Part shown: one piece after another, positions 1-64,000 of the stretch | How positions within the stretch are numbered: position 1 is the first letter of the stretch | Layout: each line of letters begins with the position of its first letter | NCBI GenBank assembly: GCA_002692725.1 | Contig: NZLU01000067.1 | Location: 186,001 to 250,000 of the forward strand | Direction of reading: 5' to 3' | DNA length: 64,000 bases | Source of the DNA: Ponticaulis sp. | GTDB taxonomy: Bacteria > Pseudomonadota > Alphaproteobacteria > Caulobacterales > Hyphomonadaceae | Position numbers and translations under genes: made by a program | The notes under the pieces: model-generated | Seen by the model: the letters and a program-made list of their open reading frames with translations, nothing else | The model's database searches: none | What the model was told of the DNA's origin: nothing

Positions 1-741
1 ATTGATCTCCGGCTCAGGAACCTCAACGACGCGAATGCGCATCCCGGCCTCAAGCATCCGCAATTGCTCAAGCCCTTCCAGCTCTTCATAAGGCGACTCT
101 GGCAGGCTTGCGAACCGTTTCAGCGCAGCCAGCGAAAAGGCGTAAAGCCCGACATGACAAAGCACGGGCGACTGGCCCTTCGTCACCCGCAATTGCTCCT
201 CTTTGCGCATCGCCGGAATGATGGATTTCGAAAACCAGAGCGCCCGGCCATCCTTCCCACATATACAGGTCGTGCCTGAGAAAGGCGCAGCAATCTTGTG
301 ATTGCGCATATCATCCAGCGCCTCCCATGACAGTCGGATCACCGGCGTTGCAGCATCATCACCACTCTCGAGAACAGCGCGGCCAATCTCCGCAATCGTT
401 TCAGCTGGCGTGAACGGCGCATCGCCCTGCAGATTGATCACCACGTCTGGCTCGACACCCAGAGCGTCAACGGCAGCAAGAGCGCGATCCGTGCCTGAAG
501 CGACATCTTCCGGCGTCATCACAACCGGAACACCCGCCTCGAGGCAATGTGTTTCGATCCGCACATCATCCGTCGCCACCACGAATGCCGCATCCTCAAT
601 CAGCTCTGTCGCCGCTTTTGCGGCATCCGCCACATGCAACACCATGGATTTACCGGCTATCTCTTTAAGCGGTTTGCCGGGAAAGCGTGTGGACCCATAT
701 CGTGCTGGAACAACGATCAGACTGCGCAAGAGCGACCTCAT
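1..741 (-). CDS. kdsB: 3-deoxy-manno-octulosonate cytidylyltransferase (CMP-KDO synthetase), 3' end outside window
   Basis: Cytosolic enzyme that activates KDO with CTP to CMP-KDO for the lipopolysaccharide inner core. Reading the minus strand from the ATG at 741 gives 247 codons with no stop before the window edge, so the C-terminus is missing. The N-terminus carries the nucleotide-binding motif PARYGSTRFPGKPL (about residues 12-25), followed by VATDDVRI, ASGTDR and INLQGDAPF, all typical of KdsB. The family is usually about 245-260 residues, so only a few residues are lost. It is transcribed divergently from the muramidase-protease gene at 853, and the 111-bp gap between them must hold both promoters. 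It fits the envelope-polysaccharide genes near 14-16 kb, although it is not in an operon with them here. Confidence 0.93.
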   Translation of the reverse strand, partial: MRSLLRSLIVVPARYGSTRFPGKPLKEIAGKSMVLHVADAAKAATELIEDAAFVVATDDVRIETHCLEAGVPVVMTPEDVASGTDRALAAVDALGVEPDVVINLQGDAPFTPAETIAEIGRAVLESGDDAATPVIRLSWEALDDMRNHKIAAPFSGTTCICGKDGRALWFSKSIIPAMRKEEQLRVTKGQSPVLCHVGLYAFSLAALKRFASLPESPYEELEGLEQLRMLEAGMRIRVVEVPEPEIN

Positions 742-852
742 CCTGACATAAAATCTGCGGCAGAGCATGTTGTCTGCACCGCGCTATTGTCAATTTGTCA
801 TGCAACCGCGTTAACTATAGGTCAAATCAAGAACCGACTGGAGGGTGGGTCC

Positions 853-1983
853 ATGTCTGAATCGACACTTGAAAAGGCGCTTCGCCACACATTGAAAGTG
901 GAAGGCGAGTTTGTTGACCATCCGGCTGATCCCGGCGGCGCCACGAAATACGGCATCACGCAAAAAACGCTTTCGAACTGGCTGGGTCGGAAAGCGACCA
1001 AAGACGATGTCAGAACCATGGAATGGTCGACGGCCAAGGAGATTTACAAAGCGAACTATTGGGACAAGGTGCGCGGCAGTGAACTCCCGCCTGCGCTCGC
1101 CGTTCTCACCTTCGATGTCGCCGTCAATTCCGGCATCAAAAACGCCGTCCGCAATCTCCAACGCGCGCTCAATATCGTCGGGTCTGGCCTGGTTGAGGAT
1201 GGCCTGATCGGCCCGGCTACCGTGCGCGCCGCGCAGAATGCGGCAGAAACCCAGGACACGCTTGAAAGCGTGATCGATGAGTTCGTCGTCAAGCGTGGTA
1301 TTTTCTATTCCATGCTGGATACGTTTGGCGTGTTCGGCCTGGGCTGGGCGAGGCGCCTCGTCTCAACCGCACGCCTCGCTTATGCCGTTGCCGCTGAGCA
1401 ATTCGCTGATGCCGGCGATACGTCGCCAGAGGCCTCAGCCCGCGCCGTCGGCCTTGAGAGGCTGGATCGGTATTTCCTCAACAATGGCGTCATTCAGACC
1501 TATGGCTCTTTCTTCCGTCTCTGGGATGGCTGGGTCACGGCCGCTCATGTTTACACAGAGATGGGACGCACAGCGCCAGACTTCGCTCAGGGCGACCGCA
1601 ATATCTCACCGGGATTTCTCGATGTCGCGCTGTTTGGCACCACGCTTCCGCCGAGCCGACCACCTGAACCCGTCGACGGTCAGAAGCTTCTCGCCATTGG
1701 TTATCCGGCAGGCTCCTCCATTCCGTCCGAACGCCATGCCGAAGTCTATCTCCGCCGCTCGTCAGAATCCTTCATTGCACGGATCACCCAGCCGCACGAA
1801 CCCGTCGTGGTCGGCATGTCAGGCGGCATTGTGCTCGACAAGGAAACCGCTGAGCCTGTCGGCGTCATCGTGGTCCGCAACTCCCCCGCCGATCTCGACC
1901 GGGATGGCGTAAAGGATGAGAGCTTTGACTTCGTCGCGCTGTCTGATGTCTATGACGCGATCAAAAACCAGCCCGTAGGATGA
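853..1983 (+). CDS. GH108-type muramidase fused to a chymotrypsin-like serine protease domain
   Basis: 376 residues. The N-terminal part (about 5-175) is a GH108 lysozyme-like domain followed by the family's peptidoglycan-binding segment; the motif VEGEF...DPGGATKYGIT places the catalytic Glu at E17. The C-terminal part (about 205-376) is not part of GH108. It shows a complete chymotrypsin-type triad: His232 in WVTAAHV, Asp257 in GFLDVALFG and Ser323 in VVGMSGGIV. No signal peptide or membrane segment is visible, so export, if any, would use another route such as a dedicated secretion system or lysis. The ATG at 853 was chosen because it follows a GGAGGGTGGG ribosome site and begins the conserved domain; the open frame extends further upstream without homology. 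GH108 enzymes are often phage-derived or secretion-associated, but no phage genes are nearby. The fusion call rests on motifs and is inference at the level of function. Confidence 0.8.
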   Translation: MSESTLEKALRHTLKVEGEFVDHPADPGGATKYGITQKTLSNWLGRKATKDDVRTMEWSTAKEIYKANYWDKVRGSELPPALAVLTFDVAVNSGIKNAVRNLQRALNIVGSGLVEDGLIGPATVRAAQNAAETQDTLESVIDEFVVKRGIFYSMLDTFGVFGLGWARRLVSTARLAYAVAAEQFADAGDTSPEASARAVGLERLDRYFLNNGVIQTYGSFFRLWDGWVTAAHVYTEMGRTAPDFAQGDRNISPGFLDVALFGTTLPPSRPPEPVDGQKLLAIGYPAGSSIPSERHAEVYLRRSSESFIARITQPHEPVVVGMSGGIVLDKETAEPVGVIVVRNSPADLDRDGVKDESFDFVALSDVYDAIKNQPVG

Positions 1984-2028
1984 TCCGTTTGCATCGCTAG
2001 GCGATGCCGCAGAATGCCATCATTGTTA

Positions 2029-2073
2029 TCCCGGATGCTGCGCAGCATGAAATGATGTGCTGCTGATCCGGGA
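2029..2073. repeat. Palindromic intergenic repeat with TCCCGGAT / ATCCGGGA ends
   Basis: Eight-base perfect inverted ends at 2029-2036 and 2066-2073 enclose a second imperfect stem (GCTGCGCAGCA against TGTGCTGCTG). This forms a long hairpin typical of REP-like intergenic elements. It is not followed by a T-run, so it does not look like a simple terminator of the upstream gene. Confidence 0.6.
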
Positions 2074-2104
2074 CCCAGCACATCTGGCCACCGCCTGCCC
2101 ACAC

Positions 2105-2230
2105 TGTCATCCCGTGCGCGGTGCGGGGCCCACTCACGCTCCGCGAACACGGGACCTTCTTCGAGCCCTCTCACACAAGGTCCCGGATCAGCATTGCACA
2201 ATTCCGCTATGCAACGCATCCGAGATGACA
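2105..2230. repeat. Small element bounded by inverted TGTCATC / GATGACA ends
   Basis: Seven-base terminal inverted repeats at 2105-2111 and 2224-2230 flank 126 bp containing CCCGTG...CACGGGA and further GGTCCCGGATCA segments. The size and ends resemble a miniature non-autonomous intergenic repeat. No coding content or obvious target-site duplication was found. Confidence 0.5.
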
Positions 2231-2283
2231 CCGCCGTCTATTCGCGCAGCATTTTTTATTCATGCTCGCCTTTATGGTTCCCC

Positions 2284-2440
2284 CGGATCAAGTCCGGGGT
2301 TCACCCCGGCTGCGCCTGCACGGTCGTTTGTGTGGTGCGTTATACGAGCAAATAGAACGGGCGCAGCTCGACATAGCCCCAGCGCACTCCTTGTTCGCGG
2401 GACTCACGAGCGACCGCGAAGGCGCAGGGGTTCGGAAGAC
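2284..2440 (+). repeat. Diverged intergenic copy of the repeat family also inserted in imuB and dnaE2
   Basis: It starts with a CCCCGGATCAAGTCCGGGG palindrome. The bases from about 2308 (CTGCACGGTCGTTTGTGTGG onward) match the core found inside imuB (48758-48888) and dnaE2 (45734-46144). Translated in the same phase it would read LRLHGRLCGALYEQ and later TSDREGAG, echoing the peptides embedded in those two proteins. Here it lies between genes and its reading frame is not continuous with any known protein, so this copy is judged non-coding. Confidence 0.65.
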
Positions 2441-2442
2441 TA

Positions 2443-2467
2443 AAGATCGATCCAGTGAATCGATCTT
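2443..2467. repeat. 9-bp inverted repeat (AAGATCGAT / ATCGATCTT)
   Basis: Perfect nine-base arms are separated by a seven-base loop. There is no T-run, so it is probably part of the mosaic repeat block rather than a terminator. Confidence 0.45.
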
Positions 2468-2641
2468 CTGACGAACGAGCCGCAGGCGAAAATAGAGCCC
2501 GAGCCAATCCAACAACGCCCAGAGACCCCTCTGCGGCGAAAAACGCGCATCTGTGAACACGGAACCGGGACTTTTCACCAACCAGAAAACGTCAGGCAAG
2601 AAGACGCGTGACGCGAACCATTTTCACGCTATGTTCCCCTC

Positions 2642-5146
2642 ATGGCCGATGGTAGCTCCCGCATATTTCTTCCCGACCAGTTTGAAGACTGGTTCGCCTC
2701 CCGCGGCTGGAGCCCGCGCCCGCACCAGCTTGCGCTGGTCGACGCCGCCATGCGGGATGAAAGCGCACTTCTCATCGCTCCTACCGGCGCGGGCAAAACG
2801 CTGGCCGGTTTTCTGCCGAGCCTGATCGACCTCACAAACAGAAAGAAACACCGAAACGACAAAATCCCTGCCCTCCACACGCTTTACATCTCGCCGCTCA
2901 AGGCCCTCGCCGTTGACGTCCATCGCAATCTCAAAGTGCCAGTCGACGACATGGACCTTGATGTTCGCATCGAAACCCGCACCGGCGACACACCGCAATC
3001 CCGCCGCCAACGCCAGCGCGCCAATCCGCCGGATATTCTGCTCACCACGCCCGAACAGCTCGCGCTTTTCATTGCCTCGGACCGCGCGAGCGAGTTCTTT
3101 GCCGACCTCAAATGCGTCATCATTGACGAGATCCACGCCATCGCCCCCACCAAACGCGGGGATCTGATGGCGCTGGGGCTGTCTACCCTAAAAGCCTGGG
3201 CGCCAAATCTTCGCCTCACCGGACTTTCGGCAACGGTCGCAGACCCCGGCCAGCTCACTCATTGGATGGGTGGGGCGACCACAATCACCGCAACCGGTGG
3301 CGCGAATGCCGATATCGATCTGCTGATCTCAAAGGAGCGCATTCCTTGGTCTGGCCATTCAGGCCGGTTTGCCATTCCCGAAGTCTACGAGCAGATCAAA
3401 GATGCAAGGCTTGCGCTTCTCTTCGTCAACACGCGCAGTCAGGCCGAAATGCTCTTTCAGGAGCTATGGCGGGCCAATGAAGACAGCCTGCCAATCGCCC
3501 TTCACCATGGCTCGCTCGACGTCGAACAGCGCCGCAAGGTGGAGGCGGCCATGGCGCGCGGTGCGCTGAAAGCCGTGGTCTGCACCTCCACCCTCGATCT
3601 TGGGATTGACTGGGGCGATGTGGACCTCGTCATTCAGATGGGCGCACCGAAAGGCTCCTCCCGCCTGATCCAGCGCATAGGCCGGGCCAATCACAGGCTG
3701 GACGAATCCTCCCGCGCCATCCTCGTGCCCACCAATCGGTTCGAGGTTCTGGAATGCCGCGCAGCCAAGGAAGCGGTCGACGCGCGAGAGCTCGATGGCC
3801 CGGACCGTACGCAGGGCGGGCTTGATGTGCTGGCTCAGCACGTAATGGGCCGCGCCTGCGGTGAGGGCTTTGATATGGAGCGCCTCTATGCCGAAATCAC
3901 GTCCGTCGCACCGTATGCCCATATCGACTGGGAGACGTTTGAGCGCATTATCGATCTGGTGGCCACAGGCGGCTATGCGCTCAAGACCTATGACCGGTTC
4001 CGCCGGATCGTGAAGCGCAAAGAAGACGGCCTGTGGCACGCCCGCACGGCCCGTGATGCCCAGGGCCACCGACTCAATGTGGGCACGATCATTGAGGCGC
4101 AAATGCTGAAAGTCCGCGTCACGAACAAACCGCGACGCGACACGAATGGTCGTCTCGTGGCGGGCCCGATGGCAGGTGGCCGCGTCCTCGGAGAGATCGA
4201 AGAAGGCTTTATCGACAGCCTCACACCCGGTGACACCTTCCTCTTTGGTGGGCAGGTGCTGTGTTTTGAGGGCATTGTCGAAACCACGGCCGTGACCACC
4301 CCGTCATCAGACCCGGAACCCGCTATCCCCTCCTATGCGGGCGGGAAGTTTCCACTTTCCACCTTTCTCGCGGATCGCGTGCGCCGCATCCTGCAGAATG
4401 AGGAGGGCTGGGATAAACTCCCTGAACAGGTCGCCGAATGGATCCGCATTCAGAAGCTCCGCTCCATCATTCCGCCGGCCGATCAGATGCTGGTCGAGAC
4501 CTTCCCCCGCGCCGGGCGACATTACCTCATCTGCTATCCCTTTGATGGCCGGCTCGCCCAGCAAAGCCTTGGCATGCTGCTGACACGCCGGCTCGAGCGC
4601 TGGGGCTATCGCCCACTCGGCTTTGTCGCCTCCGAATACGCCATGGCCATCTGGTGTCTTGAGCCCATGGGCGGGCTCGATATGACAAAGCTGTTTGATC
4701 AGGACATGCTTGGCGATGATCTCGAAGAATGGCTCGATGAGAGCTTCATGATGAAGCGCACCTTCACCCAATGCGCGCAGATTGCCGGGCTGATCCTTCG
4801 CCGCCAGCCGGGCACTGAGAAAACAGGCCGTCAGGTCACTTTCTCAACCGATCTCATTTATGACGTGCTTCGCACCCACGAGCCCGACCACATCCTCCTT
4901 CAGGCCGCGCGTGAGGAAGCCGCCGAAGGCCAGCTCGACATTCGCCGCCTTGCCCGCCTGCTCGAACGCGTGAAGGGCCATATCGCCCATGTGGATCTGC
5001 CGAAGATCTCGCCCTTTGCCGTGCCGGTTATGCTGGAAGTTGGCCGCGAGCCCGTTGCTGGCGTTTCCGCCGCCGAAGCCATCCTCCACGAAGCCGAAGA
5101 AGACCTCCTCGCCGAAGCGTTTGGAGATGACGTACCGGGCGGGTAG
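2642..5146 (+). CDS. Ligase-associated DNA damage response DEXH-box helicase (Lhr-core type)
   Basis: 834-residue SF2 3'-to-5' DNA helicase of the Lhr-core family, expected to act on damaged DNA together with an ATP-dependent ligase, an MBL exonuclease and a PdeM phosphoesterase. Visible motifs: Walker A APTGAGKT near residue 50, DEIHA (motif II) near 165, LTGLSATV (motif III) near 197, and LDLGIDWGDVD and QRIGRANHR (motifs V/VI) near 325-355. The C-terminal half carries the Lhr winged-helix/core region. Length matches the ligase-associated subfamily, not full-length Lhr (about 1500). In other genomes this gene commonly neighbours pdeM or the ligase; here the partners are at 16.2, 43.0 and 57.7 kb. 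The ATG at 2642 gives the canonical N-terminus. The gene ends against the convergent TetR gene without a gap. Confidence 0.92.
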   Translation: MADGSSRIFLPDQFEDWFASRGWSPRPHQLALVDAAMRDESALLIAPTGAGKTLAGFLPSLIDLTNRKKHRNDKIPALHTLYISPLKALAVDVHRNLKVPVDDMDLDVRIETRTGDTPQSRRQRQRANPPDILLTTPEQLALFIASDRASEFFADLKCVIIDEIHAIAPTKRGDLMALGLSTLKAWAPNLRLTGLSATVADPGQLTHWMGGATTITATGGANADIDLLISKERIPWSGHSGRFAIPEVYEQIKDARLALLFVNTRSQAEMLFQELWRANEDSLPIALHHGSLDVEQRRKVEAAMARGALKAVVCTSTLDLGIDWGDVDLVIQMGAPKGSSRLIQRIGRANHRLDESSRAILVPTNRFEVLECRAAKEAVDARELDGPDRTQGGLDVLAQHVMGRACGEGFDMERLYAEITSVAPYAHIDWETFERIIDLVATGGYALKTYDRFRRIVKRKEDGLWHARTARDAQGHRLNVGTIIEAQMLKVRVTNKPRRDTNGRLVAGPMAGGRVLGEIEEGFIDSLTPGDTFLFGGQVLCFEGIVETTAVTTPSSDPEPAIPSYAGGKFPLSTFLADRVRRILQNEEGWDKLPEQVAEWIRIQKLRSIIPPADQMLVETFPRAGRHYLICYPFDGRLAQQSLGMLLTRRLERWGYRPLGFVASEYAMAIWCLEPMGGLDMTKLFDQDMLGDDLEEWLDESFMMKRTFTQCAQIAGLILRRQPGTEKTGRQVTFSTDLIYDVLRTHEPDHILLQAAREEAAEGQLDIRRLARLLERVKGHIAHVDLPKISPFAVPVMLEVGREPVAGVSAAEAILHEAEEDLLAEAFGDDVPGG

Positions 5147-6334
5147 CTAGAGATAGGCCTCCAGAAACCGATTGGTCGGATTCAGCGGGTCATCGGCGGC
5201 CAGAGTCTCGGAAAAGAGCCGCGTACCCGTCAACACCATGCGGAACACATGCCCATCCAGACGATCAAACGGTCCGGCATCCGTGAGCGCAGACAGAATC
5301 TGCGTGGTCGTCGCTCCCATGAGCGCGAACAACCCAACAGAGGTGGAGGTCATGTCCGCACGTCGACTGGCCTTCAGGATAATGCTCTCCATCGCATGAG
5401 CCGTTGCCTGTCCGCCTGAATTTTGTCGCGACAATTCCGGCAAAACGTCATCGATGAACTCACGTTTGGAATAAGCCCGGCTTTTCGGAAGATATTGCGC
5501 CCGAATGCTGGCATCCCGATAAATCATGTGAAACGCCGCGCAGAGAATGTCCTCCAATGTCGCGAAATGGTGGGTCATCGAAGACAATGACACCCCGGCG
5601 CGAGATGCGATCGACCGGTGGGATATCCCATCGCATCCATAGGTCAGGATTTGCTCACTGGCTGCCGCGACAATCCGATGCGGTGTCGACGACTCGTCGT
5701 CTGCGACATCCCCCAATTCTGATAGCTGAATCTCTGACTGGATCCGCCCATGACTGTCATCCCGGCATGAGGGCGCCTGACCGGTCAGTCGCTCAAACAG
5801 GCGGGTCAGCGCATCATCCATCCAGGCAAGACGAACCGCATTAGGGGCAGCAATCAGCAAAAGGCGTTGAATGGCGATAAAACCAGCCGACCAGACATCG
5901 GCGAGTTTCGGGTCAACACCAGCCGCCGCAAAGTACGCCTCCCAGAACTGAACATCCTGTTCGCGCCATTTGAGAAGCAGAGATTTCTGATCCTCTGGCA
6001 GCACTGTTTGCAATTCAATTTCCCAGAGACCCAGATAGTGCGCACGCCGGGAAATCACTTGATCGATCAATCGGGCACGCGACATGACAAGCAATTTGTC
6101 TCGGGTCATCTGATCTGGCACGCCCATCTCCAGGCTTTCCAGATTTTGCTCAGCCACGACCTCCACGAGCTCGCCCAGCAAGGCCAGCACCAACCCATCC
6201 CGGGATTTGAACCGATACATGACCGTCGACGGACTCGTGTCGATTTGCCCGGCAAGCGCCCGAACGGTCAAACCGCCCAGCCCCTGGTCACAGACCAGCT
6301 TCAACGCCTCGCTCAGGGGTTCTGTTCCCGACAC
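5147..6334 (-). CDS. Transcriptional regulator made of two tandem TetR units
   Basis: 395 residues with two TetR-type helix-turn-helix domains. The first lies near residues 8-55 (LTVRALAGQIDTSPSTVMYRF), the second near 215-265 (ISHRSIASRAGVSLSSMTHHF). Each is followed by a helical ligand-binding-like segment, so one polypeptide equals a covalent pseudo-dimer. A usual TetR protein is about 200 residues. The GTG at 6334 is preceded by a strong GGGAGG site (complement of 6341-6346), which decides the start. It is divergent from the TonB receptor at 6617, and two identical-type operator candidates lie in the 282-bp gap, so repression of itself and the receptor in response to an imported compound is the likely role. 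The ligand is unknown. Confidence 0.85.
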   Translation of the reverse strand: MSGTEPLSEALKLVCDQGLGGLTVRALAGQIDTSPSTVMYRFKSRDGLVLALLGELVEVVAEQNLESLEMGVPDQMTRDKLLVMSRARLIDQVISRRAHYLGLWEIELQTVLPEDQKSLLLKWREQDVQFWEAYFAAAGVDPKLADVWSAGFIAIQRLLLIAAPNAVRLAWMDDALTRLFERLTGQAPSCRDDSHGRIQSEIQLSELGDVADDESSTPHRIVAAASEQILTYGCDGISHRSIASRAGVSLSSMTHHFATLEDILCAAFHMIYRDASIRAQYLPKSRAYSKREFIDDVLPELSRQNSGGQATAHAMESIILKASRRADMTSTSVGLFALMGATTTQILSALTDAGPFDRLDGHVFRMVLTGTRLFSETLAADDPLNPTNRFLEAYL

Positions 6335-6353
6335 ATTATTCCTCCCAATTGTA

Positions 6354-6368
6354 TTGGTACAAACGTTC
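6354..6368 (+). promoter_or_regulatory. Operator candidate, TTGGTACAAACGTTC, near the TetR start
   Basis: This 15-mer is repeated with one change exactly 200 bp away at 6554-6568. It lies 20 bp upstream of the TetR gene start, where it could autoregulate that gene. Confidence 0.55.
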
Positions 6369-6553
6369 TATTTATTTCAGATTGGCTTGATCAGAATTTC
6401 GCCCTCAATGTCAAGAAAATCGGCAGAATCGGCGAGGAATATTGTCCAAAACCGTCCTTACAGTGAGTATTATTGGAAAACAAACACAATACTTTCAGGG
6501 CCCTCCTCGCCTAATATAACAGTTACGAAATATTTAATTCGCAAAATGTTCAC

Positions 6554-6568
6554 TTGGTACAAGCGTTC
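6554..6568 (+). promoter_or_regulatory. Operator candidate, TTGGTACAAGCGTTC, upstream of the TonB receptor
   Basis: Second copy of the 15-mer, in the same orientation, 49 bp before the receptor start. Its position fits control of the receptor promoter by the tandem TetR protein. Confidence 0.55.
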
Positions 6569-6616
6569 AGCTCGCTTAATGGCCGCGCAGGGTTAATCAC
6601 CTTACGGGGAAAACTT

Positions 6617-9151
6617 ATGCATTCTGCTTTCAAATACGGACTCTTCTTTTCAGCTGCGCTGACTTTGGCACCTCTCTCTCACGCACAGGGTGATGCAGAG
6701 TCTCGCCAGGACACAATCACTGTCACCGCTTCACCCATTCGCGACTCTCAGGCTGCCGCCATCAACGCCAAACGCAATGCCGACAATGTGGTCGAAGTGA
6801 TTGCCGCCGACACGATCGGCCGCTTTCCGGACCAGACGCTCGCTCAGGCGCTGACGCGCATACCGGGCCTCGCTGTTGAGGGCGACCAGGGCGAAGCGCG
6901 CTTCGTCAACTTCCGTGGCGGTCGCTTCCGCTACACCACGATCTCTTTTGACGGTGTCGACGTTCTTGGCGCCGATAACGGCCGTATCCCGCGCTTTGAC
7001 TCCATCCCAGCCGTAATCACCAGTGCGGTTGAAGCTTCAAAAGCCGTGACACCTGACACCCCAGGCGCACCGGTACTGGGTCACATCAATATCAACACAT
7101 ATAGCCCGTTTGACACCGACGGATTTGGCCTTTCCGCCTCTGCTGCGGTTGGCGAAACTTCGCTCAATGATGCTTATCGCAAACGCTATGCGCTACGGAC
7201 ATCTTACTCCGGCGACCAATTTGGCATTCTGGCGTTCGGAACACTCGATAAGCGCGACCGGATTGTCGACAACCGCGAATATGGCCTCGTCCCTGGTGGT
7301 GTTGAAAGCCTCGATTTCCGTCAGTATCGCGGCTTCCGTGAAAACTATTCCTATGGTGGCAAAGCCGAATTCCGTCCGAAAGACGGCCCGGTCGACCGCC
7401 TGTTTGCGACAAGTATTTTCTATGAATTCGTGGATGACGAAGAGCGCAACCAGCATGTGTTCGACTTCCTCGACTTTGCGGGCGATCCGGCAACCCTCGC
7501 CTATGGCACATCCGGAACAGCACTTGCCCTGCCGACGCGCCTTCTCGAACATGGCCGATATGAGACATCGACCTTCACCAACACAATTGGCGCTGACCTC
7601 GAACTCGGTGAATGGCTCGTCACACCTCGCCTGAACTACACGGAAACCAAAAACTTCACCTCTATTCCGCTGGTCCAGTCGCTCGGCTTTTCACCCTTCC
7701 TCGCAAGCTATGACCTGGCGAACATCAATGATCCGATTGTGACTGTGTCTGATCTGGCAACAGGCGGACCTGCCGACATCGACAACAGCTACAATCTCGA
7801 TCTGTTCATCAACGTGTTCTACAAAACCGACACGACGTCCACGAAAGGTCTGGTGGACTTTGAACGCGACCTCACCCTGTTTGAACGCGACACTGTGCTC
7901 AAAACGGGCTTCGCCTACGATATGCGTGAAGCTGAAGGTGGAAACGCAACCATCGTGCAAGTCGGTGGACTGCCGATCAACCCAAGCAGCTACGCAACCA
8001 GCACACCCTGGAATTCGGATTTCACCAATTCAATTGGCGCCGTCTATTATGACAACGTCGCCATGGGGAATGATTTGATTGCAGGCTATATGGCCGCAGA
8101 TCCGAACTTTGAAATCTATCCGGATTTTGATCCGGTTGAGCAATTCGGCATCGAAGAAAACCTTTTCGCGGCTTATGCCATGGCAACATCCGAGTTTGAC
8201 TGGGGTAATCTGGTCTATGGTCTTCGCGTGGAACACACCGACTTCTCAACCGACGGCAACCAGGTGATCGCAGGCGTTTCGACACCAATCAATGCATCAA
8301 ATGACTACACAAACTTACTGCCAAGCGTTCACGCCAACTTCGATCTGTCCGACAGCTTGAAGCTGCGTCTTTCGGCAACAACCGGCATTAGCCGTCCGAG
8401 TTATCCGGAAGCACGCGCCTCTCAGTCTGTTGATGCAATCAACTTAATGGTCTCTGGCGGAAATCCGGACCTCGATGCAGAAGAAAGCATCGGCCTCGAT
8501 GCTTCGATCGAATGGTATTTTGATACGGCTAGCATCCTTTCAGCCAGCGCTTTCTACCGGTCGATCGACAATGTGATCTATCCGGGCGCAACGATGGTTG
8601 ATGGTTCGAATTTTGCTCCGGGCTTGTTCGCGCCGGGCGAGATGGTCGCTTACAATTCCTTCTTCAACGGTGAAGACGGCAAACTCAGCGGCATCGAGTT
8701 CAACTATATCGGCACCTTTGACGACTTCCTCCCTGTCGAAGGCTTTGGTGCTACGGGCAATGTCAGCTTCCTGGACTCTGAGTTCTATGCCCCGTCAATT
8801 GGTATCACCGCCCCCATCCCTGGCACATCGGATCTGATCTACAATGCGTCAGTGTTCTACGAAAACCACGGCATCTCAGCCCGCGTGAGCTATCAGCGGC
8901 GCGACACTTGGCTCTCCACCACAGAAAGTGGGCCTGAGCTGAACCAGTACTGGGATGAGACTGAACGCCTCGATGCGAAAATCCAGTACCAGCTTCCGTT
9001 CGATCTCAGCGGTGCAACGACTGTGATCTTCGCCGAAGCGAACAACCTCACAGACTATAACGACCGCCGCTATATCGGGACGTCAGCAACCATCGACCAG
9101 ATCGAAGGTTACGGGAAGTCCTTCATGTTCGGCTTCAGCGTCGACTACTAA
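6617..9151 (+). CDS. TonB-dependent outer-membrane receptor
   Basis: 844-residue beta-barrel importer of the TonB-dependent family. It has a signal peptide (residues 1-23, cleavage after SHA), an ITVTAS segment as the likely TonB box, and a plug domain around residues 45-150 with RFPDQTLAQALTRIPG and VNFRGGRFRYTTISFDGV. The remainder is barrel, ending in FGFSVDY with the aromatic C-terminus expected of an outer-membrane protein. The ATG at 6617 was chosen because it starts the signal peptide; upstream in-frame codons cross the operator site. A terminator follows at 9163, and a lipoprotein phosphatase gene comes next in the same direction. The substrate cannot be told from sequence; the FPDQTLAQALTRIPG plug type is common among receptors for sugars and other complex nutrients rather than classical siderophores, which is only a hint. 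Confidence 0.88.
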   Translation: MHSAFKYGLFFSAALTLAPLSHAQGDAESRQDTITVTASPIRDSQAAAINAKRNADNVVEVIAADTIGRFPDQTLAQALTRIPGLAVEGDQGEARFVNFRGGRFRYTTISFDGVDVLGADNGRIPRFDSIPAVITSAVEASKAVTPDTPGAPVLGHININTYSPFDTDGFGLSASAAVGETSLNDAYRKRYALRTSYSGDQFGILAFGTLDKRDRIVDNREYGLVPGGVESLDFRQYRGFRENYSYGGKAEFRPKDGPVDRLFATSIFYEFVDDEERNQHVFDFLDFAGDPATLAYGTSGTALALPTRLLEHGRYETSTFTNTIGADLELGEWLVTPRLNYTETKNFTSIPLVQSLGFSPFLASYDLANINDPIVTVSDLATGGPADIDNSYNLDLFINVFYKTDTTSTKGLVDFERDLTLFERDTVLKTGFAYDMREAEGGNATIVQVGGLPINPSSYATSTPWNSDFTNSIGAVYYDNVAMGNDLIAGYMAADPNFEIYPDFDPVEQFGIEENLFAAYAMATSEFDWGNLVYGLRVEHTDFSTDGNQVIAGVSTPINASNDYTNLLPSVHANFDLSDSLKLRLSATTGISRPSYPEARASQSVDAINLMVSGGNPDLDAEESIGLDASIEWYFDTASILSASAFYRSIDNVIYPGATMVDGSNFAPGLFAPGEMVAYNSFFNGEDGKLSGIEFNYIGTFDDFLPVEGFGATGNVSFLDSEFYAPSIGITAPIPGTSDLIYNASVFYENHGISARVSYQRRDTWLSTTESGPELNQYWDETERLDAKIQYQLPFDLSGATTVIFAEANNLTDYNDRRYIGTSATIDQIEGYGKSFMFGFSVDY

Positions 9152-9162
9152 CCCCCACCAAA

Positions 9163-9196
9163 GAGCCTCGCATCCAGCCAGATGCGGGGCTTCTTT
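9163..9196 (+). terminator. Intrinsic terminator after the TonB receptor gene
   Basis: The stem GCCTCGCATC / GATGCGGGGC (one G-T pair) is followed by TTCTTT, between the receptor and the phosphatase genes. It is probably leaky or partial given the same-strand neighbour. Confidence 0.7.
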
Positions 9197-9212
9197 AACT
9201 CCGGAGCCTCCC

Positions 9213-10367
9213 ATGAAACGCCTTGCACTTGCCTTTGTCAGCCTCATCGCCCTCGCGGCCTGCCAGCCTTCCACCACAGACACCGCAGACACAAACTCAG
9301 CTGCCGAACCGACCCCCACCCCCTCTCCCGAGGCGGCTGTCGCGCTTGCCAGCACCGAAACCGTCTTCGAAGACGGAAGCTATGTCATCAGTTGGACATT
9401 CGATGGGGAGGCAGGTCCCGTCACCATCGAGAAAGTCACAGCAACCGATCAGATGTCAGGCGAAGTTCTCGCCGAAAATCTGACCGAAACGAGCTTCAGC
9501 TACACACCATCTGGTGACATCAGCGAACGCCAGTATTTCTGGATCAAACCTGCAAACGGTGAAGCAGAACTGACTGCCACGCGCCTTCTGCCGCTCGAAG
9601 GTGGACGTAATTTCCGCACGCTTGGCGGCTATGAAACTGCTGATGGTCAGACCATTGTCTGGGACAAGCTTTACCGTTCGGGCACCATGGTTGGCCTCAC
9701 TGAAAACGATTACGACTATCTGTCCTCGCTCGACCTGAAAGTTCTGTGCGATTTCCGTACCGAAGAAGAGCGCACATCTGAACCGACCAATGCCGAGGCG
9801 ATTGAAGCCGAAGAATACCTCTTCTTCCCGGACCCGGAAGAAGACATGAGCTTCATGGCGGCACTCATGGATCCGAATTCCACACCTCAGGACATTCGGG
9901 ATGCTTTTGGCGGCGCTTATTTCGGTATCGCGCATCAGCAGGCAGCAGCCTATGAAACCATGTTCGACAAGCTCGCCGCAGGTGAAGCGCCTCTCGCGTT
10001 TAACTGCTCAGCCGGCAAGGACCGGACAGGCATCGGCGCAGCTCTCCTGCTGACGGCGCTCGGTGTGCCACGCGAAACTGTGGTTCATGACTACCAGCTG
10101 TCTGACGATTATGTGGACTTCATGGAAGAGTTCATGAATGAGGAAGCGCGCGCCAAAATGCTCGAGGAAAATCCGTCCTACGCGTTCTTCCTGGAGATGC
10201 CGCCTGAAAAGGTCGAGCCGATCATGGCAACCTATCCGGAATACATCGAAACCTTCTTTGCCGACATTGAAGCCGAATATGGCACGGTCGACGCGTTTAT
10301 GAAAGACGTGCTCAACGTCACGGATGAGGAAATCGCCTCCATCCGTACGCGTTATCTGAAATCATAG
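9213..10367 (+). CDS. Secreted lipoprotein tyrosine phosphatase
   Basis: 384-residue protein with a lipoprotein signal peptide (lipobox LAAC, Cys18). A low-complexity Thr/Pro/Glu-rich linker and a beta-sandwich-like segment (about 50-125) follow, and then a protein-tyrosine-phosphatase domain of the MptpB/PF13350 type. Typical motifs are GGRNFRTLGGY, LYRSG, LCDFRTEEER and the P-loop NCSAGKDRTG with catalytic Cys265. The residue before Cys is Asn, where His is usual in the wider PTP superfamily; the rest of the loop is intact. These enzymes dephosphorylate phosphotyrosine and sometimes phosphoinositides, and here would act at the membrane surface of the periplasm. It lies 61 bp after the TonB receptor, with a hairpin in between, so it may be co-regulated with uptake of a phosphorylated nutrient, which is inference. 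Confidence 0.82.
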   Translation: MKRLALAFVSLIALAACQPSTTDTADTNSAAEPTPTPSPEAAVALASTETVFEDGSYVISWTFDGEAGPVTIEKVTATDQMSGEVLAENLTETSFSYTPSGDISERQYFWIKPANGEAELTATRLLPLEGGRNFRTLGGYETADGQTIVWDKLYRSGTMVGLTENDYDYLSSLDLKVLCDFRTEEERTSEPTNAEAIEAEEYLFFPDPEEDMSFMAALMDPNSTPQDIRDAFGGAYFGIAHQQAAAYETMFDKLAAGEAPLAFNCSAGKDRTGIGAALLLTALGVPRETVVHDYQLSDDYVDFMEEFMNEEARAKMLEENPSYAFFLEMPPEKVEPIMATYPEYIETFFADIEAEYGTVDAFMKDVLNVTDEEIASIRTRYLKS

Positions 10368-10390
10368 AACTTCAATCCTTCCGGACCTGA

Positions 10391-10420
10391 CTAAGGCGGG
10401 CTTCGGCCCGCCTTATTTTT
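10391..10420. terminator. Bidirectional terminator between convergent genes
   Basis: The perfect stem AAGGCGGGC-TTCG-GCCCGCCTT is followed by a T-run. It separates the phosphatase gene from the convergent MBL/rhodanese gene, whose stop codon abuts the T-run. Confidence 0.9.
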
Positions 10421-11785
10421 TTAGTCTTTGGCTACCGGCTTTCCTGCAGCTGTCCAGGCGCCCATGGATCCGATGTAGACATCAGGACCCTTCTGACCCG
10501 CAGCTTTCAACGCAGAGGCCGCCAGGCTCGCACGTGCACCAGACCCACACATGACCGTTACACCTTTTTCGCTCACATATTTGGCAGGGTTTTGGAGGAT
10601 CTCGCCAACATACGCATGTTCAGCGCCCTCGATATGACCTGACTTAAACTCCTCGATCGACCGAACATCGAGCAGTTTCCAATGGTCTGCTTTTTGCGCA
10701 ATCCGGTTGGCGATCGCATCTGTATCAGCGGTTGCAATGAAGTCAGTATCAGCGCCGCTGGCAGCCATCGGGAGCAGACCGGTCACGACACCAGTAACAT
10801 TGGCAAATCCGATACGGCAGAGATGCCGGTAGGCCTCCCGCGCCTGCTCAGTCGAATCGGCAATCAGTCCGATCCTGTCCTCTGCCTTCAGGAACCAGCC
10901 GCCAAAGGCCGCAATCATCGAGACTGGCAGCGCAAGGCTGCCTGAAATATGCGCCGCCAAGTGACTTTCTGCCGCCCGGACATCGAGCAGCACGTCCGGC
11001 TCATTGCCCTTCAATGCGGACAAGCTCAGCGTGGGCAGGGCAGCCGCCGGGCCACAACCAGCTCCACCTTCAAGATTCAAGCGCTCCATCAGCTCGAAAT
11101 ACGGCGGTTGGTAATGGTGTTCATTCACTTTCGCTGAAACGAATTCGTCCTTGCTGAGCTGCAGTCTCGGATTGTTCAGGCGCTCATGTCCGATTGTTGA
11201 GAATTCGCGCGCCGCCATGCCAGACCCGCAAACGGACCCCGCCCCGTGCGCAGGCCACAAAAGAACCTGATCACCGAGGTTTACGAGCTTTCGCAGGCTG
11301 TCATAGAGCGCCGCAGAAACCTCTTCTGCGCGTTCGGGATAAAAATCTGTTCGCCCAACATCACCAACAAACAGCGCGTCTCCCGTAAATACGCCGACTG
11401 CGCCTTCGGGATAATCCTCATCATAGACAGCGATAGAAATGGAATCGTCGGTATGGCCAGGCGTTTCCAGAACACGCAGCCGAAGCGTACCCGCTTGAAC
11501 CTCAAAGCCTTCTTCGACCAATTCTGCATGCCTGATCTCACCTGCGGGGTTTGGGCCATGAAACACCTTCGCGCCTGTCAGCTCCGCGAGATGTCTGGCC
11601 CCGGTGATGAAGTCCTCATTCCGGTGTGTCTCAAAGATATAAGCGATCCGAACGCCTTCTGACTGTGCGGCAAGAAGGTATTGCTCCGCGTCCAATTGCG
11701 GGTCGATCACGACCGCGTCTCCGCCTGCTCCAATCAAATATGAAAAATGGGCCAGACCTGGTGTTTTGAATGATTTGAAAATCAT
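10421..11785 (-). CDS. MBL-fold persulfide dioxygenase-like protein with two rhodanese domains
   Basis: 454 residues. The N-terminal metallo-beta-lactamase domain resembles ETHE1/CstB persulfide dioxygenases, which oxidise glutathione or CoA persulfide to sulfite. Two rhodanese domains follow (about 255-345 and 365-454). The second holds VMCGSGARAS with the active-site Cys; the first lacks a cysteine loop and is probably inactive. The usual HxHxDH motif reads HRNEDF: the first His (His54), an iron ligand in ETHE1, is kept but the other two are not. ETPGHTDDS, TGDALFVGDVGRTD and WPAHGAGS are present. The ATG at 11785 was chosen over an upstream GTG because GGGAGA stands 6-7 bases before it. 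A role in sulfide/persulfide detoxification in the cytosol is expected from the family. Confidence 0.82.
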   Translation of the reverse strand: MIFKSFKTPGLAHFSYLIGAGGDAVVIDPQLDAEQYLLAAQSEGVRIAYIFETHRNEDFITGARHLAELTGAKVFHGPNPAGEIRHAELVEEGFEVQAGTLRLRVLETPGHTDDSISIAVYDEDYPEGAVGVFTGDALFVGDVGRTDFYPERAEEVSAALYDSLRKLVNLGDQVLLWPAHGAGSVCGSGMAAREFSTIGHERLNNPRLQLSKDEFVSAKVNEHHYQPPYFELMERLNLEGGAGCGPAAALPTLSLSALKGNEPDVLLDVRAAESHLAAHISGSLALPVSMIAAFGGWFLKAEDRIGLIADSTEQAREAYRHLCRIGFANVTGVVTGLLPMAASGADTDFIATADTDAIANRIAQKADHWKLLDVRSIEEFKSGHIEGAEHAYVGEILQNPAKYVSEKGVTVMCGSGARASLAASALKAAGQKGPDVYIGSMGAWTAAGKPVAKD

Positions 11786-11942
11786 CGTGCTCTCCCGTTT
11801 TGTCGTCAGACACCACAACGAAATAGGCCAGAGGAAGTTCAGTATTTTCTAATATTTAGTTTTCTTCCGCCCTTCCCCAACGGCAAATTGACCTCATCCC
11901 ATTTCCGCGCCATCAGCTAGGCCAATAATGGGAGAGCGACGC

Positions 11943-12743
11943 ATGACGACCGAGACACAAGACCTCATCATCACCAAAGAGAACGGCGTTGCCACGCTGC
12001 GCTTCAATCGGCCCGACGCCATGAACGCGCTGACGCCTGCCATGTTCGAAGTCGGTATTCCCGCGCTTGAAGAAATGGCGAGCGACAATGATGTGCGTTG
12101 CGTGGTGGTCACGGGCACAGGTCGCGCGTTCTGCGCAGGTGGTGATGTGAAAGCCATGAACGCAGGCCGGATGGAAGAGATGACCACAGAGATGAAGGTC
12201 AACCGTCAGCTTGGCATTCACAGGCTGTCTGGCATTCTCAACTCCATGCCAAAGCCGACCATTGCCGCCGTAAACGGCGTGGCGGCGGGCGCTGGCTTTT
12301 CCATTGCCCTGGCATGTGATCTGCGCATCGCTTCAGACAAGGCGCGCTTCACGACGGCCTTCGCCAAAGTCGGCTTTGCTGGCGATTTTGGCATCACTTG
12401 GCCGCTCGTCCGCACGCTCGGCGAAGCCAAAGCCAAAGAGCTGCTCTTTCTGTCTGAAATGGTGTCGGTCGAGGAGGCACATCGGCTCGGCCTCGTAAAC
12501 AAAATCGTCCCGGCTGACGAATTTGACGCGGCGGTCTCTGACCTCTCCGGCAAGCTCGCCTCAGGCGCCTCGCTGGCCTATCGTTATATGAAGGAAAACG
12601 TTCGCCTGTCCTCAACCGAGAACTATCAGACCCTGCTGGAACGCGAAGCCTTCACCCAGATCTACACAGGCGAAACCGAAGACCATAAAGAGGGCGCACG
12701 CGCCTTTGTCGAAAAACGTGCGCCGGTCTTTAAGGGGCGTTGA
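11943..12743 (+). CDS. Enoyl-CoA hydratase/isomerase family protein
   Basis: 266-residue crotonase-fold enzyme. Oxyanion-hole loops are visible at FCAGGDVKAM (about 63-72) and GVAAGAGFSIALACD (about 107-121). In the catalytic region, KVGFAGDFGITWPLVRTLG, an Asp sits where PaaG-type isomerases carry their catalytic Asp, while the two Glu of classical hydratases are not both present. Double-bond isomerase or hydratase activity on acyl-CoA is therefore likely, and the substrate is open. The ATG at 11943 was chosen because GGGAGAG lies 7 bases upstream; an ATG 15 bases earlier overlaps that site. It stands alone, 52 bp before a hydrolase lipoprotein gene in the same direction. Confidence 0.85.
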   Translation: MTTETQDLIITKENGVATLRFNRPDAMNALTPAMFEVGIPALEEMASDNDVRCVVVTGTGRAFCAGGDVKAMNAGRMEEMTTEMKVNRQLGIHRLSGILNSMPKPTIAAVNGVAAGAGFSIALACDLRIASDKARFTTAFAKVGFAGDFGITWPLVRTLGEAKAKELLFLSEMVSVEEAHRLGLVNKIVPADEFDAAVSDLSGKLASGASLAYRYMKENVRLSSTENYQTLLEREAFTQIYTGETEDHKEGARAFVEKRAPVFKGR

Positions 12744-12795
12744 ACTAACGCCTTCGCTCTGTGATACTGGTCCCCGCAGGCTTGGGGACCAATCA

Positions 12796-13902
12796 ATGAA
12801 GCAATTACACGCCAGCTGGGGCGCGGCCTGTCTTGGGCTTTTGGGCCTTCTTGAGGCCTGCACAACAGCGCCGTCAGACCCATCATCTGCGCGCCTTCAG
12901 CACGTGGGCCTGCAGCGCCTGTCCCTGACCGACCCTGAGCGCCTCAACTGGGCGAGCGATGCGCCCCGGCCGCTCAACACCATGATCTGGTATCCCGCCC
13001 GTCGAAGCGCCGAAATGGAGCCCATCACCATTCCGCCAGATGCGCCGCTCTTCATCGGCGGAGAGGCGGCACCGGGCGCGAGGATTAACCGCGAAACCCG
13101 ACATCCAGTGGTCATGTTGTCTCACGGAACGGGCGGTTCAGCCTTCCAGATGATGTGGCTGGGTCGCGCCCTTGCCGAGCATGGCTATATTGCCATCGCC
13201 GTTGACCATCACGGCAATACGGCGGTCGAACCAGACCTTGATCCGCGTAGCTTTGCCTATTGGTGGGAGCGCGCCAGAGATATCAGCGCACTCCTTGATA
13301 TTCTGGAAACAGACGCGGTCTGGTCCGACCGCATGGATTGGACAAACATCTCTGCCGCTGGCTTTTCGATTGGCGGCTATACGACGGCCATTCTCGCTGG
13401 CGCGCGAACGGACCGCGATCAATTCTTTGCCTTTTGCGCCTCAGACCAGCGCGACGGGACTTGTGAGCCACAATTGGAATACCCCACAGCGCAGCAGGAG
13501 TTTCAGGACATTGCAGAGACAGACCCTTCCCTCATCGAAAAACTGAATGACGACGCGCTCGACTGGTCAGACGCCCGTATTCAGAAATTTGTTCTGATTG
13601 CGCCGGCGCCGGGTATGGCACTGACCGATGACAGCCTGTCCGCCATCAATCATCCCGGCCTCATCATTGGCGGCGCATCTGACAAGGTGGCTCCGATTGC
13701 GTCCAATGCAGGCCGTATCGCCTCGCTCTGGGAGAACGCTGATTTACAGACCCTTCAGGACGTAACGCATTATGACTTTCTGAATTCCTGCACGGAACGA
13801 GGGATAGAATTCACTCCGGTCTGTCAGGGAGGCAGCTATAACAAAACCGCCGCCCATAATGCCGCCATTGCTCTGACGCTCGCTTTTCTCGGCGGCGAGT
13901 GA
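12796..13902 (+). CDS. Alpha/beta hydrolase lipoprotein (dienelactone hydrolase / PAF-acetylhydrolase-like)
   Basis: 368 residues, starting with a hydrophobic leader ending LLEAC, a slightly unusual lipobox with Cys22, so membrane-anchored in the periplasm. The fold signature shows SHGTGGSAF (oxyanion region, near 114), the nucleophile elbow GFSIGGY (Ser near 195), an acid candidate in GGASDKVAP and a terminal His in VTHYDFL. This resembles predicted dienelactone-hydrolase-like secreted hydrolases that contain a large cap. The ATG at 12796 begins the leader; the longer open frame upstream overlaps the preceding gene. The substrate is unknown. It converges on the FkbM gene, the two stops being adjacent. 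Confidence 0.78.
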   Translation: MKQLHASWGAACLGLLGLLEACTTAPSDPSSARLQHVGLQRLSLTDPERLNWASDAPRPLNTMIWYPARRSAEMEPITIPPDAPLFIGGEAAPGARINRETRHPVVMLSHGTGGSAFQMMWLGRALAEHGYIAIAVDHHGNTAVEPDLDPRSFAYWWERARDISALLDILETDAVWSDRMDWTNISAAGFSIGGYTTAILAGARTDRDQFFAFCASDQRDGTCEPQLEYPTAQQEFQDIAETDPSLIEKLNDDALDWSDARIQKFVLIAPAPGMALTDDSLSAINHPGLIIGGASDKVAPIASNAGRIASLWENADLQTLQDVTHYDFLNSCTERGIEFTPVCQGGSYNKTAAHNAAIALTLAFLGGE

Positions 13903-14727
13903 TCAGCTCGCCTTCAGGGCATCCTTGAACATGCCGTCCGGCAGGCTGTCTGCGCGGGATGGATGAATGAGGAAATAGTCTTTCCAGCGCCGTTTCGGGT
14001 CGATCTCGGTCGATTCAAACATCTCGGTGTCATCATCATTCAGCTGCCACATGCGATAGCCAAGCCCGATGAAATAATCGCGTACTTCTTCCGGTGTGGA
14101 TCCGAAATTGCTCTGCACGGAAAACGGATGGATTTCGATCAGAATGCTCGGAAGATGCTTCTCGATTGTGGCCTTGCCGCCTTTGATGAAATTCACCTCA
14201 GCGCCCTCAATATCGCAGCGAATAAAATCAACACGATCGAGGTTCTCGTCTTCCATCACATTGTCGAGCGAAACGACGTCGGTTTCCTGATCAACGAATT
14301 CGGAGCTGTTGCCTGTCGCCAGCAATTCTTCCGACGCGGACTGCCCGCTCTGGGTCACAACCCCATAGGCGCGCCCCAGATGACCGGACAGCTTAACCGG
14401 CACAGACAGGATCATATGTCCGCGCTCAGCGCCAATCGCCAGATTGTGCGGCGTTACATTTTTCAGACCGTGCCAGCGCAGAAGCCGGGTCAGAATCTTG
14501 TAGGAATAGTTTGACGGCTCATAGACATGGACATGCCCTTCAGGGCCAACCCAGTCCGCCAGAAGATAGGAGTGCCGCCCGTCAGACCCGCCGAAATGCA
14601 GGCAGATATCGCCCGGATTGACGCAATCCTTCATATAAGGAGCTTCGGGCTCAAACTTACGACCAGACTTGTTGCGCTGATAAATGCGCACGCTTGTCAT
14701 CAGGTTTCTGACGCCTTCCAGCAGCAT
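13903..14727 (-). CDS. FkbM family SAM-dependent methyltransferase
   Basis: 274 residues. The Rossmann SAM-binding motif is degenerate but recognisable: ICLHFGGSDGRHSYLLA (about 41-57), then HVHVYEPS (acidic residue for the ribose), IRCDIEGAEVNFIKGG, which is the most typical FkbM block, and ILIEIHP. FkbM proteins O-methylate sugars or polyketides. The neighbouring O-antigen polymerase/ligase gene makes a polysaccharide substrate likely. The ATG at 14727 is supported by GGAGGAG 6 bases upstream; an in-frame GTG 15 bases before it overlaps that site. It is divergent from the O-antigen gene with a gap of only about 40 bp, so the promoters overlap. Confidence 0.82.
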   Translation of the reverse strand: MLLEGVRNLMTSVRIYQRNKSGRKFEPEAPYMKDCVNPGDICLHFGGSDGRHSYLLADWVGPEGHVHVYEPSNYSYKILTRLLRWHGLKNVTPHNLAIGAERGHMILSVPVKLSGHLGRAYGVVTQSGQSASEELLATGNSSEFVDQETDVVSLDNVMEDENLDRVDFIRCDIEGAEVNFIKGGKATIEKHLPSILIEIHPFSVQSNFGSTPEEVRDYFIGLGYRMWQLNDDDTEMFESTEIDPKRRWKDYFLIHPSRADSLPDGMFKDALKAS

Positions 14728-14768
14728 ACCAAACTCCTCCACTCCAGAGACTCACTGAACGCTCTTCT

Positions 14769-16175
14769 ATGCAGGATTATCTGCAAACGTCCACACAGGA
14801 CGGGGAAATCAGCCATTCAGCACGTGATTTGCACACACAATCACTCCTGATCAGCAATGAGACACCTGCCCCCGTGACCAATCTGAGCCCTCAGCCAGCC
14901 ATGAAGCTCCGGACCCGGCCTTACGCGTCGGCGTCGCGCAACAGGCCACAGACACGGGAAGAGAAATGGGAGGTCTGGTCGCCCTTTATCTCAGCATTCT
15001 GCTTCATATTGATGAGCCAGGCAGTTGAGAGCTTTATCGCACGACAGATATCACCCGCACTGCTCGGCAAAACCACACTGCTCTTCACCTTCGGATTGTC
15101 GACGGTTCTCGTGGGCATCTGCCTTGCCTACCGGCCTAAACGCTTCTTTCTCCTCCTGATCGCCAACATACCGTTTCAGCTCTACAGCCTGTACGCCATC
15201 GCCAGCTTGAGCTGGTCGATCTATCCTTCAGAGACCCTGAAATCGAGCCTCACACTGCTCGCCTTTCACCAGATCGGAATGAGCATGGCGGTCATGTTGA
15301 GTTGGCGCGCCATCTGGATGGGGCTCGCCTGGGCCATTCTCGCCCTCACCGCTGCGGGCGTGCTGATCATCCCGATTGACGGCCTGATGACGGAAATCCA
15401 TCCGGGCGCATTCCGGGGCTTATGGATCGAAAAGAACTCCACCGGCGAAGCTTTGGCCATCGGTGCACTCGCCTGTGCGGTGACCGCCATTCTAGACCGG
15501 TCGCCGAAATATTTTCTGGGTATGTTGTTTCTGATGGTGATGATTGTCGCTGCGAAGTCGGCGACAGCACTGTTTGCCTGCTCCGCTGCAATTGCAGCCT
15601 TTATGACGATTGAATTCATCCGAAGAGGACCATTCCGGTTCTTCACCGGCGTCTGGATCCTCGTCATCATTATCGGCATTGGCGCCTTTGCGATCATGAT
15701 GATAGGAGAAGACGTCGCGAAACTGGCAGGACGCGAAACCACCTTCACAGGCCGGACACTGATCTGGCCAAGTGTGCTTCGGTTTATAGAAGAGAAATTC
15801 TGGTTCGGTTATGGCTTCCAGGCCTTCTGGACCGATGGTGGCGACACAAAACAACAGGTCATGATTGACGCAGGTTTTGAAGCGCATAACGCGCATAACG
15901 CCTTTTTCGAGTTGACCATCGGCCTCGGCATTATCGGTGCCAGCCTGGTTGGTTTCGCAGTTTTACGCGCCACTTTGCAGGCCTCAACCGCACTCTATGG
16001 CGTGGATGGCATCCGCCGGACCTTCCTGCCATTCCTCATTCTGGCCCTGATCATCTCCTGTTTTGAAAGCGCGTTCGGCGATAGTGCGGGCGTGGCAGCA
16101 TTCGTGCTCGGTGTACTGGTTCCAAAGGTCGCGGAAGGAGCCTGTCTCAACAGGAAAAGCCAGCGACGGCGTTGA
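14769..16175 (+). CDS. O-antigen ligase/polymerase family membrane protein (Wzy_C-like)
   Basis: Up to 468 residues with about ten to twelve hydrophobic segments from residue 75 onward. The family hallmark loop lies in the middle: FRGLWIEKNSTGEALAIGAL (near 217-237), then a periplasmic stretch with GRTLIWPSVLRFIEEKFWFGYGF (near 320-343). An AHNAHNAFFELTIGLGIIG stretch follows, whose His-rich HNxxxE pattern is typical of these enzymes. It acts in the inner membrane in polymerising or ligating O-antigen or exopolysaccharide repeat units. Two starts are possible: the ATG at 14769 or a later ATG at about 14901 that begins MKLRTRP; the first 44 residues show no conservation I can recognise. The 3' end is 64 bp from the PdeM start. 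Confidence 0.82.
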   Translation: MQDYLQTSTQDGEISHSARDLHTQSLLISNETPAPVTNLSPQPAMKLRTRPYASASRNRPQTREEKWEVWSPFISAFCFILMSQAVESFIARQISPALLGKTTLLFTFGLSTVLVGICLAYRPKRFFLLLIANIPFQLYSLYAIASLSWSIYPSETLKSSLTLLAFHQIGMSMAVMLSWRAIWMGLAWAILALTAAGVLIIPIDGLMTEIHPGAFRGLWIEKNSTGEALAIGALACAVTAILDRSPKYFLGMLFLMVMIVAAKSATALFACSAAIAAFMTIEFIRRGPFRFFTGVWILVIIIGIGAFAIMMIGEDVAKLAGRETTFTGRTLIWPSVLRFIEEKFWFGYGFQAFWTDGGDTKQQVMIDAGFEAHNAHNAFFELTIGLGIIGASLVGFAVLRATLQASTALYGVDGIRRTFLPFLILALIISCFESAFGDSAGVAAFVLGVLVPKVAEGACLNRKSQRRR

Positions 16176-16239
16176 CCACGTTCCCGAAATGTTTCACCGA
16201 TTAAGCATGCGCACCCAACCGGATTCGGAGCCGCCTCCG

Positions 16240-16944
16240 ATGCATGTTCAGATCGAATTGCAGAGCCATGAACTCTGGCCACTGACTGAAGGTGCGCTGT
16301 GGTGGCCTGCCCGGAAGACTCTGATCGTCTCAGACCTCCATCTTGAGAAAGGGTCGTCCTTCGCACGCCGCGGCCAGCATTTACCGCCCTATGACACCCG
16401 CACCACACTTGCCCAGGTTCAGCGGCTGATCACGCGGTATCAGCCAAAATGCGTAATCTCGCTTGGCGACAGCTTTCACGATCCGCGCGCGCATGACCGA
16501 CTCTCACCGCATGAAACAGAGATCGTTCGCGATCTGACCGCGCGCACGGACTGGGTGTGGGTGGAAGGCAATCACGATCCGGACCCGCCCCAGCATTTAG
16601 GCGGACGGGCCTCGAAAGAGCTTCATATCGGCCGGTTGGTTTTCCGACATGAGCCGACGGGAGAAACCGGAGAGATTGCGGGCCATTTACACCCTTGTGC
16701 CCGGCTGGCAGGCCGGGGCGGTAAACTTGTCCGGCGGAGGTGTTTCCTCACGGATGGCGAGAGCCTGATTCTGCCGAGCATGGGCGCGTTCACGGGCGGT
16801 CTTAACGTGCTCGACCCGGCCTTCAACGTCATGAACCGGCCTCGCTTCAGAGTGTATATGTCCGGGGCTGAGCGCGTCTTTGCCGTACCGCTCTCACGTC
16901 TCGTGCCGGATCGCCGGGACCGCGCGTCACACTGGCGTCTTTAA
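16240..16944 (+). CDS. pdeM: Ligase-associated DNA damage response endonuclease/phosphoesterase PdeM
   Basis: 234-residue calcineurin-like metallophosphoesterase. The metal-binding motifs are LIVSDLHLEKGSSFARRG (DxH, near 32-49), SLGDSFHD (GDxxHD, near 79-86), WVEGNHDP (GNHD, near 105-112) and GHLHPCARLAGRGG (GHxHP, near 148-161). The SDLHLEKGSSFA and LPSMGAFTGG blocks identify the PdeM subfamily linked to ATP-dependent ligases. Two upstream in-frame ATGs (16189, 16207) give non-conserved extensions; the start at 16240 matches the typical N-terminus EGALWWPARKTLIVSDLH. The gene follows an O-antigen gene rather than the helicase or ligase, and converges on the PodJ-like gene with a 15-bp gap. 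Confidence 0.9.
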   Translation: MHVQIELQSHELWPLTEGALWWPARKTLIVSDLHLEKGSSFARRGQHLPPYDTRTTLAQVQRLITRYQPKCVISLGDSFHDPRAHDRLSPHETEIVRDLTARTDWVWVEGNHDPDPPQHLGGRASKELHIGRLVFRHEPTGETGEIAGHLHPCARLAGRGGKLVRRRCFLTDGESLILPSMGAFTGGLNVLDPAFNVMNRPRFRVYMSGAERVFAVPLSRLVPDRRDRASHWRL

Positions 16945-16959
16945 TCGCCTACTCAAAGA

Positions 16960-19900
16960 TCAGAGATTGGCGCGAGCCGCCTGCAGCTGTCGGATCAGTG
17001 TCGGCGTGACCTGAGCCGATTGTGGATAGCCATTGGCCATCTGGAATGACAGGATCGCATTGCGCGTCTGGGTTCCGAACATGCCATCGGGCACACCAAC
17101 ATTATATCCAAGCTCATTGAGAAGGTTTTGCGCATCACGGGTCAATGCAGCCTGTGCGGACCGGTCAGGCGCGCTGGCCGAAGGTCGCGATGATGCGGCT
17201 GAGGCGGAACTTTGCTGACTGACTCGGCCATTTGCGACAGGATCACTTGCCTTTGGCTGATATGCTCCCGCTCTTGCCAGGGCCTCCTGCGCCACCATCG
17301 GGTCGAGCGAGCCAGACAGCTCAGCCACTTTCGCTCCGGCTCCCGGATCGCCCATCCGCTCTGCGACGGCATACCAGTAAAGCGCTTCCCCCTGATTTGC
17401 GGTCACGCCCATGCCCTCTTCATAGAGAACACCCAGATTGAACTGGCTGTCGACAAGGCCATATTCTGCAGCGCTGCGGAACCATTGGACTGCGCCGGCA
17501 TAATTCAGCGGTCCGCCCTCGCCATTGGCATAAAAGACGGCCAGGTCATGCATGGCTTTCACATTGCCGGCTTCCGCTGCGGTTTCGGTCCAGTCACGAG
17601 ACTGCGCCAGATCGCGGGGTACGCCCTGCCCGGTTTCATAGAGCTTCGCCAGGCGATACTGCGCCACCACCACGCCGTCATCGGCTGCTTCGCGGATCAG
17701 ACGCGCACCGTCAGCAATACGACCTGAATCGAGCAGATTGACACCCGCCTGATATTTTTGAGCCGGAGATGGCTCTGACGGCGCAGAAACAGGTGTCTGA
17801 ACAACAGGTTGCGCGCTTGCTTGATTGACCGGCGGCACTGTCACGCGTTGAACTTGCGCCTCATTCAGCTCGCGGGTTGTTTGCGAGGAGGTATCTTCAG
17901 CGGCAGGAGCGGTTGGAGGCGGTGTTGGACGGGATTCGGCGACGGTTCGTGTCGGCGTTGGTGCGGGTTGTTGAACCGGCTCAGCACGAGCTTCTTCAAC
18001 AGATGAGGTTTCAACAGGCGACGCCCCAGCTTCATCAGCACTTTCCAGCGCCCCACCGCCAATGACTTCAGGCTCATCAGATGCGCCGTCATCAAGCGTC
18101 TCGTCCAGAGCCGCTTCCTCGCCCTCAGGCATCAGGATCGAGTTCTCATCGACCGCGCCGCCCGACGATCCCATGCTGAGATAGTCCATCCCGGCATCCT
18201 GCTTACCGCGCATCATCATGTATCCGGCAGTGCCAACGGCTGACAGGGCCAGCACAGATGCAGCCGCAATAATAGGCAGTTTGGACCCTGAACCGTTCGA
18301 CTTGCTTTTGACCGATTTCGTCTTGCCACCCGACTTTCGGGTCTCTTGACTGGCACGTGCCGCTTCGCGCGCGCGGGTCAGATAGTCCGTCGCAGGCCCG
18401 GAGTCTGGCTCCATGAAATGAGATGGTTCGTCATATTCGGCATCGTCGAGATCGAAATTCTGCGACGGCAGGTCCGCGACAAACTCATCGCGCTCATCTT
18501 CGGACTCCTGGGAGAAGGTGTCGACGTCGTCAAAGGCGCCATTATCGTCAGCCCAGGGATCAGCCAGCTCATCTTCGTCCGGAATGCTCGGCACAGTCGT
18601 TTTTGCTGCTTTCGCCTTCGGCTCGGCTTCCACCGGATCAGATGTGGACGCTAGGGGCTCAGATTTACCGAGCTGATCTTCGAAAGCGTCAAACTCCATC
18701 TCTGGCATAGGTGCCGACGAGACGCCTGCCGGATTGGCAAATTCCTCAATGGACTGCAGGCGCTCAGCCAGAGATGCCATTGCCTTCTGGATCGGGCTGA
18801 CCGTCGAAGCTGTTGCGGCTTCCACCTGGGTGATCCGCTCATTGACCTCATTGAAGGCCGTCGTCATGGACTCTTTCTGACGGGTTTCGCTTGCTTTGAT
18901 CTCACCCGAAAGCTTGTTGATGTTTTCATCCTGCTTGGCCTGCAGGTTTTTCGTCAGCGTCGTGACGTGATCGGTGAAGTCCCGGATTGCAGATGCGCTG
19001 CGCTCTTCGGAATCTTCAACGCGCTTGTTCAGCTTCTCAGCGAGTTCGGTCAGTTTAGCGCCCATGGCTTCTACCGCCGCACTGGATTCCCGGCTTTCGA
19101 CTTCTGCAAGCCGCTTCTGGAAGGCGGCCGCGAATTCGGAAATCTGTTCGCGAATACCGCTCGACAGTTCGGACTCATTGCGCTGCTCGATGTGGCTGAC
19201 ACGCTTTTCAAGCGTGCCGGTCAGCTGCGCGACCTCTTCCCCAATCGCTTCGACAGCCTGAGACTGACGCTGTTCGGATCGACGGAAGCGTTTGTGCATT
19301 TCAGAAACCGCATTGCTCATTTCAGCAAAGGCTTCGGTCGGCGCAACAGAGGCTTCTTCGATTTGCTGAGCCAGATCGGCGCGCGTCGAAGCGACGGTTT
19401 CGGCCAGCTCATCCTTCACACGCTTAAGGCGTTCTTCAAATTCATCCCGCAGACCCGCAACACCCTCTTCGGCGAATTGGGTCATCCGATCGTCAAGCTG
19501 GCTGAAGGAATTTTCCAGCCCGGCAAGTGCAGTGTCCGTCAGCGACTCTGCCTGAGACAAGCGATCAGATAGGGCATCGAAAGACGTATCTACGCCATTG
19601 AGACGGTCGGTAATCTCGTCCTGATACTGACGAGCCTGCTCTTCAAGCTTCGCAACAAGATCGAAGGCTTTCGCAGACTTTTCGTCATTCTCGGCCATAT
19701 TCTTACCGAGGCGGTCGATATTATCAGAGACGCGGTTCAGCGTTGATCCAACCTGAGTTTCGACACGCTCGAGCCGGTCGCCAACCTTGCGACCGGATTC
19801 AACCACATCGACCTCGACCTGCGACAGGCGTTCTGACAGATGCCGGGTCGCGCCTTCAGCACGCAATTCCGCTTCTGAAACGGCGCGTTCGACCTTAGAG

Positions 19901-20535
19901 GCCACATCTTCAAGAGACGTATCGACGCGTTGGGTCACATCATCAAGGCGTGTATTCAGACCTTCAAGCCGAGATGACACGCTGGTTTGTGCGCGACTTG
20001 CGGCTTCTTCTGAATCCTGAACACGCCCGGAGAGCCGCTCAAGCGCGCCCTCGAGAGATCGCAATGCACGAAGGCTTTGTTCGGACGAATCATCCGCCTC
20101 AAGGCGATTGATTCGCTGCTTGAGCAAATCCTGCGCCTGAGACAGCTCATCGGATGCCATTTCGATCCGGCTTTCCATCGCCAGCTGAGAGTTTTCAGAC
20201 TCATCGAGGCGCGAAACAATCCCTTTAACAGATTGGTCCATACCCGAGATCGCAAGCGTGGCACGAACTTCTGCCGCTTCAACCCGCCGGACCAATTGCT
20301 CGATGGCGGCGACGCTTCCGGCTGCCGCATCACCGTCATCAGGGGCATCTGAGGCCGAGCGCCTGTCTTCCATATCCTGATCTTTCGAAACGTCCGTCGC
20401 GTGCGCATCAGCCTCTAGAAGTATGCGGTTCAGATAATCGCCCAGCGTCACACCTTCGCTGCGAGCCGCCTGCAAGGCTGCTTCACGAGCTCTGGATTCA
20501 ATCCCTTTGACACTCCATGGTCCGCGCGTCGCCAT
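16960..20535 (-). CDS. podJ: PodJ-like polar organelle localisation protein
   Basis: 1191 residues. The N-terminal motif GPWSVKGIESRAREAALQAA (about 5-24) and GDYLNRILLEAD are characteristic of PodJ. A long coiled coil covers about 80-600, and an acidic linker follows. One transmembrane helix (SKLPIIAAASVLALSAVGTA region, about 770-795) is followed by a Pro/Thr/Ser-rich periplasmic linker. Three to four Sel1-type repeats come next (about 955-1085: DGVVVAQYRLAKLYETGQGV and two similar units), then a C-terminal peptidoglycan-binding domain (about 1125-1185) with LLNELGYNVGVPDGMFG. Caulobacter PodJ has the same order and organises the flagellar/pili pole. The ATG at 20535 has GAGGG at proper distance; the ATG six bases earlier sits directly on that site. 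A CtrA-type box lies 66-80 bp upstream. Confidence 0.88.
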   Translation of the reverse strand: MATRGPWSVKGIESRAREAALQAARSEGVTLGDYLNRILLEADAHATDVSKDQDMEDRRSASDAPDDGDAAAGSVAAIEQLVRRVEAAEVRATLAISGMDQSVKGIVSRLDESENSQLAMESRIEMASDELSQAQDLLKQRINRLEADDSSEQSLRALRSLEGALERLSGRVQDSEEAASRAQTSVSSRLEGLNTRLDDVTQRVDTSLEDVASKVERAVSEAELRAEGATRHLSERLSQVEVDVVESGRKVGDRLERVETQVGSTLNRVSDNIDRLGKNMAENDEKSAKAFDLVAKLEEQARQYQDEITDRLNGVDTSFDALSDRLSQAESLTDTALAGLENSFSQLDDRMTQFAEEGVAGLRDEFEERLKRVKDELAETVASTRADLAQQIEEASVAPTEAFAEMSNAVSEMHKRFRRSEQRQSQAVEAIGEEVAQLTGTLEKRVSHIEQRNESELSSGIREQISEFAAAFQKRLAEVESRESSAAVEAMGAKLTELAEKLNKRVEDSEERSASAIRDFTDHVTTLTKNLQAKQDENINKLSGEIKASETRQKESMTTAFNEVNERITQVEAATASTVSPIQKAMASLAERLQSIEEFANPAGVSSAPMPEMEFDAFEDQLGKSEPLASTSDPVEAEPKAKAAKTTVPSIPDEDELADPWADDNGAFDDVDTFSQESEDERDEFVADLPSQNFDLDDAEYDEPSHFMEPDSGPATDYLTRAREAARASQETRKSGGKTKSVKSKSNGSGSKLPIIAAASVLALSAVGTAGYMMMRGKQDAGMDYLSMGSSGGAVDENSILMPEGEEAALDETLDDGASDEPEVIGGGALESADEAGASPVETSSVEEARAEPVQQPAPTPTRTVAESRPTPPPTAPAAEDTSSQTTRELNEAQVQRVTVPPVNQASAQPVVQTPVSAPSEPSPAQKYQAGVNLLDSGRIADGARLIREAADDGVVVAQYRLAKLYETGQGVPRDLAQSRDWTETAAEAGNVKAMHDLAVFYANGEGGPLNYAGAVQWFRSAAEYGLVDSQFNLGVLYEEGMGVTANQGEALYWYAVAERMGDPGAGAKVAELSGSLDPMVAQEALARAGAYQPKASDPVANGRVSQQSSASAASSRPSASAPDRSAQAALTRDAQNLLNELGYNVGVPDGMFGTQTRNAILSFQMANGYPQSAQVTPTLIRQLQAARANL

Positions 20536-20600
20536 GGTCATCCCTCATACTGGCGGAGTTACCGCAATACTAATTCACGCTTCAGAAGCACCGGTTCTGA

Positions 20601-20615
20601 TTAAGGCGGGGTTAA
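20601..20615. promoter_or_regulatory. CtrA-type binding box TTAA-N7-TTAA
   Basis: A perfect TTAA at 20601-20604 and 20612-20615 separated by seven bases, 66 bp upstream of the podJ-like start. CtrA is the cell-cycle master regulator of this group, so cell-cycle control of podJ is likely. The MerR gene on the other strand begins 97 bp away. Confidence 0.65.
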
Positions 20616-20675
20616 GACTGATGAACAGCCATGTATTTTGTCGGGAGATCGCCATGCACTGGGCACGGCATTTTA

Positions 20676-20693
20676 GTTGACGTTAACGTCAAC
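20676..20693. promoter_or_regulatory. LiuR-type operator, perfect 18-bp palindrome
   Basis: GTTGACGTTAACGTCAAC is fully self-complementary, 18 bp before the MerR start. The same half-sites GTTGACG / CGTCAAC recur at 24710-24727 before the thioesterase-thiolase operon. It is the expected binding site of the MerR protein encoded at 20712. Confidence 0.8.
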
Positions 20694-20711
20694 GTATGAT
20701 CTACAGACTTC

Positions 20712-21209
20712 ATGAGCGAAATCACCGCAACTTCCGATAAAACCCGGAACGGCAGCTATACGATCAGCCAGCTGTCGCGAGAGTTTGATGTTACGCCTCG
20801 CGCGCTTCGGTTTTATGAAGACAAAGGGCTGCTTTCCCCCGGCCGGAATGGTCAGAATCGCGTCTATTCCAACCGCGACCGCGCACGCCTCAAGCTCGTT
20901 CTGTCTGGTCGTAAGGTTGGGTTCTCCCTCAACGACATCCGCGAAATGCTGGATCTTTACGATCTTGGCGACAATCAACGCGCCCAGCTTCGCGCAACAC
21001 ACAAGAAACACAAACAGCAGATTGCGGCCCTCGAACAACAACGCCTCGAGATCGATGATGCGCTTGCTGAGCTTCACAAGGGCGTTGCCTGGCTGGAAGC
21101 CAAGCTCGAGAAGATGGAACCCAGCGAAGACGACGCTGTTGCAATGCGAGCCTATGACGCAATGGCGCGCGCGCGGCTCGAACAGGACGATCCGGAAACG
21201 GCCAGCTAA
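20712..21209 (+). CDS. MerR family regulator, LiuR-like, of acyl-CoA catabolism
   Basis: 165 residues. The winged helix-turn-helix of the MerR type is at about 15-85: YTISQLSREFDVTPRALRFY then EDKGLLSPGRNGQNRVYS, the recognition part. A dimerising coiled coil (about 90-140) follows, with no metal-binding cysteines, which fits the LiuR subgroup that senses acyl-CoA intermediates. Its own operator is 18 bp upstream, so autoregulation is likely. The acyl-CoA dehydrogenase gene starts 42 bp downstream in the same direction, forming a two-gene operon. A second operator of the same type before 24818 extends the regulon to thioesterase, thiolase and FadJ-type genes. The assignment to LiuR rests on operator sequence, domain form and target genes. 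Confidence 0.85.
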   Translation: MSEITATSDKTRNGSYTISQLSREFDVTPRALRFYEDKGLLSPGRNGQNRVYSNRDRARLKLVLSGRKVGFSLNDIREMLDLYDLGDNQRAQLRATHKKHKQQIAALEQQRLEIDDALAELHKGVAWLEAKLEKMEPSEDDAVAMRAYDAMARARLEQDDPETAS

Positions 21210-21251
21210 CCCGCCCCCAACACACGCTTCAAGCTAACGAAGGAACGACCC

Positions 21252-23036
21252 ATGCCAACTTACAAGGCCCCCGTTCGAGAAATGCAATTCATTCTGCATG
21301 AGCTCCTCTCAGTGCAGAACTATTCAAACCTTCCAGGCTTTTCCGACGCATCTGAAGATCTGATCGATCAGGTTCTCGATGGCGGCGCAAAGTTCGCGGA
21401 AGATATTCTCTTCCCGCTGAACAAAGTGGGCGACAGGGAGGGTTGCACACGTAATGATGATGCCAGCGTGACAACACCGACGGGCTTCAAAGATGCTTAT
21501 TCCGCACTTGTCGAAGCTGAGTGGCTGTCACTTTCTGCTGACCCGAAATATGGCGGCCAAGGCCTGCCCGCAGTGCTCAATCTCGCCCTGAATGAGATGC
21601 AAAGCTCTGCCAACATGGCCTTTTCCATGTATCCGGGCCTGACGCATGGCGCCTATCAGGCCCTGCTGGCCGGCGGCTCTGAAGAGCAGAAAGAGACCTA
21701 TGTCACCCGAATGATCAATGGCGGATGGTCTGGCACCATGAACCTCACCGAACCGCAATGCGGTACGGATCTGGGCCTCATCAAAACGAAAGCCGTTCCA
21801 CAGGATGATGGCTCCTACAAAATCACCGGGCAGAAAATCTGGATCTCCGGTGGTGAACAGGATTTGTCAGAAAATATAATCCACCTCGTACTGGCGCGGA
21901 TCGAAGGTGCGCCCGAGGGCATTAAAGGTATCTCGCTCTTCGTGGTGCCGAAATATATGGTCAAAAACGATGGCTCCCTGGGAGAGCGCAATGCACTTGA
22001 GTGCGGCGGCCTGGAAGAGAAAATGGGCATTCACGGCAATGCCACTTGCGTCATGAATTATGATGGCGCGACAGGCTGGCTCGTCGGCGAAGAGCATAAA
22101 GGCATGCGCACCATGTTCGTCATGATGAATGAAGCGCGTCTTGGTGTCGGCCTACAGGGTCTGGCCCAGGCTGAAATCGCCTATCAGAATGCCGCTGATT
22201 TTGCCCGCGACCGCCTCCAGTCACGCGCATTGAGCGGCCCCGCCGCCCCGGAAAAACCCGCCGACCCGATCATTGTGCACCCGGATGTACGCCGCATGCT
22301 GATGGATAGCCGCGCCTTTATCGAAGGAGCGCGCGCCTTCCTCTTCTGGACGGCGCTTCAGGGCGATCTGCAACACAAATCACCTGATGAGAAGGTAAAG
22401 GAAAAAGCTCAGGATTACATGGCGCTGATGACGCCGGTCCTGAAAGGCTTCCTGACGGATATTGGCTTCAAAACCACTTCGGAATGCCTGCAGCTGCATG
22501 GCGGTATTGGCTATACCGAGGAAATGGGCGTTGAGCAGTATATGCGCGATGCCCGTATCGCAATGATCTATGAGGGCACGAACGGCATTCAGGCGCTCGA
22601 CCTTGTAGGCCGTAAACTCGCCGCAAATGGCGGCCGCGCGATCTTCACATTCTTCGGTGAAATGGATGACTTCCTCGGTGAACATTCAGATGATGAAGAC
22701 ATGAAGCCCTATCTCGACGCCCTGAAAACGGCGCGCGACCAGCTTCAGGATGCCACCACATGGCTCATGCAAAATGGGTTGTCGAATTTCAACAATGCTG
22801 CGGCGGCCTCCACAGACTTCATGCATTTGTTCGGGTATACGGCGATTGCTTATATGTGGGCCAAAATGGCGAAGCACGCGCTCGAGAAGAAAGATTCAGG
22901 CGATCCGTATTACGCAAACAAGCTGAAGACGGCGACCTATTTCATCGAACGTGTCCTGCCGAAAGCCGGCGCACATCTGGCCGCACTTAAAACCGGCGCA
23001 GACAGCATGATGGCGCTGGACGCCGAAGCCTTCTGA
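21252..23036 (+). CDS. Acyl-CoA dehydrogenase with C-terminal extension (FadE5/DmdC-like)
   Basis: 594 residues, longer than a standard 380-residue acyl-CoA dehydrogenase because of added N- and C-terminal helical domains, as in FadE5 and DmdC type enzymes. FAD-dependent alpha,beta-dehydrogenation of acyl-CoA. Recognisable blocks are MNLTEPQCGTDLGLIKTKA (flavin/substrate loop, about 160-178), ITGQKIWISGGEQDL (about 192-206), and LHGGIGYTEEMGVEQYMRDA leading to MIYEGTNGIQALDL, whose Glu (near 440) is the catalytic base. It follows the MerR gene in the same operon under the 20676-20693 operator. The stop lies 11 bp from the convergent histidine kinase gene. Confidence 0.9.
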   Translation: MPTYKAPVREMQFILHELLSVQNYSNLPGFSDASEDLIDQVLDGGAKFAEDILFPLNKVGDREGCTRNDDASVTTPTGFKDAYSALVEAEWLSLSADPKYGGQGLPAVLNLALNEMQSSANMAFSMYPGLTHGAYQALLAGGSEEQKETYVTRMINGGWSGTMNLTEPQCGTDLGLIKTKAVPQDDGSYKITGQKIWISGGEQDLSENIIHLVLARIEGAPEGIKGISLFVVPKYMVKNDGSLGERNALECGGLEEKMGIHGNATCVMNYDGATGWLVGEEHKGMRTMFVMMNEARLGVGLQGLAQAEIAYQNAADFARDRLQSRALSGPAAPEKPADPIIVHPDVRRMLMDSRAFIEGARAFLFWTALQGDLQHKSPDEKVKEKAQDYMALMTPVLKGFLTDIGFKTTSECLQLHGGIGYTEEMGVEQYMRDARIAMIYEGTNGIQALDLVGRKLAANGGRAIFTFFGEMDDFLGEHSDDEDMKPYLDALKTARDQLQDATTWLMQNGLSNFNNAAAASTDFMHLFGYTAIAYMWAKMAKHALEKKDSGDPYYANKLKTATYFIERVLPKAGAHLAALKTGADSMMALDAEAF

Positions 23037-23047
23037 TCTGACGTCAC

Positions 23048-24496
23048 TCAGGCGGCGCTGGCGGTATCTGATTTCACATCAGCAGCCAGCCCCGTGCCGC
23101 AGACGCGGCCCTGACACCCATTGGCTGGCAGGGTCAGCGTGACCTCAGTCCACTCGCCCTCGACACTATCGAGTGTGAGCGTTCCGCAATGTTCGCGCGC
23201 GATTTTCTCAGCCAGATTAAGACCAATGCCCGTGCCCGGAATGCCGTTTGCAGTGCTGGCCCTGAAGAAGCGGCTCGACACATTCGCAAGCTCATCTTTC
23301 GGAATACCCACACCAAAATCCTTCACGCGAAGGACCAGTTCGTCGCCCTGAATTTCGCTAGATATCTCCACCTTCGGATTATCAGCAGAGTATTTCACGG
23401 CATTGGAGACGAGATTGGTCAGCAAATGACCAAGCATCGCCTTGTCGCCTGAAATGGTCTCGGGGAAATCGGCCAAGTCCATCTGGATATCGTGTTCCGG
23501 GTTCAACTCAGCCTGCTGCTCCACAACGGCCGCCAACACGGCTTTAAGGTCTACCGGCTGCAAATCCATCTTAATCTGCCCCTCCGAATAACGGGCCGTA
23601 TCGAGCGTGCGCTCCATGAGCTCAGTCAGGCGCAGCACACTTTTTCGGATAACATCAGTCCGCTCCACCACCTGATCCGAGCTGAGGTCATCGGCACGCT
23701 TTGCAAGCCGACGCGCCGCGCCGTCGATAATGGCCAGTGGCGTCCGGATCTCATGACTGACCACAGAGACAAGCTGGTTTTGAAGCGCGCTGGTCTGTTT
23801 TTCGATTTCGAGCGATTTTTCCAGCTCCGAGGCCTGCTGACGAATGGTTTCAGTCCGTTCCTCGACGATATCTTCAAGATTGGATTTGTAAGCATTGAGA
23901 TCTGAATTTGTCTGCCGCAAACGCGAGACCACATCCTCCATCACGCGCAGGAAGACAAACACGCAACCCTTGATGAGAAGCCCGAACCCGACATAACTCA
24001 AGACCGTTTCAACCGCGACACTAGGCGTGGCCGAAATTGGTCGGATCCAGAGATTATCAATTCCGGCAAAATATGAGCCGACATAAATCATCGTCAGCAC
24101 GGCCGAAAATGCGATACCAGCACGATATCCAAGCAGGAACCCACTCAGAAGCGGCAAGGCCAGATAGAACACAGCGCCGCCACTGAACAATTCCGCATAA
24201 GCACGCAGTGTCAGCGCAAAACTGTAGACCAGACATAACAAAAAGGCGGTCGCGACGCTGATTGGCGCCCCGCGCCTCACCGACCGGGCCAGAAAAATAA
24301 ATCCAGCCGGTAATGCCATTTGCATGACCAGAGACACAAAATCGAGCTGACCGGTCCAGCCTTTCACGAGGCCGAATACCGCCAATGCAATGGTCGGTGC
24401 GACAAAGATCAGGCAGATCCCATGCAAAAGACGCAATCGCGCATTTTGCAGAATGTCCTCATTTGCAAACTTGGGAAAAAGATACTTCCTCAGCAT
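23048..24496 (-). CDS. Membrane sensor histidine kinase
   Basis: 482 residues. Six or so hydrophobic segments fill residues 15-200 without a recognisable ligand-binding domain, and a short coiled coil follows (about 200-235). The HisKA domain has VSVVSHEIRTPL with phospho-acceptor His248, and the HATPase domain shows LLTNLVSNAVKYS (N box, near 363-375), DFGVGIP (G1) and GTGIGLNLAEKIA (G2). No receiver domain is attached and no response regulator gene is adjacent, so it is an orphan kinase in this window. The start is uncertain: the ATG at 24496 is preceded by GGGCGG, and a GTG 15 bases upstream is also possible. Its promoter region faces the LiuR-type operator of the thioesterase operon. Confidence 0.85.
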   Translation of the reverse strand: MLRKYLFPKFANEDILQNARLRLLHGICLIFVAPTIALAVFGLVKGWTGQLDFVSLVMQMALPAGFIFLARSVRRGAPISVATAFLLCLVYSFALTLRAYAELFSGGAVFYLALPLLSGFLLGYRAGIAFSAVLTMIYVGSYFAGIDNLWIRPISATPSVAVETVLSYVGFGLLIKGCVFVFLRVMEDVVSRLRQTNSDLNAYKSNLEDIVEERTETIRQQASELEKSLEIEKQTSALQNQLVSVVSHEIRTPLAIIDGAARRLAKRADDLSSDQVVERTDVIRKSVLRLTELMERTLDTARYSEGQIKMDLQPVDLKAVLAAVVEQQAELNPEHDIQMDLADFPETISGDKAMLGHLLTNLVSNAVKYSADNPKVEISSEIQGDELVLRVKDFGVGIPKDELANVSSRFFRASTANGIPGTGIGLNLAEKIAREHCGTLTLDSVEGEWTEVTLTLPANGCQGRVCGTGLAADVKSDTASAA

Positions 24497-24817
24497 AACG
24501 CCGCCCAACACTTTTATTTATTATGAAACTAGTGTAGATTCGAACAGTTAAGATGAGACAAAGCAATCACTTGGAATTTGGAGCGCAACGCTATCGAAGG
24601 TCATCGCTCACCTTTGCTTTGTCTTTAATTCGTATCCCTGCAGGCGGCGAGAAAAACGACCCGGCTGACGCTACGTCACGGGAAGACAGATTGCTCTCTT
24701 CATGCTAACGTTGACGCGCGCGTCAACTTTTTGACCGCTTGCCTTCTGTCGCGCGTCAGGGAATTGTATCCGCGTCGGGCAACACCTAATTGAGATGCAT
24801 GAAGGAGGCCCGGCTGA
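24497..24817. other. Divergent regulatory region between histidine kinase and thioesterase genes
   Basis: No gene was seen in these 321 bp. The left part is AT-richer and should hold the kinase promoter. The right part carries the operator at 24710-24727 and a looser TGACG-CTA-CGTCA element near 24666-24678. Confidence 0.6.
24710..24727. promoter_or_regulatory. LiuR-type operator, perfect 18-bp palindrome
   Basis: GTTGACGCGCGCGTCAAC has the same half-sites as the site at 20676-20693 with a different centre, 91 bp before the thioesterase start. It places the whole 24818-29638 operon under the MerR protein. Confidence 0.78.
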
Positions 24818-25252
24818 ATGAGTGATTTCGATCCGAAAACATTCTTCACCATTGACAGTCCGGCGGCTCCGGAAGCGGCCAAGCATCTCGGTTTCGAATT
24901 GCTCGATGCTGATGTTGACCGCGGTTGGCTCCGCGTCAAATTCACCCCACGCAAAGAGTTTCTCAACCCGATGGGCAATGTGCAGGGTGGTTTCCTGATC
25001 GCCATGCTGGATGAAACGATGGGGCCTGCCGTTGTGGTGAAATCAAAGGGCCAGTACGTATCCAGCTCCATCGACATCGCCACCCATTTCATCCGCCCGG
25101 TGAAGCTCGGCACGATCTCCACTGAGGCTGAAGTGATCCGCATGGGTCGCTCCGTGGCCTTCATGGAAGGCAAGCTGTTCGACGAAAAAGACCGGCTGTG
25201 CGCCACCGCCTCAACCAGCGCCATGCTCACGAAATTTCATGTTCCGGAATAA
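24818..25252 (+). CDS. PaaI-type hotdog-fold acyl-CoA thioesterase
   Basis: 144 residues with a single hotdog domain. The segment NPMGNVQGGFLIAMLDETMG (about 47-66) matches the PaaI active-site helix, with Gly-Gly and a Glu/Asp pair; a typical strand IATHFIRPVKLG follows. It hydrolyses acyl-CoA esters, freeing CoA in the catabolic pathway. It is the first gene of an operon with thiolase (21-bp gap), an unknown gene and a FadJ-type enzyme, downstream of a LiuR-type operator. Start ATG at 24818 with GGAGG upstream. Confidence 0.85.
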   Translation: MSDFDPKTFFTIDSPAAPEAAKHLGFELLDADVDRGWLRVKFTPRKEFLNPMGNVQGGFLIAMLDETMGPAVVVKSKGQYVSSSIDIATHFIRPVKLGTISTEAEVIRMGRSVAFMEGKLFDEKDRLCATASTSAMLTKFHVPE

Positions 25253-25273
25253 ACCCTAAGAGGAGTAACCCAA

Positions 25274-26479
25274 ATGGCAGACGCCTATATATTTGACGCG
25301 GTGAGAACACCGCGCGGGAAAGGGAAGACCACAGGGTCTCTCCATGAAATCACCGCCCTGAGCCTTGCACGCCAGACTCTCGAATCCATTCGGGACCGCA
25401 ATAGCCTCGATACATCCAAAGTCGACGATGTGATCCTCGGCTGCGTCGCGCCGGTCGGCGAACAAGGCTCGGATATCGCCCGCACGGCTGTTCTGGCCGC
25501 CGAATATGCCGAGACCACGGCAGGCGTTCAGGTTGATCGCTTCTGCGCCTCAGGCCTTGAAGCCTGCAACATCGCAGCAGCCAAAGTCATGACGGGCGAA
25601 GCCGACATGGCAATCGGCGGCGGTGTGGAAGCCATGTCGCGTGTCCCCATGGGCTCAAACGGTGGAGCCTGGCCGGTAGATCCATCCGTGGCCATCAAAT
25701 CCTATTTCGCGCCACAAGGCGTCTCCGCTGACCTCATTGCCACCAAATATGGCTTCAGCCGTGATGACGTGGATGCCTATGCCGTCGAAAGCCAGAAGCG
25801 CGCAGCACAAGCCTGGAAAGAAGGCCGGTTTGCGAAGTCCGTGGTCCCAGTGAAAGACCAGATGGGCGGAATCATTCTCGACCATGATGAAACGGTTCGC
25901 GAAAGCACCGACATGCAATCGCTCGCAGGCCTGAACCCAAGCTTTACCGGTCTTGGCGGGATGGGCTTTGACGAGGTCGTCAAGCAGCGTTACCCCGAAG
26001 TCGAAGCGATCAACCATGTCCATCATGCCGGTAACTCGTCCGGTATTGTGGATGGCGCGTCAGCTGTCCTCTTCGGCACGAAGGAAATGGGCGAAGCACT
26101 GGGCCTCAAGCCTCGCGCCCGCATTAAAGGCTTTGCAAGTATCGGCTCAGAGCCAGCCATCATGCTGACAGGCCCTGCGCCCGTGACGGAAAAACTCCTC
26201 AAGAAGCTCGGCATGAGCGTCTCTGACATCGACCTTTATGAGCTGAACGAAGCCTTCGCGGCGGTTGTTCTGCGCTATATGCAAGCGCTCGACATTCCGC
26301 ACGACAAGATCAACGTCAATGGCGGCGCGATTGCCATGGGTCACCCGCTCGGCGCGACCGGTGCGATGATCCTCGGCACAATGGTTGATGAGCTGGAGCG
26401 TTCCGATAAGGAAACCGCCCTCGTTACGCTCTGCGTAGGTGCTGGCATGGGCACAGCCACAGTCATCGAACGCGTATAG
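25274..26479 (+). CDS. Acetyl-CoA C-acyltransferase (thiolase)
   Basis: 401-residue thiolase that cleaves 3-ketoacyl-CoA in beta-oxidation. The nucleophilic Cys91 lies in [12 protein letters not shown], the catalytic His in [19 protein letters not shown] (near 347-365) and the second Cys in [17 protein letters not shown] near the C-terminus. [10 protein letters not shown] and the full length match the FadA/AtoB family. It sits 21 bp after the thioesterase gene with AGGAG before the ATG. Its product activity complements the FadJ-type hydratase/dehydrogenase two genes downstream, so the operon encodes a near-complete beta-oxidation spiral with the acyl-CoA dehydrogenase at 21252. Confidence 0.93.
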
Positions 26480-26486
26480 GAGAAAA

Positions 26487-26551
26487 GCCCCTCCTCCCCC
26501 GTTCATGGGGGAGTGCCCAGACGCCAAACGGCTGGACGGAAGGGGGAGAAA
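26487..26551. repeat. Palindromic repeat between operon genes
   Basis: CTCCCCC-GTTCAT-GGGGGAG forms a hairpin, and an AGACGCCAAACGGCTGGACGG segment and GGGGGAGAA follow. The layout is like the palindromic units embedded in imuB and dnaE2 (CCTTCTCCCC...GGGGAGAAGG). It occupies the thiolase-to-unknown-gene gap without a T-run. Confidence 0.6.
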
Positions 26552-26555
26552 ATTG

Positions 26556-27416
26556 ATGACCGAATTCGATCACGACATGTCTTATCCATCATACGACAAG
26601 CCATTTCTGGAAATGGCTGGCGGTCGCTATGAGGCGGGTCTGATTATTCTTCATCCCTTCATCAAGGTTGAAGGGCACAACCCGTTCGAGACGGGTGAAT
26701 CAGTCAGCAAATTTGCAGGCTCGGCCGTCGGTGTTTCAAACTATCAAGCGATGGTCGAAAGCGAGTCTGCCCGACACAAGACTGCGTTACAACGGCCAGA
26801 ACCGTCCACCGAAAAAGCGATCGCTACGATCTCATCCGGTGGCACTCTTTTGAGTAGTCACTCAGCTTACGGATTAGAACCTGAGGACGACCTTGGTCGG
26901 GCAGTCCGGGTCCCATGGCATGAAATTGTCGCGCGGGCGAAATTGTCAGGAATCGAAGAAGTCATGGGAGCATTGCTGACCAGTATTGGTGGGATGCGCG
27001 ACAGAACTCGGTACGAACAGGCTTGCCTTCGTCTGATCTCATTGGCCGAAAGGGAGGGACTGTATCTGCCTCAGGAGGGCTTAATCCAACCTCTGAATGT
27101 GGCTCCCCTTGCAGAATGGCTTGGGCCGATGGACCAGCTGATTTTTCAGACAGAGTTCGAGGACGATGGAACGATGCCTCTGAAAACGGCTATTGATGAA
27201 GCCTATCACCTCCGCGGCAGCATCTATCCGCAAGACAAAAGTAAAGTCGTCACCGTCGATTGGGACAGCTTCTTCACGCTTGCCTTTGGCACCACATCCG
27301 AAATCGAGCGACTGGCCGACACTCTTCAGTGCGACTTCGTACGAATTAATCATCAAACAGAACAAGACTGGTGGCTACCTGCAGCCTCCTCACCGATAGA
27401 AGGAGAGAGCGCATGA
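26556..27416 (+). CDS. Protein of unknown function inside the beta-oxidation operon
   Basis: 286 residues with no signal peptide or membrane segment and no motif I can name with confidence. Visible features are LIILHPFIKVEGHNPFETGE (about 29-48), a central helical part, LIFQTEFEDDG and VDWDSFFTLAFG near the C-terminus. A faint memory of DUF2711-type proteins exists, which is unverified. The start at 26556 follows the palindromic repeat and a GGGGGAGAAAA ribosome site. The stop overlaps the start of the FadJ-type gene (ATGA), so translation is coupled and the gene is a true operon member. By eye the base composition is less GC-rich than in the neighbours, suggesting late insertion into the operon. 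No enzymatic role can be assigned. Confidence 0.7.
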   Translation: MTEFDHDMSYPSYDKPFLEMAGGRYEAGLIILHPFIKVEGHNPFETGESVSKFAGSAVGVSNYQAMVESESARHKTALQRPEPSTEKAIATISSGGTLLSSHSAYGLEPEDDLGRAVRVPWHEIVARAKLSGIEEVMGALLTSIGGMRDRTRYEQACLRLISLAEREGLYLPQEGLIQPLNVAPLAEWLGPMDQLIFQTEFEDDGTMPLKTAIDEAYHLRGSIYPQDKSKVVTVDWDSFFTLAFGTTSEIERLADTLQCDFVRINHQTEQDWWLPAASSPIEGESA

Positions 27417-29638
27417 ATCTCACAACATTTACATTTGAAACCGACGCCGAAGGCATTGCGGTCGCCACATTCGACCTGCCCGGCAAGAGCATGAACACCA
27501 TCACCGGCGAGGTGATGGCTGATCTGGCGACCATCGCCAAAGAGCTCGAAACAAATGACGAGATCAAAGGCCTCGTCATTACATCGGGCAAAGATAGCGG
27601 CTTCTGCGCAGGCGCAGACCTCGGCGAGATTGGCAGTCAGGATGCCTCAGCCGCGAAAGACATGTCCGAAGACGAACGCCTGAAAGCCGCCTTCGAGCGC
27701 GCCTTTGCGCTCAACAAAACGCTCCGCGCAATTGAGACATGCGGCAAGCCAGTCGCTTGCGCGGTGAACGGCCTCGCACTTGGCGGCGGCTTTGAAATCG
27801 CCCTCGCCTGCCATGCACGCTTTGCCGCCAGCGACAATCCAAAACTGGTTTTCGGCCTGCCTGAATCCAAGGTTGGCCTTCTGCCCGGCGGTGGCGGCAC
27901 GCAACGCCTGCCGCGCCTCATCGGCCTGATGCAGTCCTCATCCTTCATACTCGAAGGCAAGAATATGAAGGCCGAAGATGCCAAAGCCTATGGCGTGGTC
28001 AAAGAGCTGGTGCCAACCGCAGAGCTGGTCAGCACGACCAAAGAATGGGTGAAAGCCAATCCGAACGCAAAAGCGCCATGGGATGAAAAAGGCTTCCGTT
28101 TCCCGGGCGGCGTGCCGAACCAGAAACCCGACGCCACGCAGATTTCCATGGTAGGCAATGCCATGGTCATGTCCAAAACCTGGGGCAATTACCCGGCGCA
28201 GAAGAACATTCTGAAATGCCTCTATGAAGGCTCTCAGGTGCCGATGGATGCCGCACTGCGCATCGAGACACGCTATTTCGTCGAAACCATGCAAACACCC
28301 GAAGCGAAGGGCATGATCCGTTCGCTTTTCCTCTCCCTGCAAGAGCTGTCAAAAGGGGCATCTCGTCCGCAAGGCCCTGCCCCATATGAGATCAAGAAGG
28401 TCGCTGTGCTCGGCGCGGGCCTGATGGGCGCAGGCATCGCCCATGTTCAGGCCATGGCGGGCATCGAAACCGTGCTGCTCGACATCTCTCAGGAGAATGC
28501 CGAGAAGGGCAAAGCCTACTCCAAACGTATTCTCGACAAGCAGGTATCTCGCGGGAAGATGACGCAGGATAAGGCCGATGCCGTCCTCGCTCTCATCACG
28601 CCAAGCACGGATTATTCGAACATCAAGGGCGCCGACATGGTGGTCGAGGCTGTGTTTGAAGACACAGAACTCAAGGCCAAAGTCACCAAAATGGCTGAAG
28701 AGCATCTGCGTGAAGATGCCGTTATGGGGTCCAACACCTCCACCCTGCCAATTACGGGATTGGCCGAAGCGTCCGTGCGCCCTGAGAACTTTATTGGTGT
28801 GCACTTTTTCTCGCCGGTCGAGCGCATGGGGCTTGTTGAGCTGATCCTTGGCGAGAAAACCACTGAGGAAACGCTCGCCAAAACCATCGATTACGTCCTG
28901 AAAATCAAGAAGACCCCGATCACCGTGAACGATAATCGCGGCTTCTACACTTCGCGCTGTTTCGGCACCTACACCCAGGAAGGCATGGAAATGCTGATCG
29001 AAGGCATCAAGCCAGCCATTATTGAGAATGTCGGCCGCATGTCCGGCATGCCGATGGGCCCGCTTGAAGTGTCAGACAGCGTAGGTCTGGACACTGCGCT
29101 CAAGATTGGACGCCAGATGGCCAAGGCCGCTGGCAAGACTGAGAATGACAGCTCGGAAGGCCAATTCCTCGCCTGGCTGGTTGAAGACAAGGGCCGCGTT
29201 GGACGGAAAGCCGGAAAAGGCTTTTATGAATATGGCGAAAACGGCAAGCCAACCCGCCTCTGGCCAGACATGTCTGACAAGGTGGAAGTGAAGGTCGATG
29301 AATGCCCGCCTGAGCTGAAGGACGAGCTGACAAAACGCCTCCTTTTCCGCCAGTGCATTGAGGTTGCTCGCTGCTTTGAAGAGGGCGTGATCACAGATGC
29401 CCGCGATGCAGATATTGGCTCAATCCTCGCCTGGGGCTTCGCGCCTTACTCGGGCGGCTGCGCCTCTTACATGGATCTGAAATGGGGCATCCCGGCCTTC
29501 GTCGCAGAGGCTGACAGACTGGCAGAAGCATATGGCGACCGCTTCCGTCCACCACAGATGCTGCGTGATATGGCTGAGAAGGGTGAGACCTTCTACACCC
29601 GCTTCCCACCGCCACAGCGCGAAGCTGAAGCGGCGTAA
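27413..29638 (+). CDS. FadJ-type multifunctional enoyl-CoA hydratase / 3-hydroxyacyl-CoA dehydrogenase
   Basis: 741 residues. The N-terminal crotonase domain (about 1-300) has GFCAGADLGEIG, VNGLALGGGFEIALACH and LPESKVGLLPGGGGTQRLPR. The NAD-binding 3-hydroxyacyl-CoA dehydrogenase domain (about 320-500) has VAVLGAGLMGAGIAHVQAMA and VHFFSPVERMGLVELI with the catalytic His, then NDNRGFYTSR. C-terminal dehydrogenase domains end at about 735. It catalyses the hydration and oxidation steps of beta-oxidation. It overlaps the unknown gene by four bases (ATGA), with AGGAGAGAG before the ATG. A strong terminator follows at 29649. The partner thiolase is upstream in the same operon. Confidence 0.93.
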   Translation: MNLTTFTFETDAEGIAVATFDLPGKSMNTITGEVMADLATIAKELETNDEIKGLVITSGKDSGFCAGADLGEIGSQDASAAKDMSEDERLKAAFERAFALNKTLRAIETCGKPVACAVNGLALGGGFEIALACHARFAASDNPKLVFGLPESKVGLLPGGGGTQRLPRLIGLMQSSSFILEGKNMKAEDAKAYGVVKELVPTAELVSTTKEWVKANPNAKAPWDEKGFRFPGGVPNQKPDATQISMVGNAMVMSKTWGNYPAQKNILKCLYEGSQVPMDAALRIETRYFVETMQTPEAKGMIRSLFLSLQELSKGASRPQGPAPYEIKKVAVLGAGLMGAGIAHVQAMAGIETVLLDISQENAEKGKAYSKRILDKQVSRGKMTQDKADAVLALITPSTDYSNIKGADMVVEAVFEDTELKAKVTKMAEEHLREDAVMGSNTSTLPITGLAEASVRPENFIGVHFFSPVERMGLVELILGEKTTEETLAKTIDYVLKIKKTPITVNDNRGFYTSRCFGTYTQEGMEMLIEGIKPAIIENVGRMSGMPMGPLEVSDSVGLDTALKIGRQMAKAAGKTENDSSEGQFLAWLVEDKGRVGRKAGKGFYEYGENGKPTRLWPDMSDKVEVKVDECPPELKDELTKRLLFRQCIEVARCFEEGVITDARDADIGSILAWGFAPYSGGCASYMDLKWGIPAFVAEADRLAEAYGDRFRPPQMLRDMAEKGETFYTRFPPPQREAEAA

Positions 29639-29648
29639 GTCAGAAAAC

Positions 29649-29679
29649 AAAAAAGCCGGGGTTCGCTCCGGCTTTTTTT
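29649..29679. terminator. Intrinsic terminator of the beta-oxidation operon
   Basis: AAAAAAGCCGG / CCGGCTTTTTT stem with a short loop and T-run. The A-run on the other side makes it work for the minus strand too. The stop codon of the minus-strand remnant at 29678 touches it. Confidence 0.9.
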
Positions 29680-29835
29680 AGCGCGTGCGTCGCCTCTCTT
29701 TGACCGCGGTGTCATGCACCCAGGCATTCCCGTTGGGGCGGAGCGCAGAATTTGAGGGCTGCTTCGCGCGCATCTTCTTCACCGACGAGAGATAGTATTT
29801 ATTATCGTGGAAGGTGGAAAAATCGCCTCCGATCG
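29678..29835 (-). pseudogene. 3' remnant of an unidentified minus-strand gene
   Basis: The last about 50 codons read from the minus strand have codon use like real genes here (for example STFHDNKYYLSSVKKMRA, then ALRPNGNAWVHDT and KERRRTR). They end exactly in the bidirectional terminator, as true genes in this window do. No start or upstream domain exists: further upstream the frame runs into the plus-strand transporter remnant. I do not recognise the protein. The right boundary is approximate. It could alternatively be a small intact gene of 69 codons starting at 29887, with its first codons taken from the transporter remnant. Confidence 0.45.
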
Positions 29836-29960
29836 TCGATGCGAACCAGTCCAGCACCCAGACCAGTATGCTGATCGTCACCTGCATCTATCTCGTCGCC
29901 GGACTCTTCTTTGTGTTTTCCGCAACCGGCCTCAAGAAAGACCTCGCCGCGCAGTCCTGA
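29836..29960 (+). pseudogene. 3' remnant of an MFS transporter (spinster-like)
   Basis: From about 29836 the plus strand reads ANQSSTQTSMLIVTCIYLVA, then GLFFVFSATGLKKDLAAQS and a stop at 29958-29960. This parallels the C-terminus of the intact carrier at 30083-31609 (HNQSSTRMSMLFLTVLYALA, then GIFFIFSARGLKRDMPG). Only the final transmembrane helix is left; the rest of the gene is gone. It is a paralogue fragment rather than a duplicate of the neighbour, since many residues differ. Confidence 0.75.
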
Positions 29961-29991
29961 CGCCTTTCTTATTGACGGTTTGTCATTTACA

Positions 29992-30007
29992 TCACACGAA
30001 CGTGTGA
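29992..30007. promoter_or_regulatory. Operator-like inverted repeat before the MFS gene
   Basis: TCACACG-AA-CGTGTGA, seven-base perfect arms with a two-base centre, 76 bp upstream of the transporter start. The binding protein is not identified. Confidence 0.45.
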
Positions 30008-30082
30008 GCAGCACACTTCACGCACGAAAAGGGTGGCAAAGCAGAGGCAAATAGACTTAGCTGCCTGCTTGGGAGGAATTCT

Positions 30083-31609
30083 ATGACTGACACAACTGCC
30101 GGAAAAGGCACTGATGAAGCGGTCGCACCCGCTGAGGAAACAACTGAAGGGTTTGGCAGCCGGGGTTACAGAACTTACGTTCTGAACGCGCTGCTGATCA
30201 TCTACATTCTGAACTTCATTGACCGGGCATTGCTTTCGGTCGTGGCCCGGCCGTTGAAAGCCGAGCTTGGTATTTCGGATACAGCCTTTGGTTTGCTGAC
30301 AGGGTTCGGCTTTGCGTTCCTGTATACGATTGTCGGTATTCCGCTTGCTCGGATCGCCGAACGCCGAAACCGTGTCGCGATAATCGCCATCTGCGTCGCG
30401 CTCTGGTCAGTGATGACCGCGCTGTGCGGTCTCGCGACTGAAGTCACGCTGCTCGGCGTCACGATTGGTGGTTTTTGGGTGCTCCTCGCCTGCCGGGTTG
30501 GCGTCGGAATTGGTGAAGCAGGCTGTACACCACCGGCTAACTCACTCATCGCAGACTATTACCCACCGAAGAAACGCTCTTCGGCCATGGGCTATTACGC
30601 CATGGGCGTTACGCTCGGCACACTGGGTGCAAACCTTGTGGCCGGCCCGATCGCTGACAGTTTCGGCTGGCGTTATGCCTTCTTCATCCTGGGTATTCCG
30701 GGGGTACTGATCGGCCTGTTGCTTTACCTGACTGTGAAGGAACCACCGCGCGGCTATTCTGAACCGGGCGGTCCGAAGGAAATTGTCCGCGCAGGCTTTA
30801 AAGAAGCGTTCCAGGAGCTCTTCTCCAAGCCATCTTATTGGTGGATGGTGGCTGGCGCGACCATGGCAGCCTTTTGCGGATACGCCATCTCTGCCTTCCA
30901 ATCGCTCTATATTCAGCGCGCGTTTGATCTGACGGCTGGTCAGGCCTCGGTCTGGTTCAACGTGCCAGCCTATGCGGGCGGCGCAGTCGGTACTTTCCTG
31001 CTTGGTTACATCGCCAGTAAAATGAAGTCGGCCAGCGCGGTTGCATGGCTGTCTGCTGGGGGCCTCATCCTGTGCGTGCCATTCTTTGGCTTCGCCTTCA
31101 CGACCACCGGAATGGTGGCCTGTGTGATCGGCCTCGCGCTCGGCAACGCCATCAAATACGGCTATCTCGCGGCTCAGTATTCGATCGCAGCAGGCGTGGT
31201 CTCTACACGGGTCCGGGCGACCTCGACGGCCATCATGTTGTTCGTCGTCAACCTGCTCGGCTATGGTCTCGGCCCGCCCGCAGCCGGCATTGTCTCGGAC
31301 ATGGTGTTTTCACCGGCCCTTGAAGAAGCAGGCTATTCTGAAGTGCTGGACCGTTCTATGTGTGATGCGGCCGAACGCGCTGTGATCTTCGCCAACCGCG
31401 CCTCTGAGACCGAACTCACGGCAACAGAAGTGAGCGACGTCCTGGACGGACTGGCTCAGCCAATTGACGAAGCGCAATTTGCCTTCTGTCGCGAGCACAA
31501 CCAGTCCAGTACACGCATGTCCATGTTGTTCCTGACGGTGCTTTACGCACTGGCGGGCATCTTCTTCATCTTCTCCGCGCGCGGGCTGAAGCGTGACATG
31601 CCAGGCTGA
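30083..31609 (+). CDS. MFS transporter, spinster-like
   Basis: 508 residues with twelve predicted membrane helices. The first MFS loop reads GFAFLYTIVGIPLARIAERRN (about 75-95), a typical motif A. GEAGCTPPANSLIADYYPPKK (about 148-168) is highly characteristic of the spinster-like subgroup, followed by SSAMGYYAMGVTLG. An insert of about 70 residues lies before the last helix. Inner-membrane carrier of an unknown, probably organic-acid or lipid-like, substrate. Start ATG with GGGAGGAATTCT upstream. A terminator follows at 31633. The remnant of a related carrier at 29836 lies directly upstream. Confidence 0.88.
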   Translation: MTDTTAGKGTDEAVAPAEETTEGFGSRGYRTYVLNALLIIYILNFIDRALLSVVARPLKAELGISDTAFGLLTGFGFAFLYTIVGIPLARIAERRNRVAIIAICVALWSVMTALCGLATEVTLLGVTIGGFWVLLACRVGVGIGEAGCTPPANSLIADYYPPKKRSSAMGYYAMGVTLGTLGANLVAGPIADSFGWRYAFFILGIPGVLIGLLLYLTVKEPPRGYSEPGGPKEIVRAGFKEAFQELFSKPSYWWMVAGATMAAFCGYAISAFQSLYIQRAFDLTAGQASVWFNVPAYAGGAVGTFLLGYIASKMKSASAVAWLSAGGLILCVPFFGFAFTTTGMVACVIGLALGNAIKYGYLAAQYSIAAGVVSTRVRATSTAIMLFVVNLLGYGLGPPAAGIVSDMVFSPALEEAGYSEVLDRSMCDAAERAVIFANRASETELTATEVSDVLDGLAQPIDEAQFAFCREHNQSSTRMSMLFLTVLYALAGIFFIFSARGLKRDMPG

Positions 31610-31632
31610 AGCCAACAGCTCTGAAACATTAA

Positions 31633-31660
31633 AAAAGCCCGGCATCTCTGCCGGGCTTTT
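31633..31660. terminator. Bidirectional terminator between MFS and OmpA genes
   Basis: Perfect 12-bp stem AAAAGCCCGGCA-TCTC-TGCCGGGCTTTT between convergent genes. Confidence 0.9.
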
Positions 31661-31681
31661 CATTTACAAAATGTCCGTAAA

Positions 31682-32332
31682 TCAAACCTGATCATCCGTG
31701 ATTGGTGTCAGAACGATCTCGACACGACGGTTCTCAGCAGACTCACCCGGAATGCCCGGAATTGGCTGGCTTTCACCACGGCCATAAGCCGCCATACGAA
31801 CCGGGCGCACACCCTGGTTTGACAAATAGGTCTGCACGGCAAGCGCACGACGCTCAGACAAATCCATATTGTAATCAGCCGGGCCATCAGTTGAAGCGTG
31901 CCCCACCACATCGACAGCTGTCTGCGGGAACTCAATCAGCGTCGCCGCAAGATCATTCAGCGTCGGATAGAATTGCTGTTCGATATTGGCGCTGTTCAGG
32001 CGGAAGGTCACATCGGCGGGTGCATTCAGATAAATCTGATCACCGCGGCGTTCGACCTCAATACCCGTACCTGCCGTCTGTTCACGCAGCTTGCGCTCCT
32101 GGCGGTCCATATAGTCACCGACCGCGCCACCCGCGATGGCACCCACAACAGCACCAATCGCCGCGTTTCGCGTGTCATCACCACCTGCAAGCGTGCCAAG
32201 CGCACCACCCACAACAGCACCAGACCCTGCACCGACCAGAACCCGGTCACTAGGGCGCTGGAAACCACCATCTGACGCACACCCAGCAACAAGAAGGGCT
32301 GAGGCGGCAGAAGCTAAAATCATATTTTTCAT
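31682..32332 (-). CDS. OmpA family lipoprotein with glycine-zipper segment
   Basis: 216 residues: lipoprotein signal (VAGC, Cys18), and a glycine-zipper region of about 35-75 with repeated GAVVGGALG and GAVVGAIAGGAVGDYMD. A C-terminal OmpA-like peptidoglycan-binding domain (about 100-210) has VVGHASTDGPADYNMDLSER and NRRVEIVL. It anchors the outer membrane to the peptidoglycan. Single gene, convergent with the MFS gene across a terminator. Confidence 0.9.
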   Translation of the reverse strand: MKNMILASAASALLVAGCASDGGFQRPSDRVLVGAGSGAVVGGALGTLAGGDDTRNAAIGAVVGAIAGGAVGDYMDRQERKLREQTAGTGIEVERRGDQIYLNAPADVTFRLNSANIEQQFYPTLNDLAATLIEFPQTAVDVVGHASTDGPADYNMDLSERRALAVQTYLSNQGVRPVRMAAYGRGESQPIPGIPGESAENRRVEIVLTPITDDQV

Positions 32333-32531
32333 AGGTCTTCCCTTTGAATGTTACCGCGAAAATCTCTGATCCATACCGAACGCGGCAGCGTCGGCGATTG
32401 TTCCAAGAAATGAAGGCGTTTTGATGTCGCTCACATTCATCCTCGCGACAGGATCTTCAAAGTTTGACAAGGATACTTGACAGACAAGCTTCCTTTACAT
32501 AATGTCACGTTGCCCAAACAAAGGAAATCAC

Positions 32532-32948
32532 ATGACTCAACTCTCTTATAAGGAGGCCAATCGGCGCTATCGCAGGCTCTTCATCCCCATGATGGCTATT
32601 TATGTTGTGCTGTGCATTGGCGGCGCATTTCTCGTAGGGCGGATGGACACACCGCCTGCCTGGTTGCCACATATGGTCGCCGTTTTCACGGTGCTGCCAA
32701 TTTTTGCCGTCTTCTGGCTGATCTGGAGATATGTGCAGGAAACGGACGAATATACGAGGCTCCGCCAGCTCGAAGCCTTGTCGATCGGCGGCATGATCAC
32801 GGCATGTGCGGCAGGTACGATTGGCTTTCTGCAACTCTATGACGCCATTCCGGATGGGGCCTTCCCAACCTTTCTCCTGCTTCCGCTCTTCTTTCTGAGT
32901 TACGGGCTCACAAAGTGGATCCGCGGTGACGGTGGGGCCTGTGCATAA
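32532..32948 (+). CDS. Small four-helix membrane protein paired with an XRE regulator
   Basis: 138 residues with four hydrophobic helices (about 18-40, 48-67, 84-103, 108-126) and the loop RYVQETDEYTRLRQLEA. No known catalytic motif. The ATG at 32532 has AAAGGAA upstream; an in-frame ATG at 32502 lacks a site. The stop overlaps the start of a 72-residue XRE regulator (TAATG), a gene pair often seen in alphaproteobacteria where the small regulator controls the membrane protein. The function of the membrane protein is not known to me. Confidence 0.75.
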   Translation: MTQLSYKEANRRYRRLFIPMMAIYVVLCIGGAFLVGRMDTPPAWLPHMVAVFTVLPIFAVFWLIWRYVQETDEYTRLRQLEALSIGGMITACAAGTIGFLQLYDAIPDGAFPTFLLLPLFFLSYGLTKWIRGDGGACA

Positions 32949-33166
32949 TGGAAAACAAACTACGCGTTCTCCGCGCCGAACGAAAATGGAGCCAGGCTTA
33001 TCTGGCTGAACAGCTCGGGGTTTCCCGTCAATCGATCAACGCAATTGAGACCGGCAAATATGATCCATCTCTGCCGCTGGCATTTGCTCTTGCCAGACTG
33101 TTCGAACAGTCTATCGAAGATATCTTCATCGATGATGCAGACGCGGTACCCCAGGCAGCCGAATAA
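32948..33166 (+). CDS. XRE-family small transcriptional regulator
   Basis: 72 residues consisting almost wholly of a Cro/CI-type helix-turn-helix: MENKLRVLRAERKWSQAYLA (1-20), then EQLGVSRQSINAIETGKYDP (21-40), with IFIDDAD at the end. It is translated with one base of overlap to the membrane-protein gene before it, so the two are one operon. This compact type is known to act as repressor of its own operon; target and signal are unknown here. Confidence 0.88.
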   Translation: MENKLRVLRAERKWSQAYLAEQLGVSRQSINAIETGKYDPSLPLAFALARLFEQSIEDIFIDDADAVPQAAE

Positions 33167-33204
33167 TCGTCAGACGTTATCCACCGCTATGCCGGTGGGT
33201 GGCG

Positions 33205-33816
33205 TCAATTTTGTGGCGTCTGACGATTCAGAAGATTTTCGAGATTTTTCGCCGGGTCATTCGTGGGAGATGATGCCATGACGAGATTGTCCAATTGCTC
33301 GGTCAGCACCCCGTCAACAACTGGCGCGATCTTGTCCAGCTCCTGAAAGTCAGCACCAGTCACATTGTATTTGAACCTGACCTTGCTGCCAGACGTGTCG
33401 CCCGCCTCAACTTCAATGGTCAGAACACCTTTCACGCCCATTTCCTGCAGCGGGCCCAGCCCGGCATCAAACCGGACCATCCAGACATTGCCGATCTTGC
33501 TTCCGGCGATCACGCGTCCGTGCTCTACATCACCGCCGCCACCAGCGCCGTCACTCCAGGTTTCTCGCCACTGACCGCCTGCGGCCAGAGTCGTCACGCG
33601 CAGATTGGAGGCATCGCCTGAATGAGTGTGGGCATCCCCCCACCATTCCGAGATCCGCAGCACACGATCGAATTGGGCTTTGGCCTCTCGTGTGGATGTT
33701 CGTTCCAGACTGAGCTGAAATCCATTTGCGGATGCGTTCACGACATCTGCGCCTGCCAGGGGTGAGCCAAGAACAACCATCGCGAACAAACAGCTGACCG
33801 ATTTGAGTATTTTCAT
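33205..33816 (-). CDS. Secreted SRPBCC-like protein of unknown function
   Basis: 203 residues with a signal peptide (1-23, cleavage near GADA). The body has an alternation of strands and long C-terminal helix like the START/SRPBCC fold: FDRVLRISEWWGDAHTHSGD (about 50-69), GGQWRETWSDG and LTIEVEAGDTSGSKVRFKYN. The domain call is by pattern only. The ATG at 33816 is at the signal peptide. It is monocistronic and convergent with the XRE pair. Confidence 0.65.
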   Translation of the reverse strand: MKILKSVSCLFAMVVLGSPLAGADVVNASANGFQLSLERTSTREAKAQFDRVLRISEWWGDAHTHSGDASNLRVTTLAAGGQWRETWSDGAGGGGDVEHGRVIAGSKIGNVWMVRFDAGLGPLQEMGVKGVLTIEVEAGDTSGSKVRFKYNVTGADFQELDKIAPVVDGVLTEQLDNLVMASSPTNDPAKNLENLLNRQTPQN

Positions 33817-33917
33817 TCTGGGTTCCCCTTCATGGCTCATAAAGCGCGCACGATTGTACAGCTCACATCAGACAACCTTCCAGAAGTCTGGCAGATTTCA
33901 ACTTGATCAGCGAAAAA

Positions 33918-34328
33918 TCAGGCGGCCTCGCCGCCATCACCGGTCCGGCTTCGCGCCTTTTTATGTTTGGCAATTGTGAATGCGATCGTTTCGAACAAGG
34001 CGCGCACCTCGACCGGCTTGATCAGAAACTCATCCGCACCCTGTTCGAGACACTGGCCACGCAGATTAAGGGCAGTGTCTGCTGTGACGACGATGATCGG
34101 GGTTCGGGCTTTTTCGTCATCGCGCGCGCGAATGCGACGAATGGCTTCCATCCCATCCATGCCTGGCATCCGCAGATCCATCAGGATGACATCATAAACT
34201 TCTTCGTCGATTTTCTTGAGTCCTGCGGGCCCGTCTTCTGCTTCGTCGAATTCAATATTCGCGGCGGTGAGCATCTCCTTCACCACGCGTCGGTTCATCG
34301 CATCATCTTCTACGAACAGAATTTTCAT
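33918..34328 (-). CDS. Single-domain response regulator (CheY-like)
   Basis: 136 residues forming a receiver domain only: acidic pair in LFVEDDAMNRR, phosphoacceptor Asp51 in VILMDLRMPGMDG, conserved Thr in VVTADT and Lys in FLIKPVE. No output domain; a basic C-terminal tail is present. It lies 79 bp downstream of the TPR histidine kinase in the same direction, so that kinase is the likely phosphodonor, the more so because the kinase's own attached receiver has lost its Asp. Start: ATG at 34328, preceded by an in-frame GTG. Confidence 0.9.
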   Translation of the reverse strand: MKILFVEDDAMNRRVVKEMLTAANIEFDEAEDGPAGLKKIDEEVYDVILMDLRMPGMDGMEAIRRIRARDDEKARTPIIVVTADTALNLRGQCLEQGADEFLIKPVEVRALFETIAFTIAKHKKARSRTGDGGEAA

Positions 34329-34406
34329 CACATTCTACAGACCATTGCGCCCATGCTAGCTCAAGAGAGTAGCACAAGCCTAAGTTTTTTTTAAGGTCAC
34401 AGGGGC

Positions 34407-36911
34407 TTATGCAGCAGAATGTAGTGATTTCTGTGGAGAATTCGGGTCTTCAGGCATCTTTTTGCCGTTAAACTGACCTTCCAACGCCGCAAGAAGTGTC
34501 TCTGCTTCGAAATCGTCAGACTTCACAAACATACCACTTCTGATTTCGTCAACGGAGTCCTTCCCGATGAAGAAGAACTTCAGGTGAGATGGTATTTCTA
34601 TTGAATTTATTCTTCTGACTAATTCATCATTATCTGAAGAGCCAATAGCGGCATGATGGCGGCCGGACTTAACCTCGTCGACAAAACCATCTATTTCACC
34701 AAAAATTGAAACTTCTTTCACTTCATCTTTGAAGAAGGCCTCAAGAACAAACTTCTGCATCATATCAGTCTCAAATATAATCAGACTGACATCCTCAAGA
34801 CTGGAAACAGCAGTCGCAATTTCGGCGTCGCCATCCTCCGAACCCTCCACGTCCACAACCTGAACAGGCAGTGGGACATCCATGATAAACTCCGACCCCT
34901 GGCCCATCTCGCTCTTCACATGGATGTCACCGCCCATGGCCTGACAGAAGTTTGAACAGATCGATAATCCCAATCCAGTGCCTGAAAATTTACGGGTCAT
35001 CGCGCTATCCACCTGGTGGAAGGGCTTGAAGATATTTTCATGCTCGTCAGCCGGAATTCCGATACCCGTATCGCGTACGCTGAGTTTGAAGTGTCCCCGC
35101 TCCATATCGTAGCTTGCCTGCACGGTGATCGAACCTTCAGAGGTAAATTTGGTCGCGTTGGACAGGAGATTGAACAGGATCTGCCGAAGACGCTGTTCGT
35201 CACCTATCACCCAGTCCGGACAATTGCTGGCATCCAGTTCGAATTTCAGGCCCTTCTGGGCGATTTCATCGCTCCAGAGCAGACCGACCTCATCAAGGAG
35301 CTTTCGCAACTCGACAGAGCCGGTCTCGAGAGAAACCTTTCCAGTTTCGATCTTCGCAACATCCAGAAGGTCATCAACAATTGCCTTCATGGACTTGCCC
35401 GCCGTCTGGACCACTTTCAGACGATCGCGCAGATCCGCCGCCAGGGACTGGTCCTGCAGGATAACCTGAGACATGCCGAGAATACCGTTCAACGGTGTCC
35501 GGATTTCATGCGATGTCGTCGCCAGGAATTCTGTCTTCGCTTTATTGGCTTTTTCGAGCAGCTTATTGGTGTCGTTCAGCTTGTCATTCACTCGACCAAT
35601 CGCGTCGCGGCTGCGCCGCATGGACAAATAACCCATCGTGACAAAGCCCAGCACCAGCAGACCACCAATTGCCAAAGCCCCGAACAAGAGGTTTCTTTGC
35701 CTCTGACGCGCTTCTGCGACCTGAATATCCTGCTGAAGCCGCATTTGTTCGATTTGTAATTCCTGGTTCGCAAAGTTGAATTGCGCGGCCTTAAGGGCGT
35801 TGTTCGTCTCGGTCGCGAGGCTCAGCGCCTCATCCTCCAGACGTTTAAACGCCTGAAGATGCTGAAATGCCTGCGCGTAACGCCCTCGCTGCTGATAGAT
35901 ATGAAAGGCCAGCTCATGCATATCGCGGTAAGGCATGGGCGTTGTGGTGAGGTCTTCGCCTTCAAATGTACGGTCCATCAGAATGACTGCCGTGGTCAGA
36001 TCCCCGCGCTCTGATGCGATTTCGGCTTTCACCCCCCAGAGAAACCGTTCCCATCCGGCCATTTGGCCCTCAGGCGCGAGTGCCAGTCCGCGGTCTGCCA
36101 TCTCTTCGGCAATTTCGAGATTTCCGGCTAACACCTGGGTGTGGGCCAGATTGGTCAGAATGCGTGCCAGATAATAGTCGGGAGCGCCCATCGTCCCGGC
36201 TAGGTCGAGCGCTTTCTGATAATAACTCGCGGCTTCGTCAAACCGCTCCATTCCGCGCAGCACATTGCCGGTATTATTATAGGTCACAAGCAGCGTACCG
36301 GGGTCCTCATCGAACACTTCAGTCGCCCGCTCATAATATCGGAAGGCCTGATCAAAGACCCGCGCGCCAGAATGAATATCCCCCAGTTTCTGGAGGGCAA
36401 TGCTCTGATATCGGCGATCATCCAGCTCGACATAATTATCGTAAGCGGCCTGAAAGCTTTCCAGAGCCGTCTGGATATCGCCGAGACTCTGGGAAATTCG
36501 CCCCAGCGTCATCAGCATGTCTGCACGCAGTTTCTGCTCGGCTTCGCTGTCTTCGATAATCGCCAGAGCTTTTTCGATGATTGGCAACGCATCGCCAGCT
36601 GAGTTCATTCGGTTAAGCGCTTCAGCCTGAAGCCAATAGGCTGTTGCCAACGAACGCGTCCGATCCTCAGTCGGCGCATTTGGTGGCACCAGCCGTTCAG
36701 CCTCTTGAGCAGATGCAAGCGCATCCTGCGGCGCACTTGTTATTGCCCCGCGCGATGCCGCAATCACTGCGTCAAATTCCGTCCAGTCCACGGATGGGGA
36801 TCCCGGAATACGGGAATCGGCGGGATCGACGGAAAAGGCATGGGGAGACAACGCCGTAAGCGCGCACGCCAACAGAAGGAGTTTTCCCGAACGAACAATG
36901 ATATTCTGCAT
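34407..36911 (-). CDS. TPR-sensor histidine kinase with degenerate C-terminal receiver
   Basis: 834 residues: signal peptide (1-27), a periplasmic region with about six TPR units (about 60-370), and a coiled coil. One membrane helix (about 407-428) follows, then HisKA with FLATTSHEIRTPLNG (His468). HATPase motifs are LFNLLSNATKFTSEG, DTGIGIP and GTGLGLSICSNFC (about 550-685). The last about 110 residues look like a receiver, but the phosphoacceptor strand reads HHAAIGSSDND rather than carrying a conserved Asp and the motif is otherwise poor. It signals by autophosphorylation, probably towards the single-domain regulator 79 bp downstream. The signal peptide with TPRs suggests that it senses a periplasmic protein or complex. 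Confidence 0.85.
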   Translation of the reverse strand: MQNIIVRSGKLLLLACALTALSPHAFSVDPADSRIPGSPSVDWTEFDAVIAASRGAITSAPQDALASAQEAERLVPPNAPTEDRTRSLATAYWLQAEALNRMNSAGDALPIIEKALAIIEDSEAEQKLRADMLMTLGRISQSLGDIQTALESFQAAYDNYVELDDRRYQSIALQKLGDIHSGARVFDQAFRYYERATEVFDEDPGTLLVTYNNTGNVLRGMERFDEAASYYQKALDLAGTMGAPDYYLARILTNLAHTQVLAGNLEIAEEMADRGLALAPEGQMAGWERFLWGVKAEIASERGDLTTAVILMDRTFEGEDLTTTPMPYRDMHELAFHIYQQRGRYAQAFQHLQAFKRLEDEALSLATETNNALKAAQFNFANQELQIEQMRLQQDIQVAEARQRQRNLLFGALAIGGLLVLGFVTMGYLSMRRSRDAIGRVNDKLNDTNKLLEKANKAKTEFLATTSHEIRTPLNGILGMSQVILQDQSLAADLRDRLKVVQTAGKSMKAIVDDLLDVAKIETGKVSLETGSVELRKLLDEVGLLWSDEIAQKGLKFELDASNCPDWVIGDEQRLRQILFNLLSNATKFTSEGSITVQASYDMERGHFKLSVRDTGIGIPADEHENIFKPFHQVDSAMTRKFSGTGLGLSICSNFCQAMGGDIHVKSEMGQGSEFIMDVPLPVQVVDVEGSEDGDAEIATAVSSLEDVSLIIFETDMMQKFVLEAFFKDEVKEVSIFGEIDGFVDEVKSGRHHAAIGSSDNDELVRRINSIEIPSHLKFFFIGKDSVDEIRSGMFVKSDDFEAETLLAALEGQFNGKKMPEDPNSPQKSLHSAA

Positions 36912-37008
36912 GTCTGATCACCAATACGGTGAGTATATCCCCTGCGCCTGAAGATTCTCTTAGCGCACTGGAAGGGTGGAGATATTCGGCCAGCAGGTCA
37001 ACAAAACG

Positions 37009-37034
37009 AAGCCCGCTCTAACCAGAGCGGGCTT
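37009..37034. terminator. Terminator hairpin after the autotransporter gene
   Basis: AAGCCCGCTCT-AACC-AGAGCGGGCTT, 11-bp perfect stem, 28 bp beyond the stop of the minus-strand subtilase gene. Confidence 0.82.
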
Positions 37035-37061
37035 GTTATGCATTTGATCGTGGCAGTCTGA

Positions 37062-40000
37062 TCAGAAGCGGAACGAAATACGACCGCCCGTTACGTTCTT
37101 GGGATCAAACAAATCATCAGACGACGCACCGGTGTTCAGATCGGTCCGCGTAAAGGCTGAAATCTCGCCCATACCGTCCATGATGCTGGCCCCATAGCTG
37201 AGCTCCAGATCGAGTTCCCGCCCCGTATCCTGAAGCGCCCAGGCTTGAGTGACCTGACCGAGCTCTCCGGTTTCGCGGTTGGTGACCTCAAGACTGGTGA
37301 ATTCGAAACCACCTTGCTCAACCCGCAGAGGCTGCGACAGGGTGAGGCGCGCCGTGTCTGCGTCGCCGAACACACCTGTTTTCCGCAGGCCGACAGCAAA
37401 TGCCGATGACCGCAGCCCGTCTTCGTTGAGGCTGAGGAAGCCGCTGTCGAATTCCGTGGCGCGCGTCTCTGCCAGTGTCGCAGAGGCGCCAAGCGCGAGG
37501 CCGAACGGCAGATCCACATCCGTTCCGAGTGTTACAGCATCTGTCGTGCTGCCGCCGTCAAGCGACAGGAAGCCAGAGCCCTGATCACCCAGAAGGCTGT
37601 CACGCTCATGCAGCTGGGTATAACCCAGAGTGAAGTTGACCGAGTCCGTAGCCTGATACGACATGGAGACACTTGCCGCCTGCGCAGCATAGTCCTGCAG
37701 TCCATTCGGATTATAGGTCCGGACATCCGTCAGCGGATCAATGTAAGAATGGTCGTCACTGGTCTCGCTAACGCTTGCCGTCAGTGAAAGCGTCTCAGTC
37801 AGCGGCATCAGGCTGGCAAAATAAGTGCCGCCGGATGCGAGGCCCAGAATTGGGTTCACGCCACCTGTGTCACTGTCAAAGTCCGAATAGAAGCCGAACA
37901 CCTGGCTCGCATTAAGTTGCGCTGCGCCATCACCATGACCGAAGCGGAATTCTGTGCCCGACATATCACGACGCAGAACCACATCAGTCTGGAATGGAAG
38001 ATCACCCTCACGAATGTCTGTTCCGGGCGTGTGCGGTGCAGCGTGCATACTCAGCGACCACTCACCGGTCAGTCCGAGATTGGCTTCAAAGCTCTGAACA
38101 TCTCCAAAATTGGAGCCGCCGGTCGCCCAGTCTGTGAAGCGCTGGTATAGATGGCGCTGGAATTTACGATCGTGCTCTACGCCGTCAATTTCGCTAACCT
38201 GACCGAACAATTGCGTCGACAGCGGAATGCGGAAATCGCGGAATGTATCTCCGACACGCTCGAGACCAACCAGATAGGCACCGTTTTCTTCGAACTTGAT
38301 CCGGTCACCGCGCATATAGGCGCGCCCAACCCACTCCGCGGACCTCGCCCCTCTCAGGCGTCCATCAGCGGATCTTGAATAATAGAAGCTAAGATTGTTC
38401 CAATCGAGCGGAGACAGAGCAGCTTCGACATCCAGCATACCCCAGCCATACACATCGTCGACACCTTCTTCGCCGAGATCTCGGGCAGATTGCAGGATTA
38501 CATCGACAGTTTCATCGCCATGGCTCTTCCACCACGGCCAGGCACCATGAATGAGAGCCGCTGTGCCCGACACCAAAGGCGCGGCAAAGGACGTACCCGC
38601 CTGACGCGTGACTCCGCCCTCACCGTCCGAAACGAGGATGAACTCGCCTGGCGCGACGATGAACCGGTTCATCAGCAAATTGTCGTCCGTGCACATACCA
38701 TTGATCGTGACGCAGGCATCACCCGGCGTGTTCGACCAACCTGCGATCTCACCATCAATCCCGGTAGACCCAACAAGGATCAGACGCTCAAGCGATGCCT
38801 GATCGCCCCAGGCCACATCATCAATCTGTGTTGCGCCCTCATTACCGGCCGCCTTCACAAAAATCGTGCCTTCTGAGGCCGGATCAGAAACCACAGAGCC
38901 AATAATGCTGGACCAGTCCTCAGACAGCACCGTACCGGGCGTACCGAGCGACATGTTGATCACGCGAGCGCCGTTATCGACAAGCGCGTTGATACCTGTC
39001 GTGATGTCCGCCCAGCCGGCTGTGTTGGTTTCGTCAAACGGATTGTAAATCGCCACTCCGGCATTCGGCGCGATACCCATAATGCCCCAGCCATCATGTG
39101 GCGCAATCATCAGACTGACGACTGCAGAGCCGTGCCCGTCATTTTCATCTGTTTCATAGCCGCCCTGATAGACGACGTTGTGAGAGAGCAGGGTCTCGTC
39201 GGTGACACCAAAGTCCAACAGACCAATAACAGCCTGCGTATTATAGTCGTGATCCTGGGTAAGCGCTGGCGACCAATTGGTCTCAATCATCCAGCTATCG
39301 ACCCGGTCAATGCCAGTGTAGAGCATCAGGCCGTCATACCAGTCCACGAAGAACTGCACGCGCTCGATCGCCGACAGATTGGCGAGAGTCGACGCGTCAG
39401 ATGGATCAATTCCGTATTTATCGAAAATATCCTTCGCGAACCCGGCATAGAAATCCTGGCGCGTCATCAGCGCCACCGGGATGGCAAACTGATCCTGGCT
39501 CATATTGTAGAAAGTGCCGAGCTGGCTCAGCAGGTCAGCATACTGGGCCTCGGTCTCAGGACCAAAACTTTCCAGATCGCCCCAGAAACTTTCGAGGTCA
39601 CCCCAGAAACTCTCAAGATCACCCCAGAAGCTTTCAAGGTCGCCCCAATAGGTCGAGATACCACCCTCAAAACTCTCAAGATCACCCCAGAAGCTTTCAA
39701 GATCGCCCCAGCTTGCATCAAGATTACCGTTGAAGCTTTCCAGGTCTCCCCAGAAGCTCTCAAGGTCACCCCAGCTCGGGTCGAGTGAGCCATAAAAATT
39801 CGAGTAGTCGCCATCATGGCCGACGCGCTCATTATGAAAGGTTTCCAGATTTCCCCAGAAACTCTCCAGATCGCCCCAGCTCGCAGTCGCGTCGCCGTTA
39901 AAGCTCTCCAGGTCACCCCAGAAACTTTCGAGATCGCCCCAGAACGGAACTTCCGAGCCGGAGAAACTTTCAAGATCACCCCAGAAGCTTTCCAGGTCGC

Positions 40001-40370
40001 CCCACATGGCGCCGTTCTGACCTTCAAAACTCTCGAGATCGCCCCAGAAGCTCTCAAGGTCGCCCCAATAGGCGTCAATACCGCCATGGAAGGATTCCAG
40101 ATCGCCCCAGAAACTTTCGAGGTCGCCCCAGAAGCTTTCCAGATCACCCCAACTCGCCTGATTTTCGCCCTCAAAACTCTCGAGATCGCCCCAGAAGCTC
40201 TCAAGGTCGCCCCAGAAACTCTCCAGATCACCCCAGTGTGGCGTCGCGCCTGCAGGAGCGCTGGAAATCTCACTTCCAGACACTGAAATAGCCACATCGT
40301 CAGCAAACATGGCAGGCGTGCTGAGCAGCAAACCCGACAGTGCGACAGATGAATACAAAACTCGTTTCAT
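37062..40370 (-). CDS. S8 subtilisin-like autotransporter with a WGDLESF heptad array
   Basis: 1102 residues. Signal peptide (1-23, after FA). Residues 46-269 form an uninterrupted heptad array: 21 exact copies of WGDLESF, a WGNLETF and a YGSLDPS copy, and nine variable heptads, mainly of form xGxxxxx. The S8 catalytic domain follows (about 378-640) with Asp386 in LLDFGV, His413 in DGHGSA, oxyanion Asn510 in KAAGNEG and Ser594 in AGTSFAAP. The C-terminal region of about 280 residues has alternating hydrophobic strands and ends in GGRISFRF, as in an autotransporter barrel. The expected location is the outer membrane with the protease outside. The ATG at 40370 has GAGGACTTTGTC upstream. The order of array-then-protease is unusual, as described in the findings. 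Confidence 0.85.
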   Translation of the reverse strand: MKRVLYSSVALSGLLLSTPAMFADDVAISVSGSEISSAPAGATPHWGDLESFWGDLESFWGDLESFEGENQASWGDLESFWGDLESFWGDLESFHGGIDAYWGDLESFWGDLESFEGQNGAMWGDLESFWGDLESFSGSEVPFWGDLESFWGDLESFNGDATASWGDLESFWGNLETFHNERVGHDGDYSNFYGSLDPSWGDLESFWGDLESFNGNLDASWGDLESFWGDLESFEGGISTYWGDLESFWGDLESFWGDLESFWGDLESFGPETEAQYADLLSQLGTFYNMSQDQFAIPVALMTRQDFYAGFAKDIFDKYGIDPSDASTLANLSAIERVQFFVDWYDGLMLYTGIDRVDSWMIETNWSPALTQDHDYNTQAVIGLLDFGVTDETLLSHNVVYQGGYETDENDGHGSAVVSLMIAPHDGWGIMGIAPNAGVAIYNPFDETNTAGWADITTGINALVDNGARVINMSLGTPGTVLSEDWSSIIGSVVSDPASEGTIFVKAAGNEGATQIDDVAWGDQASLERLILVGSTGIDGEIAGWSNTPGDACVTINGMCTDDNLLMNRFIVAPGEFILVSDGEGGVTRQAGTSFAAPLVSGTAALIHGAWPWWKSHGDETVDVILQSARDLGEEGVDDVYGWGMLDVEAALSPLDWNNLSFYYSRSADGRLRGARSAEWVGRAYMRGDRIKFEENGAYLVGLERVGDTFRDFRIPLSTQLFGQVSEIDGVEHDRKFQRHLYQRFTDWATGGSNFGDVQSFEANLGLTGEWSLSMHAAPHTPGTDIREGDLPFQTDVVLRRDMSGTEFRFGHGDGAAQLNASQVFGFYSDFDSDTGGVNPILGLASGGTYFASLMPLTETLSLTASVSETSDDHSYIDPLTDVRTYNPNGLQDYAAQAASVSMSYQATDSVNFTLGYTQLHERDSLLGDQGSGFLSLDGGSTTDAVTLGTDVDLPFGLALGASATLAETRATEFDSGFLSLNEDGLRSSAFAVGLRKTGVFGDADTARLTLSQPLRVEQGGFEFTSLEVTNRETGELGQVTQAWALQDTGRELDLELSYGASIMDGMGEISAFTRTDLNTGASSDDLFDPKNVTGGRISFRF
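39564..40235 (-). repeat. In-frame 21-bp repeat array coding for WGDLESF heptads
   Basis: 672 bp, 32 heptads in strict phase. Copies differ at silent positions (for example different Asp, Leu, Glu, Ser and Phe codons) while the peptide stays identical. Larger units of 63 bp (two WGDLESF plus one variable heptad) recur. Read from the plus strand the array also opens long false frames. Confidence 0.95.
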
Positions 40371-40443
40371 GACAAAGTCCTCAAGAGCGCAGCCCCCTGC
40401 ACTTCGTAGGATTCATGGTTTCTTCTAAACCCGGGGACAGGCC

Positions 40444-40457
40444 CCTATCATGATAGG
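40444..40457. promoter_or_regulatory. 14-bp palindrome upstream of the autotransporter gene
   Basis: CCTATCATGATAGG is perfectly self-complementary and lies 74 bp before the subtilase start, a possible operator. The binding protein is unknown. Confidence 0.4.
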
Positions 40458-40745
40458 CCGAAGCCAAATGGTAAATAGAAAGTAAACACTACACGCAGTA
40501 GTTTTTATCGAAATTTGTGGAAAACCCACGAAAAATCACGCCAAATTGTCGCAATACTGATACAAAAAGTTCTTTTTGATCGAAATTTTTAGATTCCACA
40601 CCTTTAAGGTTGTTGCGTTAAGGCTAACAATTTATCCCACAGAAATGCCGTCGTTTCGCCCGGCCCGTTAAGGTTGCAAAACCTGTTTCAAGAATTGTGT
40701 GGTATGCCCGCACTGCCGCCGAGTTTTGTGTCAGGCGCAAATAAA

Positions 40746-40771
40746 AGCCGGTCAGACAAAGCTGACCGGCT
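40746..40771 (-). terminator. Intrinsic terminator of the cytochrome/copper protein gene
   Basis: AGCCGGTCAG / CTGACCGGCT perfect 10-bp stem, followed on the minus strand by TTTTATTT, 28 bp after the stop. Confidence 0.88.
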
Positions 40772-40799
40772 CGATATCAATTCACTTTATTCTGTGAGT

Positions 40800-42197
40800 T
40801 TATTGTTGGCCACGCGCTCGCAAAAGACGATTGATGGTCACATACTCGTTCAGGTCCACAGCGCCGTCAGAGTTCATATCCATACGATCGAAACCGGCCT
40901 TCATGCGCTGGCCGAGCATGCCTTTCAGCTCGTCTGTCGTGAGTCGGCCATCAATATTGTCGTCCATTGCCGTGAACATGCGCGTCTCATCGAGCTCTGC
41001 CATCTGATTGTCCAGGCGATTGTCAGTCGTCTCGCCTTTAAACCGGAAGCTGAGTGAGGTGTAGAGCATCTCTTCAAAGCTCTGATCGCCCCAGGTAATG
41101 ACGGCATTCGGATCCGGGTTGGCGTCGTTGGATTTCGAATTGTCATAGGTGTAGTCGGCAATCAGCTTGGATCCGGCCGGAATGGCAATGGGCTCTTCCC
41201 ACTCATATCCACGCTGCCAGTTGAAGTCATAACGTGGCAGGCTGAGAAGCATTTCTTCGCTGCCATCCGGATAGCGAATTCTCAGATTAGACGCATAGCC
41301 GCGATAATGCGCATGCGGAAAGGCTGAAAGCAGCTCAGCATCATATGGGAACTCCATATATGCTGTTTCCGTATGACGGGCCGCACCGGGTGGGATTTCG
41401 ATACTGGCGTCAAGAATAACGGCAGTGCGGTTCAGCAATTCCGGTTGATCCTGGAAGTAAAAGCCGATCTGCGTCACGTCTTCGACTTCTTTGCCATATG
41501 GCGTGTAATGAACCTGGAAGCCAATCGCACCACCGGCCGGGAAAGGAACACCGGAGTTTTCAGGTGCCACATTCGATTCTGCGCCGACGGCATATCCGCC
41601 TGTAGAGAATTCCCAGCGCGAGGTTGAACCCACCCCATCTTCCGGAACTTCAGACATATATCCGGACAGAACGTGATGAACGACTTGCCGGTTACCGGCA
41701 CGAATGGTGGTCGCTTTCAGCCATTTGTCTTCTGTCAGCGGATTTTCGACGATTGGATGAACATAATCCACCACGCCGTTTGCGGGCACAGTGTATGCCG
41801 GCAGGGTCAGAAGAAGGTCAGGCTCGCCCAGCGGCCAGTCAGGCGCAACATGCTCCACGGCCTGAAGCGGATCTTCGCCTTCGCCACGTGGCGCACCGGC
41901 TTCAACCCAATGCACAAGCGTTTTGATTTCATCATTTGTAAGCGACCGGTCGGCGTGGAAGGTGCCGATTTCCGGGTCCGCATGCCAGGGCGGCATGCGA
42001 TCCGTCCGGATCACTTCGCGGATCATCGGCGCCCAGCCCTGAACAGTCTGATAGCTGTCCATAGCGAACGGGCCGATGCCATTTGGCTGGTGACATTCTA
42101 CGCATTTCGACTCGAGGATGGGAGCGACCTCGGTCGAATACGAGATTTGCTCAGCTGCTAGACTTTTTTTTTGCGTTCGGGGAAGTTGACCATGCAA
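40800..42197 (-). CDS. Cytochrome c / copper monooxygenase-like / EF-hand part of a split protein
   Basis: About 450 codons following the A9 run. In order: c-type heme site CVECH (near residue 35), and RTDRMPPWHADPEIG typical of this cytochrome module. A domain like copper type II ascorbate-dependent monooxygenases (PHM) follows with His pairs in RQVVHHVLSGYM, FQVHYTPYG and AFPHAHYRGY. Two EF-hand loops lie at the end (DDNIDGRLTTDE and DMNSDGAVDLNE). The only in-frame start upstream is a TTG at 42197 with no ribosome site, so it is best read as the continuation of the gene at 42158-42889 in the -1 frame. Periplasmic redox enzyme; substrate unknown. Confidence 0.78.
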   Translation of the reverse strand: MHGQLPRTQKKSLAAEQISYSTEVAPILESKCVECHQPNGIGPFAMDSYQTVQGWAPMIREVIRTDRMPPWHADPEIGTFHADRSLTNDEIKTLVHWVEAGAPRGEGEDPLQAVEHVAPDWPLGEPDLLLTLPAYTVPANGVVDYVHPIVENPLTEDKWLKATTIRAGNRQVVHHVLSGYMSEVPEDGVGSTSRWEFSTGGYAVGAESNVAPENSGVPFPAGGAIGFQVHYTPYGKEVEDVTQIGFYFQDQPELLNRTAVILDASIEIPPGAARHTETAYMEFPYDAELLSAFPHAHYRGYASNLRIRYPDGSEEMLLSLPRYDFNWQRGYEWEEPIAIPAGSKLIADYTYDNSKSNDANPDPNAVITWGDQSFEEMLYTSLSFRFKGETTDNRLDNQMAELDETRMFTAMDDNIDGRLTTDELKGMLGQRMKAGFDRMDMNSDGAVDLNEYVTINRLLRARGQQ

Positions 42198-42889
42198 CCG
42201 GCCCGAATGGCAGGCGCCTCGGTCGTGACGTCTTCACCCGCCAGGACAGCATCCAGAACGTCGCGAACATAAGTCTCGGTCGCTTCCGGCTTTTGGCGCT
42301 CATAGGTCTGACGGTCATTCAGCGGACCGTAATATTCAACCTTGAAGCCCTCTTTCGGGTTGATCACGTAGACTTGCGCCGTGCGGTCAAAGTTGAGTTG
42401 CTCACCAACCAGCTGGTTTTCATCCTTAAGGATCGCAAAGTCGTATTTGAACTCTTCAGCTTCTTCTTTGATGTCTTCGCGAGAATCCTGAATGTTGGAA
42501 TTCAGGAGATAGAACTGCACGTTCTGATCGGCATAGTCTTCGCGAACTTTTTTAAGGTCAGGCACGGCACCGCGAACGATCGGGCAACCATTACCCGCCG
42601 TCATGATGACGACGGCATCTTTGTCTTTGTGATAATACAGCTCATGGCTTTCGCCATTCTGGTCGATCAGGCGGAAGTTTTCCGCATAAGGTGCGCCTTC
42701 ACCAATCGGTGTTTCGGCATTTGCCATTTCCATGCCTGCGTGACCGCTATGGTCCATATTGGCCATATCATGACCAGAATGATCCATGCCCGCCATGTCA
42801 GATGCGGTTTCTGATTTCGAACACGCGCCAATCATCAGCGCCGTGATCGCAGTTGCGACAAATAAGCCGGTTTTTACCGTGCGTGCCAT
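42158..42889 (-). CDS. Redoxin-domain lipoprotein, 5' half of a gene split by a -1 frameshift
   Basis: 243 codons. Lipoprotein signal (IGAC, Cys near 23). A His/Met-rich stretch follows (MDHSGHDMANMDHSGHAGME, about 34-53), which may bind copper. A thioredoxin/AhpC-like domain (about 70-235) has NGCPIVRGAVPDLKKV with one Cys instead of CxxC. The frame ends in FPERKKKV at 42158. The A9 run (minus strand, 42164-42172) directly precedes the stop; a -1 shift there joins it to the cytochrome frame. The ATG at 42889 follows GGGAGG. As far as I recall, related redoxin and cytochrome modules of this kind are found in one polypeptide, so the break may be programmed slippage, mutation or a sequence error. 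Confidence 0.75.
   Translation of the reverse strand: MARTVKTGLFVATAITALMIGACSKSETASDMAGMDHSGHDMANMDHSGHAGMEMANAETPIGEGAPYAENFRLIDQNGESHELYYHKDKDAVVIMTAGNGCPIVRGAVPDLKKVREDYADQNVQFYLLNSNIQDSREDIKEEAEEFKYDFAILKDENQLVGEQLNFDRTAQVYVINPKEGFKVEYYGPLNDRQTYERQKPEATETYVRDVLDAVLAGEDVTTEAPAIRAGCMVNFPERKKKV
42164..42172 (-). other. A9 homopolymer at the frame junction
   Basis: Nine A residues on the coding strand (CGC AAA AAA AAA GTC TAG in the upstream frame). A -1 slip leads to CAA AAA AAA AGT CTA and onward into the cytochrome frame. Such a run is slippery for both RNA polymerase and ribosome. Confidence 0.8.
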
Positions 42890-43042
42890 GTTCAATGCCT
42901 CCCAAGACAATAGCTAAGCCACTTATATAGGCTCGAACCTACCAGATTTCACCCCATCTTCTCAAGGGTTATATCGGTCAAGTTGATGTGACATCTTGCG
43001 TGAGAGTTGGCTTCACTGCGGCGCAACTCTATCTAGACTTGA

Positions 43043-44062
43043 ATGACTCCAGGTGAACTCCTTAAACCAACCCCCAAAGGGCTGTATTGCCCTCCCGGGG
43101 ATTTCTACATCGACCCCATGGCGGCGGTCGAACGTGCTGTTGTGACCCATGGTCATGCTGATCATGCGCGCGCTGGCCATCAGGCCGTGCTCGCCACGCC
43201 GGAAACACTCAACATCATGGCCGCGCGATATGGCGAAGACTTCACCTCGACACGCCAGACTGCCCAATTGGGGGAAGTGACCGACATAAATGGCGTGAAA
43301 GTCTGGTTCGCGCCGGCAGGGCATGTTCTGGGGTCTGCCCAGGCCGTGGTCGAATATAAAGGCCTGCGCATGGTATGCACCGGAGATTTCAAACGCAGGC
43401 AGGATCCGACCTGCGCCGGGTTTGAAGTCGTCCCCTGTCATGTGTTCATCTCCGAAGCCACATTTGGCATTCCGGTGTTTCGCCATCCCGATGACCGGGC
43501 CGAGATTGCCAAACTTCTGAAAAGCCTCTCGCTCTTTCCCGAGCGGGCACACCTGGTCGGGGTCTACGCCCTTGGCAAAGCCCAACGGGTCATTTCGCTG
43601 ATCCGGGAAGCGGGATACACAGACACCATCTACATACACGGCGCCCTGAAATCTCTGTGCGAACTCTATGAGGCTCACGGTATATCGCTCGGGCCGCTTG
43701 AACCGGCCACGCTGGAAAAAGGCCGCGCCAAAACCGAACAACAGAAATTTGCTGGCAAAATTGTTATGGGTCCGCCCTCCGCGTTTCGTGATACCTGGGC
43801 GAGGCGCTTTCCGGATCCAATCTCCATTTTTTGTTCGGGCTGGATGCGGCTGCGTCAGCGAGCCAAACAAAGCGGCGTCGAGCTCCCCCTCATCCTGTCC
43901 GATCATGCTGACTGGGACGAGCTCACACAGACCGTTCGCGATGTGAACCCGGACGAACTCTGGGTCACCCACGGCAGAGAAGACGCGCTTTGTCGATGGG
44001 CGGAGTTGCAGGGCTATAAGGCCCAGCCCCTACGCCTAGTTGGTTATGAGGAAGAGGGCTGA
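43043..44062 (+). CDS. Ligase-associated DNA exonuclease (MBL-fold)
   Basis: 339 residues of the metallo-beta-lactamase/beta-CASP-like family. Metal motif VVTHGHADHARAGH (about 33-46), PAGHVLGSAQ (about 92-101), TGDFKRRQDPT (about 114-124), EATFGIPVF, and the terminal SDHADWDELTQ and WVTHGRED. This subgroup works with the ATP-dependent ligase, Lhr-type helicase and PdeM in a DNA repair set. In other genomes it usually adjoins the ligase gene; here the ligase is at 57.7 kb. It is divergent from the redoxin gene. Start ATG at 43043. Confidence 0.92.
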   Translation: MTPGELLKPTPKGLYCPPGDFYIDPMAAVERAVVTHGHADHARAGHQAVLATPETLNIMAARYGEDFTSTRQTAQLGEVTDINGVKVWFAPAGHVLGSAQAVVEYKGLRMVCTGDFKRRQDPTCAGFEVVPCHVFISEATFGIPVFRHPDDRAEIAKLLKSLSLFPERAHLVGVYALGKAQRVISLIREAGYTDTIYIHGALKSLCELYEAHGISLGPLEPATLEKGRAKTEQQKFAGKIVMGPPSAFRDTWARRFPDPISIFCSGWMRLRQRAKQSGVELPLILSDHADWDELTQTVRDVNPDELWVTHGREDALCRWAELQGYKAQPLRLVGYEEEG

Positions 44063-44080
44063 TAGAATTGGCTTCGGCGA

Positions 44081-44764
44081 TTAACCGAGCATATCCATCC
44101 GGCCAAATTTGAACTTCATTCCAATTTGCGCGACTGTTGAGTTCCCCGAAAATTCATGTCTTTCCTGAAAATCAGGCTCGAAGCTGGTATCGAAATCCTC
44201 GTAATCGCGATAGGCGACGCGACCGAACAGTTCAAAGGCATCATTTGATCCGAACTCATGCCCCAGTTCCAGCCCGCACTCGACGAAGTTTACGTCGGCA
44301 CAGCTCTCGATAAAGCCGGGGTTTCCATAGTCATAGGTCTTATTCTTACAGATTTCTGTTTGACCAACCCCAACAAACGCACCGATTGACGTCTCAGCGT
44401 TCGGTAAGGTCCAGGCAGCATTCGCACGCGCGCCATACCCATTATTGAATTCGATATATTCGACTTCGTTTGGGTCTTCATACACGAGTTGCTCACTATT
44501 ATTGAACTCGTAGTAAGCGCTACCTCCGATATCAATTGCAGGCGCGACGTCGAAATTAACCCCACCGCCGACACTCCCCTGAACGGCGTCTTTCTCAAAG
44601 CTATAGGGGGAGTCATATTGGTCCATGAAGTAATAATCTTCATCCAGACTGGTGAATTGTCCGCCGACGCCGCCTTCCACATAAATTTCGGGTAGCTCGC
44701 GCTGCGCATGTGCTGCCAGATTGAGAAACAGACAAGCCAGGAATACCGGGATAAATTTAATCAT
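44081..44764 (-). CDS. Putative outer-membrane beta-barrel protein
   Basis: 227 residues with a signal peptide (1-20, cleavage after AHA). The remainder alternates short polar and aromatic strands with glycine (YVEGGVGGQFTSLDEDYYF, GVNFDVAPAIDIGGSAYYEF, AQIGMKFKFG near the C-terminus), as expected of an eight-stranded barrel of the OmpW/OmpA-barrel size. Four cysteines occur in the middle (EICKNKTY...SCADVNFVECG). No family name can be given. Convergent with the exonuclease gene. Confidence 0.6.
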   Translation of the reverse strand: MIKFIPVFLACLFLNLAAHAQRELPEIYVEGGVGGQFTSLDEDYYFMDQYDSPYSFEKDAVQGSVGGGVNFDVAPAIDIGGSAYYEFNNSEQLVYEDPNEVEYIEFNNGYGARANAAWTLPNAETSIGAFVGVGQTEICKNKTYDYGNPGFIESCADVNFVECGLELGHEFGSNDAFELFGRVAYRDYEDFDTSFEPDFQERHEFSGNSTVAQIGMKFKFGRMDMLG

Positions 44765-44899
44765 AATCGTCCCCCATCACATATGATAACGATATCACAA
44801 TTCAGGACTGCATTCAATTTCGTTTCGATACCGTAACAATCTGATTCTGAGCGTTTTTTTGATTTTCTCCAATTGGGCGAGTGGCCGAATGTCTTCCGC

Positions 44900-47800
44900 C
44901 TAGTGGAAATCCCGGCTACGCGGCATGATCTTCACATTCCTCGGATGCGCGGACTGGCGTTGCTCCGGGACAGGGCGCTGAACTTCATCAGCATTGGCGA
45001 GCGCGCCTTTCAGCGGATCGTTCTGGAAATCCTCTGACAGGAATCCAAGATCACTTGTCCTGTCATAGAGCCTGTTCGCAACAATATGAGTCACATTATC
45101 CGCATACTGAATATAGCCTCGGACGTGAATAATCCGTGCACCCATCACTGCGGCCCGGTGCTGCGCCATTACCTTTGGCCAGACCACCACATTCGCGACC
45201 CCGGTTTCATCTTCAAGCGTCATGAATACCACGCCAGAGGCCGAACCCGGCCTCTGACGCACCAGCACCACACCGGCCACATCCACCCGGCGACCATTCC
45301 CGAGCGCCACAGCTTCAGCCGTCGATCGAATACGTTCTTTTGAGTATCGCGCGCGCAGAAAGCTCATCGGATGCGCCTTTAAGGATAAATTCGTCGTCTG
45401 ATAATCCTGAACCACATGCTCTGAGGCGGGCATCTCCGACAACTCGACCTTTGCTTCCCCGCCCTGCTCCCGGGCATCGGCGGCGGCGAACAATGGCAGC
45501 GCTTTATCGGCTGCCTCGCCCCGTACGTCCCACAAAGCTTCACGCCGGTTCTTATCAATCGACCCAAAGGCGTCCGCCGCCGCCAACAGCTCGACCGCCC
45601 GCCGCGAAATTCCGGCCCGGCGCCTGATATCCTCGACGCTTTCATAGCCCTCGCCCCGTGCCGCGATCAGCGCCTCAATTTCATCTTCGCGCAGGCCCGT
45701 CACCTGCCGGAAGCCGAGTCTGATTGGTAAAGTATGCTCGATGCTGTTGTCTCGCGTGCCGCTCGACGCATCTGCGCCTTCGCGGTCGCTTGTGGCGCCC
45801 CCCTCTCCGCCCTCAGGGGGGAGAGGCTTGGGAGGATCAGAAATCGTATTCGATTTCCCGAACAAGGGGGGTGAGGTGGGCAAAACCTTGTATTCGACCT
45901 CACCCCTGCCCCTCGCCTCTCCAGGAGAGGGGATTGGAGCGTTGAAAGATCCGCTAAATTGCTCATGTGGAGCACCACACACAAGCGACCGCGCAGGCAA
46001 AGTTTGTCTTGTTTGCTCGATGCACTTGCCTCGCGTTTCGCTCGCCGCATCTGCGCCTTCGCCTTGCTCGTGTGGAGCACCACACAAACGACTGTGCAGG
46101 CGCAAGGCGCCCGAAGCCGAAGGCGGAGGAACAGCGCCTGAGCAAACCTCAATAACACTATCCCATTCCGAAAAATTCACATCCACAGGCCGAACTTCCA
46201 CCCCGTGCTCGCGGGCATCACGGACAATCTGCGCCGGCGCGTAAAACCCCATGGGCTGGCTGTTCAGAAGGGCTGCGCAGAACACATCGGGATGATGGCA
46301 TTTCAGCCAGGACGAGACATAAACCAGAAGCGCAAAGCTCGCCGCATGGCTTTCCGGAAAGCCATACTCGCCAAACCCCTTCACCTGATCAAAACAGCGT
46401 TTTGAAAATTCCGGATCATAGCCGCGCGCCACCATGCGCCCGACCATTTTGTCTTCATAATTCTGGATGGTGCCCACTTTGCGAAACGTCGCCATGGCCC
46501 GGCGCAGACCATTGGCTTCTTCGGGCGTAAACTTCGCCGCATCGATCGAAATCTGCATGGCCTGTTCCTGAAACAGGGGCACACCCAATGTCCGCTTCAG
46601 AATGCGCGCCAGTTCATCAGGCGGGCCATGCTCAGGCGCGGGGCTCGGATAGGTCACCGTTTCCAGCCCTTTGCGGCGGCGCAGATAGGGGTGCACCATG
46701 TCGCCCTGAATAGGCCCGGGCCGGACGATCGCCACTTCGATCACCAGATCATAGAAACATCGCGGTCGCAGCCGCGGCAGCATGTTCATCTGCGCCCGGC
46801 TTTCGACCTGAAACACGCCAAGGCTGTCTGCTTCGCACAGCATGTCATAAGTCGCCGGATCCTCCACCGGCAAGGTGGCCAGCGTATAGGTCTGCCCCTT
46901 ATGCGCGGCGATTATATCGAACGCCTTGCGAATGCAGGTGAGCATGCCAAGCGCCAGCACATCCACCTTCATAATGCCAAGCGCCTCGATATCGTCCTTA
47001 TCCCATTCGATAAAAGTGCGCTCATCCATGGCGGCATTACCAATCGGCACGGTCTCGATCAGCGGCCCGCGCGTCAGTACAAACCCGCCCACATGCTGCG
47101 ACAAATGCCGCGGAAAACCGAGCAGCTGTTTGGTCAGCGTAATCGCCCGGCGGATCAGCGGTGAAGCCGGATCAAGCCCGGCCTTTGCGATCTGCTCGGT
47201 ATGGATCTCCTTCCCCCAGCTGCCCCATACCGTACCGGCGAGCACCGACGCCACATCCTCGGAAAGCCCCAGCGCCTTGCAAACCTCCCGCACAGCCGAA
47301 CGTGGTCGATAGCTGATCACCGTCGCCGTCAGCGCCGCCTTGTGCCGTCCATACCGACGGTAAACATACTGGATGACTTCTTCCCGGCGCTCATGCTCGA
47401 AATCGACATCAATATCGGGCGGCTCTTTGCGCTCCTTCGAAATAAACCGCTCAAACAGAAGACTGGTCGTATCCGGGTCCACACTCGTCACGCCAAGGCA
47501 ATAACAAACGGCGGAATTGGCCGCTGAGCCGCGCCCCTGACAGAGGATTTTTTGCGCCCGCGCCCAGGCCACAATGTCATGCACGGTGAGAAAATACTGC
47601 GCGTAATTCAGCTCAGAGATCAGCGCGAGTTCCTTTTCCAGCTGCTCTCTTATCCGGTCGGGCACGCCCCAGGGATAACGCCAGTCCGCACCAGTCCATG
47701 TGAGATCTTCCAGATGCTGCTGCGGCGATTTCCCCGGCGGCACGGGCTCATCGGGATACTCATAAGCCAGCTCATCCAGCGAAAACCGACAGCGCTCAAC

Positions 47801-48547
47801 AATTTCAGATGTCCGCCTGAGCGCCGCCTCGAACCCGCGAAACAGCCGGGCCATTTCCTCTGGCCCTTTCAGATAGCGTTCGGCATTCGCTTCCAGCCGG
47901 AAGCCCGCCTCGTCAATCGAGCAATGTTCCCGGATACAGGTCAGCACATCCTGAAGCGGTCGCCGGTCCGGCTCATGATAAAGCACATCATTTGTGGCGA
48001 TGATCGGTACACCGCAATTCGCACCCAGCTCCGCCAGCCGCGCAATGCGCTCACGGTTTCGTCCCCCAAACCCAAACCGCGCAGCCAGATACACCCGCCC
48101 CGGCCAGACCTTCCCCAAACGCGCAAGAGTTTCCTCAAACGCACGGCCGGATTGACCCGCCGGACAGACGATGAAAATCTGGTCCGTACTCTGATCAATT
48201 ACCTCCTCGAGCGTCAGATGGCATTCGCCCTTTTCCGCCTTCAGCTTGCCCTGTGACAGCAGGGTGGAGAGCCGGCCATACGCCTCACGCGTTTGCGGAT
48301 AACAGATCAGCTCAAGCCCATCCTCCAGCACCAGTCGTGCGCCGACCAAGAGCCGCACGCCCATTTCCTTTGCCGCGATATGCGCCCGCACCACACCGGC
48401 CAAAGTGTTCCGGTCGGCCACACCAATGGCAGACATACCCAGCGCCTTTGCCGCCGCCACGAATTCTGCCGCATGGCTCGCGCCGCGCAAAAACGAGAAA
48501 TTCGTCGTCACAGCCAGTTCAGCAAAGTCCGGGCCTTCTGCGGTCAT
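44900..48547 (-). CDS. dnaE2: Error-prone DNA polymerase DnaE2 (ImuC) with repeat-derived insert
   Basis: 1215 residues, the catalytic subunit of the SOS mutasome with ImuA and ImuB. N-terminal PHP domain (FAELAVTTNFSFLRGASHAA), polymerase core with GRGSAANSAVCYCLG and the catalytic aspartates in PDIDVDFEHERRE, helix-hairpin-helix region FRQVTGLREDEIEALIAARG (near 944-963), and OB-fold near the C-terminus (VDVAGVVLVRQRPGSASGV). Residues about 802-938 are foreign to the family: they are translated from a 411-bp cluster of palindromic repeat elements lying in a loop just before RLGFRQV. The reading frame is preserved. The start overlaps the stop of imuB (ATGA), so the genes are coupled. SOS-controlled from the box at 51034. 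Confidence 0.9.
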   Translation of the reverse strand: MTAEGPDFAELAVTTNFSFLRGASHAAEFVAAAKALGMSAIGVADRNTLAGVVRAHIAAKEMGVRLLVGARLVLEDGLELICYPQTREAYGRLSTLLSQGKLKAEKGECHLTLEEVIDQSTDQIFIVCPAGQSGRAFEETLARLGKVWPGRVYLAARFGFGGRNRERIARLAELGANCGVPIIATNDVLYHEPDRRPLQDVLTCIREHCSIDEAGFRLEANAERYLKGPEEMARLFRGFEAALRRTSEIVERCRFSLDELAYEYPDEPVPPGKSPQQHLEDLTWTGADWRYPWGVPDRIREQLEKELALISELNYAQYFLTVHDIVAWARAQKILCQGRGSAANSAVCYCLGVTSVDPDTTSLLFERFISKERKEPPDIDVDFEHERREEVIQYVYRRYGRHKAALTATVISYRPRSAVREVCKALGLSEDVASVLAGTVWGSWGKEIHTEQIAKAGLDPASPLIRRAITLTKQLLGFPRHLSQHVGGFVLTRGPLIETVPIGNAAMDERTFIEWDKDDIEALGIMKVDVLALGMLTCIRKAFDIIAAHKGQTYTLATLPVEDPATYDMLCEADSLGVFQVESRAQMNMLPRLRPRCFYDLVIEVAIVRPGPIQGDMVHPYLRRRKGLETVTYPSPAPEHGPPDELARILKRTLGVPLFQEQAMQISIDAAKFTPEEANGLRRAMATFRKVGTIQNYEDKMVGRMVARGYDPEFSKRCFDQVKGFGEYGFPESHAASFALLVYVSSWLKCHHPDVFCAALLNSQPMGFYAPAQIVRDAREHGVEVRPVDVNFSEWDSVIEVCSGAVPPPSASGALRLHSRLCGAPHEQGEGADAASETRGKCIEQTRQTLPARSLVCGAPHEQFSGSFNAPIPSPGEARGRGEVEYKVLPTSPPLFGKSNTISDPPKPLPPEGGEGGATSDREGADASSGTRDNSIEHTLPIRLGFRQVTGLREDEIEALIAARGEGYESVEDIRRRAGISRRAVELLAAADAFGSIDKNRREALWDVRGEAADKALPLFAAADAREQGGEAKVELSEMPASEHVVQDYQTTNLSLKAHPMSFLRARYSKERIRSTAEAVALGNGRRVDVAGVVLVRQRPGSASGVVFMTLEDETGVANVVVWPKVMAQHRAAVMGARIIHVRGYIQYADNVTHIVANRLYDRTSDLGFLSEDFQNDPLKGALANADEVQRPVPEQRQSAHPRNVKIMPRSRDFH
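45734..46144 (-). repeat. Composite palindromic repeat cluster inserted in frame in dnaE2
   Basis: It contains one complete 131-bp element (46014-46144) ending TGCTCGATG and CTGAGCA, almost the same as that in imuB. Parts of a second copy lie at 45735-45800 and 45961-46003, split by a unit with CCTCTCC-A-GGAGAGG (45916-45930) and CCCTCAGGGGGGAGAGG. The whole adds 137 codons without a stop in the coding frame. Confidence 0.85.
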
Positions 48548-50397
48548 GAAAACACACCCGCCATCACCCAATAGGGCGTCCCGCTCCGGCCATCATGATA
48601 AAGCCCGACCCGCGCAATCCAGTAGCGGCGCCCCTCTTCATCCTCGACGCGGTAATAGTCTTTGGCGCGAGGTAGAAAGCCCTTCTCCCCCTCGTGGGGA
48701 GAAGGGTTTGGGATGAGGGGGGAGCGCGAAGCGCTTTGGGGTGTAGTTTTGTTCACCTGCTCGATGCTGTTGTCTCGCATTCCGCTCGACGCATCTGCGC
48801 CCGACCCTTGGTCGTGTGGATCACCACACAAACGACTGTGCAGGCGCAAGTCGCCCGGAGCCGAAGGAGAAGGAATAGCGACTGAGCAATCAGATAAAAA
48901 ATCGAGCTGTTTACCCCTCTCCTCTCCAGGAGAGAGGTTTTCTCTTATCTCCACAAACCGCCACCATTCGGGTGCAATCCGCTCGGGCCCGTCCGCGCGG
49001 ACAACCCGCCGCGTCTGCTTTCGCCAGACGAACCGAAGCGGCGGACCATCCGGCACTTCGGCCAGCACCTGAACCGGCTCTGGAAAGGAAAACACACGTA
49101 AAGGCCGCGGGCCGGTCTCATGAGCGGCCTGCCGCTCAGGCCAGACGCCTTCAAACACGCGCATGTCTTCGGCGCGCTCCGGCAAATGGCTCGCCACAGG
49201 CCAGCGCAGGATCACCGCCCCATCCCCGAGCCGCGCACTCACCCGGTCACCCAGAGCCGCCAGGGCCACATCATCCCGCGCCTTGCCGGAGAGCTCTGCC
49301 GACAGGGCCATGGGCCCGGCCTCAACCGGCCCGGCAAGCCGCGCCTCAAGCAGAAAAAGATCAATCCCGAACCCCGGATCAATCTTGTCGATCCGCTCGG
49401 CGAACAGGCGCAGAATATGCCCGTCCTGCCGCACAGGCCGGGCGGCCCGGACCGCAATGGTCGAGACTTTGCCATCGGCCTTGAAAGCATGAAAGGAAAA
49501 GGCGCGCGCGCCCTGCCCGGCAGCCGTCAGGTCAGCACATAGCGTCTCCGTCACCCGGCGCAGCCCCTCCCAGACCGCTTCCGTCGATGCAATCGGTTCC
49601 GGACAGGACAACCGCGCCGAAAAGTCCGGTTTAGGCCGAAAGGGTTTGAGCGGTTCATGCCTCAGCCCCAGCGCCTGATCCAGCCGCAGCACCACCCGAC
49701 CCGCCGCCTCCGCAGACTGAAATCGCCGGGCCAGCGCCTTGCGATCCATCCCATAGAGCTGACCAATCCGCGTCAGACCGAACCGGCGCAGAAGCTGGCA
49801 TGTCTCGGGTGAGAGCCGAAGGCCCATCATGGGCAAACCGGACAATGCGGGCTGTTCCTCTCCTTCCGCGCAAAAACTCAACCGCTCGCCGCCTCGCGCC
49901 AGCGCCCAGGCCGCTGCCGGCGTCGACGCAAAGGCCATACGCACCGAATATCCGGTCTCGTCCAGACGGGCGCGCAATTCATCGGCCATACCGGCTTCGC
50001 CCCCGAACAGATGATCGCATCCGGTGGTCTCCAGCATCAGCCCATCTTCCCCATCCCGCGCAATCAGCGGCGTGAACCGGACCAACCATTCAATCAGCTT
50101 ATTCATCGCACGGGTATCACTCGCCCGATCAATCTCTTCAGAGAGAAGCTCCGGAAGTCGCGACCGGGCATCCGTCAGCGGCAGCCCCGCCTGCACACCC
50201 GCCTGTTTCGCGAGGCTGTTCGCCGCCACAACACGCAGGCCATGCGGCCCTGGCTCCACCAGGGCGAAAGGCTGTTTTCTAACCGGTTTGCCGGAAGGGT
50301 CGGATGTCTGCGCTCCGCTCTTTTGGCTTGCCCACCTCGCGCGGCGCAACCGGTCGAGCGGCCAGTCCGGGAACCAGAGAGAGAGAAAACGTTTCAT
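48544..50397 (-). CDS. imuB: ImuB, Y-family polymerase-like mutasome subunit, with repeat-derived insert
   Basis: 617 residues of inactive Y-family polymerase, adaptor of the translesion mutasome that links ImuA, DnaE2 and the sliding clamp. N-terminus MKRFLSLWFPDWPLDRLRR, domain continuing with GVQAGLPLTDARSRLP, and LRRFGLTRIGQLYGMDRKAL as helix-hairpin-helix. The catalytic acidic residues of true Y-polymerases are not kept (as in the family). Residues about 504-580, before the conserved RAKDYYRVEDEEGRRYW, derive from repeat elements (48758-48888 and the palindrome at 48680-48706). Overlaps imuA by 119 bp and dnaE2 by 4 bp. Confidence 0.9.
   Translation of the reverse strand: MKRFLSLWFPDWPLDRLRRARWASQKSGAQTSDPSGKPVRKQPFALVEPGPHGLRVVAANSLAKQAGVQAGLPLTDARSRLPELLSEEIDRASDTRAMNKLIEWLVRFTPLIARDGEDGLMLETTGCDHLFGGEAGMADELRARLDETGYSVRMAFASTPAAAWALARGGERLSFCAEGEEQPALSGLPMMGLRLSPETCQLLRRFGLTRIGQLYGMDRKALARRFQSAEAAGRVVLRLDQALGLRHEPLKPFRPKPDFSARLSCPEPIASTEAVWEGLRRVTETLCADLTAAGQGARAFSFHAFKADGKVSTIAVRAARPVRQDGHILRLFAERIDKIDPGFGIDLFLLEARLAGPVEAGPMALSAELSGKARDDVALAALGDRVSARLGDGAVILRWPVASHLPERAEDMRVFEGVWPERQAAHETGPRPLRVFSFPEPVQVLAEVPDGPPLRFVWRKQTRRVVRADGPERIAPEWWRFVEIRENLSPGEERGKQLDFLSDCSVAIPSPSAPGDLRLHSRLCGDPHDQGSGADASSGMRDNSIEQVNKTTPQSASRSPLIPNPSPHEGEKGFLPRAKDYYRVEDEEGRRYWIARVGLYHDGRSGTPYWVMAGVFS
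48680..48706. repeat. 11-bp perfect palindrome unit within imuB
   Basis: CCCTTCTCCCC-CTCGT-GGGGAGAAGGG. A second palindrome (CTCTCC-A-GGAGAG, 48923-48935) lies on the other side of the 131-bp element. Both kinds occur also in the dnaE2 insert and at 26487. Confidence 0.75.
48758..48888 (-). repeat. 131-bp repeat element inserted in frame in imuB
   Basis: Ends TGCTCGATG and CTGAGCA (coding strand TGCTCA...GAGCA), with a central GTGTGG...CCACAC palindrome. Same length and phase as the copy at 46014-46144 in dnaE2; the encoded 44-residue peptides agree at 30 positions by direct comparison. Confidence 0.88.
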
Positions 50398-51031
50398 CGT
50401 CAAACTCCAGATCAAATACGGCTCCGGCTTTTTCAGGTGCCGTTCGCGATCGTTCCAGCTCCGCCCGCCAGCGCATCCTGCCGGGTGCCTGCGGGTCATA
50501 TTTGTTCGGTGAAGAGGCTCTCGGGCTCACCCGCCAGCGCGCCTCGGCCGCCGTCACCCCTTCGCGGGTATAGGGCATGAGCGCCACCACCGGCACACCG
50601 CGCTCCCGACTGGCCAGCGTCAGCCGCCGGGTTGCGGTAAAATCTGCGCCGGCAAGTTCCGCCACGACAAGAGAGACCGCGCCACTCGTCACGCCTTCCT
50701 CAACCACCCAGAGCGCTTCATCCAGTTTGCGCGGCGAGACGAAGAGACACGCCACATCTCCCCGCCAGAAGCCGCGTATCGCCTCCTGTCTCGGCAAACC
50801 GAATTCAGACGCAAAGCGCGCCTGCGCGACCCAGAGCACTGACCTGGGCGGGGCCTCACTCAGGGCCGCGCAGGCAAACCCGGTCAGCGCTGCAAAATCA
50901 CCGAACCGGGTTTCAACCAATTCATGGACTCCGGCCTTGCCCAGCCCGAAGGGAAAGGGCAGTTTAGAGGGCGCTGACGTCGCCCGGCACGGGCGCACCA
51001 GCCCCTGAGATTTCAGGGCCGTTAAATCCAT
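50279..51031 (-). CDS. imuA: ImuA, RecA-like mutasome subunit
   Basis: 250 residues of the ImuA (SulA/RecA-related) type, with HELVETRFGDFAALTGFACA near the start, VLWVAQARFASEFG and GAVSLVVAELAGADFTATRR; no clear Walker A. It assists DnaE2-ImuB translesion synthesis. First gene of the imuA-imuB-dnaE2 operon; the 3' end overlaps imuB by 119 bp. An SOS box lies immediately upstream of the ATG, overlapping the ribosome-binding area, so LexA would block transcription near its start. Confidence 0.87.
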   Translation of the reverse strand: MDLTALKSQGLVRPCRATSAPSKLPFPFGLGKAGVHELVETRFGDFAALTGFACAALSEAPPRSVLWVAQARFASEFGLPRQEAIRGFWRGDVACLFVSPRKLDEALWVVEEGVTSGAVSLVVAELAGADFTATRRLTLASRERGVPVVALMPYTREGVTAAEARWRVSPRASSPNKYDPQAPGRMRWRAELERSRTAPEKAGAVFDLEFDDETFSLSLVPGLAARPVAPREVGKPKERSADIRPFRQTG

Positions 51032-51033
51032 TT

Positions 51034-51048
51034 GTTCTCTTTTTGTTC
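51034..51048. promoter_or_regulatory. LexA (SOS) box GTTC-N7-GTTC
   Basis: The alphaproteobacterial LexA consensus: GTTC at 51034-51037 and 51045-51048 with seven bases between, three bases upstream of the imuA ATG. Confidence 0.85.
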
Positions 51049-51121
51049 TTTTGTCGAAAAAGAGTCAACAGGGGTCTGAAAAGACTCCGGATTTTGCCTG
51101 TGAAGAAGTGAAAGCCCGCGC

Positions 51122-51370
51122 CTAAAGCCCGGCCAGCTGTTCGATCAGAATATCCAGCTTGCGCCCAAGCTCATTCAGCTCGCCATTCTCATCCTTGCCC
51201 GCGCTTTCCAGCCGCTCCGAACAGACCCGACGCAAGGCATCAGCGAGGTCCGGAGACATGTGCACCTGCGACAGCGCCTGGAAAAGCTGAACCTTCATCG
51301 AGCCACCCATATCCAGATGTTCCAGCATCCATTGGGCGTTGCTTCGCGGAAGAGTGATTTCATCAGCCAT
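51122..51370 (-). CDS. Small protein of unknown function
   Basis: 82 residues from the ATG at 51370. Mostly helical and mildly acidic, without signal peptide or membrane segment: SNAQWMLEHLDMGGSMKVQL, DLADALRRVCSERLES, LGRKLDILIEQLAGL. No family recognised. It lies 73 bp before the SOS box, between the 2OG oxygenase and imuA on the same strand; the 3' end is separate from the mutasome operon. Confidence 0.6.
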   Translation of the reverse strand: MADEITLPRSNAQWMLEHLDMGGSMKVQLFQALSQVHMSPDLADALRRVCSERLESAGKDENGELNELGRKLDILIEQLAGL

Positions 51371-51419
51371 ACACATGAAACCATCATGGTTCGCTCATGC
51401 AGGCAAGCTGGCTCAAAAC

Positions 51420-52115
51420 CTAGCTGGCATCGTGAAAGATCAGGCCGAGCGTAAATCGCTCGCCGTTTCGAACCTCATTCACACCATGCCGCATTTGCGT
51501 GTGATACCAGCCGCGCTTGCCTTCGACCGGGCGCTCACGCACCGGGATCACAATCCCCTCGCCTTTCTGCGGCACGATCACACGCGGAATGGACTGCATG
51601 CGCGGGCGCTGTTCCACCAGCACAAGCTCACCGCCCTCATAATCATTGGCCGGGTCTGACAGGCCGACAATCACCTGAAGCGGAAAATGAACCTCGCCAT
51701 AAAGATCCTGATGCAGGCAGTTATAATCCCCCGGCCCATAGCGAAGAATGAGCGGCGTGGGCCGCGCCTGTCCCGCCTCATGGCACCGGGCAAGCAGCGC
51801 CTCATGATCCAAAGGCCAGTCCGCGGGCTTACCAGCCCGTTCCGCCCAGACATTCGCAACGCCCGCAAGTCGCGGATAAATCTGCGACCTCAGATCACCG
51901 ACAAGATCCGGCAGAGGGTAAGCGAAATAGCGATACTCACCCCGGCCAAAACTGTAGCGCTGCATGGAAATGGTCGACCGATAGCGGTCATCCTCGCCAT
52001 AGTGCCCAATCAGCTCATCACAGGCCGCAGCTGACACAAGCCCCGGCATTCGGGCAAATCCGTTTTGATCAAGCTGAGTCAGAAGGTCTTCTGAAGACGG
52101 GTCTGTATCGGTCAT
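51420..52115 (-). CDS. 2-oxoglutarate/Fe(II)-dependent dioxygenase
   Basis: 231 residues with a jelly-roll core. Iron ligands are His and Asp in NCLHQDLYGEVHFP (about 142-155) and a distal His in QMRHGVNEV, with the 2-oxoglutarate-binding Arg in RFTLGLIFHD near the C-terminus. This resembles prolyl-hydroxylase/AlkB-neighbour type proteins annotated only as 2OG-Fe(II) oxygenase. The substrate is unknown. The position next to SOS genes could point to nucleic-acid repair, but no specific motif shows it. Start ATG at 52115. Confidence 0.8.
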   Translation of the reverse strand: MTDTDPSSEDLLTQLDQNGFARMPGLVSAAACDELIGHYGEDDRYRSTISMQRYSFGRGEYRYFAYPLPDLVGDLRSQIYPRLAGVANVWAERAGKPADWPLDHEALLARCHEAGQARPTPLILRYGPGDYNCLHQDLYGEVHFPLQVIVGLSDPANDYEGGELVLVEQRPRMQSIPRVIVPQKGEGIVIPVRERPVEGKRGWYHTQMRHGVNEVRNGERFTLGLIFHDAS

Positions 52116-52268
52116 GTCTGTGTCCTGTGTCTCCAACACTATATGGCCCCGATAGACAGGCTTGCAGCCCGATTATTGCGCCACCAGAGAGACCTCACAC
52201 AATAAAAACTGATCATTCGATCAATTTTCACCATTGTGTGATCGGAAGCCAGCCTGTAAATCAGAACC

Positions 52269-53906
52269 ATGTCAGACACATCCGCACCACCTCCCTTTTC
52301 AGTCCCGATGTTCAAGCGGATGTGGTCGGCGAGCATCGTCTCGCAATTCGGTACACTCATTCAGAGCGTGGGCGCAGCCTGGCTGATGGTTCAGCTGGGC
52401 GGCACCAACACGCAGGTCGCACTGGTCACCGCATCCATCACCGTTCCCATCCTCATTCTGGCGCTGCTCTCAGGCGCGCTGGCCGATAATTATCCCCGCC
52501 GCATTGTCATGCTGTGCTGTCAGATCGGTATGTTTCTCAACTCCATCACGCTCTGTATTTTTGCCTGGATGGGCTGGCTGACGCCATGGCTCCTTTTGAT
52601 GTTCACCTTTCTGAATGGCTGCGGACTGGCCCTCGCAGCGCCTTCGCTGCAGGCGACAGTCGGCGATATCGTGCCGCGCGGAACCATTGCCCGCGCCGTT
52701 GCCATGAATTCCATGGGGGTGAATATCGCCCGCTCTGCCGGCCCGGCACTGGGCGGTGTACTCGTCGCTATGGCTGGTGCAGCGGCTGCCTTCACCTTCA
52801 ACGCCTTCAGCTATCTCAGTATTATCTTCGTTCTGTTCACCTGGGACGCCCCGAAAGCGACCAGCAAATTGCGCGAAGATCTCGGCACGGCCATGGCAGC
52901 CGGGCTCAGATATGCCTCCATGTCCACCCCGGTGCGCACGGTTGTCTTGCGCGCGGTCCTCACCGGGATAGCGGCCTCATCCGTCACCTCGCTCATGCCG
53001 CTCGTCGCAAAGGATCTTCTGGGCGGTGACGCTGCGATATTCGGTCTGCTCTCAGGTGTTTTCGGCGTAGGCGCTGTTCTGGGCGCACTCTCCAACCGCC
53101 ATTTACGGGCGCGTTTTTCGTCAGAATGGACCGTTCGTATCGCAGCACTCTGCCTTATTGGCGGGGCCATTATCGTCTCTGAAAGTCGCTTCCTGCCACT
53201 CACACTGTTTGCACTTTTATTCTCTGGCGCCGGATGGCTTCTTGCCGTGGCAGTCTTGAATGTCGTCGTCCAGATGTCTGTGCCGCGCTGGGTGGTGGGC
53301 CGTTCACTCTCGCTTTATCAAATGGCGATTTTTGGCTCCATGTCGCTGGGCAGTTTTCTCTCCGGCAAATTGTCCGAAACCTATGGTGTCACCAATGCCC
53401 TGCTGATCATGGCGGGCATTCAGGCGGCCGGGCTTGCCATAGGGCTTCTGTTCCGCCTGCCCGAAAGCGAAGACAAAAATCTCGACCCGGTCGGTCGCTG
53501 GCGGGTCCCCGATCTCAGCGTCGAAATCGATCCACGGTCAGGCCCAATCCATGTCACCGTGCGATATGACATCTTGCCCGACGATCTGCCCGAATTCGTC
53601 GCGACCATGAAAATCCGCCGCCAGATCCGCGTTCGGGATGGCGCGCAGAACTGGAATTTGTCCCGCGATCTGCAACAGCCCAACACATGGGTTGAACATT
53701 ATCGCTTCTCGCGTTGGCGCGATTATATCCTGCACAATGAGCGCCATACACATGAGGATGATGAAAGCCTGATGGCGCTCAAACGCCTTCATCAGGGCGA
53801 CTGGCCACCCGAAATCCACCGCTCACTTGAACGTCAGATGAGCCGCCAGACCATCGAGCCTGACCTTATTTCAGAAGCCACGATTGATCCGACGCGAGGA
53901 AACTAA
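52269..53906 (+). CDS. MFS exporter (EntS/PF05977 type) with C-terminal ferredoxin-like domain
   Basis: 545 residues. Eleven or twelve membrane helices (about 15-400) with DNYPRRIVMLCCQ as the loop 2-3 motif and NSMGVNIARSAGPALGGVLV (about 140-160) typical for the MFS_3 group. A cytosolic extension of about 135 residues follows, with IHVTVRYDILPDDLPEFVAT and EHYRFSRWRDYILHNERHTH, like an antibiotic-biosynthesis-monooxygenase/ferredoxin-like domain common in this subgroup. Likely exports a small metabolite. It converges with the SRAP gene and the stops overlap. Confidence 0.85.
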   Translation: MSDTSAPPPFSVPMFKRMWSASIVSQFGTLIQSVGAAWLMVQLGGTNTQVALVTASITVPILILALLSGALADNYPRRIVMLCCQIGMFLNSITLCIFAWMGWLTPWLLLMFTFLNGCGLALAAPSLQATVGDIVPRGTIARAVAMNSMGVNIARSAGPALGGVLVAMAGAAAAFTFNAFSYLSIIFVLFTWDAPKATSKLREDLGTAMAAGLRYASMSTPVRTVVLRAVLTGIAASSVTSLMPLVAKDLLGGDAAIFGLLSGVFGVGAVLGALSNRHLRARFSSEWTVRIAALCLIGGAIIVSESRFLPLTLFALLFSGAGWLLAVAVLNVVVQMSVPRWVVGRSLSLYQMAIFGSMSLGSFLSGKLSETYGVTNALLIMAGIQAAGLAIGLLFRLPESEDKNLDPVGRWRVPDLSVEIDPRSGPIHVTVRYDILPDDLPEFVATMKIRRQIRVRDGAQNWNLSRDLQQPNTWVEHYRFSRWRDYILHNERHTHEDDESLMALKRLHQGDWPPEIHRSLERQMSRQTIEPDLISEATIDPTRGN

Positions 53907-54580
53907 ACCTCTTCGATCAGATGCTTGCCCTGATTGCGGACATTCCCGACATCCGGCCCCACCACCCAGGCATGGGTATCTGCCGCCGGGAAGGGCTCGA
54001 ACAAATCATCGAAATCGAGCTTTGAGGTCGGGTCGAGCCAGCGCTCATACTGATCGGGATGCAGGATGACCGGCATACGCGTATGAATGCCCGCCATCAC
54101 ATCATTTGGCGTCGTCGTCAGAATGGTGAAGCTGTGAAGCTCGGATCCATCGATCAGCGCGCAATCCCATAGACCTGCCAGACAAAACCAACGCCGGTTC
54201 CGCAGACTGATCGCAAAGGGCGTTTTGCTGCCCTTCGGCCCGGACCATTCATACCAGCCTGAAGTCGGTACCAGACACCGCTTGTGCCGGAAAGCGCCCC
54301 GGAACGTCGCCGCCTCATGCGCCGTTTCGCAGCGGGCATTGAAGGTCGAGAATTTCTTCTCAGAGAGCGGCTTCTTCCACCAGCTGGGTACAAGGCTCCA
54401 AAGCGAGGGAAACAACTCCAGCTGCTTGGTATCCAGATCACGCCTTATAATCGGCACATAAGTCATCGGCGCGATATTATACTTCGCCTCCGGCGGCTCC
54501 ACGCCATCCGGGATGATGATTTCGAGGGATGCGCGGAACTCCTCCCACGTCACCTCATGCCGATAAAACCGTCCACACAT
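53903..54580 (-). CDS. SRAP-domain protein (SOS response-associated peptidase, YedK/HMCES family)
   Basis: 225 residues. The catalytic Cys2 follows the initiator Met (MCGRF), and further family motifs are present: FNARCET (about 88-94), RCLVPTSGWYEW (Glu near 118) and GIHTRMPVIL (His near 172). These proteins bind covalently to abasic sites in single-stranded DNA and protect them. The ATG at 54580 is fixed by the need for Cys at position 2; the longer upstream frame is spurious. It adds to the SOS and ligase-associated repair genes of the window, though no LexA box was seen before it. Confidence 0.93.
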   Translation of the reverse strand: MCGRFYRHEVTWEEFRASLEIIIPDGVEPPEAKYNIAPMTYVPIIRRDLDTKQLELFPSLWSLVPSWWKKPLSEKKFSTFNARCETAHEAATFRGAFRHKRCLVPTSGWYEWSGPKGSKTPFAISLRNRRWFCLAGLWDCALIDGSELHSFTILTTTPNDVMAGIHTRMPVILHPDQYERWLDPTSKLDFDDLFEPFPAADTHAWVVGPDVGNVRNQGKHLIEEV

Positions 54581-54795
54581 GTGAGGAAGTCTGCCAGCAA
54601 CGACAGAAAAATAACAGCAAAAACCATCATTCGACAGCTTGCCGCCTCGCCTTCGCCGCAAAGCCTTTTGAAACTCAACCATGAGGCAGCCAACAGATTT
54701 CAGGCGAGATTAAATCTCAGCAAGACTTCAGAAAGGATCGCCCCTCAATATTGACCTAACGTCAGTTGTATCCAAAACTTCGCAAGAGAAGAGGA

Positions 54796-55818
54796 ATGTC
54801 ATTGAAGAAAAAATTGCAGTTTGGATTTCTCGGTATCGCTCTCGCCGGTCTGACCGTCGGAACCTTGTCTCTGCTTGTTAAACCGAATGCTATTCCAGCC
54901 CAGTTTTCTTTCTTCGATGCCTACGATCAGGTCGCAAGCCTCACCGCCTCGCGTGACAGATTGTTTGCCATGGGCAGCGACGGAAACACCTTCTTCCGCT
55001 GTGGTCCCGCCAGCGCATCCCCTAATCATGCCAACTCCCCGGCCGCGACGTTTTCCAGTTCGCAGCCCATCACGACGCTGACGGATTTGTCGCCGCGCCC
55101 CGCGAGTGATCTGCCTGGGATCGTCAAACTGGAGCCCGAGCGCGACATCAGCGAAACCGAAGTCGCAACGGGCCATTGCTCGGCCACACGGATCAACAAG
55201 AATTGGTTCGTGACCGCAGCACACTGCATCACAAATGATTATGACCGGCTGGTTCTGAAGGCAGGCAGCGAGCAGTTATCGTCCGCCAGCACGCACCGCA
55301 TCGAGGCGGACTACGCCGTCTGTCATGGCGAGTTCAAGGGCACACGCACAGGCTTCGCAAACGATCTCGCCCTCATTCATGTCAATAATGCCGACCTGCC
55401 AAACCTGTCAGATGTGCCCATTGTGTCCTGGGGCCAAACCCATTCGCACTTCTCCAGTCAGACCTATTCATCCGCGCGCGTTGGCGGCTGGGGCCTGATC
55501 GAATTTGGCGGCGAGTTGGCCGATTTTCTCGTCAAAGAAGAGCTCGACGTGCATGAAATCAGAGCCGATCGTATTCGCCTGACCAGCCGATACGGACGCG
55601 GCCCCTGCATTGGAGATTCCGGCGGCCCGCTCATGATCGAAGACGATGGCAAGCCCGTCATGATGGGCGTGCTCTCAACCCTCGGGGCCAATCCCGATGG
55701 ACGGATCTGCACCGGCTCCTACCTCGCGAACTACACCAATCTATCGGCTCACCGGGACTGGATCCTGGCGACCATTGCCGATTGCGAGACGAATTCAGCA
55801 TTCTGTCGCCGTTTCTGA
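54796..55818 (+). CDS. Trypsin-like serine protease, secreted
   Basis: 340 residues. N-terminal hydrophobic helix (about 10-30), either signal anchor or uncleaved signal. Protease domain from about 115 with catalytic His in WFVTAAHCITND, Asp in FANDLALIHVN and Ser in PCIGDSGGPLM. Cysteines at the TAAHC position and near the C-terminus suggest disulfides. S1-type domain in the periplasm or exported. The start at 54796 has AGAAGAGGA before it. Monocistronic; converges on the amidohydrolase gene. Confidence 0.88.
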   Translation: MSLKKKLQFGFLGIALAGLTVGTLSLLVKPNAIPAQFSFFDAYDQVASLTASRDRLFAMGSDGNTFFRCGPASASPNHANSPAATFSSSQPITTLTDLSPRPASDLPGIVKLEPERDISETEVATGHCSATRINKNWFVTAAHCITNDYDRLVLKAGSEQLSSASTHRIEADYAVCHGEFKGTRTGFANDLALIHVNNADLPNLSDVPIVSWGQTHSHFSSQTYSSARVGGWGLIEFGGELADFLVKEELDVHEIRADRIRLTSRYGRGPCIGDSGGPLMIEDDGKPVMMGVLSTLGANPDGRICTGSYLANYTNLSAHRDWILATIADCETNSAFCRRF

Positions 55819-57105
55819 TTACTCGGCAGGCTTGTAAATCACGCCTTCTTTCATGACGAAGCCCACGTCTTCCAGCAAGGAGACGTCTTCAAGCGGATTG
55901 CCTTTCACGGCGATAATATCGGCGAAATATCCCGGCTGGATCGATCCGATTGTATCGCTTTTCCCAAGCGCATCGGCCGCATTGATTGTCGTCGCCTGCA
56001 AGGCCTCCAGCGGGGTCATGCCAAACCGAACCATGCGCGACAACTGCCGTGCATTCTGGCCATGAGGATAGACGCCAGCGTCCGTGCCGAACACCATTTT
56101 CACGCCTGCCTCATGCGCCTTCGTGAAATTCGTTCGCTGGACATGTCCAACCATGCGCTCTTTGGCGAGCGATTCTTCCAGAATGCCCGCAGCTTCACCC
56201 TCACCCAGAATGTATTCGGTGACATAGATGTCCATGGACAGATACGCGCCATTTTCCCTGGCGAGCGCGATCCCCTTGTCGTCAATGAAACTGCTGTGCT
56301 CAATCGTATCGACCCCCGCCATCAACGCGTTGTAAATGCCTTCCGCACCGTGCGCGTGGCTTGCCACTTTGAGGCCATGGCTGTGGGCTTCATCCACCAG
56401 CGCTTCGAGCTCTTCGAGCGTGTATTGTGGCGCGCCGACTTTCGTCCCCTTGGAGAGCACGCCGCCTGTCGAGCACGTCTTGATAAGATCAGCACCGAAT
56501 TTGATGTTCTGGCGAACCTTCGTCCTCACCGCCCATGGGCCATCCGCGACGCCGTCGCCGACAGCCTCATATTCTGCGGGAAGCAGATTGTTGTCGCTGC
56601 AATGGCCGCCCGTAATGCCAATGGCAGGCCCCGCCACAAACATGCGCGGCCCCGGCACAGCGCCTTCTGCGATCGCATCGCGCAGCGCTACATCAGAATA
56701 AGCGCCCGCACCAACATTCCGAACCGTCGTATAGCCCGCCATCAGCGTCGTCTCAGCATTCACCACGCCATAAATCGTATCCGAATGCGATGAGACACCC
56801 AGCGCAGCATAGCCGTGATTGTCGGTATTCCCCATCAAATGGACATGCATGTCGATCATGCCCGGCATGATGGTATAGCCCCTCAGATCAATCGTTTCAG
56901 TTCCCTGCGGCACGCTCATGGCAGCGAGCGGACCAACAGACACCACTTTACCGTCCTCAATCAGAACCCCTACACCAGTCGCAACTTCTCCGGTTTCGAC
57001 ATTCAGCATCGCATCGGCCGTCAGAAGTCTGGTCTCGGCCTGCGCAGCCCCGAAGAGACAAACAGTTGAGACCGAAATGGCGAGAAGTCTGGAAAGAAGT
57101 GTCAT
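55819..57105 (-). CDS. Secreted amidohydrolase (imidazolonepropionase/Xaa-Pro dipeptidase-like)
   Basis: 428 residues with a signal peptide (1-23, AQA). Metal-dependent amidohydrolase: HxH in MIDMHVHLMG (about 84-93), Lys in ADLIKTCSTGGV, His in VASHAHGAEG and DTIEHSSF, Asp in FGTDAGVYPHG, and PGYFADIIAVKGNP near the C-terminus. The family includes periplasmic dipeptidases (Xaa-Pro type) and imidazolonepropionase-like hydrolases. A degradative role on peptides or other amides is expected. An in-frame ATG five codons upstream exists; 57105 is taken as start. Confidence 0.82.
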   Translation of the reverse strand: MTLLSRLLAISVSTVCLFGAAQAETRLLTADAMLNVETGEVATGVGVLIEDGKVVSVGPLAAMSVPQGTETIDLRGYTIMPGMIDMHVHLMGNTDNHGYAALGVSSHSDTIYGVVNAETTLMAGYTTVRNVGAGAYSDVALRDAIAEGAVPGPRMFVAGPAIGITGGHCSDNNLLPAEYEAVGDGVADGPWAVRTKVRQNIKFGADLIKTCSTGGVLSKGTKVGAPQYTLEELEALVDEAHSHGLKVASHAHGAEGIYNALMAGVDTIEHSSFIDDKGIALARENGAYLSMDIYVTEYILGEGEAAGILEESLAKERMVGHVQRTNFTKAHEAGVKMVFGTDAGVYPHGQNARQLSRMVRFGMTPLEALQATTINAADALGKSDTIGSIQPGYFADIIAVKGNPLEDVSLLEDVGFVMKEGVIYKPAE

Positions 57106-57221
57106 GGTATGCCCGTTCATGAACGCAAATTACTGAAAACAAGTTTGACAGCCTGACATCGAACAGACCAGCCCTCACCGATTGATTTTAGCTGCGTGTT
57201 AGCCCGATGCTGAAAACAGCG

Positions 57222-57644
57222 TCAGCTCAGAATCTTGAAGCTCGCACTGCCCCGGGAAATCACCTCACCATCGGCCAGCACGAGACATTCTACGAACGCA
57301 ATAGACCCGCCTGCTTTGACAACACGAGGCACGATTTCCATCCATTGGCCAAGCTTTGCAGAGCCGACAAAATCATTCGTCATGCTGATGGTTACGAGGC
57401 CTGCAATCTCTCTTCCGGAGTTTTTGATCACTTCACCGCAGGAGTGCCCCATCGCATTGTCCGACAAGGCTGCGATCAATCCGCCATGCAAGACCCCCCT
57501 GCCATTGCAGTGCGGCTCCCGGATAAACATCCCCAATCGAACGCTTTCATCGTCCACACAGGAATAGATGGGTTCCCATGGGTCGGTCAGGGGTGACTTG
57601 CGATAATGCGGCGTGAAGCCATCGGGTAGAGAAACCTCTGTCAT
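57222..57644 (-). CDS. PaaI-type hotdog thioesterase
   Basis: 140 residues, one hotdog domain: REPHCNGRGVLHGGLIAALS (about 42-61) with Gly-Gly loop and DNAMGHSCGE, then LVTISMTNDFVGSAKLGQW. Hydrolysis of an acyl-CoA is likely, substrate unknown. A paralogue of the thioesterase at 24818 but not in an operon with it. Start ATG at 57644 after GGAGAAGGTAGGA. Divergent from the DNA ligase gene with a gap of 29 bp, so the two share a promoter region. Confidence 0.82.
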   Translation of the reverse strand: MTEVSLPDGFTPHYRKSPLTDPWEPIYSCVDDESVRLGMFIREPHCNGRGVLHGGLIAALSDNAMGHSCGEVIKNSGREIAGLVTISMTNDFVGSAKLGQWMEIVPRVVKAGGSIAFVECLVLADGEVISRGSASFKILS

Positions 57645-57673
57645 TCCTACCTTCTCCACCTATCTATCACCTC

Positions 57674-59296
57674 ATGCAAGCTTTCGCCGACCTTCTTGAA
57701 CGCCTCATCCTGACGCCCGGTCGGAATGCGAAGCTTACCCTGCTCTCTCAATATTTTCGTGACACGCCAGATCCCGCGCGCGGCTATGCGCTGGCCGCAA
57801 TTACCGGCGATCTCGATCTCAAATCCATCAAGCCCGGCATGATCCGTCAGATGATGACCGAGCGCATGGATGAGGAGCTGTTCAAGCTCTCCTATGACTA
57901 TGTCGGCGACCTCGCTGAAACCGTTAGCCTCGTCTGGCCGGAAATGCGCGGCGCAAACCGCGTGCCCACCCTCGATGAGATCGTCGACACGCTTATGGGC
58001 GCGACCAAAGCCGAGGCGGCAGGCCATTTGATCACCTGGCTCGACCGGATGGAGCCGACCTCTCGCTGGGCGCTGTTAAAGCTCGTTACGGGAGGACTGC
58101 GCATCGGCGTCTCAGCCCGCCTCGCGAAACAGGCACTCGCGCAATTTGGCGAGGAAGAAATCACCGAAATCGAGGAAATCTGGCACGGTCTGACGCCGCC
58201 CTATACGGACCTCTTTCGCTGGCTCGAAGGCAAGGCCGAAAAACCTCAGCCCGACATGCGGGCCGCCTATCGCCCCGTCATGCTGGCCCATCCGCTGATT
58301 GCCAAAAAAGAGCGCGACGACCCGAACGCCATCGACCCGGACCTGATCACGCCGGAGACTTTTGCTGCTGAGTGGAAATGGGATGGCATCCGCGTGCAGG
58401 CCGTGTCCGAAGGCGGCATCAAGCGGCTCTATACCCGTACGGGCGACGATATCTCCCACACCTTTCCCGACGTCATCCATGCGATGGAGTTTGAAGGCGC
58501 GCTTGATGGCGAACTTCTCGTCCGCACTCCGGACGGCCAAATCGCCCCCTTCAATGATCTTCAGCAGCGGCTCAACCGCAAAACCGTTTCAAAGAAACTG
58601 CTCACCGAACGCCCTGCCTTTATTCGTGCCTATGATATTCTGAAGGATGGCGAAGACGACACACGGCCCCTCATATTCCGCGACCGTCGCGCACGGCTTG
58701 AAGCCTTCTTCACCCAGCACGAAACTGATCGGTTCGATGTCTCGCCACTCGTGCCTGTGACGGATGTCGAGGCGCTGCGAGAAATCCGCAATTCGCCACC
58801 TCATCCAGAAATTGAGGGCCTGATGCTGAAGCGCTGGGACAGCGTCTACGAAGCCGGTCGTCCGCGCGGGCCTTGGTTCAAATGGAAGCGCGACCCCTAT
58901 CTCATCGACGCCGTCATCATGTATGCCCAGCGCGGACATGGCCGCCGCTCTGGCTTTTATTCTGACTTCACTTTTGGCGTCTGGCAGCGCGTCGATGAGG
59001 ACTGGCAGATCACGCCCGTCGGCAAAGCCTATTTCGGCTTCACCGATGACGAGCTCAAAGAGCTCGATAAATTCGTCCGCAACAACACGATCGATCGGTT
59101 TGGCCCGGTCCGCATGGTGAAAGCCACGCGTGAGGAAGGCCTTGTTGTCGAGGTCGCATTTGAAGGTCTGCAGCGGTCGACGCGTCACAAATCCGGCCTT
59201 GCCATGCGCTTTCCGCGCTTCAACCGCATCCGCTGGGATAAACCCACTGCCGATGCCGACACGTTGGAAGGGTTAGAGGTGTTTCTGGCGGAATAA
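57674..59296 (+). CDS. ATP-dependent DNA ligase, ligase-associated damage response type
   Basis: 540 residues. N-terminal helical DNA-binding domain (about 1-190), nucleotidyltransferase motif I EWKWDGIRVQ with the adenylated Lys near 235, motif III DGELL, motif IV EGLMLKRWDSVY, motif V WFKWKRDPYLIDAVI, and an OB-fold at the C-terminus ending with HKSGLAMRFPRFNRIRWDKP. Length fits the bacterial LigC/LigB-like ligase that gives the ligase-associated repair set its name. Helicase, PdeM and exonuclease partners are at 2.6, 16.2 and 43.0 kb. Divergent from a thioesterase gene. Confidence 0.93.
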   Translation: MQAFADLLERLILTPGRNAKLTLLSQYFRDTPDPARGYALAAITGDLDLKSIKPGMIRQMMTERMDEELFKLSYDYVGDLAETVSLVWPEMRGANRVPTLDEIVDTLMGATKAEAAGHLITWLDRMEPTSRWALLKLVTGGLRIGVSARLAKQALAQFGEEEITEIEEIWHGLTPPYTDLFRWLEGKAEKPQPDMRAAYRPVMLAHPLIAKKERDDPNAIDPDLITPETFAAEWKWDGIRVQAVSEGGIKRLYTRTGDDISHTFPDVIHAMEFEGALDGELLVRTPDGQIAPFNDLQQRLNRKTVSKKLLTERPAFIRAYDILKDGEDDTRPLIFRDRRARLEAFFTQHETDRFDVSPLVPVTDVEALREIRNSPPHPEIEGLMLKRWDSVYEAGRPRGPWFKWKRDPYLIDAVIMYAQRGHGRRSGFYSDFTFGVWQRVDEDWQITPVGKAYFGFTDDELKELDKFVRNNTIDRFGPVRMVKATREEGLVVEVAFEGLQRSTRHKSGLAMRFPRFNRIRWDKPTADADTLEGLEVFLAE

Positions 59297-59359
59297 ATCC
59301 TCCAGTGCGTCCAAGTGTGTTTCACGCTATCATTCCCGAAAACTGCTCGGGGAAACATC

Positions 59360-59785
59360 ATGAAACCAGTCCTGCTCGCCGCCGTACTCGCCCTCACTCT
59401 GACCGCCTGTGAACAACCCGAATTCACGCCAGACACGCGCGGCCCGGAGACTTATCGCCCTGATACACCCGGTTCACATGAAATGCTGCGTGCGCCGATT
59501 GAGGCATCAGATGGCCTGGAAGTTCTGATTTCAGACGTGGTGATCCCTGCGAATGGCACCGTGCCCCTGCACTATCATCCGGGTGAGGAATTTCTCTACA
59601 TTATCGAAGGCTCGGCCCTTCATCGCGAGGACGGACAGGCTGACCGAGAACTCAAAGCCGGCGACAGCTACGTCATCCCGCCCATGGCAAAGCATTCGCC
59701 AATCGGCGGCCCAGAGGGGGCACGCGCCATTGTGTTCCGCGTGCATCTGAAAGACCAGCCAGAGCGGATATTGGTTGAAGACTAG
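59360..59785 (+). CDS. Cupin-domain lipoprotein
   Basis: 141 residues with a lipobox (LTAC, Cys17) and one cupin barrel: PLHYHPGEEFLYIIEG (about 72-87, metal-binding His-x-His and Glu) and AKHSPIGG with the second-motif His. Periplasmic side of the membrane. Function unknown; small metal-dependent binding or enzyme activity. Start ATG at 59360 with GGGGAAAC before it, 63 bp after the ligase gene, maybe co-transcribed. Confidence 0.8.
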   Translation: MKPVLLAAVLALTLTACEQPEFTPDTRGPETYRPDTPGSHEMLRAPIEASDGLEVLISDVVIPANGTVPLHYHPGEEFLYIIEGSALHREDGQADRELKAGDSYVIPPMAKHSPIGGPEGARAIVFRVHLKDQPERILVED

Positions 59786-59788
59786 CCC

Positions 59789-60280
59789 TCAGAGCTTTCC
59801 CATCAGGAACTTTACCAGCTCGTCCGGCGTCTTCCGTCCACACGTGTATTGCCCCAGATGCCCATCGGCTGCGATGAGATAAATGCAGGGCGTACCCGGC
59901 GTATATTTCAGCGCCTCCAGCAGCGCTTCACTGCTCTGATAGGCGGGAAAATCGACGCCATAGCGGTCCAGTTCATGTAGCAATTGTGGAATACTGCCCT
60001 GCCGCGACACCGCCGCAATCTGTAACCAATTGGCCCGCGTGCGCTTCAACTCATCTGCCGCCCGGAACTGTAACGGGCACCAGGCGCAATGAGGCTGAAA
60101 CAGGATGAGAAGTGTGATCTGCCCTGAGAGTTCAGAAAATTCAGGCGCGTCATTCAAAGGGGTCGCCGACAGCGCGAAAATATCAGGCGCTGACACTGGC
60201 GTTTTGTCCTCAGCGCCAGACGACATGCCCCCCAAAAGGCAAATCGTCAGCACAAGGATGATAATGGCGCGTCTCATCAT
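59789..60280 (-). CDS. Periplasmic thioredoxin-like protein
   Basis: 163 residues with a signal peptide (1-23) and a TlpA/thioredoxin-type fold. The active site CAWC follows LILFQPH, the cis-Pro region is TPGTPCIYLI, and an extra Cys is present in YTCGRKTPDEL. Thiol-disulfide exchange in the periplasm. Convergent with the cupin gene, stop-to-stop 4 bp. Start chosen at 60280; an ATG three bases later is equally possible. Confidence 0.82.
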   Translation of the reverse strand: MMRRAIIILVLTICLLGGMSSGAEDKTPVSAPDIFALSATPLNDAPEFSELSGQITLLILFQPHCAWCPLQFRAADELKRTRANWLQIAAVSRQGSIPQLLHELDRYGVDFPAYQSSEALLEALKYTPGTPCIYLIAADGHLGQYTCGRKTPDELVKFLMGKL

Positions 60281-60398
60281 ATTTTGATCCCAGATTCTGA
60301 ACACGCATCTAAAGCGTCATGTCCAAATTTGTTTGATTTTTTGCAAACCGTCACAAATCAGCGCTATGACACCACCATTCTTGAGGACGGAGATTAAT

Positions 60399-61229
60399 AT
60401 GGATTTACAGGCAATTTGGGATCAGTACGGCGAACTGATCATCTCGAGCGCTCTCAACGTGATTGGCGCACTCCTGCTATTGCTCATTGGTCTGCAAATT
60501 GCCGGCTGGCTCGCAGATTTGGTACGACGCACTGCTGAAAAGCGCGAGAATGTCGACAACACCCTTGCGGGTTTCTTTGCGTCGATTGTGCGCTGGGGTG
60601 TAACCGCAGCAGTGATCATCGCCGTATTCGGTATCTTTGGCATTCCGGTCGCAAGCTTTGCCGCCGTTCTGGGTGCGCTGACTCTGGCAATCGGCCTTTC
60701 CATGCAGGGCGCGCTGGGCAATATCGCATCCGGCGTCATGATCATGCTGTTCCGCCCGTACAAGCTGGGTGACTATGTCGACATGGCCGGCGTCGCCGGC
60801 ACCGTCAAAGACATCAACCTCTTTCAGACGGTGCTCGCCACGGTCGATAACGTGAAAATCATGATCCCGAATGGTCAGGCGATTGATGGCGTCATCAGCA
60901 ATTATTCCGGATACGCAATCCGCCGCTGCGACATTACGTTTGGCATTGATTATGATGATGACTTTGAAAAGGCCAAAGGCATTCTGATGGAACTCGTCGA
61001 AGCCGATGAGCGCATCCACAAAGATCCGGCCCCATTCATCCGGGTCACCAATCTCGGGGATTCATCGGTGGACATCACTTGCCGCCTCTGGTGTGCAGCG
61101 TCAGATTTCTGGCCTTTGAAATTCGACATGATTGAGCGCGCCAAAACAGCGTTCGACGCGCAGGGCGTGTCCATTCCTTACCCGCACACAACCATCGTCA
61201 AGAAAGACGCCGCGAACGACGCGGCCTGA
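60399..61229 (+). CDS. Small-conductance mechanosensitive channel (MscS family)
   Basis: 276 residues: three membrane helices (about 15-40, 62-85, 90-115), the pore-lining helix with the GALTLAIGLSMQGALGNIAS glycine-alanine pattern, and then the beta domain: RPYKLGDYVDMAGVAGTVKD and VKIMIPNGQAIDGVISNYSG, and a C-terminal alpha/beta part ending PYPHTTIV, the typical MscS end. Releases osmolytes under hypo-osmotic stress. Start ATG at 60399 after GAGGACGGAG. A strong terminator follows. Confidence 0.93.
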   Translation: MDLQAIWDQYGELIISSALNVIGALLLLLIGLQIAGWLADLVRRTAEKRENVDNTLAGFFASIVRWGVTAAVIIAVFGIFGIPVASFAAVLGALTLAIGLSMQGALGNIASGVMIMLFRPYKLGDYVDMAGVAGTVKDINLFQTVLATVDNVKIMIPNGQAIDGVISNYSGYAIRRCDITFGIDYDDDFEKAKGILMELVEADERIHKDPAPFIRVTNLGDSSVDITCRLWCAASDFWPLKFDMIERAKTAFDAQGVSIPYPHTTIVKKDAANDAA

Positions 61230-61250
61230 TGTCACTGAAAACGATATTAA

Positions 61251-61274
61251 AGGGCTGCTTCGGCAGCCCTTTTC
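61251..61274. terminator. Bidirectional terminator after mscS
   Basis: AAGGGCTGC-TTCG-GCAGCCCTT with T-run, between the channel gene and the convergent small lipoprotein gene. Confidence 0.9.
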
Positions 61275-61276
61275 TT

Positions 61277-61606
61277 TTAATCGGCGCTTGCGCGGCAACC
61301 GGCTTCGACCCCGGCCTCGCAGGCCGCAACGTAAAAGCTCTGAACGCGGCGGGTTGCGCTGCTCCGTTCGGCTTCAGTCAACTCGCCCGACTCCGCGCGC
61401 GCCTGATAATACTCAGCCAGTTCCATACACGCCTCACCATCGTTCTGCTGGCACGCCACGATCCATTCTGTCAGCCGCGTCGTCGTGTCCTGCAAATCCT
61501 GCATGGTATCTTCGCCGGCTTCAATCCGGTCCTCGCGCTCCGGACTGCCTCCACACGCCGAAATCAGCAATGATGCAGCAAAAGCGAATAAGAATTTTGA
61601 TGTCAT
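61277..61606 (-). CDS. Small lipoprotein of unknown function
   Basis: 109 residues: lipobox SAC (Cys18) followed by a helical body with five further Cys (VACQQNDGEACMELAEYYQA, SFYVAACEAGVEAGC), similar in outline to a single Sel1-like/helical repeat. No family is recognised with confidence. Start ATG at 61606 after GGGGGG. The stop is at the terminator. Confidence 0.65.
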   Translation of the reverse strand: MTSKFLFAFAASLLISACGGSPEREDRIEAGEDTMQDLQDTTTRLTEWIVACQQNDGEACMELAEYYQARAESGELTEAERSSATRRVQSFYVAACEAGVEAGCRASAD

Positions 61607-61724
61607 AAAGCCCCCCGATTGTTTCGCATGATCCTCATCGATCTTTTCGACGAAGACAAGCTCGCCGTCTGCATTGCTTCTCATGCAAGCAAGATCATGC
61701 GAAGCTCCGACAATGGAGACCGCC

Positions 61725-62105
61725 ATGTTCGGTAAATCGAAAACACACGCTCATCCATCCGATGCAACGCCTTCCGACGTTACGCACGGCCATCACCCCG
61801 CAACATCTCAGACGCCTGAAAAGAAGCGTCCGCTGCTCGTGCGGCTGTTCGCCGTGAAATTCTGGGGCGCAGTGCGATTGACGCTTTTATGCGTTCTGGT
61901 CGGTGTGATCATGCAGATCGGAAACGTCACCACCTCCCCGCAGCAATTTGACGTTCTGAACGCCATAAAGGAAATCTGGGAAAATACCTTTGCCGGGCTT
62001 ATCTGGCTGATACGAAATGGCTGGCTGCCCGCACTGATGGGGGCCACAGTCGTTTTACCGATCTGGGTCCTCTGGCGGCTGGTCAGCCTGCCCTTTCGGA
62101 AATGA
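61725..62105 (+). CDS. Small membrane protein of unknown function
   Basis: 126 residues. His/Pro/Thr-rich N-terminus (THAHPSDATPSDVTHGHH) followed by a basic segment and two membrane helices (about 47-68 and 93-116). No motif recognised. The ATG at 61725 has GGAG upstream; an ATG 12 bases earlier is in frame. Confidence 0.6.
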   Translation: MFGKSKTHAHPSDATPSDVTHGHHPATSQTPEKKRPLLVRLFAVKFWGAVRLTLLCVLVGVIMQIGNVTTSPQQFDVLNAIKEIWENTFAGLIWLIRNGWLPALMGATVVLPIWVLWRLVSLPFRK

Positions 62106-62171
62106 TCTGATGCGGACCTGACAAATTGCGAACTGACCAGTGAGTCCTCGCAATGTCTGGATTTTGCGACG

Positions 62172-62678
62172 TCAGATCAGCGCTTTCTCGTCTCGCTCAC
62201 CGGTGCGAATACGCACCGCGCCAGATAATGAGGTCACGAAAATCTTGCCATCGCCAATCTTGCCAGATTCCGCAGCTTTGCTGATGACTTCAAGCGCCTG
62301 CTCAAGCAATCCGGATGGCACAGCCACCTCGATTTTGATCTTCGGCACTTCCTTCACTTCATACTCTGCGCCGCGATAGACTTCTGTCTGACCGCGCTGG
62401 CGACCAAAGCCCGTCACCTGAGATGTGGTAATCCCGGTCACACCCAGATCAGACAACGCGTCTCTGACAGCCGCATATTTATGGGGGCGAACAATCGCAG
62501 TAATCAGGCGCATTGGATATTCCTCATCATGAACAAGTCCCTGATAAACCAGACGTCTTATGGCTTCGGACCGGGAAGGCAGATCGGATTGTGTCCGACG
62601 CCAGGAATCCACTTTCTGACCAAACTCTTTCGAAGCAACCAGCTGAATGCGCTGGTCCAGTTTTTCTGCGTCAGACAC
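62172..62678 (-). CDS. P-II signal transducer with an N-terminal ribbon-helix-helix domain
   Basis: 168 residues from the GTG at 62678 (AGGTGG site 5 bases upstream). Residues 10-50 are like an Arc/CopG ribbon-helix-helix unit (RIQLVASKEFGQKVDSWRRT, then LPSRSEAIRRLVYQGL). From Met56 the sequence is a complete GlnB/GlnK-type protein: MRLITAIVRPHKYAAVRDAL, T-loop GQTEVYRGAEY with Tyr at P-II position 51 (residue 106 here), and the C-terminal GDGKIFVTSLSGAVRIRTGE. P-II senses ATP/2-oxoglutarate and nitrogen state. There is also a good internal site (GAGGA, 7 bases before the ATG at 62513), so a free P-II form could be produced as well. The single open frame joins a DNA-binding type domain to P-II. 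Confidence 0.82.
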   Translation of the reverse strand: MSDAEKLDQRIQLVASKEFGQKVDSWRRTQSDLPSRSEAIRRLVYQGLVHDEEYPMRLITAIVRPHKYAAVRDALSDLGVTGITTSQVTGFGRQRGQTEVYRGAEYEVKEVPKIKIEVAVPSGLLEQALEVISKAAESGKIGDGKIFVTSLSGAVRIRTGERDEKALI

Positions 62679-62853
62679 GTCGACCACCTAACTTAACACA
62701 CTTACGACTTGATACATTTACACACTTAACAGAATTTGCACAGCTGGCAAAATACCTAATTCTAATTTCACCCTTGGAAACTTCGTTAAAATTCAAACGA
62801 CCTGCGTTCGGGAATGTTCAGAGAGTTGTGTCACGGTCTGATTGAAATCGGAC

Positions 62854-63756
62854 ATGAGCATATCGATGGCAAATCAAAAGAACACGAAACGCATCAATCC
62901 CGCAGAGATCCCGATCGTCCTTGGCGAACCGATCAATTATGCCCGCGCAATGATCAATGAGGTTCTGCGAAATCTCGGCTATCAGCGCGTCTATTCTGCC
63001 GCAAACGCCTTTGAGATCATTGAAGCGATGAATGTCTGGCAGCCGCGAGTTGTCATTATGGAAAACCTTCTGCCTGACATGCCGGGCACCGAACTGGTCC
63101 ATAAGTTTCGTCGCGAAGACATCGTTCCTGATCGCGGCGTTCCAGTCATCATGGTCACAAGTGATCCGAATGTGGAAACCGTTCAGAAAGCACGTATGGC
63201 CGGTGTGGACGAGTTTGCTGCCAAGCCAATATCGCACGCCACCATCAAGGAAAGACTTGACGAAGTGCTGATGCGTCCTCGCCCATTCATTGAAGGCAAG
63301 AACTATGTTGGCCCATGCCGTCGTCGCAAGCGGAATCTTGACTATAAAGGCTCGCTGAAACGCATCTCGGATCCGATAGAAGTGACTGTCCAATCACCTG
63401 ATGCCGCACTCAATGAGCGCATGTTGATTCAATGCGCCGAGCGGCTGACCAATCTGGCGGTGTCCATCAATCCACGAGATCGCGGCGGCATGCGCTCGCT
63501 CTTCAACACAGCCTGCGAAGCCAATGAAATCGCGCGTCAGATTCAGGATGATGCACTTGAACTCGCCACCCGCTGCGTTGCTCGCTATATTGAAGGCGTG
63601 GGTGCCAGCGGTGCATTGAATGCGGATGTGATTAAAGCCCATATGGGCGCCATTCGCATGCTGCTCACTCAGACCGACAGAGAATCGTCCGAACGCCTGG
63701 AAATCGCGCAAGGTCTTCAGAAAATTGTTCAAAGAAAACTGCGTGAAGCGGCATGA
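62854..63756 (+). CDS. Response-regulator-like protein with Glu at the phosphoacceptor site
   Basis: 300 residues from the ATG at 62854. Receiver-like domain (about 20-140): the first acidic loop is IVLGEPINYAR (no DD pair), the phosphoacceptor strand reads VVIMENLLPDMPG with Glu70 instead of Asp, and the Lys is retained in FAAKPIS. The second half (about 190-295) is mostly helical and rich in charged residues. The change to Glu mimics a phosphorylated Asp, so the protein may be locked active. Its stop overlaps the start of another receiver gene (ATGA), so the two are coupled. The start is uncertain (TTG at 62842 or ATG at 62866). Confidence 0.75.
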   Translation: MSISMANQKNTKRINPAEIPIVLGEPINYARAMINEVLRNLGYQRVYSAANAFEIIEAMNVWQPRVVIMENLLPDMPGTELVHKFRREDIVPDRGVPVIMVTSDPNVETVQKARMAGVDEFAAKPISHATIKERLDEVLMRPRPFIEGKNYVGPCRRRKRNLDYKGSLKRISDPIEVTVQSPDAALNERMLIQCAERLTNLAVSINPRDRGGMRSLFNTACEANEIARQIQDDALELATRCVARYIEGVGASGALNADVIKAHMGAIRMLLTQTDRESSERLEIAQGLQKIVQRKLREAA

Positions 63757-64000
63757 CAGTTCATGACTTTTCTGCAGTTCGAAACCCGCGCCCTCTCGAT
63801 CCAACAGAACTCCGCGTCTGCATCATCGATGATTCCGGCTATTCCCGCGCCATTCTGAAAGAAGTCCTGCGGGGCGTCGGCGTTCAGAACGATAATATGG
63901 TTTTCCTCGAACCGGCCCGCTTTTTCGACGATGAGACGATTTCGGTGGAGCCCGATGTCATTCTCGTCATTCATGCGAACGATACACCGCCAGACTTCGA
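63753..64000 (+). CDS. Receiver-domain protein, partial, degenerate phosphoacceptor
   Basis: The first 82 codons of a gene that continues beyond the window. It starts MTVHDFSAVRNPRPLD; the receiver has the acidic pair in VCIIDDSGYSRAILKEVLRG but the strand that should carry the phosphorylated Asp reads PDVILVIHANDTPPDF, with His at the place of Asp. Overlaps the stop of the previous gene by four bases, so translated together. The C-terminal output part is not visible. Confidence 0.7.
   Translation, partial: MTVHDFSAVRNPRPLDPTELRVCIIDDSGYSRAILKEVLRGVGVQNDNMVFLEPARFFDDETISVEPDVILVIHANDTPPDF

Follow-up and report, generated by a model that had tools for sequence, protein, structure and literature searches.

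Peptide pheromones are standard signals among Gram-positive bacteria and are rare in Gram-negatives. In the Agr system of staphylococci, the peptide gene lies beside that of a histidine kinase whose N-terminal sensor is variable. Subtilases are also known as S8 autotransporters such as SphB1 and NalP, which consist of a subtilase passenger and a C-terminal barrel; to our knowledge, none of these has a heptad array or a paired TPR sensor. The RRNPP(A) systems of Firmicutes (Rap-Phr, PlcR-PapR and PrgX-cCF10) resemble the locus described here in that a TPR domain is presumed to read a short linear peptide, about 5-8 residues long, from an adjacent gene. In Bacillus, the ComX peptide gene is found beside that of its kinase ComP, which has a variable N-terminal sensor and a conserved cytoplasmic part, and pherotypes are distinguished (PMC4008528). 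Fungal KEX2-processed repeat proteins, including the yeast alpha-pheromone precursor, hold many near-identical short cores with spacers and protease-defined ends (PMC9769878).

The locus lies in a window of 64,000 nucleotides from Ponticaulis sp. (contig NZLU01000067.1, positions 186,001 to 250,000). All coordinates below refer to this window, and all features are on its minus strand. Outside subscription papers and preprints, our literature search found no description of the repeats or of the gene pair.

A heptad array in a subtilase and predicted autotransporter

The open reading frame at 37062..40370 has an ATG start and encodes an array-bearing subtilase and predicted autotransporter of 1102 aa (Pfam S8). 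Its translation starts with a hydrophobic N-terminus, MKRVLYSSVALSGLLLSTPAMFA, which is a putative signal peptide (residues 1-23; 40302..40370), and continues with the array (residues 46-269; 39564..40235), a helical domain that leads from array to protease (residues ~270-375, or 239-374 in the model; 39246..39563), the catalytic domain (residues 380-644; 38439..39233) and a C-terminal region with a predicted beta-barrel and a terminal Phe (residues ~790-1102; 37065..38003). That the protein is a subtilase, as stated in the initial annotation, is confirmed by a PF00082 match to residues 380-644 (E 7.8e-33; 114.5 bits against a gathering score of 21.8). The Asp386/His413/Ser594 triad is invariant among 30 aligned homologues, and the catalytic domain reached a Z of 32 to subtilisins in a fold search. 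The autotransporter assignment is supported by the predicted barrel, for which the whole AlphaFold2 model, as a prediction only, gives about 13 strands at residues ~849-1100, although the Pfam autotransporter barrel PF03797 did not match the protein at E up to 1. The EprS model NF051851 scored 33 against a cutoff of 1700. The helical domain, which was delimited by AlphaFold2 and alignments, is modelled as all-helical with pLDDT mostly 75-90, and is family-specific with conserved columns in two homologue alignments. A sequence search against solved structures matched only the subtilase domain among the matches listed, and in a fold search with the whole model subtilisins filled the results, which were uninformative on the array, the helical domain and the barrel. 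The product of the upstream gene (40800-42197) has EF-hands at its C-terminus and gave weak matches of haem/cytochrome and copper mono-oxygenase type.

The array, which is found once in the genome, comprises exactly the 32 consecutive heptads that had been counted before, with 21 exact copies of WGDLESF, the proposed multicopy signal peptide, one WGNLETF and ten variable heptads or interruptions. The 21 identical copies are encoded by 19 distinct 21-mers, and the mean pairwise difference between copies is 0.10, 0.10 and 3.18 of 7 at codon positions 1, 2 and 3. The silent differences noted in the initial annotation are thereby borne out, and a fixed peptide with near-saturated third positions excludes chance and recent slippage. 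The annotation's proposal of selection on the peptide is strongly supported, as the same pattern was found in 21 arrays tested (0-0.5 differences at positions 1 and 2, and 1.3-4.6 of 7 at position 3). The proposed 21-residue superperiod holds approximately but not strictly, since the runs are irregular in length (3+1, 3+1, 2+1, 2+1, 2+1, a 21-residue interruption, 2+1, 2+1, 4). Homologue sequences delimit the interruption, HNERVGHDGDYSNFYGSLDPS, at residues 179-199 (39774..39836), and a related one of YGSLDPS or YYGLLDP type occurs inside the array of all Ponticaulis homologues. AlphaFold2 gave a block-mean pLDDT of 27-44 over residues 1-240 and no confident fold up to about residue 243, i.e., the array is predicted to be unstructured, which lends no support to the solenoid, amyloid stalk or calcium-binding domain suggested earlier. 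Of the further suggestion of a propeptide, the position upstream of the protease stands, but the segment adjoining the protease is the separate helical domain. The decisive facts lay beyond the reach of the initial annotation, namely the repeat wording that varies by species, the conserved neighbouring TPR sensor and the co-divergence of array and sensor.

Homologues were detected in 7/7 genomes of the genus Ponticaulis, in 13/105 genomes of the family Hyphomonadaceae and, more thinly, in other alphaproteobacterial families (29/398 genomes of one family, 9/69 of one genus and 22/398 in an order sample). Every homologue read has the N-terminal array, and each species has its own repeat, with about 26 types across species (WGSLDTF, WGNLDSF, WGNLDTF, WGSVSPF, WGDIDAF, YGIIRPF, YRNIGAF, TGYIRAF, TGFIRAF, VGHIRTF, YGFIIPV and others). 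Arrays are mostly uniform within a gene and loose in some genera (L120-L124, L128-L130); they hold from about 5 to 30 copies, either head to tail or as a fixed heptad alternating with variable spacers. Copy number appears free to change, since the arrays of the close species L049 and L050 show a difference of 28 residues, with 30 exact copies against 27. The arrays of L045 and L046 each use TCN as well as AGY codons for the repeated Ser at heptad position 3, a mixture that duplicating a single unit would not yield; together with the silent variation, this indicates a peptide kept constant under selection. Judged from the sequences, the repeat wording shifts between species as a whole, and selection holds the peptide constant. 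Recent slippage or gene conversion was considered as an origin of the uniform arrays and ruled out by the synonymous saturation and the mixed Ser codon families.

Positions within the heptad differ in how strongly they are constrained. Position 4 is I, L or V in 26/26 repeat types, position 6 is P, A, S or T in 25/26 and position 7 is F in 24/26, and the largest variation between species is found at positions 3 and 5. Taken as P4, P2 and P1, positions 4, 6 and 7 fit the subtilisin preference [ILV]-x-[PAST]-F; Ala-Ala-Pro-Phe is the textbook subtilisin substrate, and the fold matches include 1bh6, a subtilisin with an Ala-Pro-Phe inhibitor. The constant residues would thus meet the demands of the protease, and specificity could reside in the variable ones.

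The adjacent TPR sensor

The next gene (34407..36911) encodes the proposed receptor, a TPR sensor histidine kinase of 834 aa (Pfam TPR, HisKA and HATPase_c). AlphaFold2 models its TPR domain (residues 44-341; 35889..36782) as an all-helical TPR solenoid with a mean pLDDT of 87.6, and Foldseek matched the domain to LGN, KLC1 and Rap TPR proteins, including RapH and peptide-bound RapF. By hydrophobicity, a transmembrane segment is located at residues 410-428 (35628..35684), and 11/11 sensors checked have one at about the same position. This segment and a hydrophobic segment at the N-terminus predict that the TPR part is periplasmic. The output module, HisKA and HATPase by Pfam, is found at 34866..35540.

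The pairing of the two genes is conserved, with a membrane-anchored TPR sensor adjoining the protease gene in 56/62 loci. Among the six exceptions, contig ends truncate L139, L143 and L144; no sensor was seen in the 13 kb of L153 that were read; L156 is an additional protease copy in a genome that also has a complete locus; and the sensor of L159 is found elsewhere in its genome. At L159/L055 (G084), which has a WGEIYAF array, the protease is read in two frames, due to either a frameshift or a sequencing error. Within the family, the sensor is present in 13/13 genomes with the protease and in 1/92 without it (14 in total).

The output of the sensor is exchanged in several genera (e.g., L120), where TPR-GGDEF-EAL replaces the TPR-kinase and the array protease is retained. 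Loci outside Ponticaulis often have a third gene, which encodes a separate GGDEF/EAL protein. One locus (L191, genome G1159) holds two complete systems of array protease and sensor in tandem, each array with its own sensor type: repeats of IRxF type go with a TPR-kinase, and those of YGNIDPF type with TPR-GGDEF-EAL. The arrays in the TPR-GGDEF-EAL genera (L120-L124, L127-L130, L134) tend to be loose and non-uniform, ending in DPF or NPF.

Coupled variation of array and sensor

Three loci with about 93% nucleotide identity were compared, namely L048 (P. koreensis, WGNLDTF) and L049 and L050 (both WGNLDSF). When L048 is aligned with either of the others, identity drops at the array (~79%) and at TPR-N (61-73%, at 7.7-8.4 kb). 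TPR-N spans the initial 210 residues of the TPR domain and is the sensor cassette whose sequence follows the heptad among close relatives in the locus comparisons (residues ~50-255; 36147..36764 in the window). The array and TPR-N are the only drops within the two genes that are common to both comparisons, and L049 vs L050, which share the heptad, show no drop at either place. The two blocks are about 2.7 kb apart with ordinary similarity between them. In codons 45-255 of the kinase gene, amino-acid changes amount to 65/210 for L048/L049 vs 2/210 for L049/L050, and in codons 300-690 to 6/390 vs 14. L048 and L049 have 99% identity in the catalytic domain, yet every repeat is different. This pattern of coupled change, as read from the aligned loci, resembles pherotypes. 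Outside Ponticaulis there was no close pair with clearly different heptads, and the clean swap rests on this one species trio.

The synonymous patterns of L048 and L049 were not retained unit by unit (p 0.22), which suggests that replacement or turnover affected the array as a whole; parallel substitution of the units in place was considered and is unsupported for the same reason. Two further swapped segments were seen within 20 kb in the locus comparisons, which counts against the signal-precursor account given below. In L050, the receiver-like C-terminus of the kinase (codons 690-830; ~9.66-10.0 kb of the locus) is replaced relative to both L048 and L049, with 52 amino-acid changes in ~138 codons against L049, so that the kinase gene contains two swapped segments. 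In G006 (L164), identity is 0.68-0.76 in a gene at ~17-18 kb of the oriented 20-kb region, amid a neighbourhood of ~93%.

The coupling was also found beyond the trio. L045 and L046, which share WGSLDTF, have an identity of 0.71 in TPR-N and 0.67 in the kinase, and the window gene, which has a different heptad, compares with either of them at 0.48-0.49 in TPR-N and 0.65-0.66 in the kinase. In a partial Mantel test over 30 loci, where pairs are non-independent and phylogeny is only roughly controlled, repeat similarity correlated with TPR-N similarity given protease and kinase similarity (r 0.43; 0/2000 permutations), and its correlation with kinase similarity given the protease was r 0.07 (p 0.16). 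Repeat similarity also tracks protease similarity in these loci (r 0.45). The coupled variation of peptide and sensor domain that marks peptide pheromones is thus found here, with exceptions: L132 and L140 share TGYIRAF and have a lower identity in TPR-N (0.66) than in the kinase (0.77), and L047, with the same heptad as L049, has a TPR-N identity of 0.70 to L049 vs 0.67 to L048. Enrichment of the swapped TPR-N substitutions on the concave face was looked for and rejected, as the groove-lining A helices (27/105) are no richer than the B helices (22/76).

A candidate peptide channel and its relation to known systems

A peptide in about twenty identical copies beside a sensor whose input domain varies along with it is probably part of an undescribed Gram-negative peptide-signalling system. 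We consider it likely that the array is, in some form, the ligand of the TPR sensor. With less assurance, we favor the specific reading that a multicopy heptapeptide precursor and the protease that processes it form one protein, with a periplasmic TPR receptor detecting the signal, and we hold the production of free peptides by the fused protease to be somewhat more probable than its absence. The protein would be exported by means of its signal peptide and C-terminal barrel, and the subtilase domain would cut each unit behind its final Phe (F|W), freeing identical heptapeptides, here WGDLESF. The neighbouring histidine kinase would detect these with its periplasmic TPR domain and relay the signal through one transmembrane helix to its output; in related genera, a TPR sensor of this type would drive a GGDEF-EAL c-di-GMP module instead. 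Self-cleavage, release, binding and cell-to-cell signalling are all steps that we infer. A peptide of ~0.8 kDa may pass poorly through porins back to the periplasm. Species-specific peptides with matching changes of the sensor would provide private channels, as with pherotypes.

The nearest rival to this signal-precursor account has the TPR domain recognising the uncut array, while the autotransporter is in the periplasm or at the cell surface, without any free peptide being made; the sensor would then monitor a backlog in export, the activity of the protease or contact between cells. This accounts equally well for the pairing, the co-divergence and the uniform repeats; many identical sites would give avidity, and the predicted periplasmic position of the sensor means that the exported protein would pass it. 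We nevertheless regard it as unlikely, as it leaves both the P4/P2/P1 pattern at the unit ends and the fused active protease unexplained, and it is hard to see what a self-check would gain from wording that differs between species, even if co-evolutionary drift could yield such wording. A structural array, i.e., a stalk, a solenoid or an aggregating surface layer in an operon merely regulated by the sensor, is less probable again. The regular spacing of W, G, L and F would suit it, and fungal repeat peptides such as Ustilago Rep1 form fibrils (PMC9769878), but most of the array has the low pLDDT given above, copies vary from ~5 to 30 with spacers present or absent, and packing would not lead one to expect a coupled change of TPR-N, in another protein, where kinase and protease are 94-99% identical.

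The repeats could instead act on the protease itself, as a propeptide or decoy substrate that inhibits or times the maturation of the subtilase, with only an incidental link to the sensor. Their place before the protease, their match to subtilisin subsites and the correlation of repeat with protease similarity are in line with this. However, an inhibitor should follow its protease, and here the repeat follows the TPR sensor and differs throughout between the nearly identical catalytic domains of L048 and L049, so we give this explanation little credence. Neutral tandem duplication or gene conversion of a repeat without function is highly improbable: the shift in copy number among close relatives would be expected from it, but not the near-saturation of third positions in copies that code for the same amino acids, nor two Ser codon families within one array.

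If the signal-precursor account is true, a peptide channel already exists in many alphaproteobacterial genomes. Its ligand would follow directly from the sequence and could therefore be tested cheaply with synthetic heptapeptides, and the species would form a natural series for joint changes of peptide and receptor specificity. We see roughly even chances for the broadest version, a widespread alphaproteobacterial class of signalling between cells in which one polypeptide is the precursor, protease and exporter of an unmodified, multicopy heptapeptide pheromone, with interchangeable TPR-kinase and TPR-GGDEF-EAL receptors that read it in the periplasm and with swappable pherotype cassettes.

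Compared with known systems, the protein shares with S8 autotransporters such as EprS the subtilase passenger and, by prediction, the C-terminal barrel. In contrast to RRNPP(A), the TPR domain is predicted to be periplasmic, on a transmembrane kinase or GGDEF-EAL protein; the sensor here, a transmembrane HisKA/HATPase protein without HTH, is no cytoplasmic receptor with an HTH or Spo0F-phosphatase head, and the precursor is a protease-fused multicopy array in a Gram-negative host. Unlike in ComQXPA, where ComX is single-copy and prenylated and its receptor polytopic, there are ~20 identical copies and a TPR sensor, and no ComQ prenyl transferase or single-copy ComX was found among the neighbouring genes examined by Pfam. 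The fungal precursors rely on a separate kexin and dibasic sites, whereas here the subtilase is fused, the sites would lie after Phe, the host is bacterial, and no K/R pairs occur between the repeats of the WGDLESF array. By analogy, the system would work like RRNPP, ComX/ComP and the fungal repeat precursors, yet it departs from the defining features of each, and if true it would give bacteria a clear counterpart of the yeast alpha-factor precursor.
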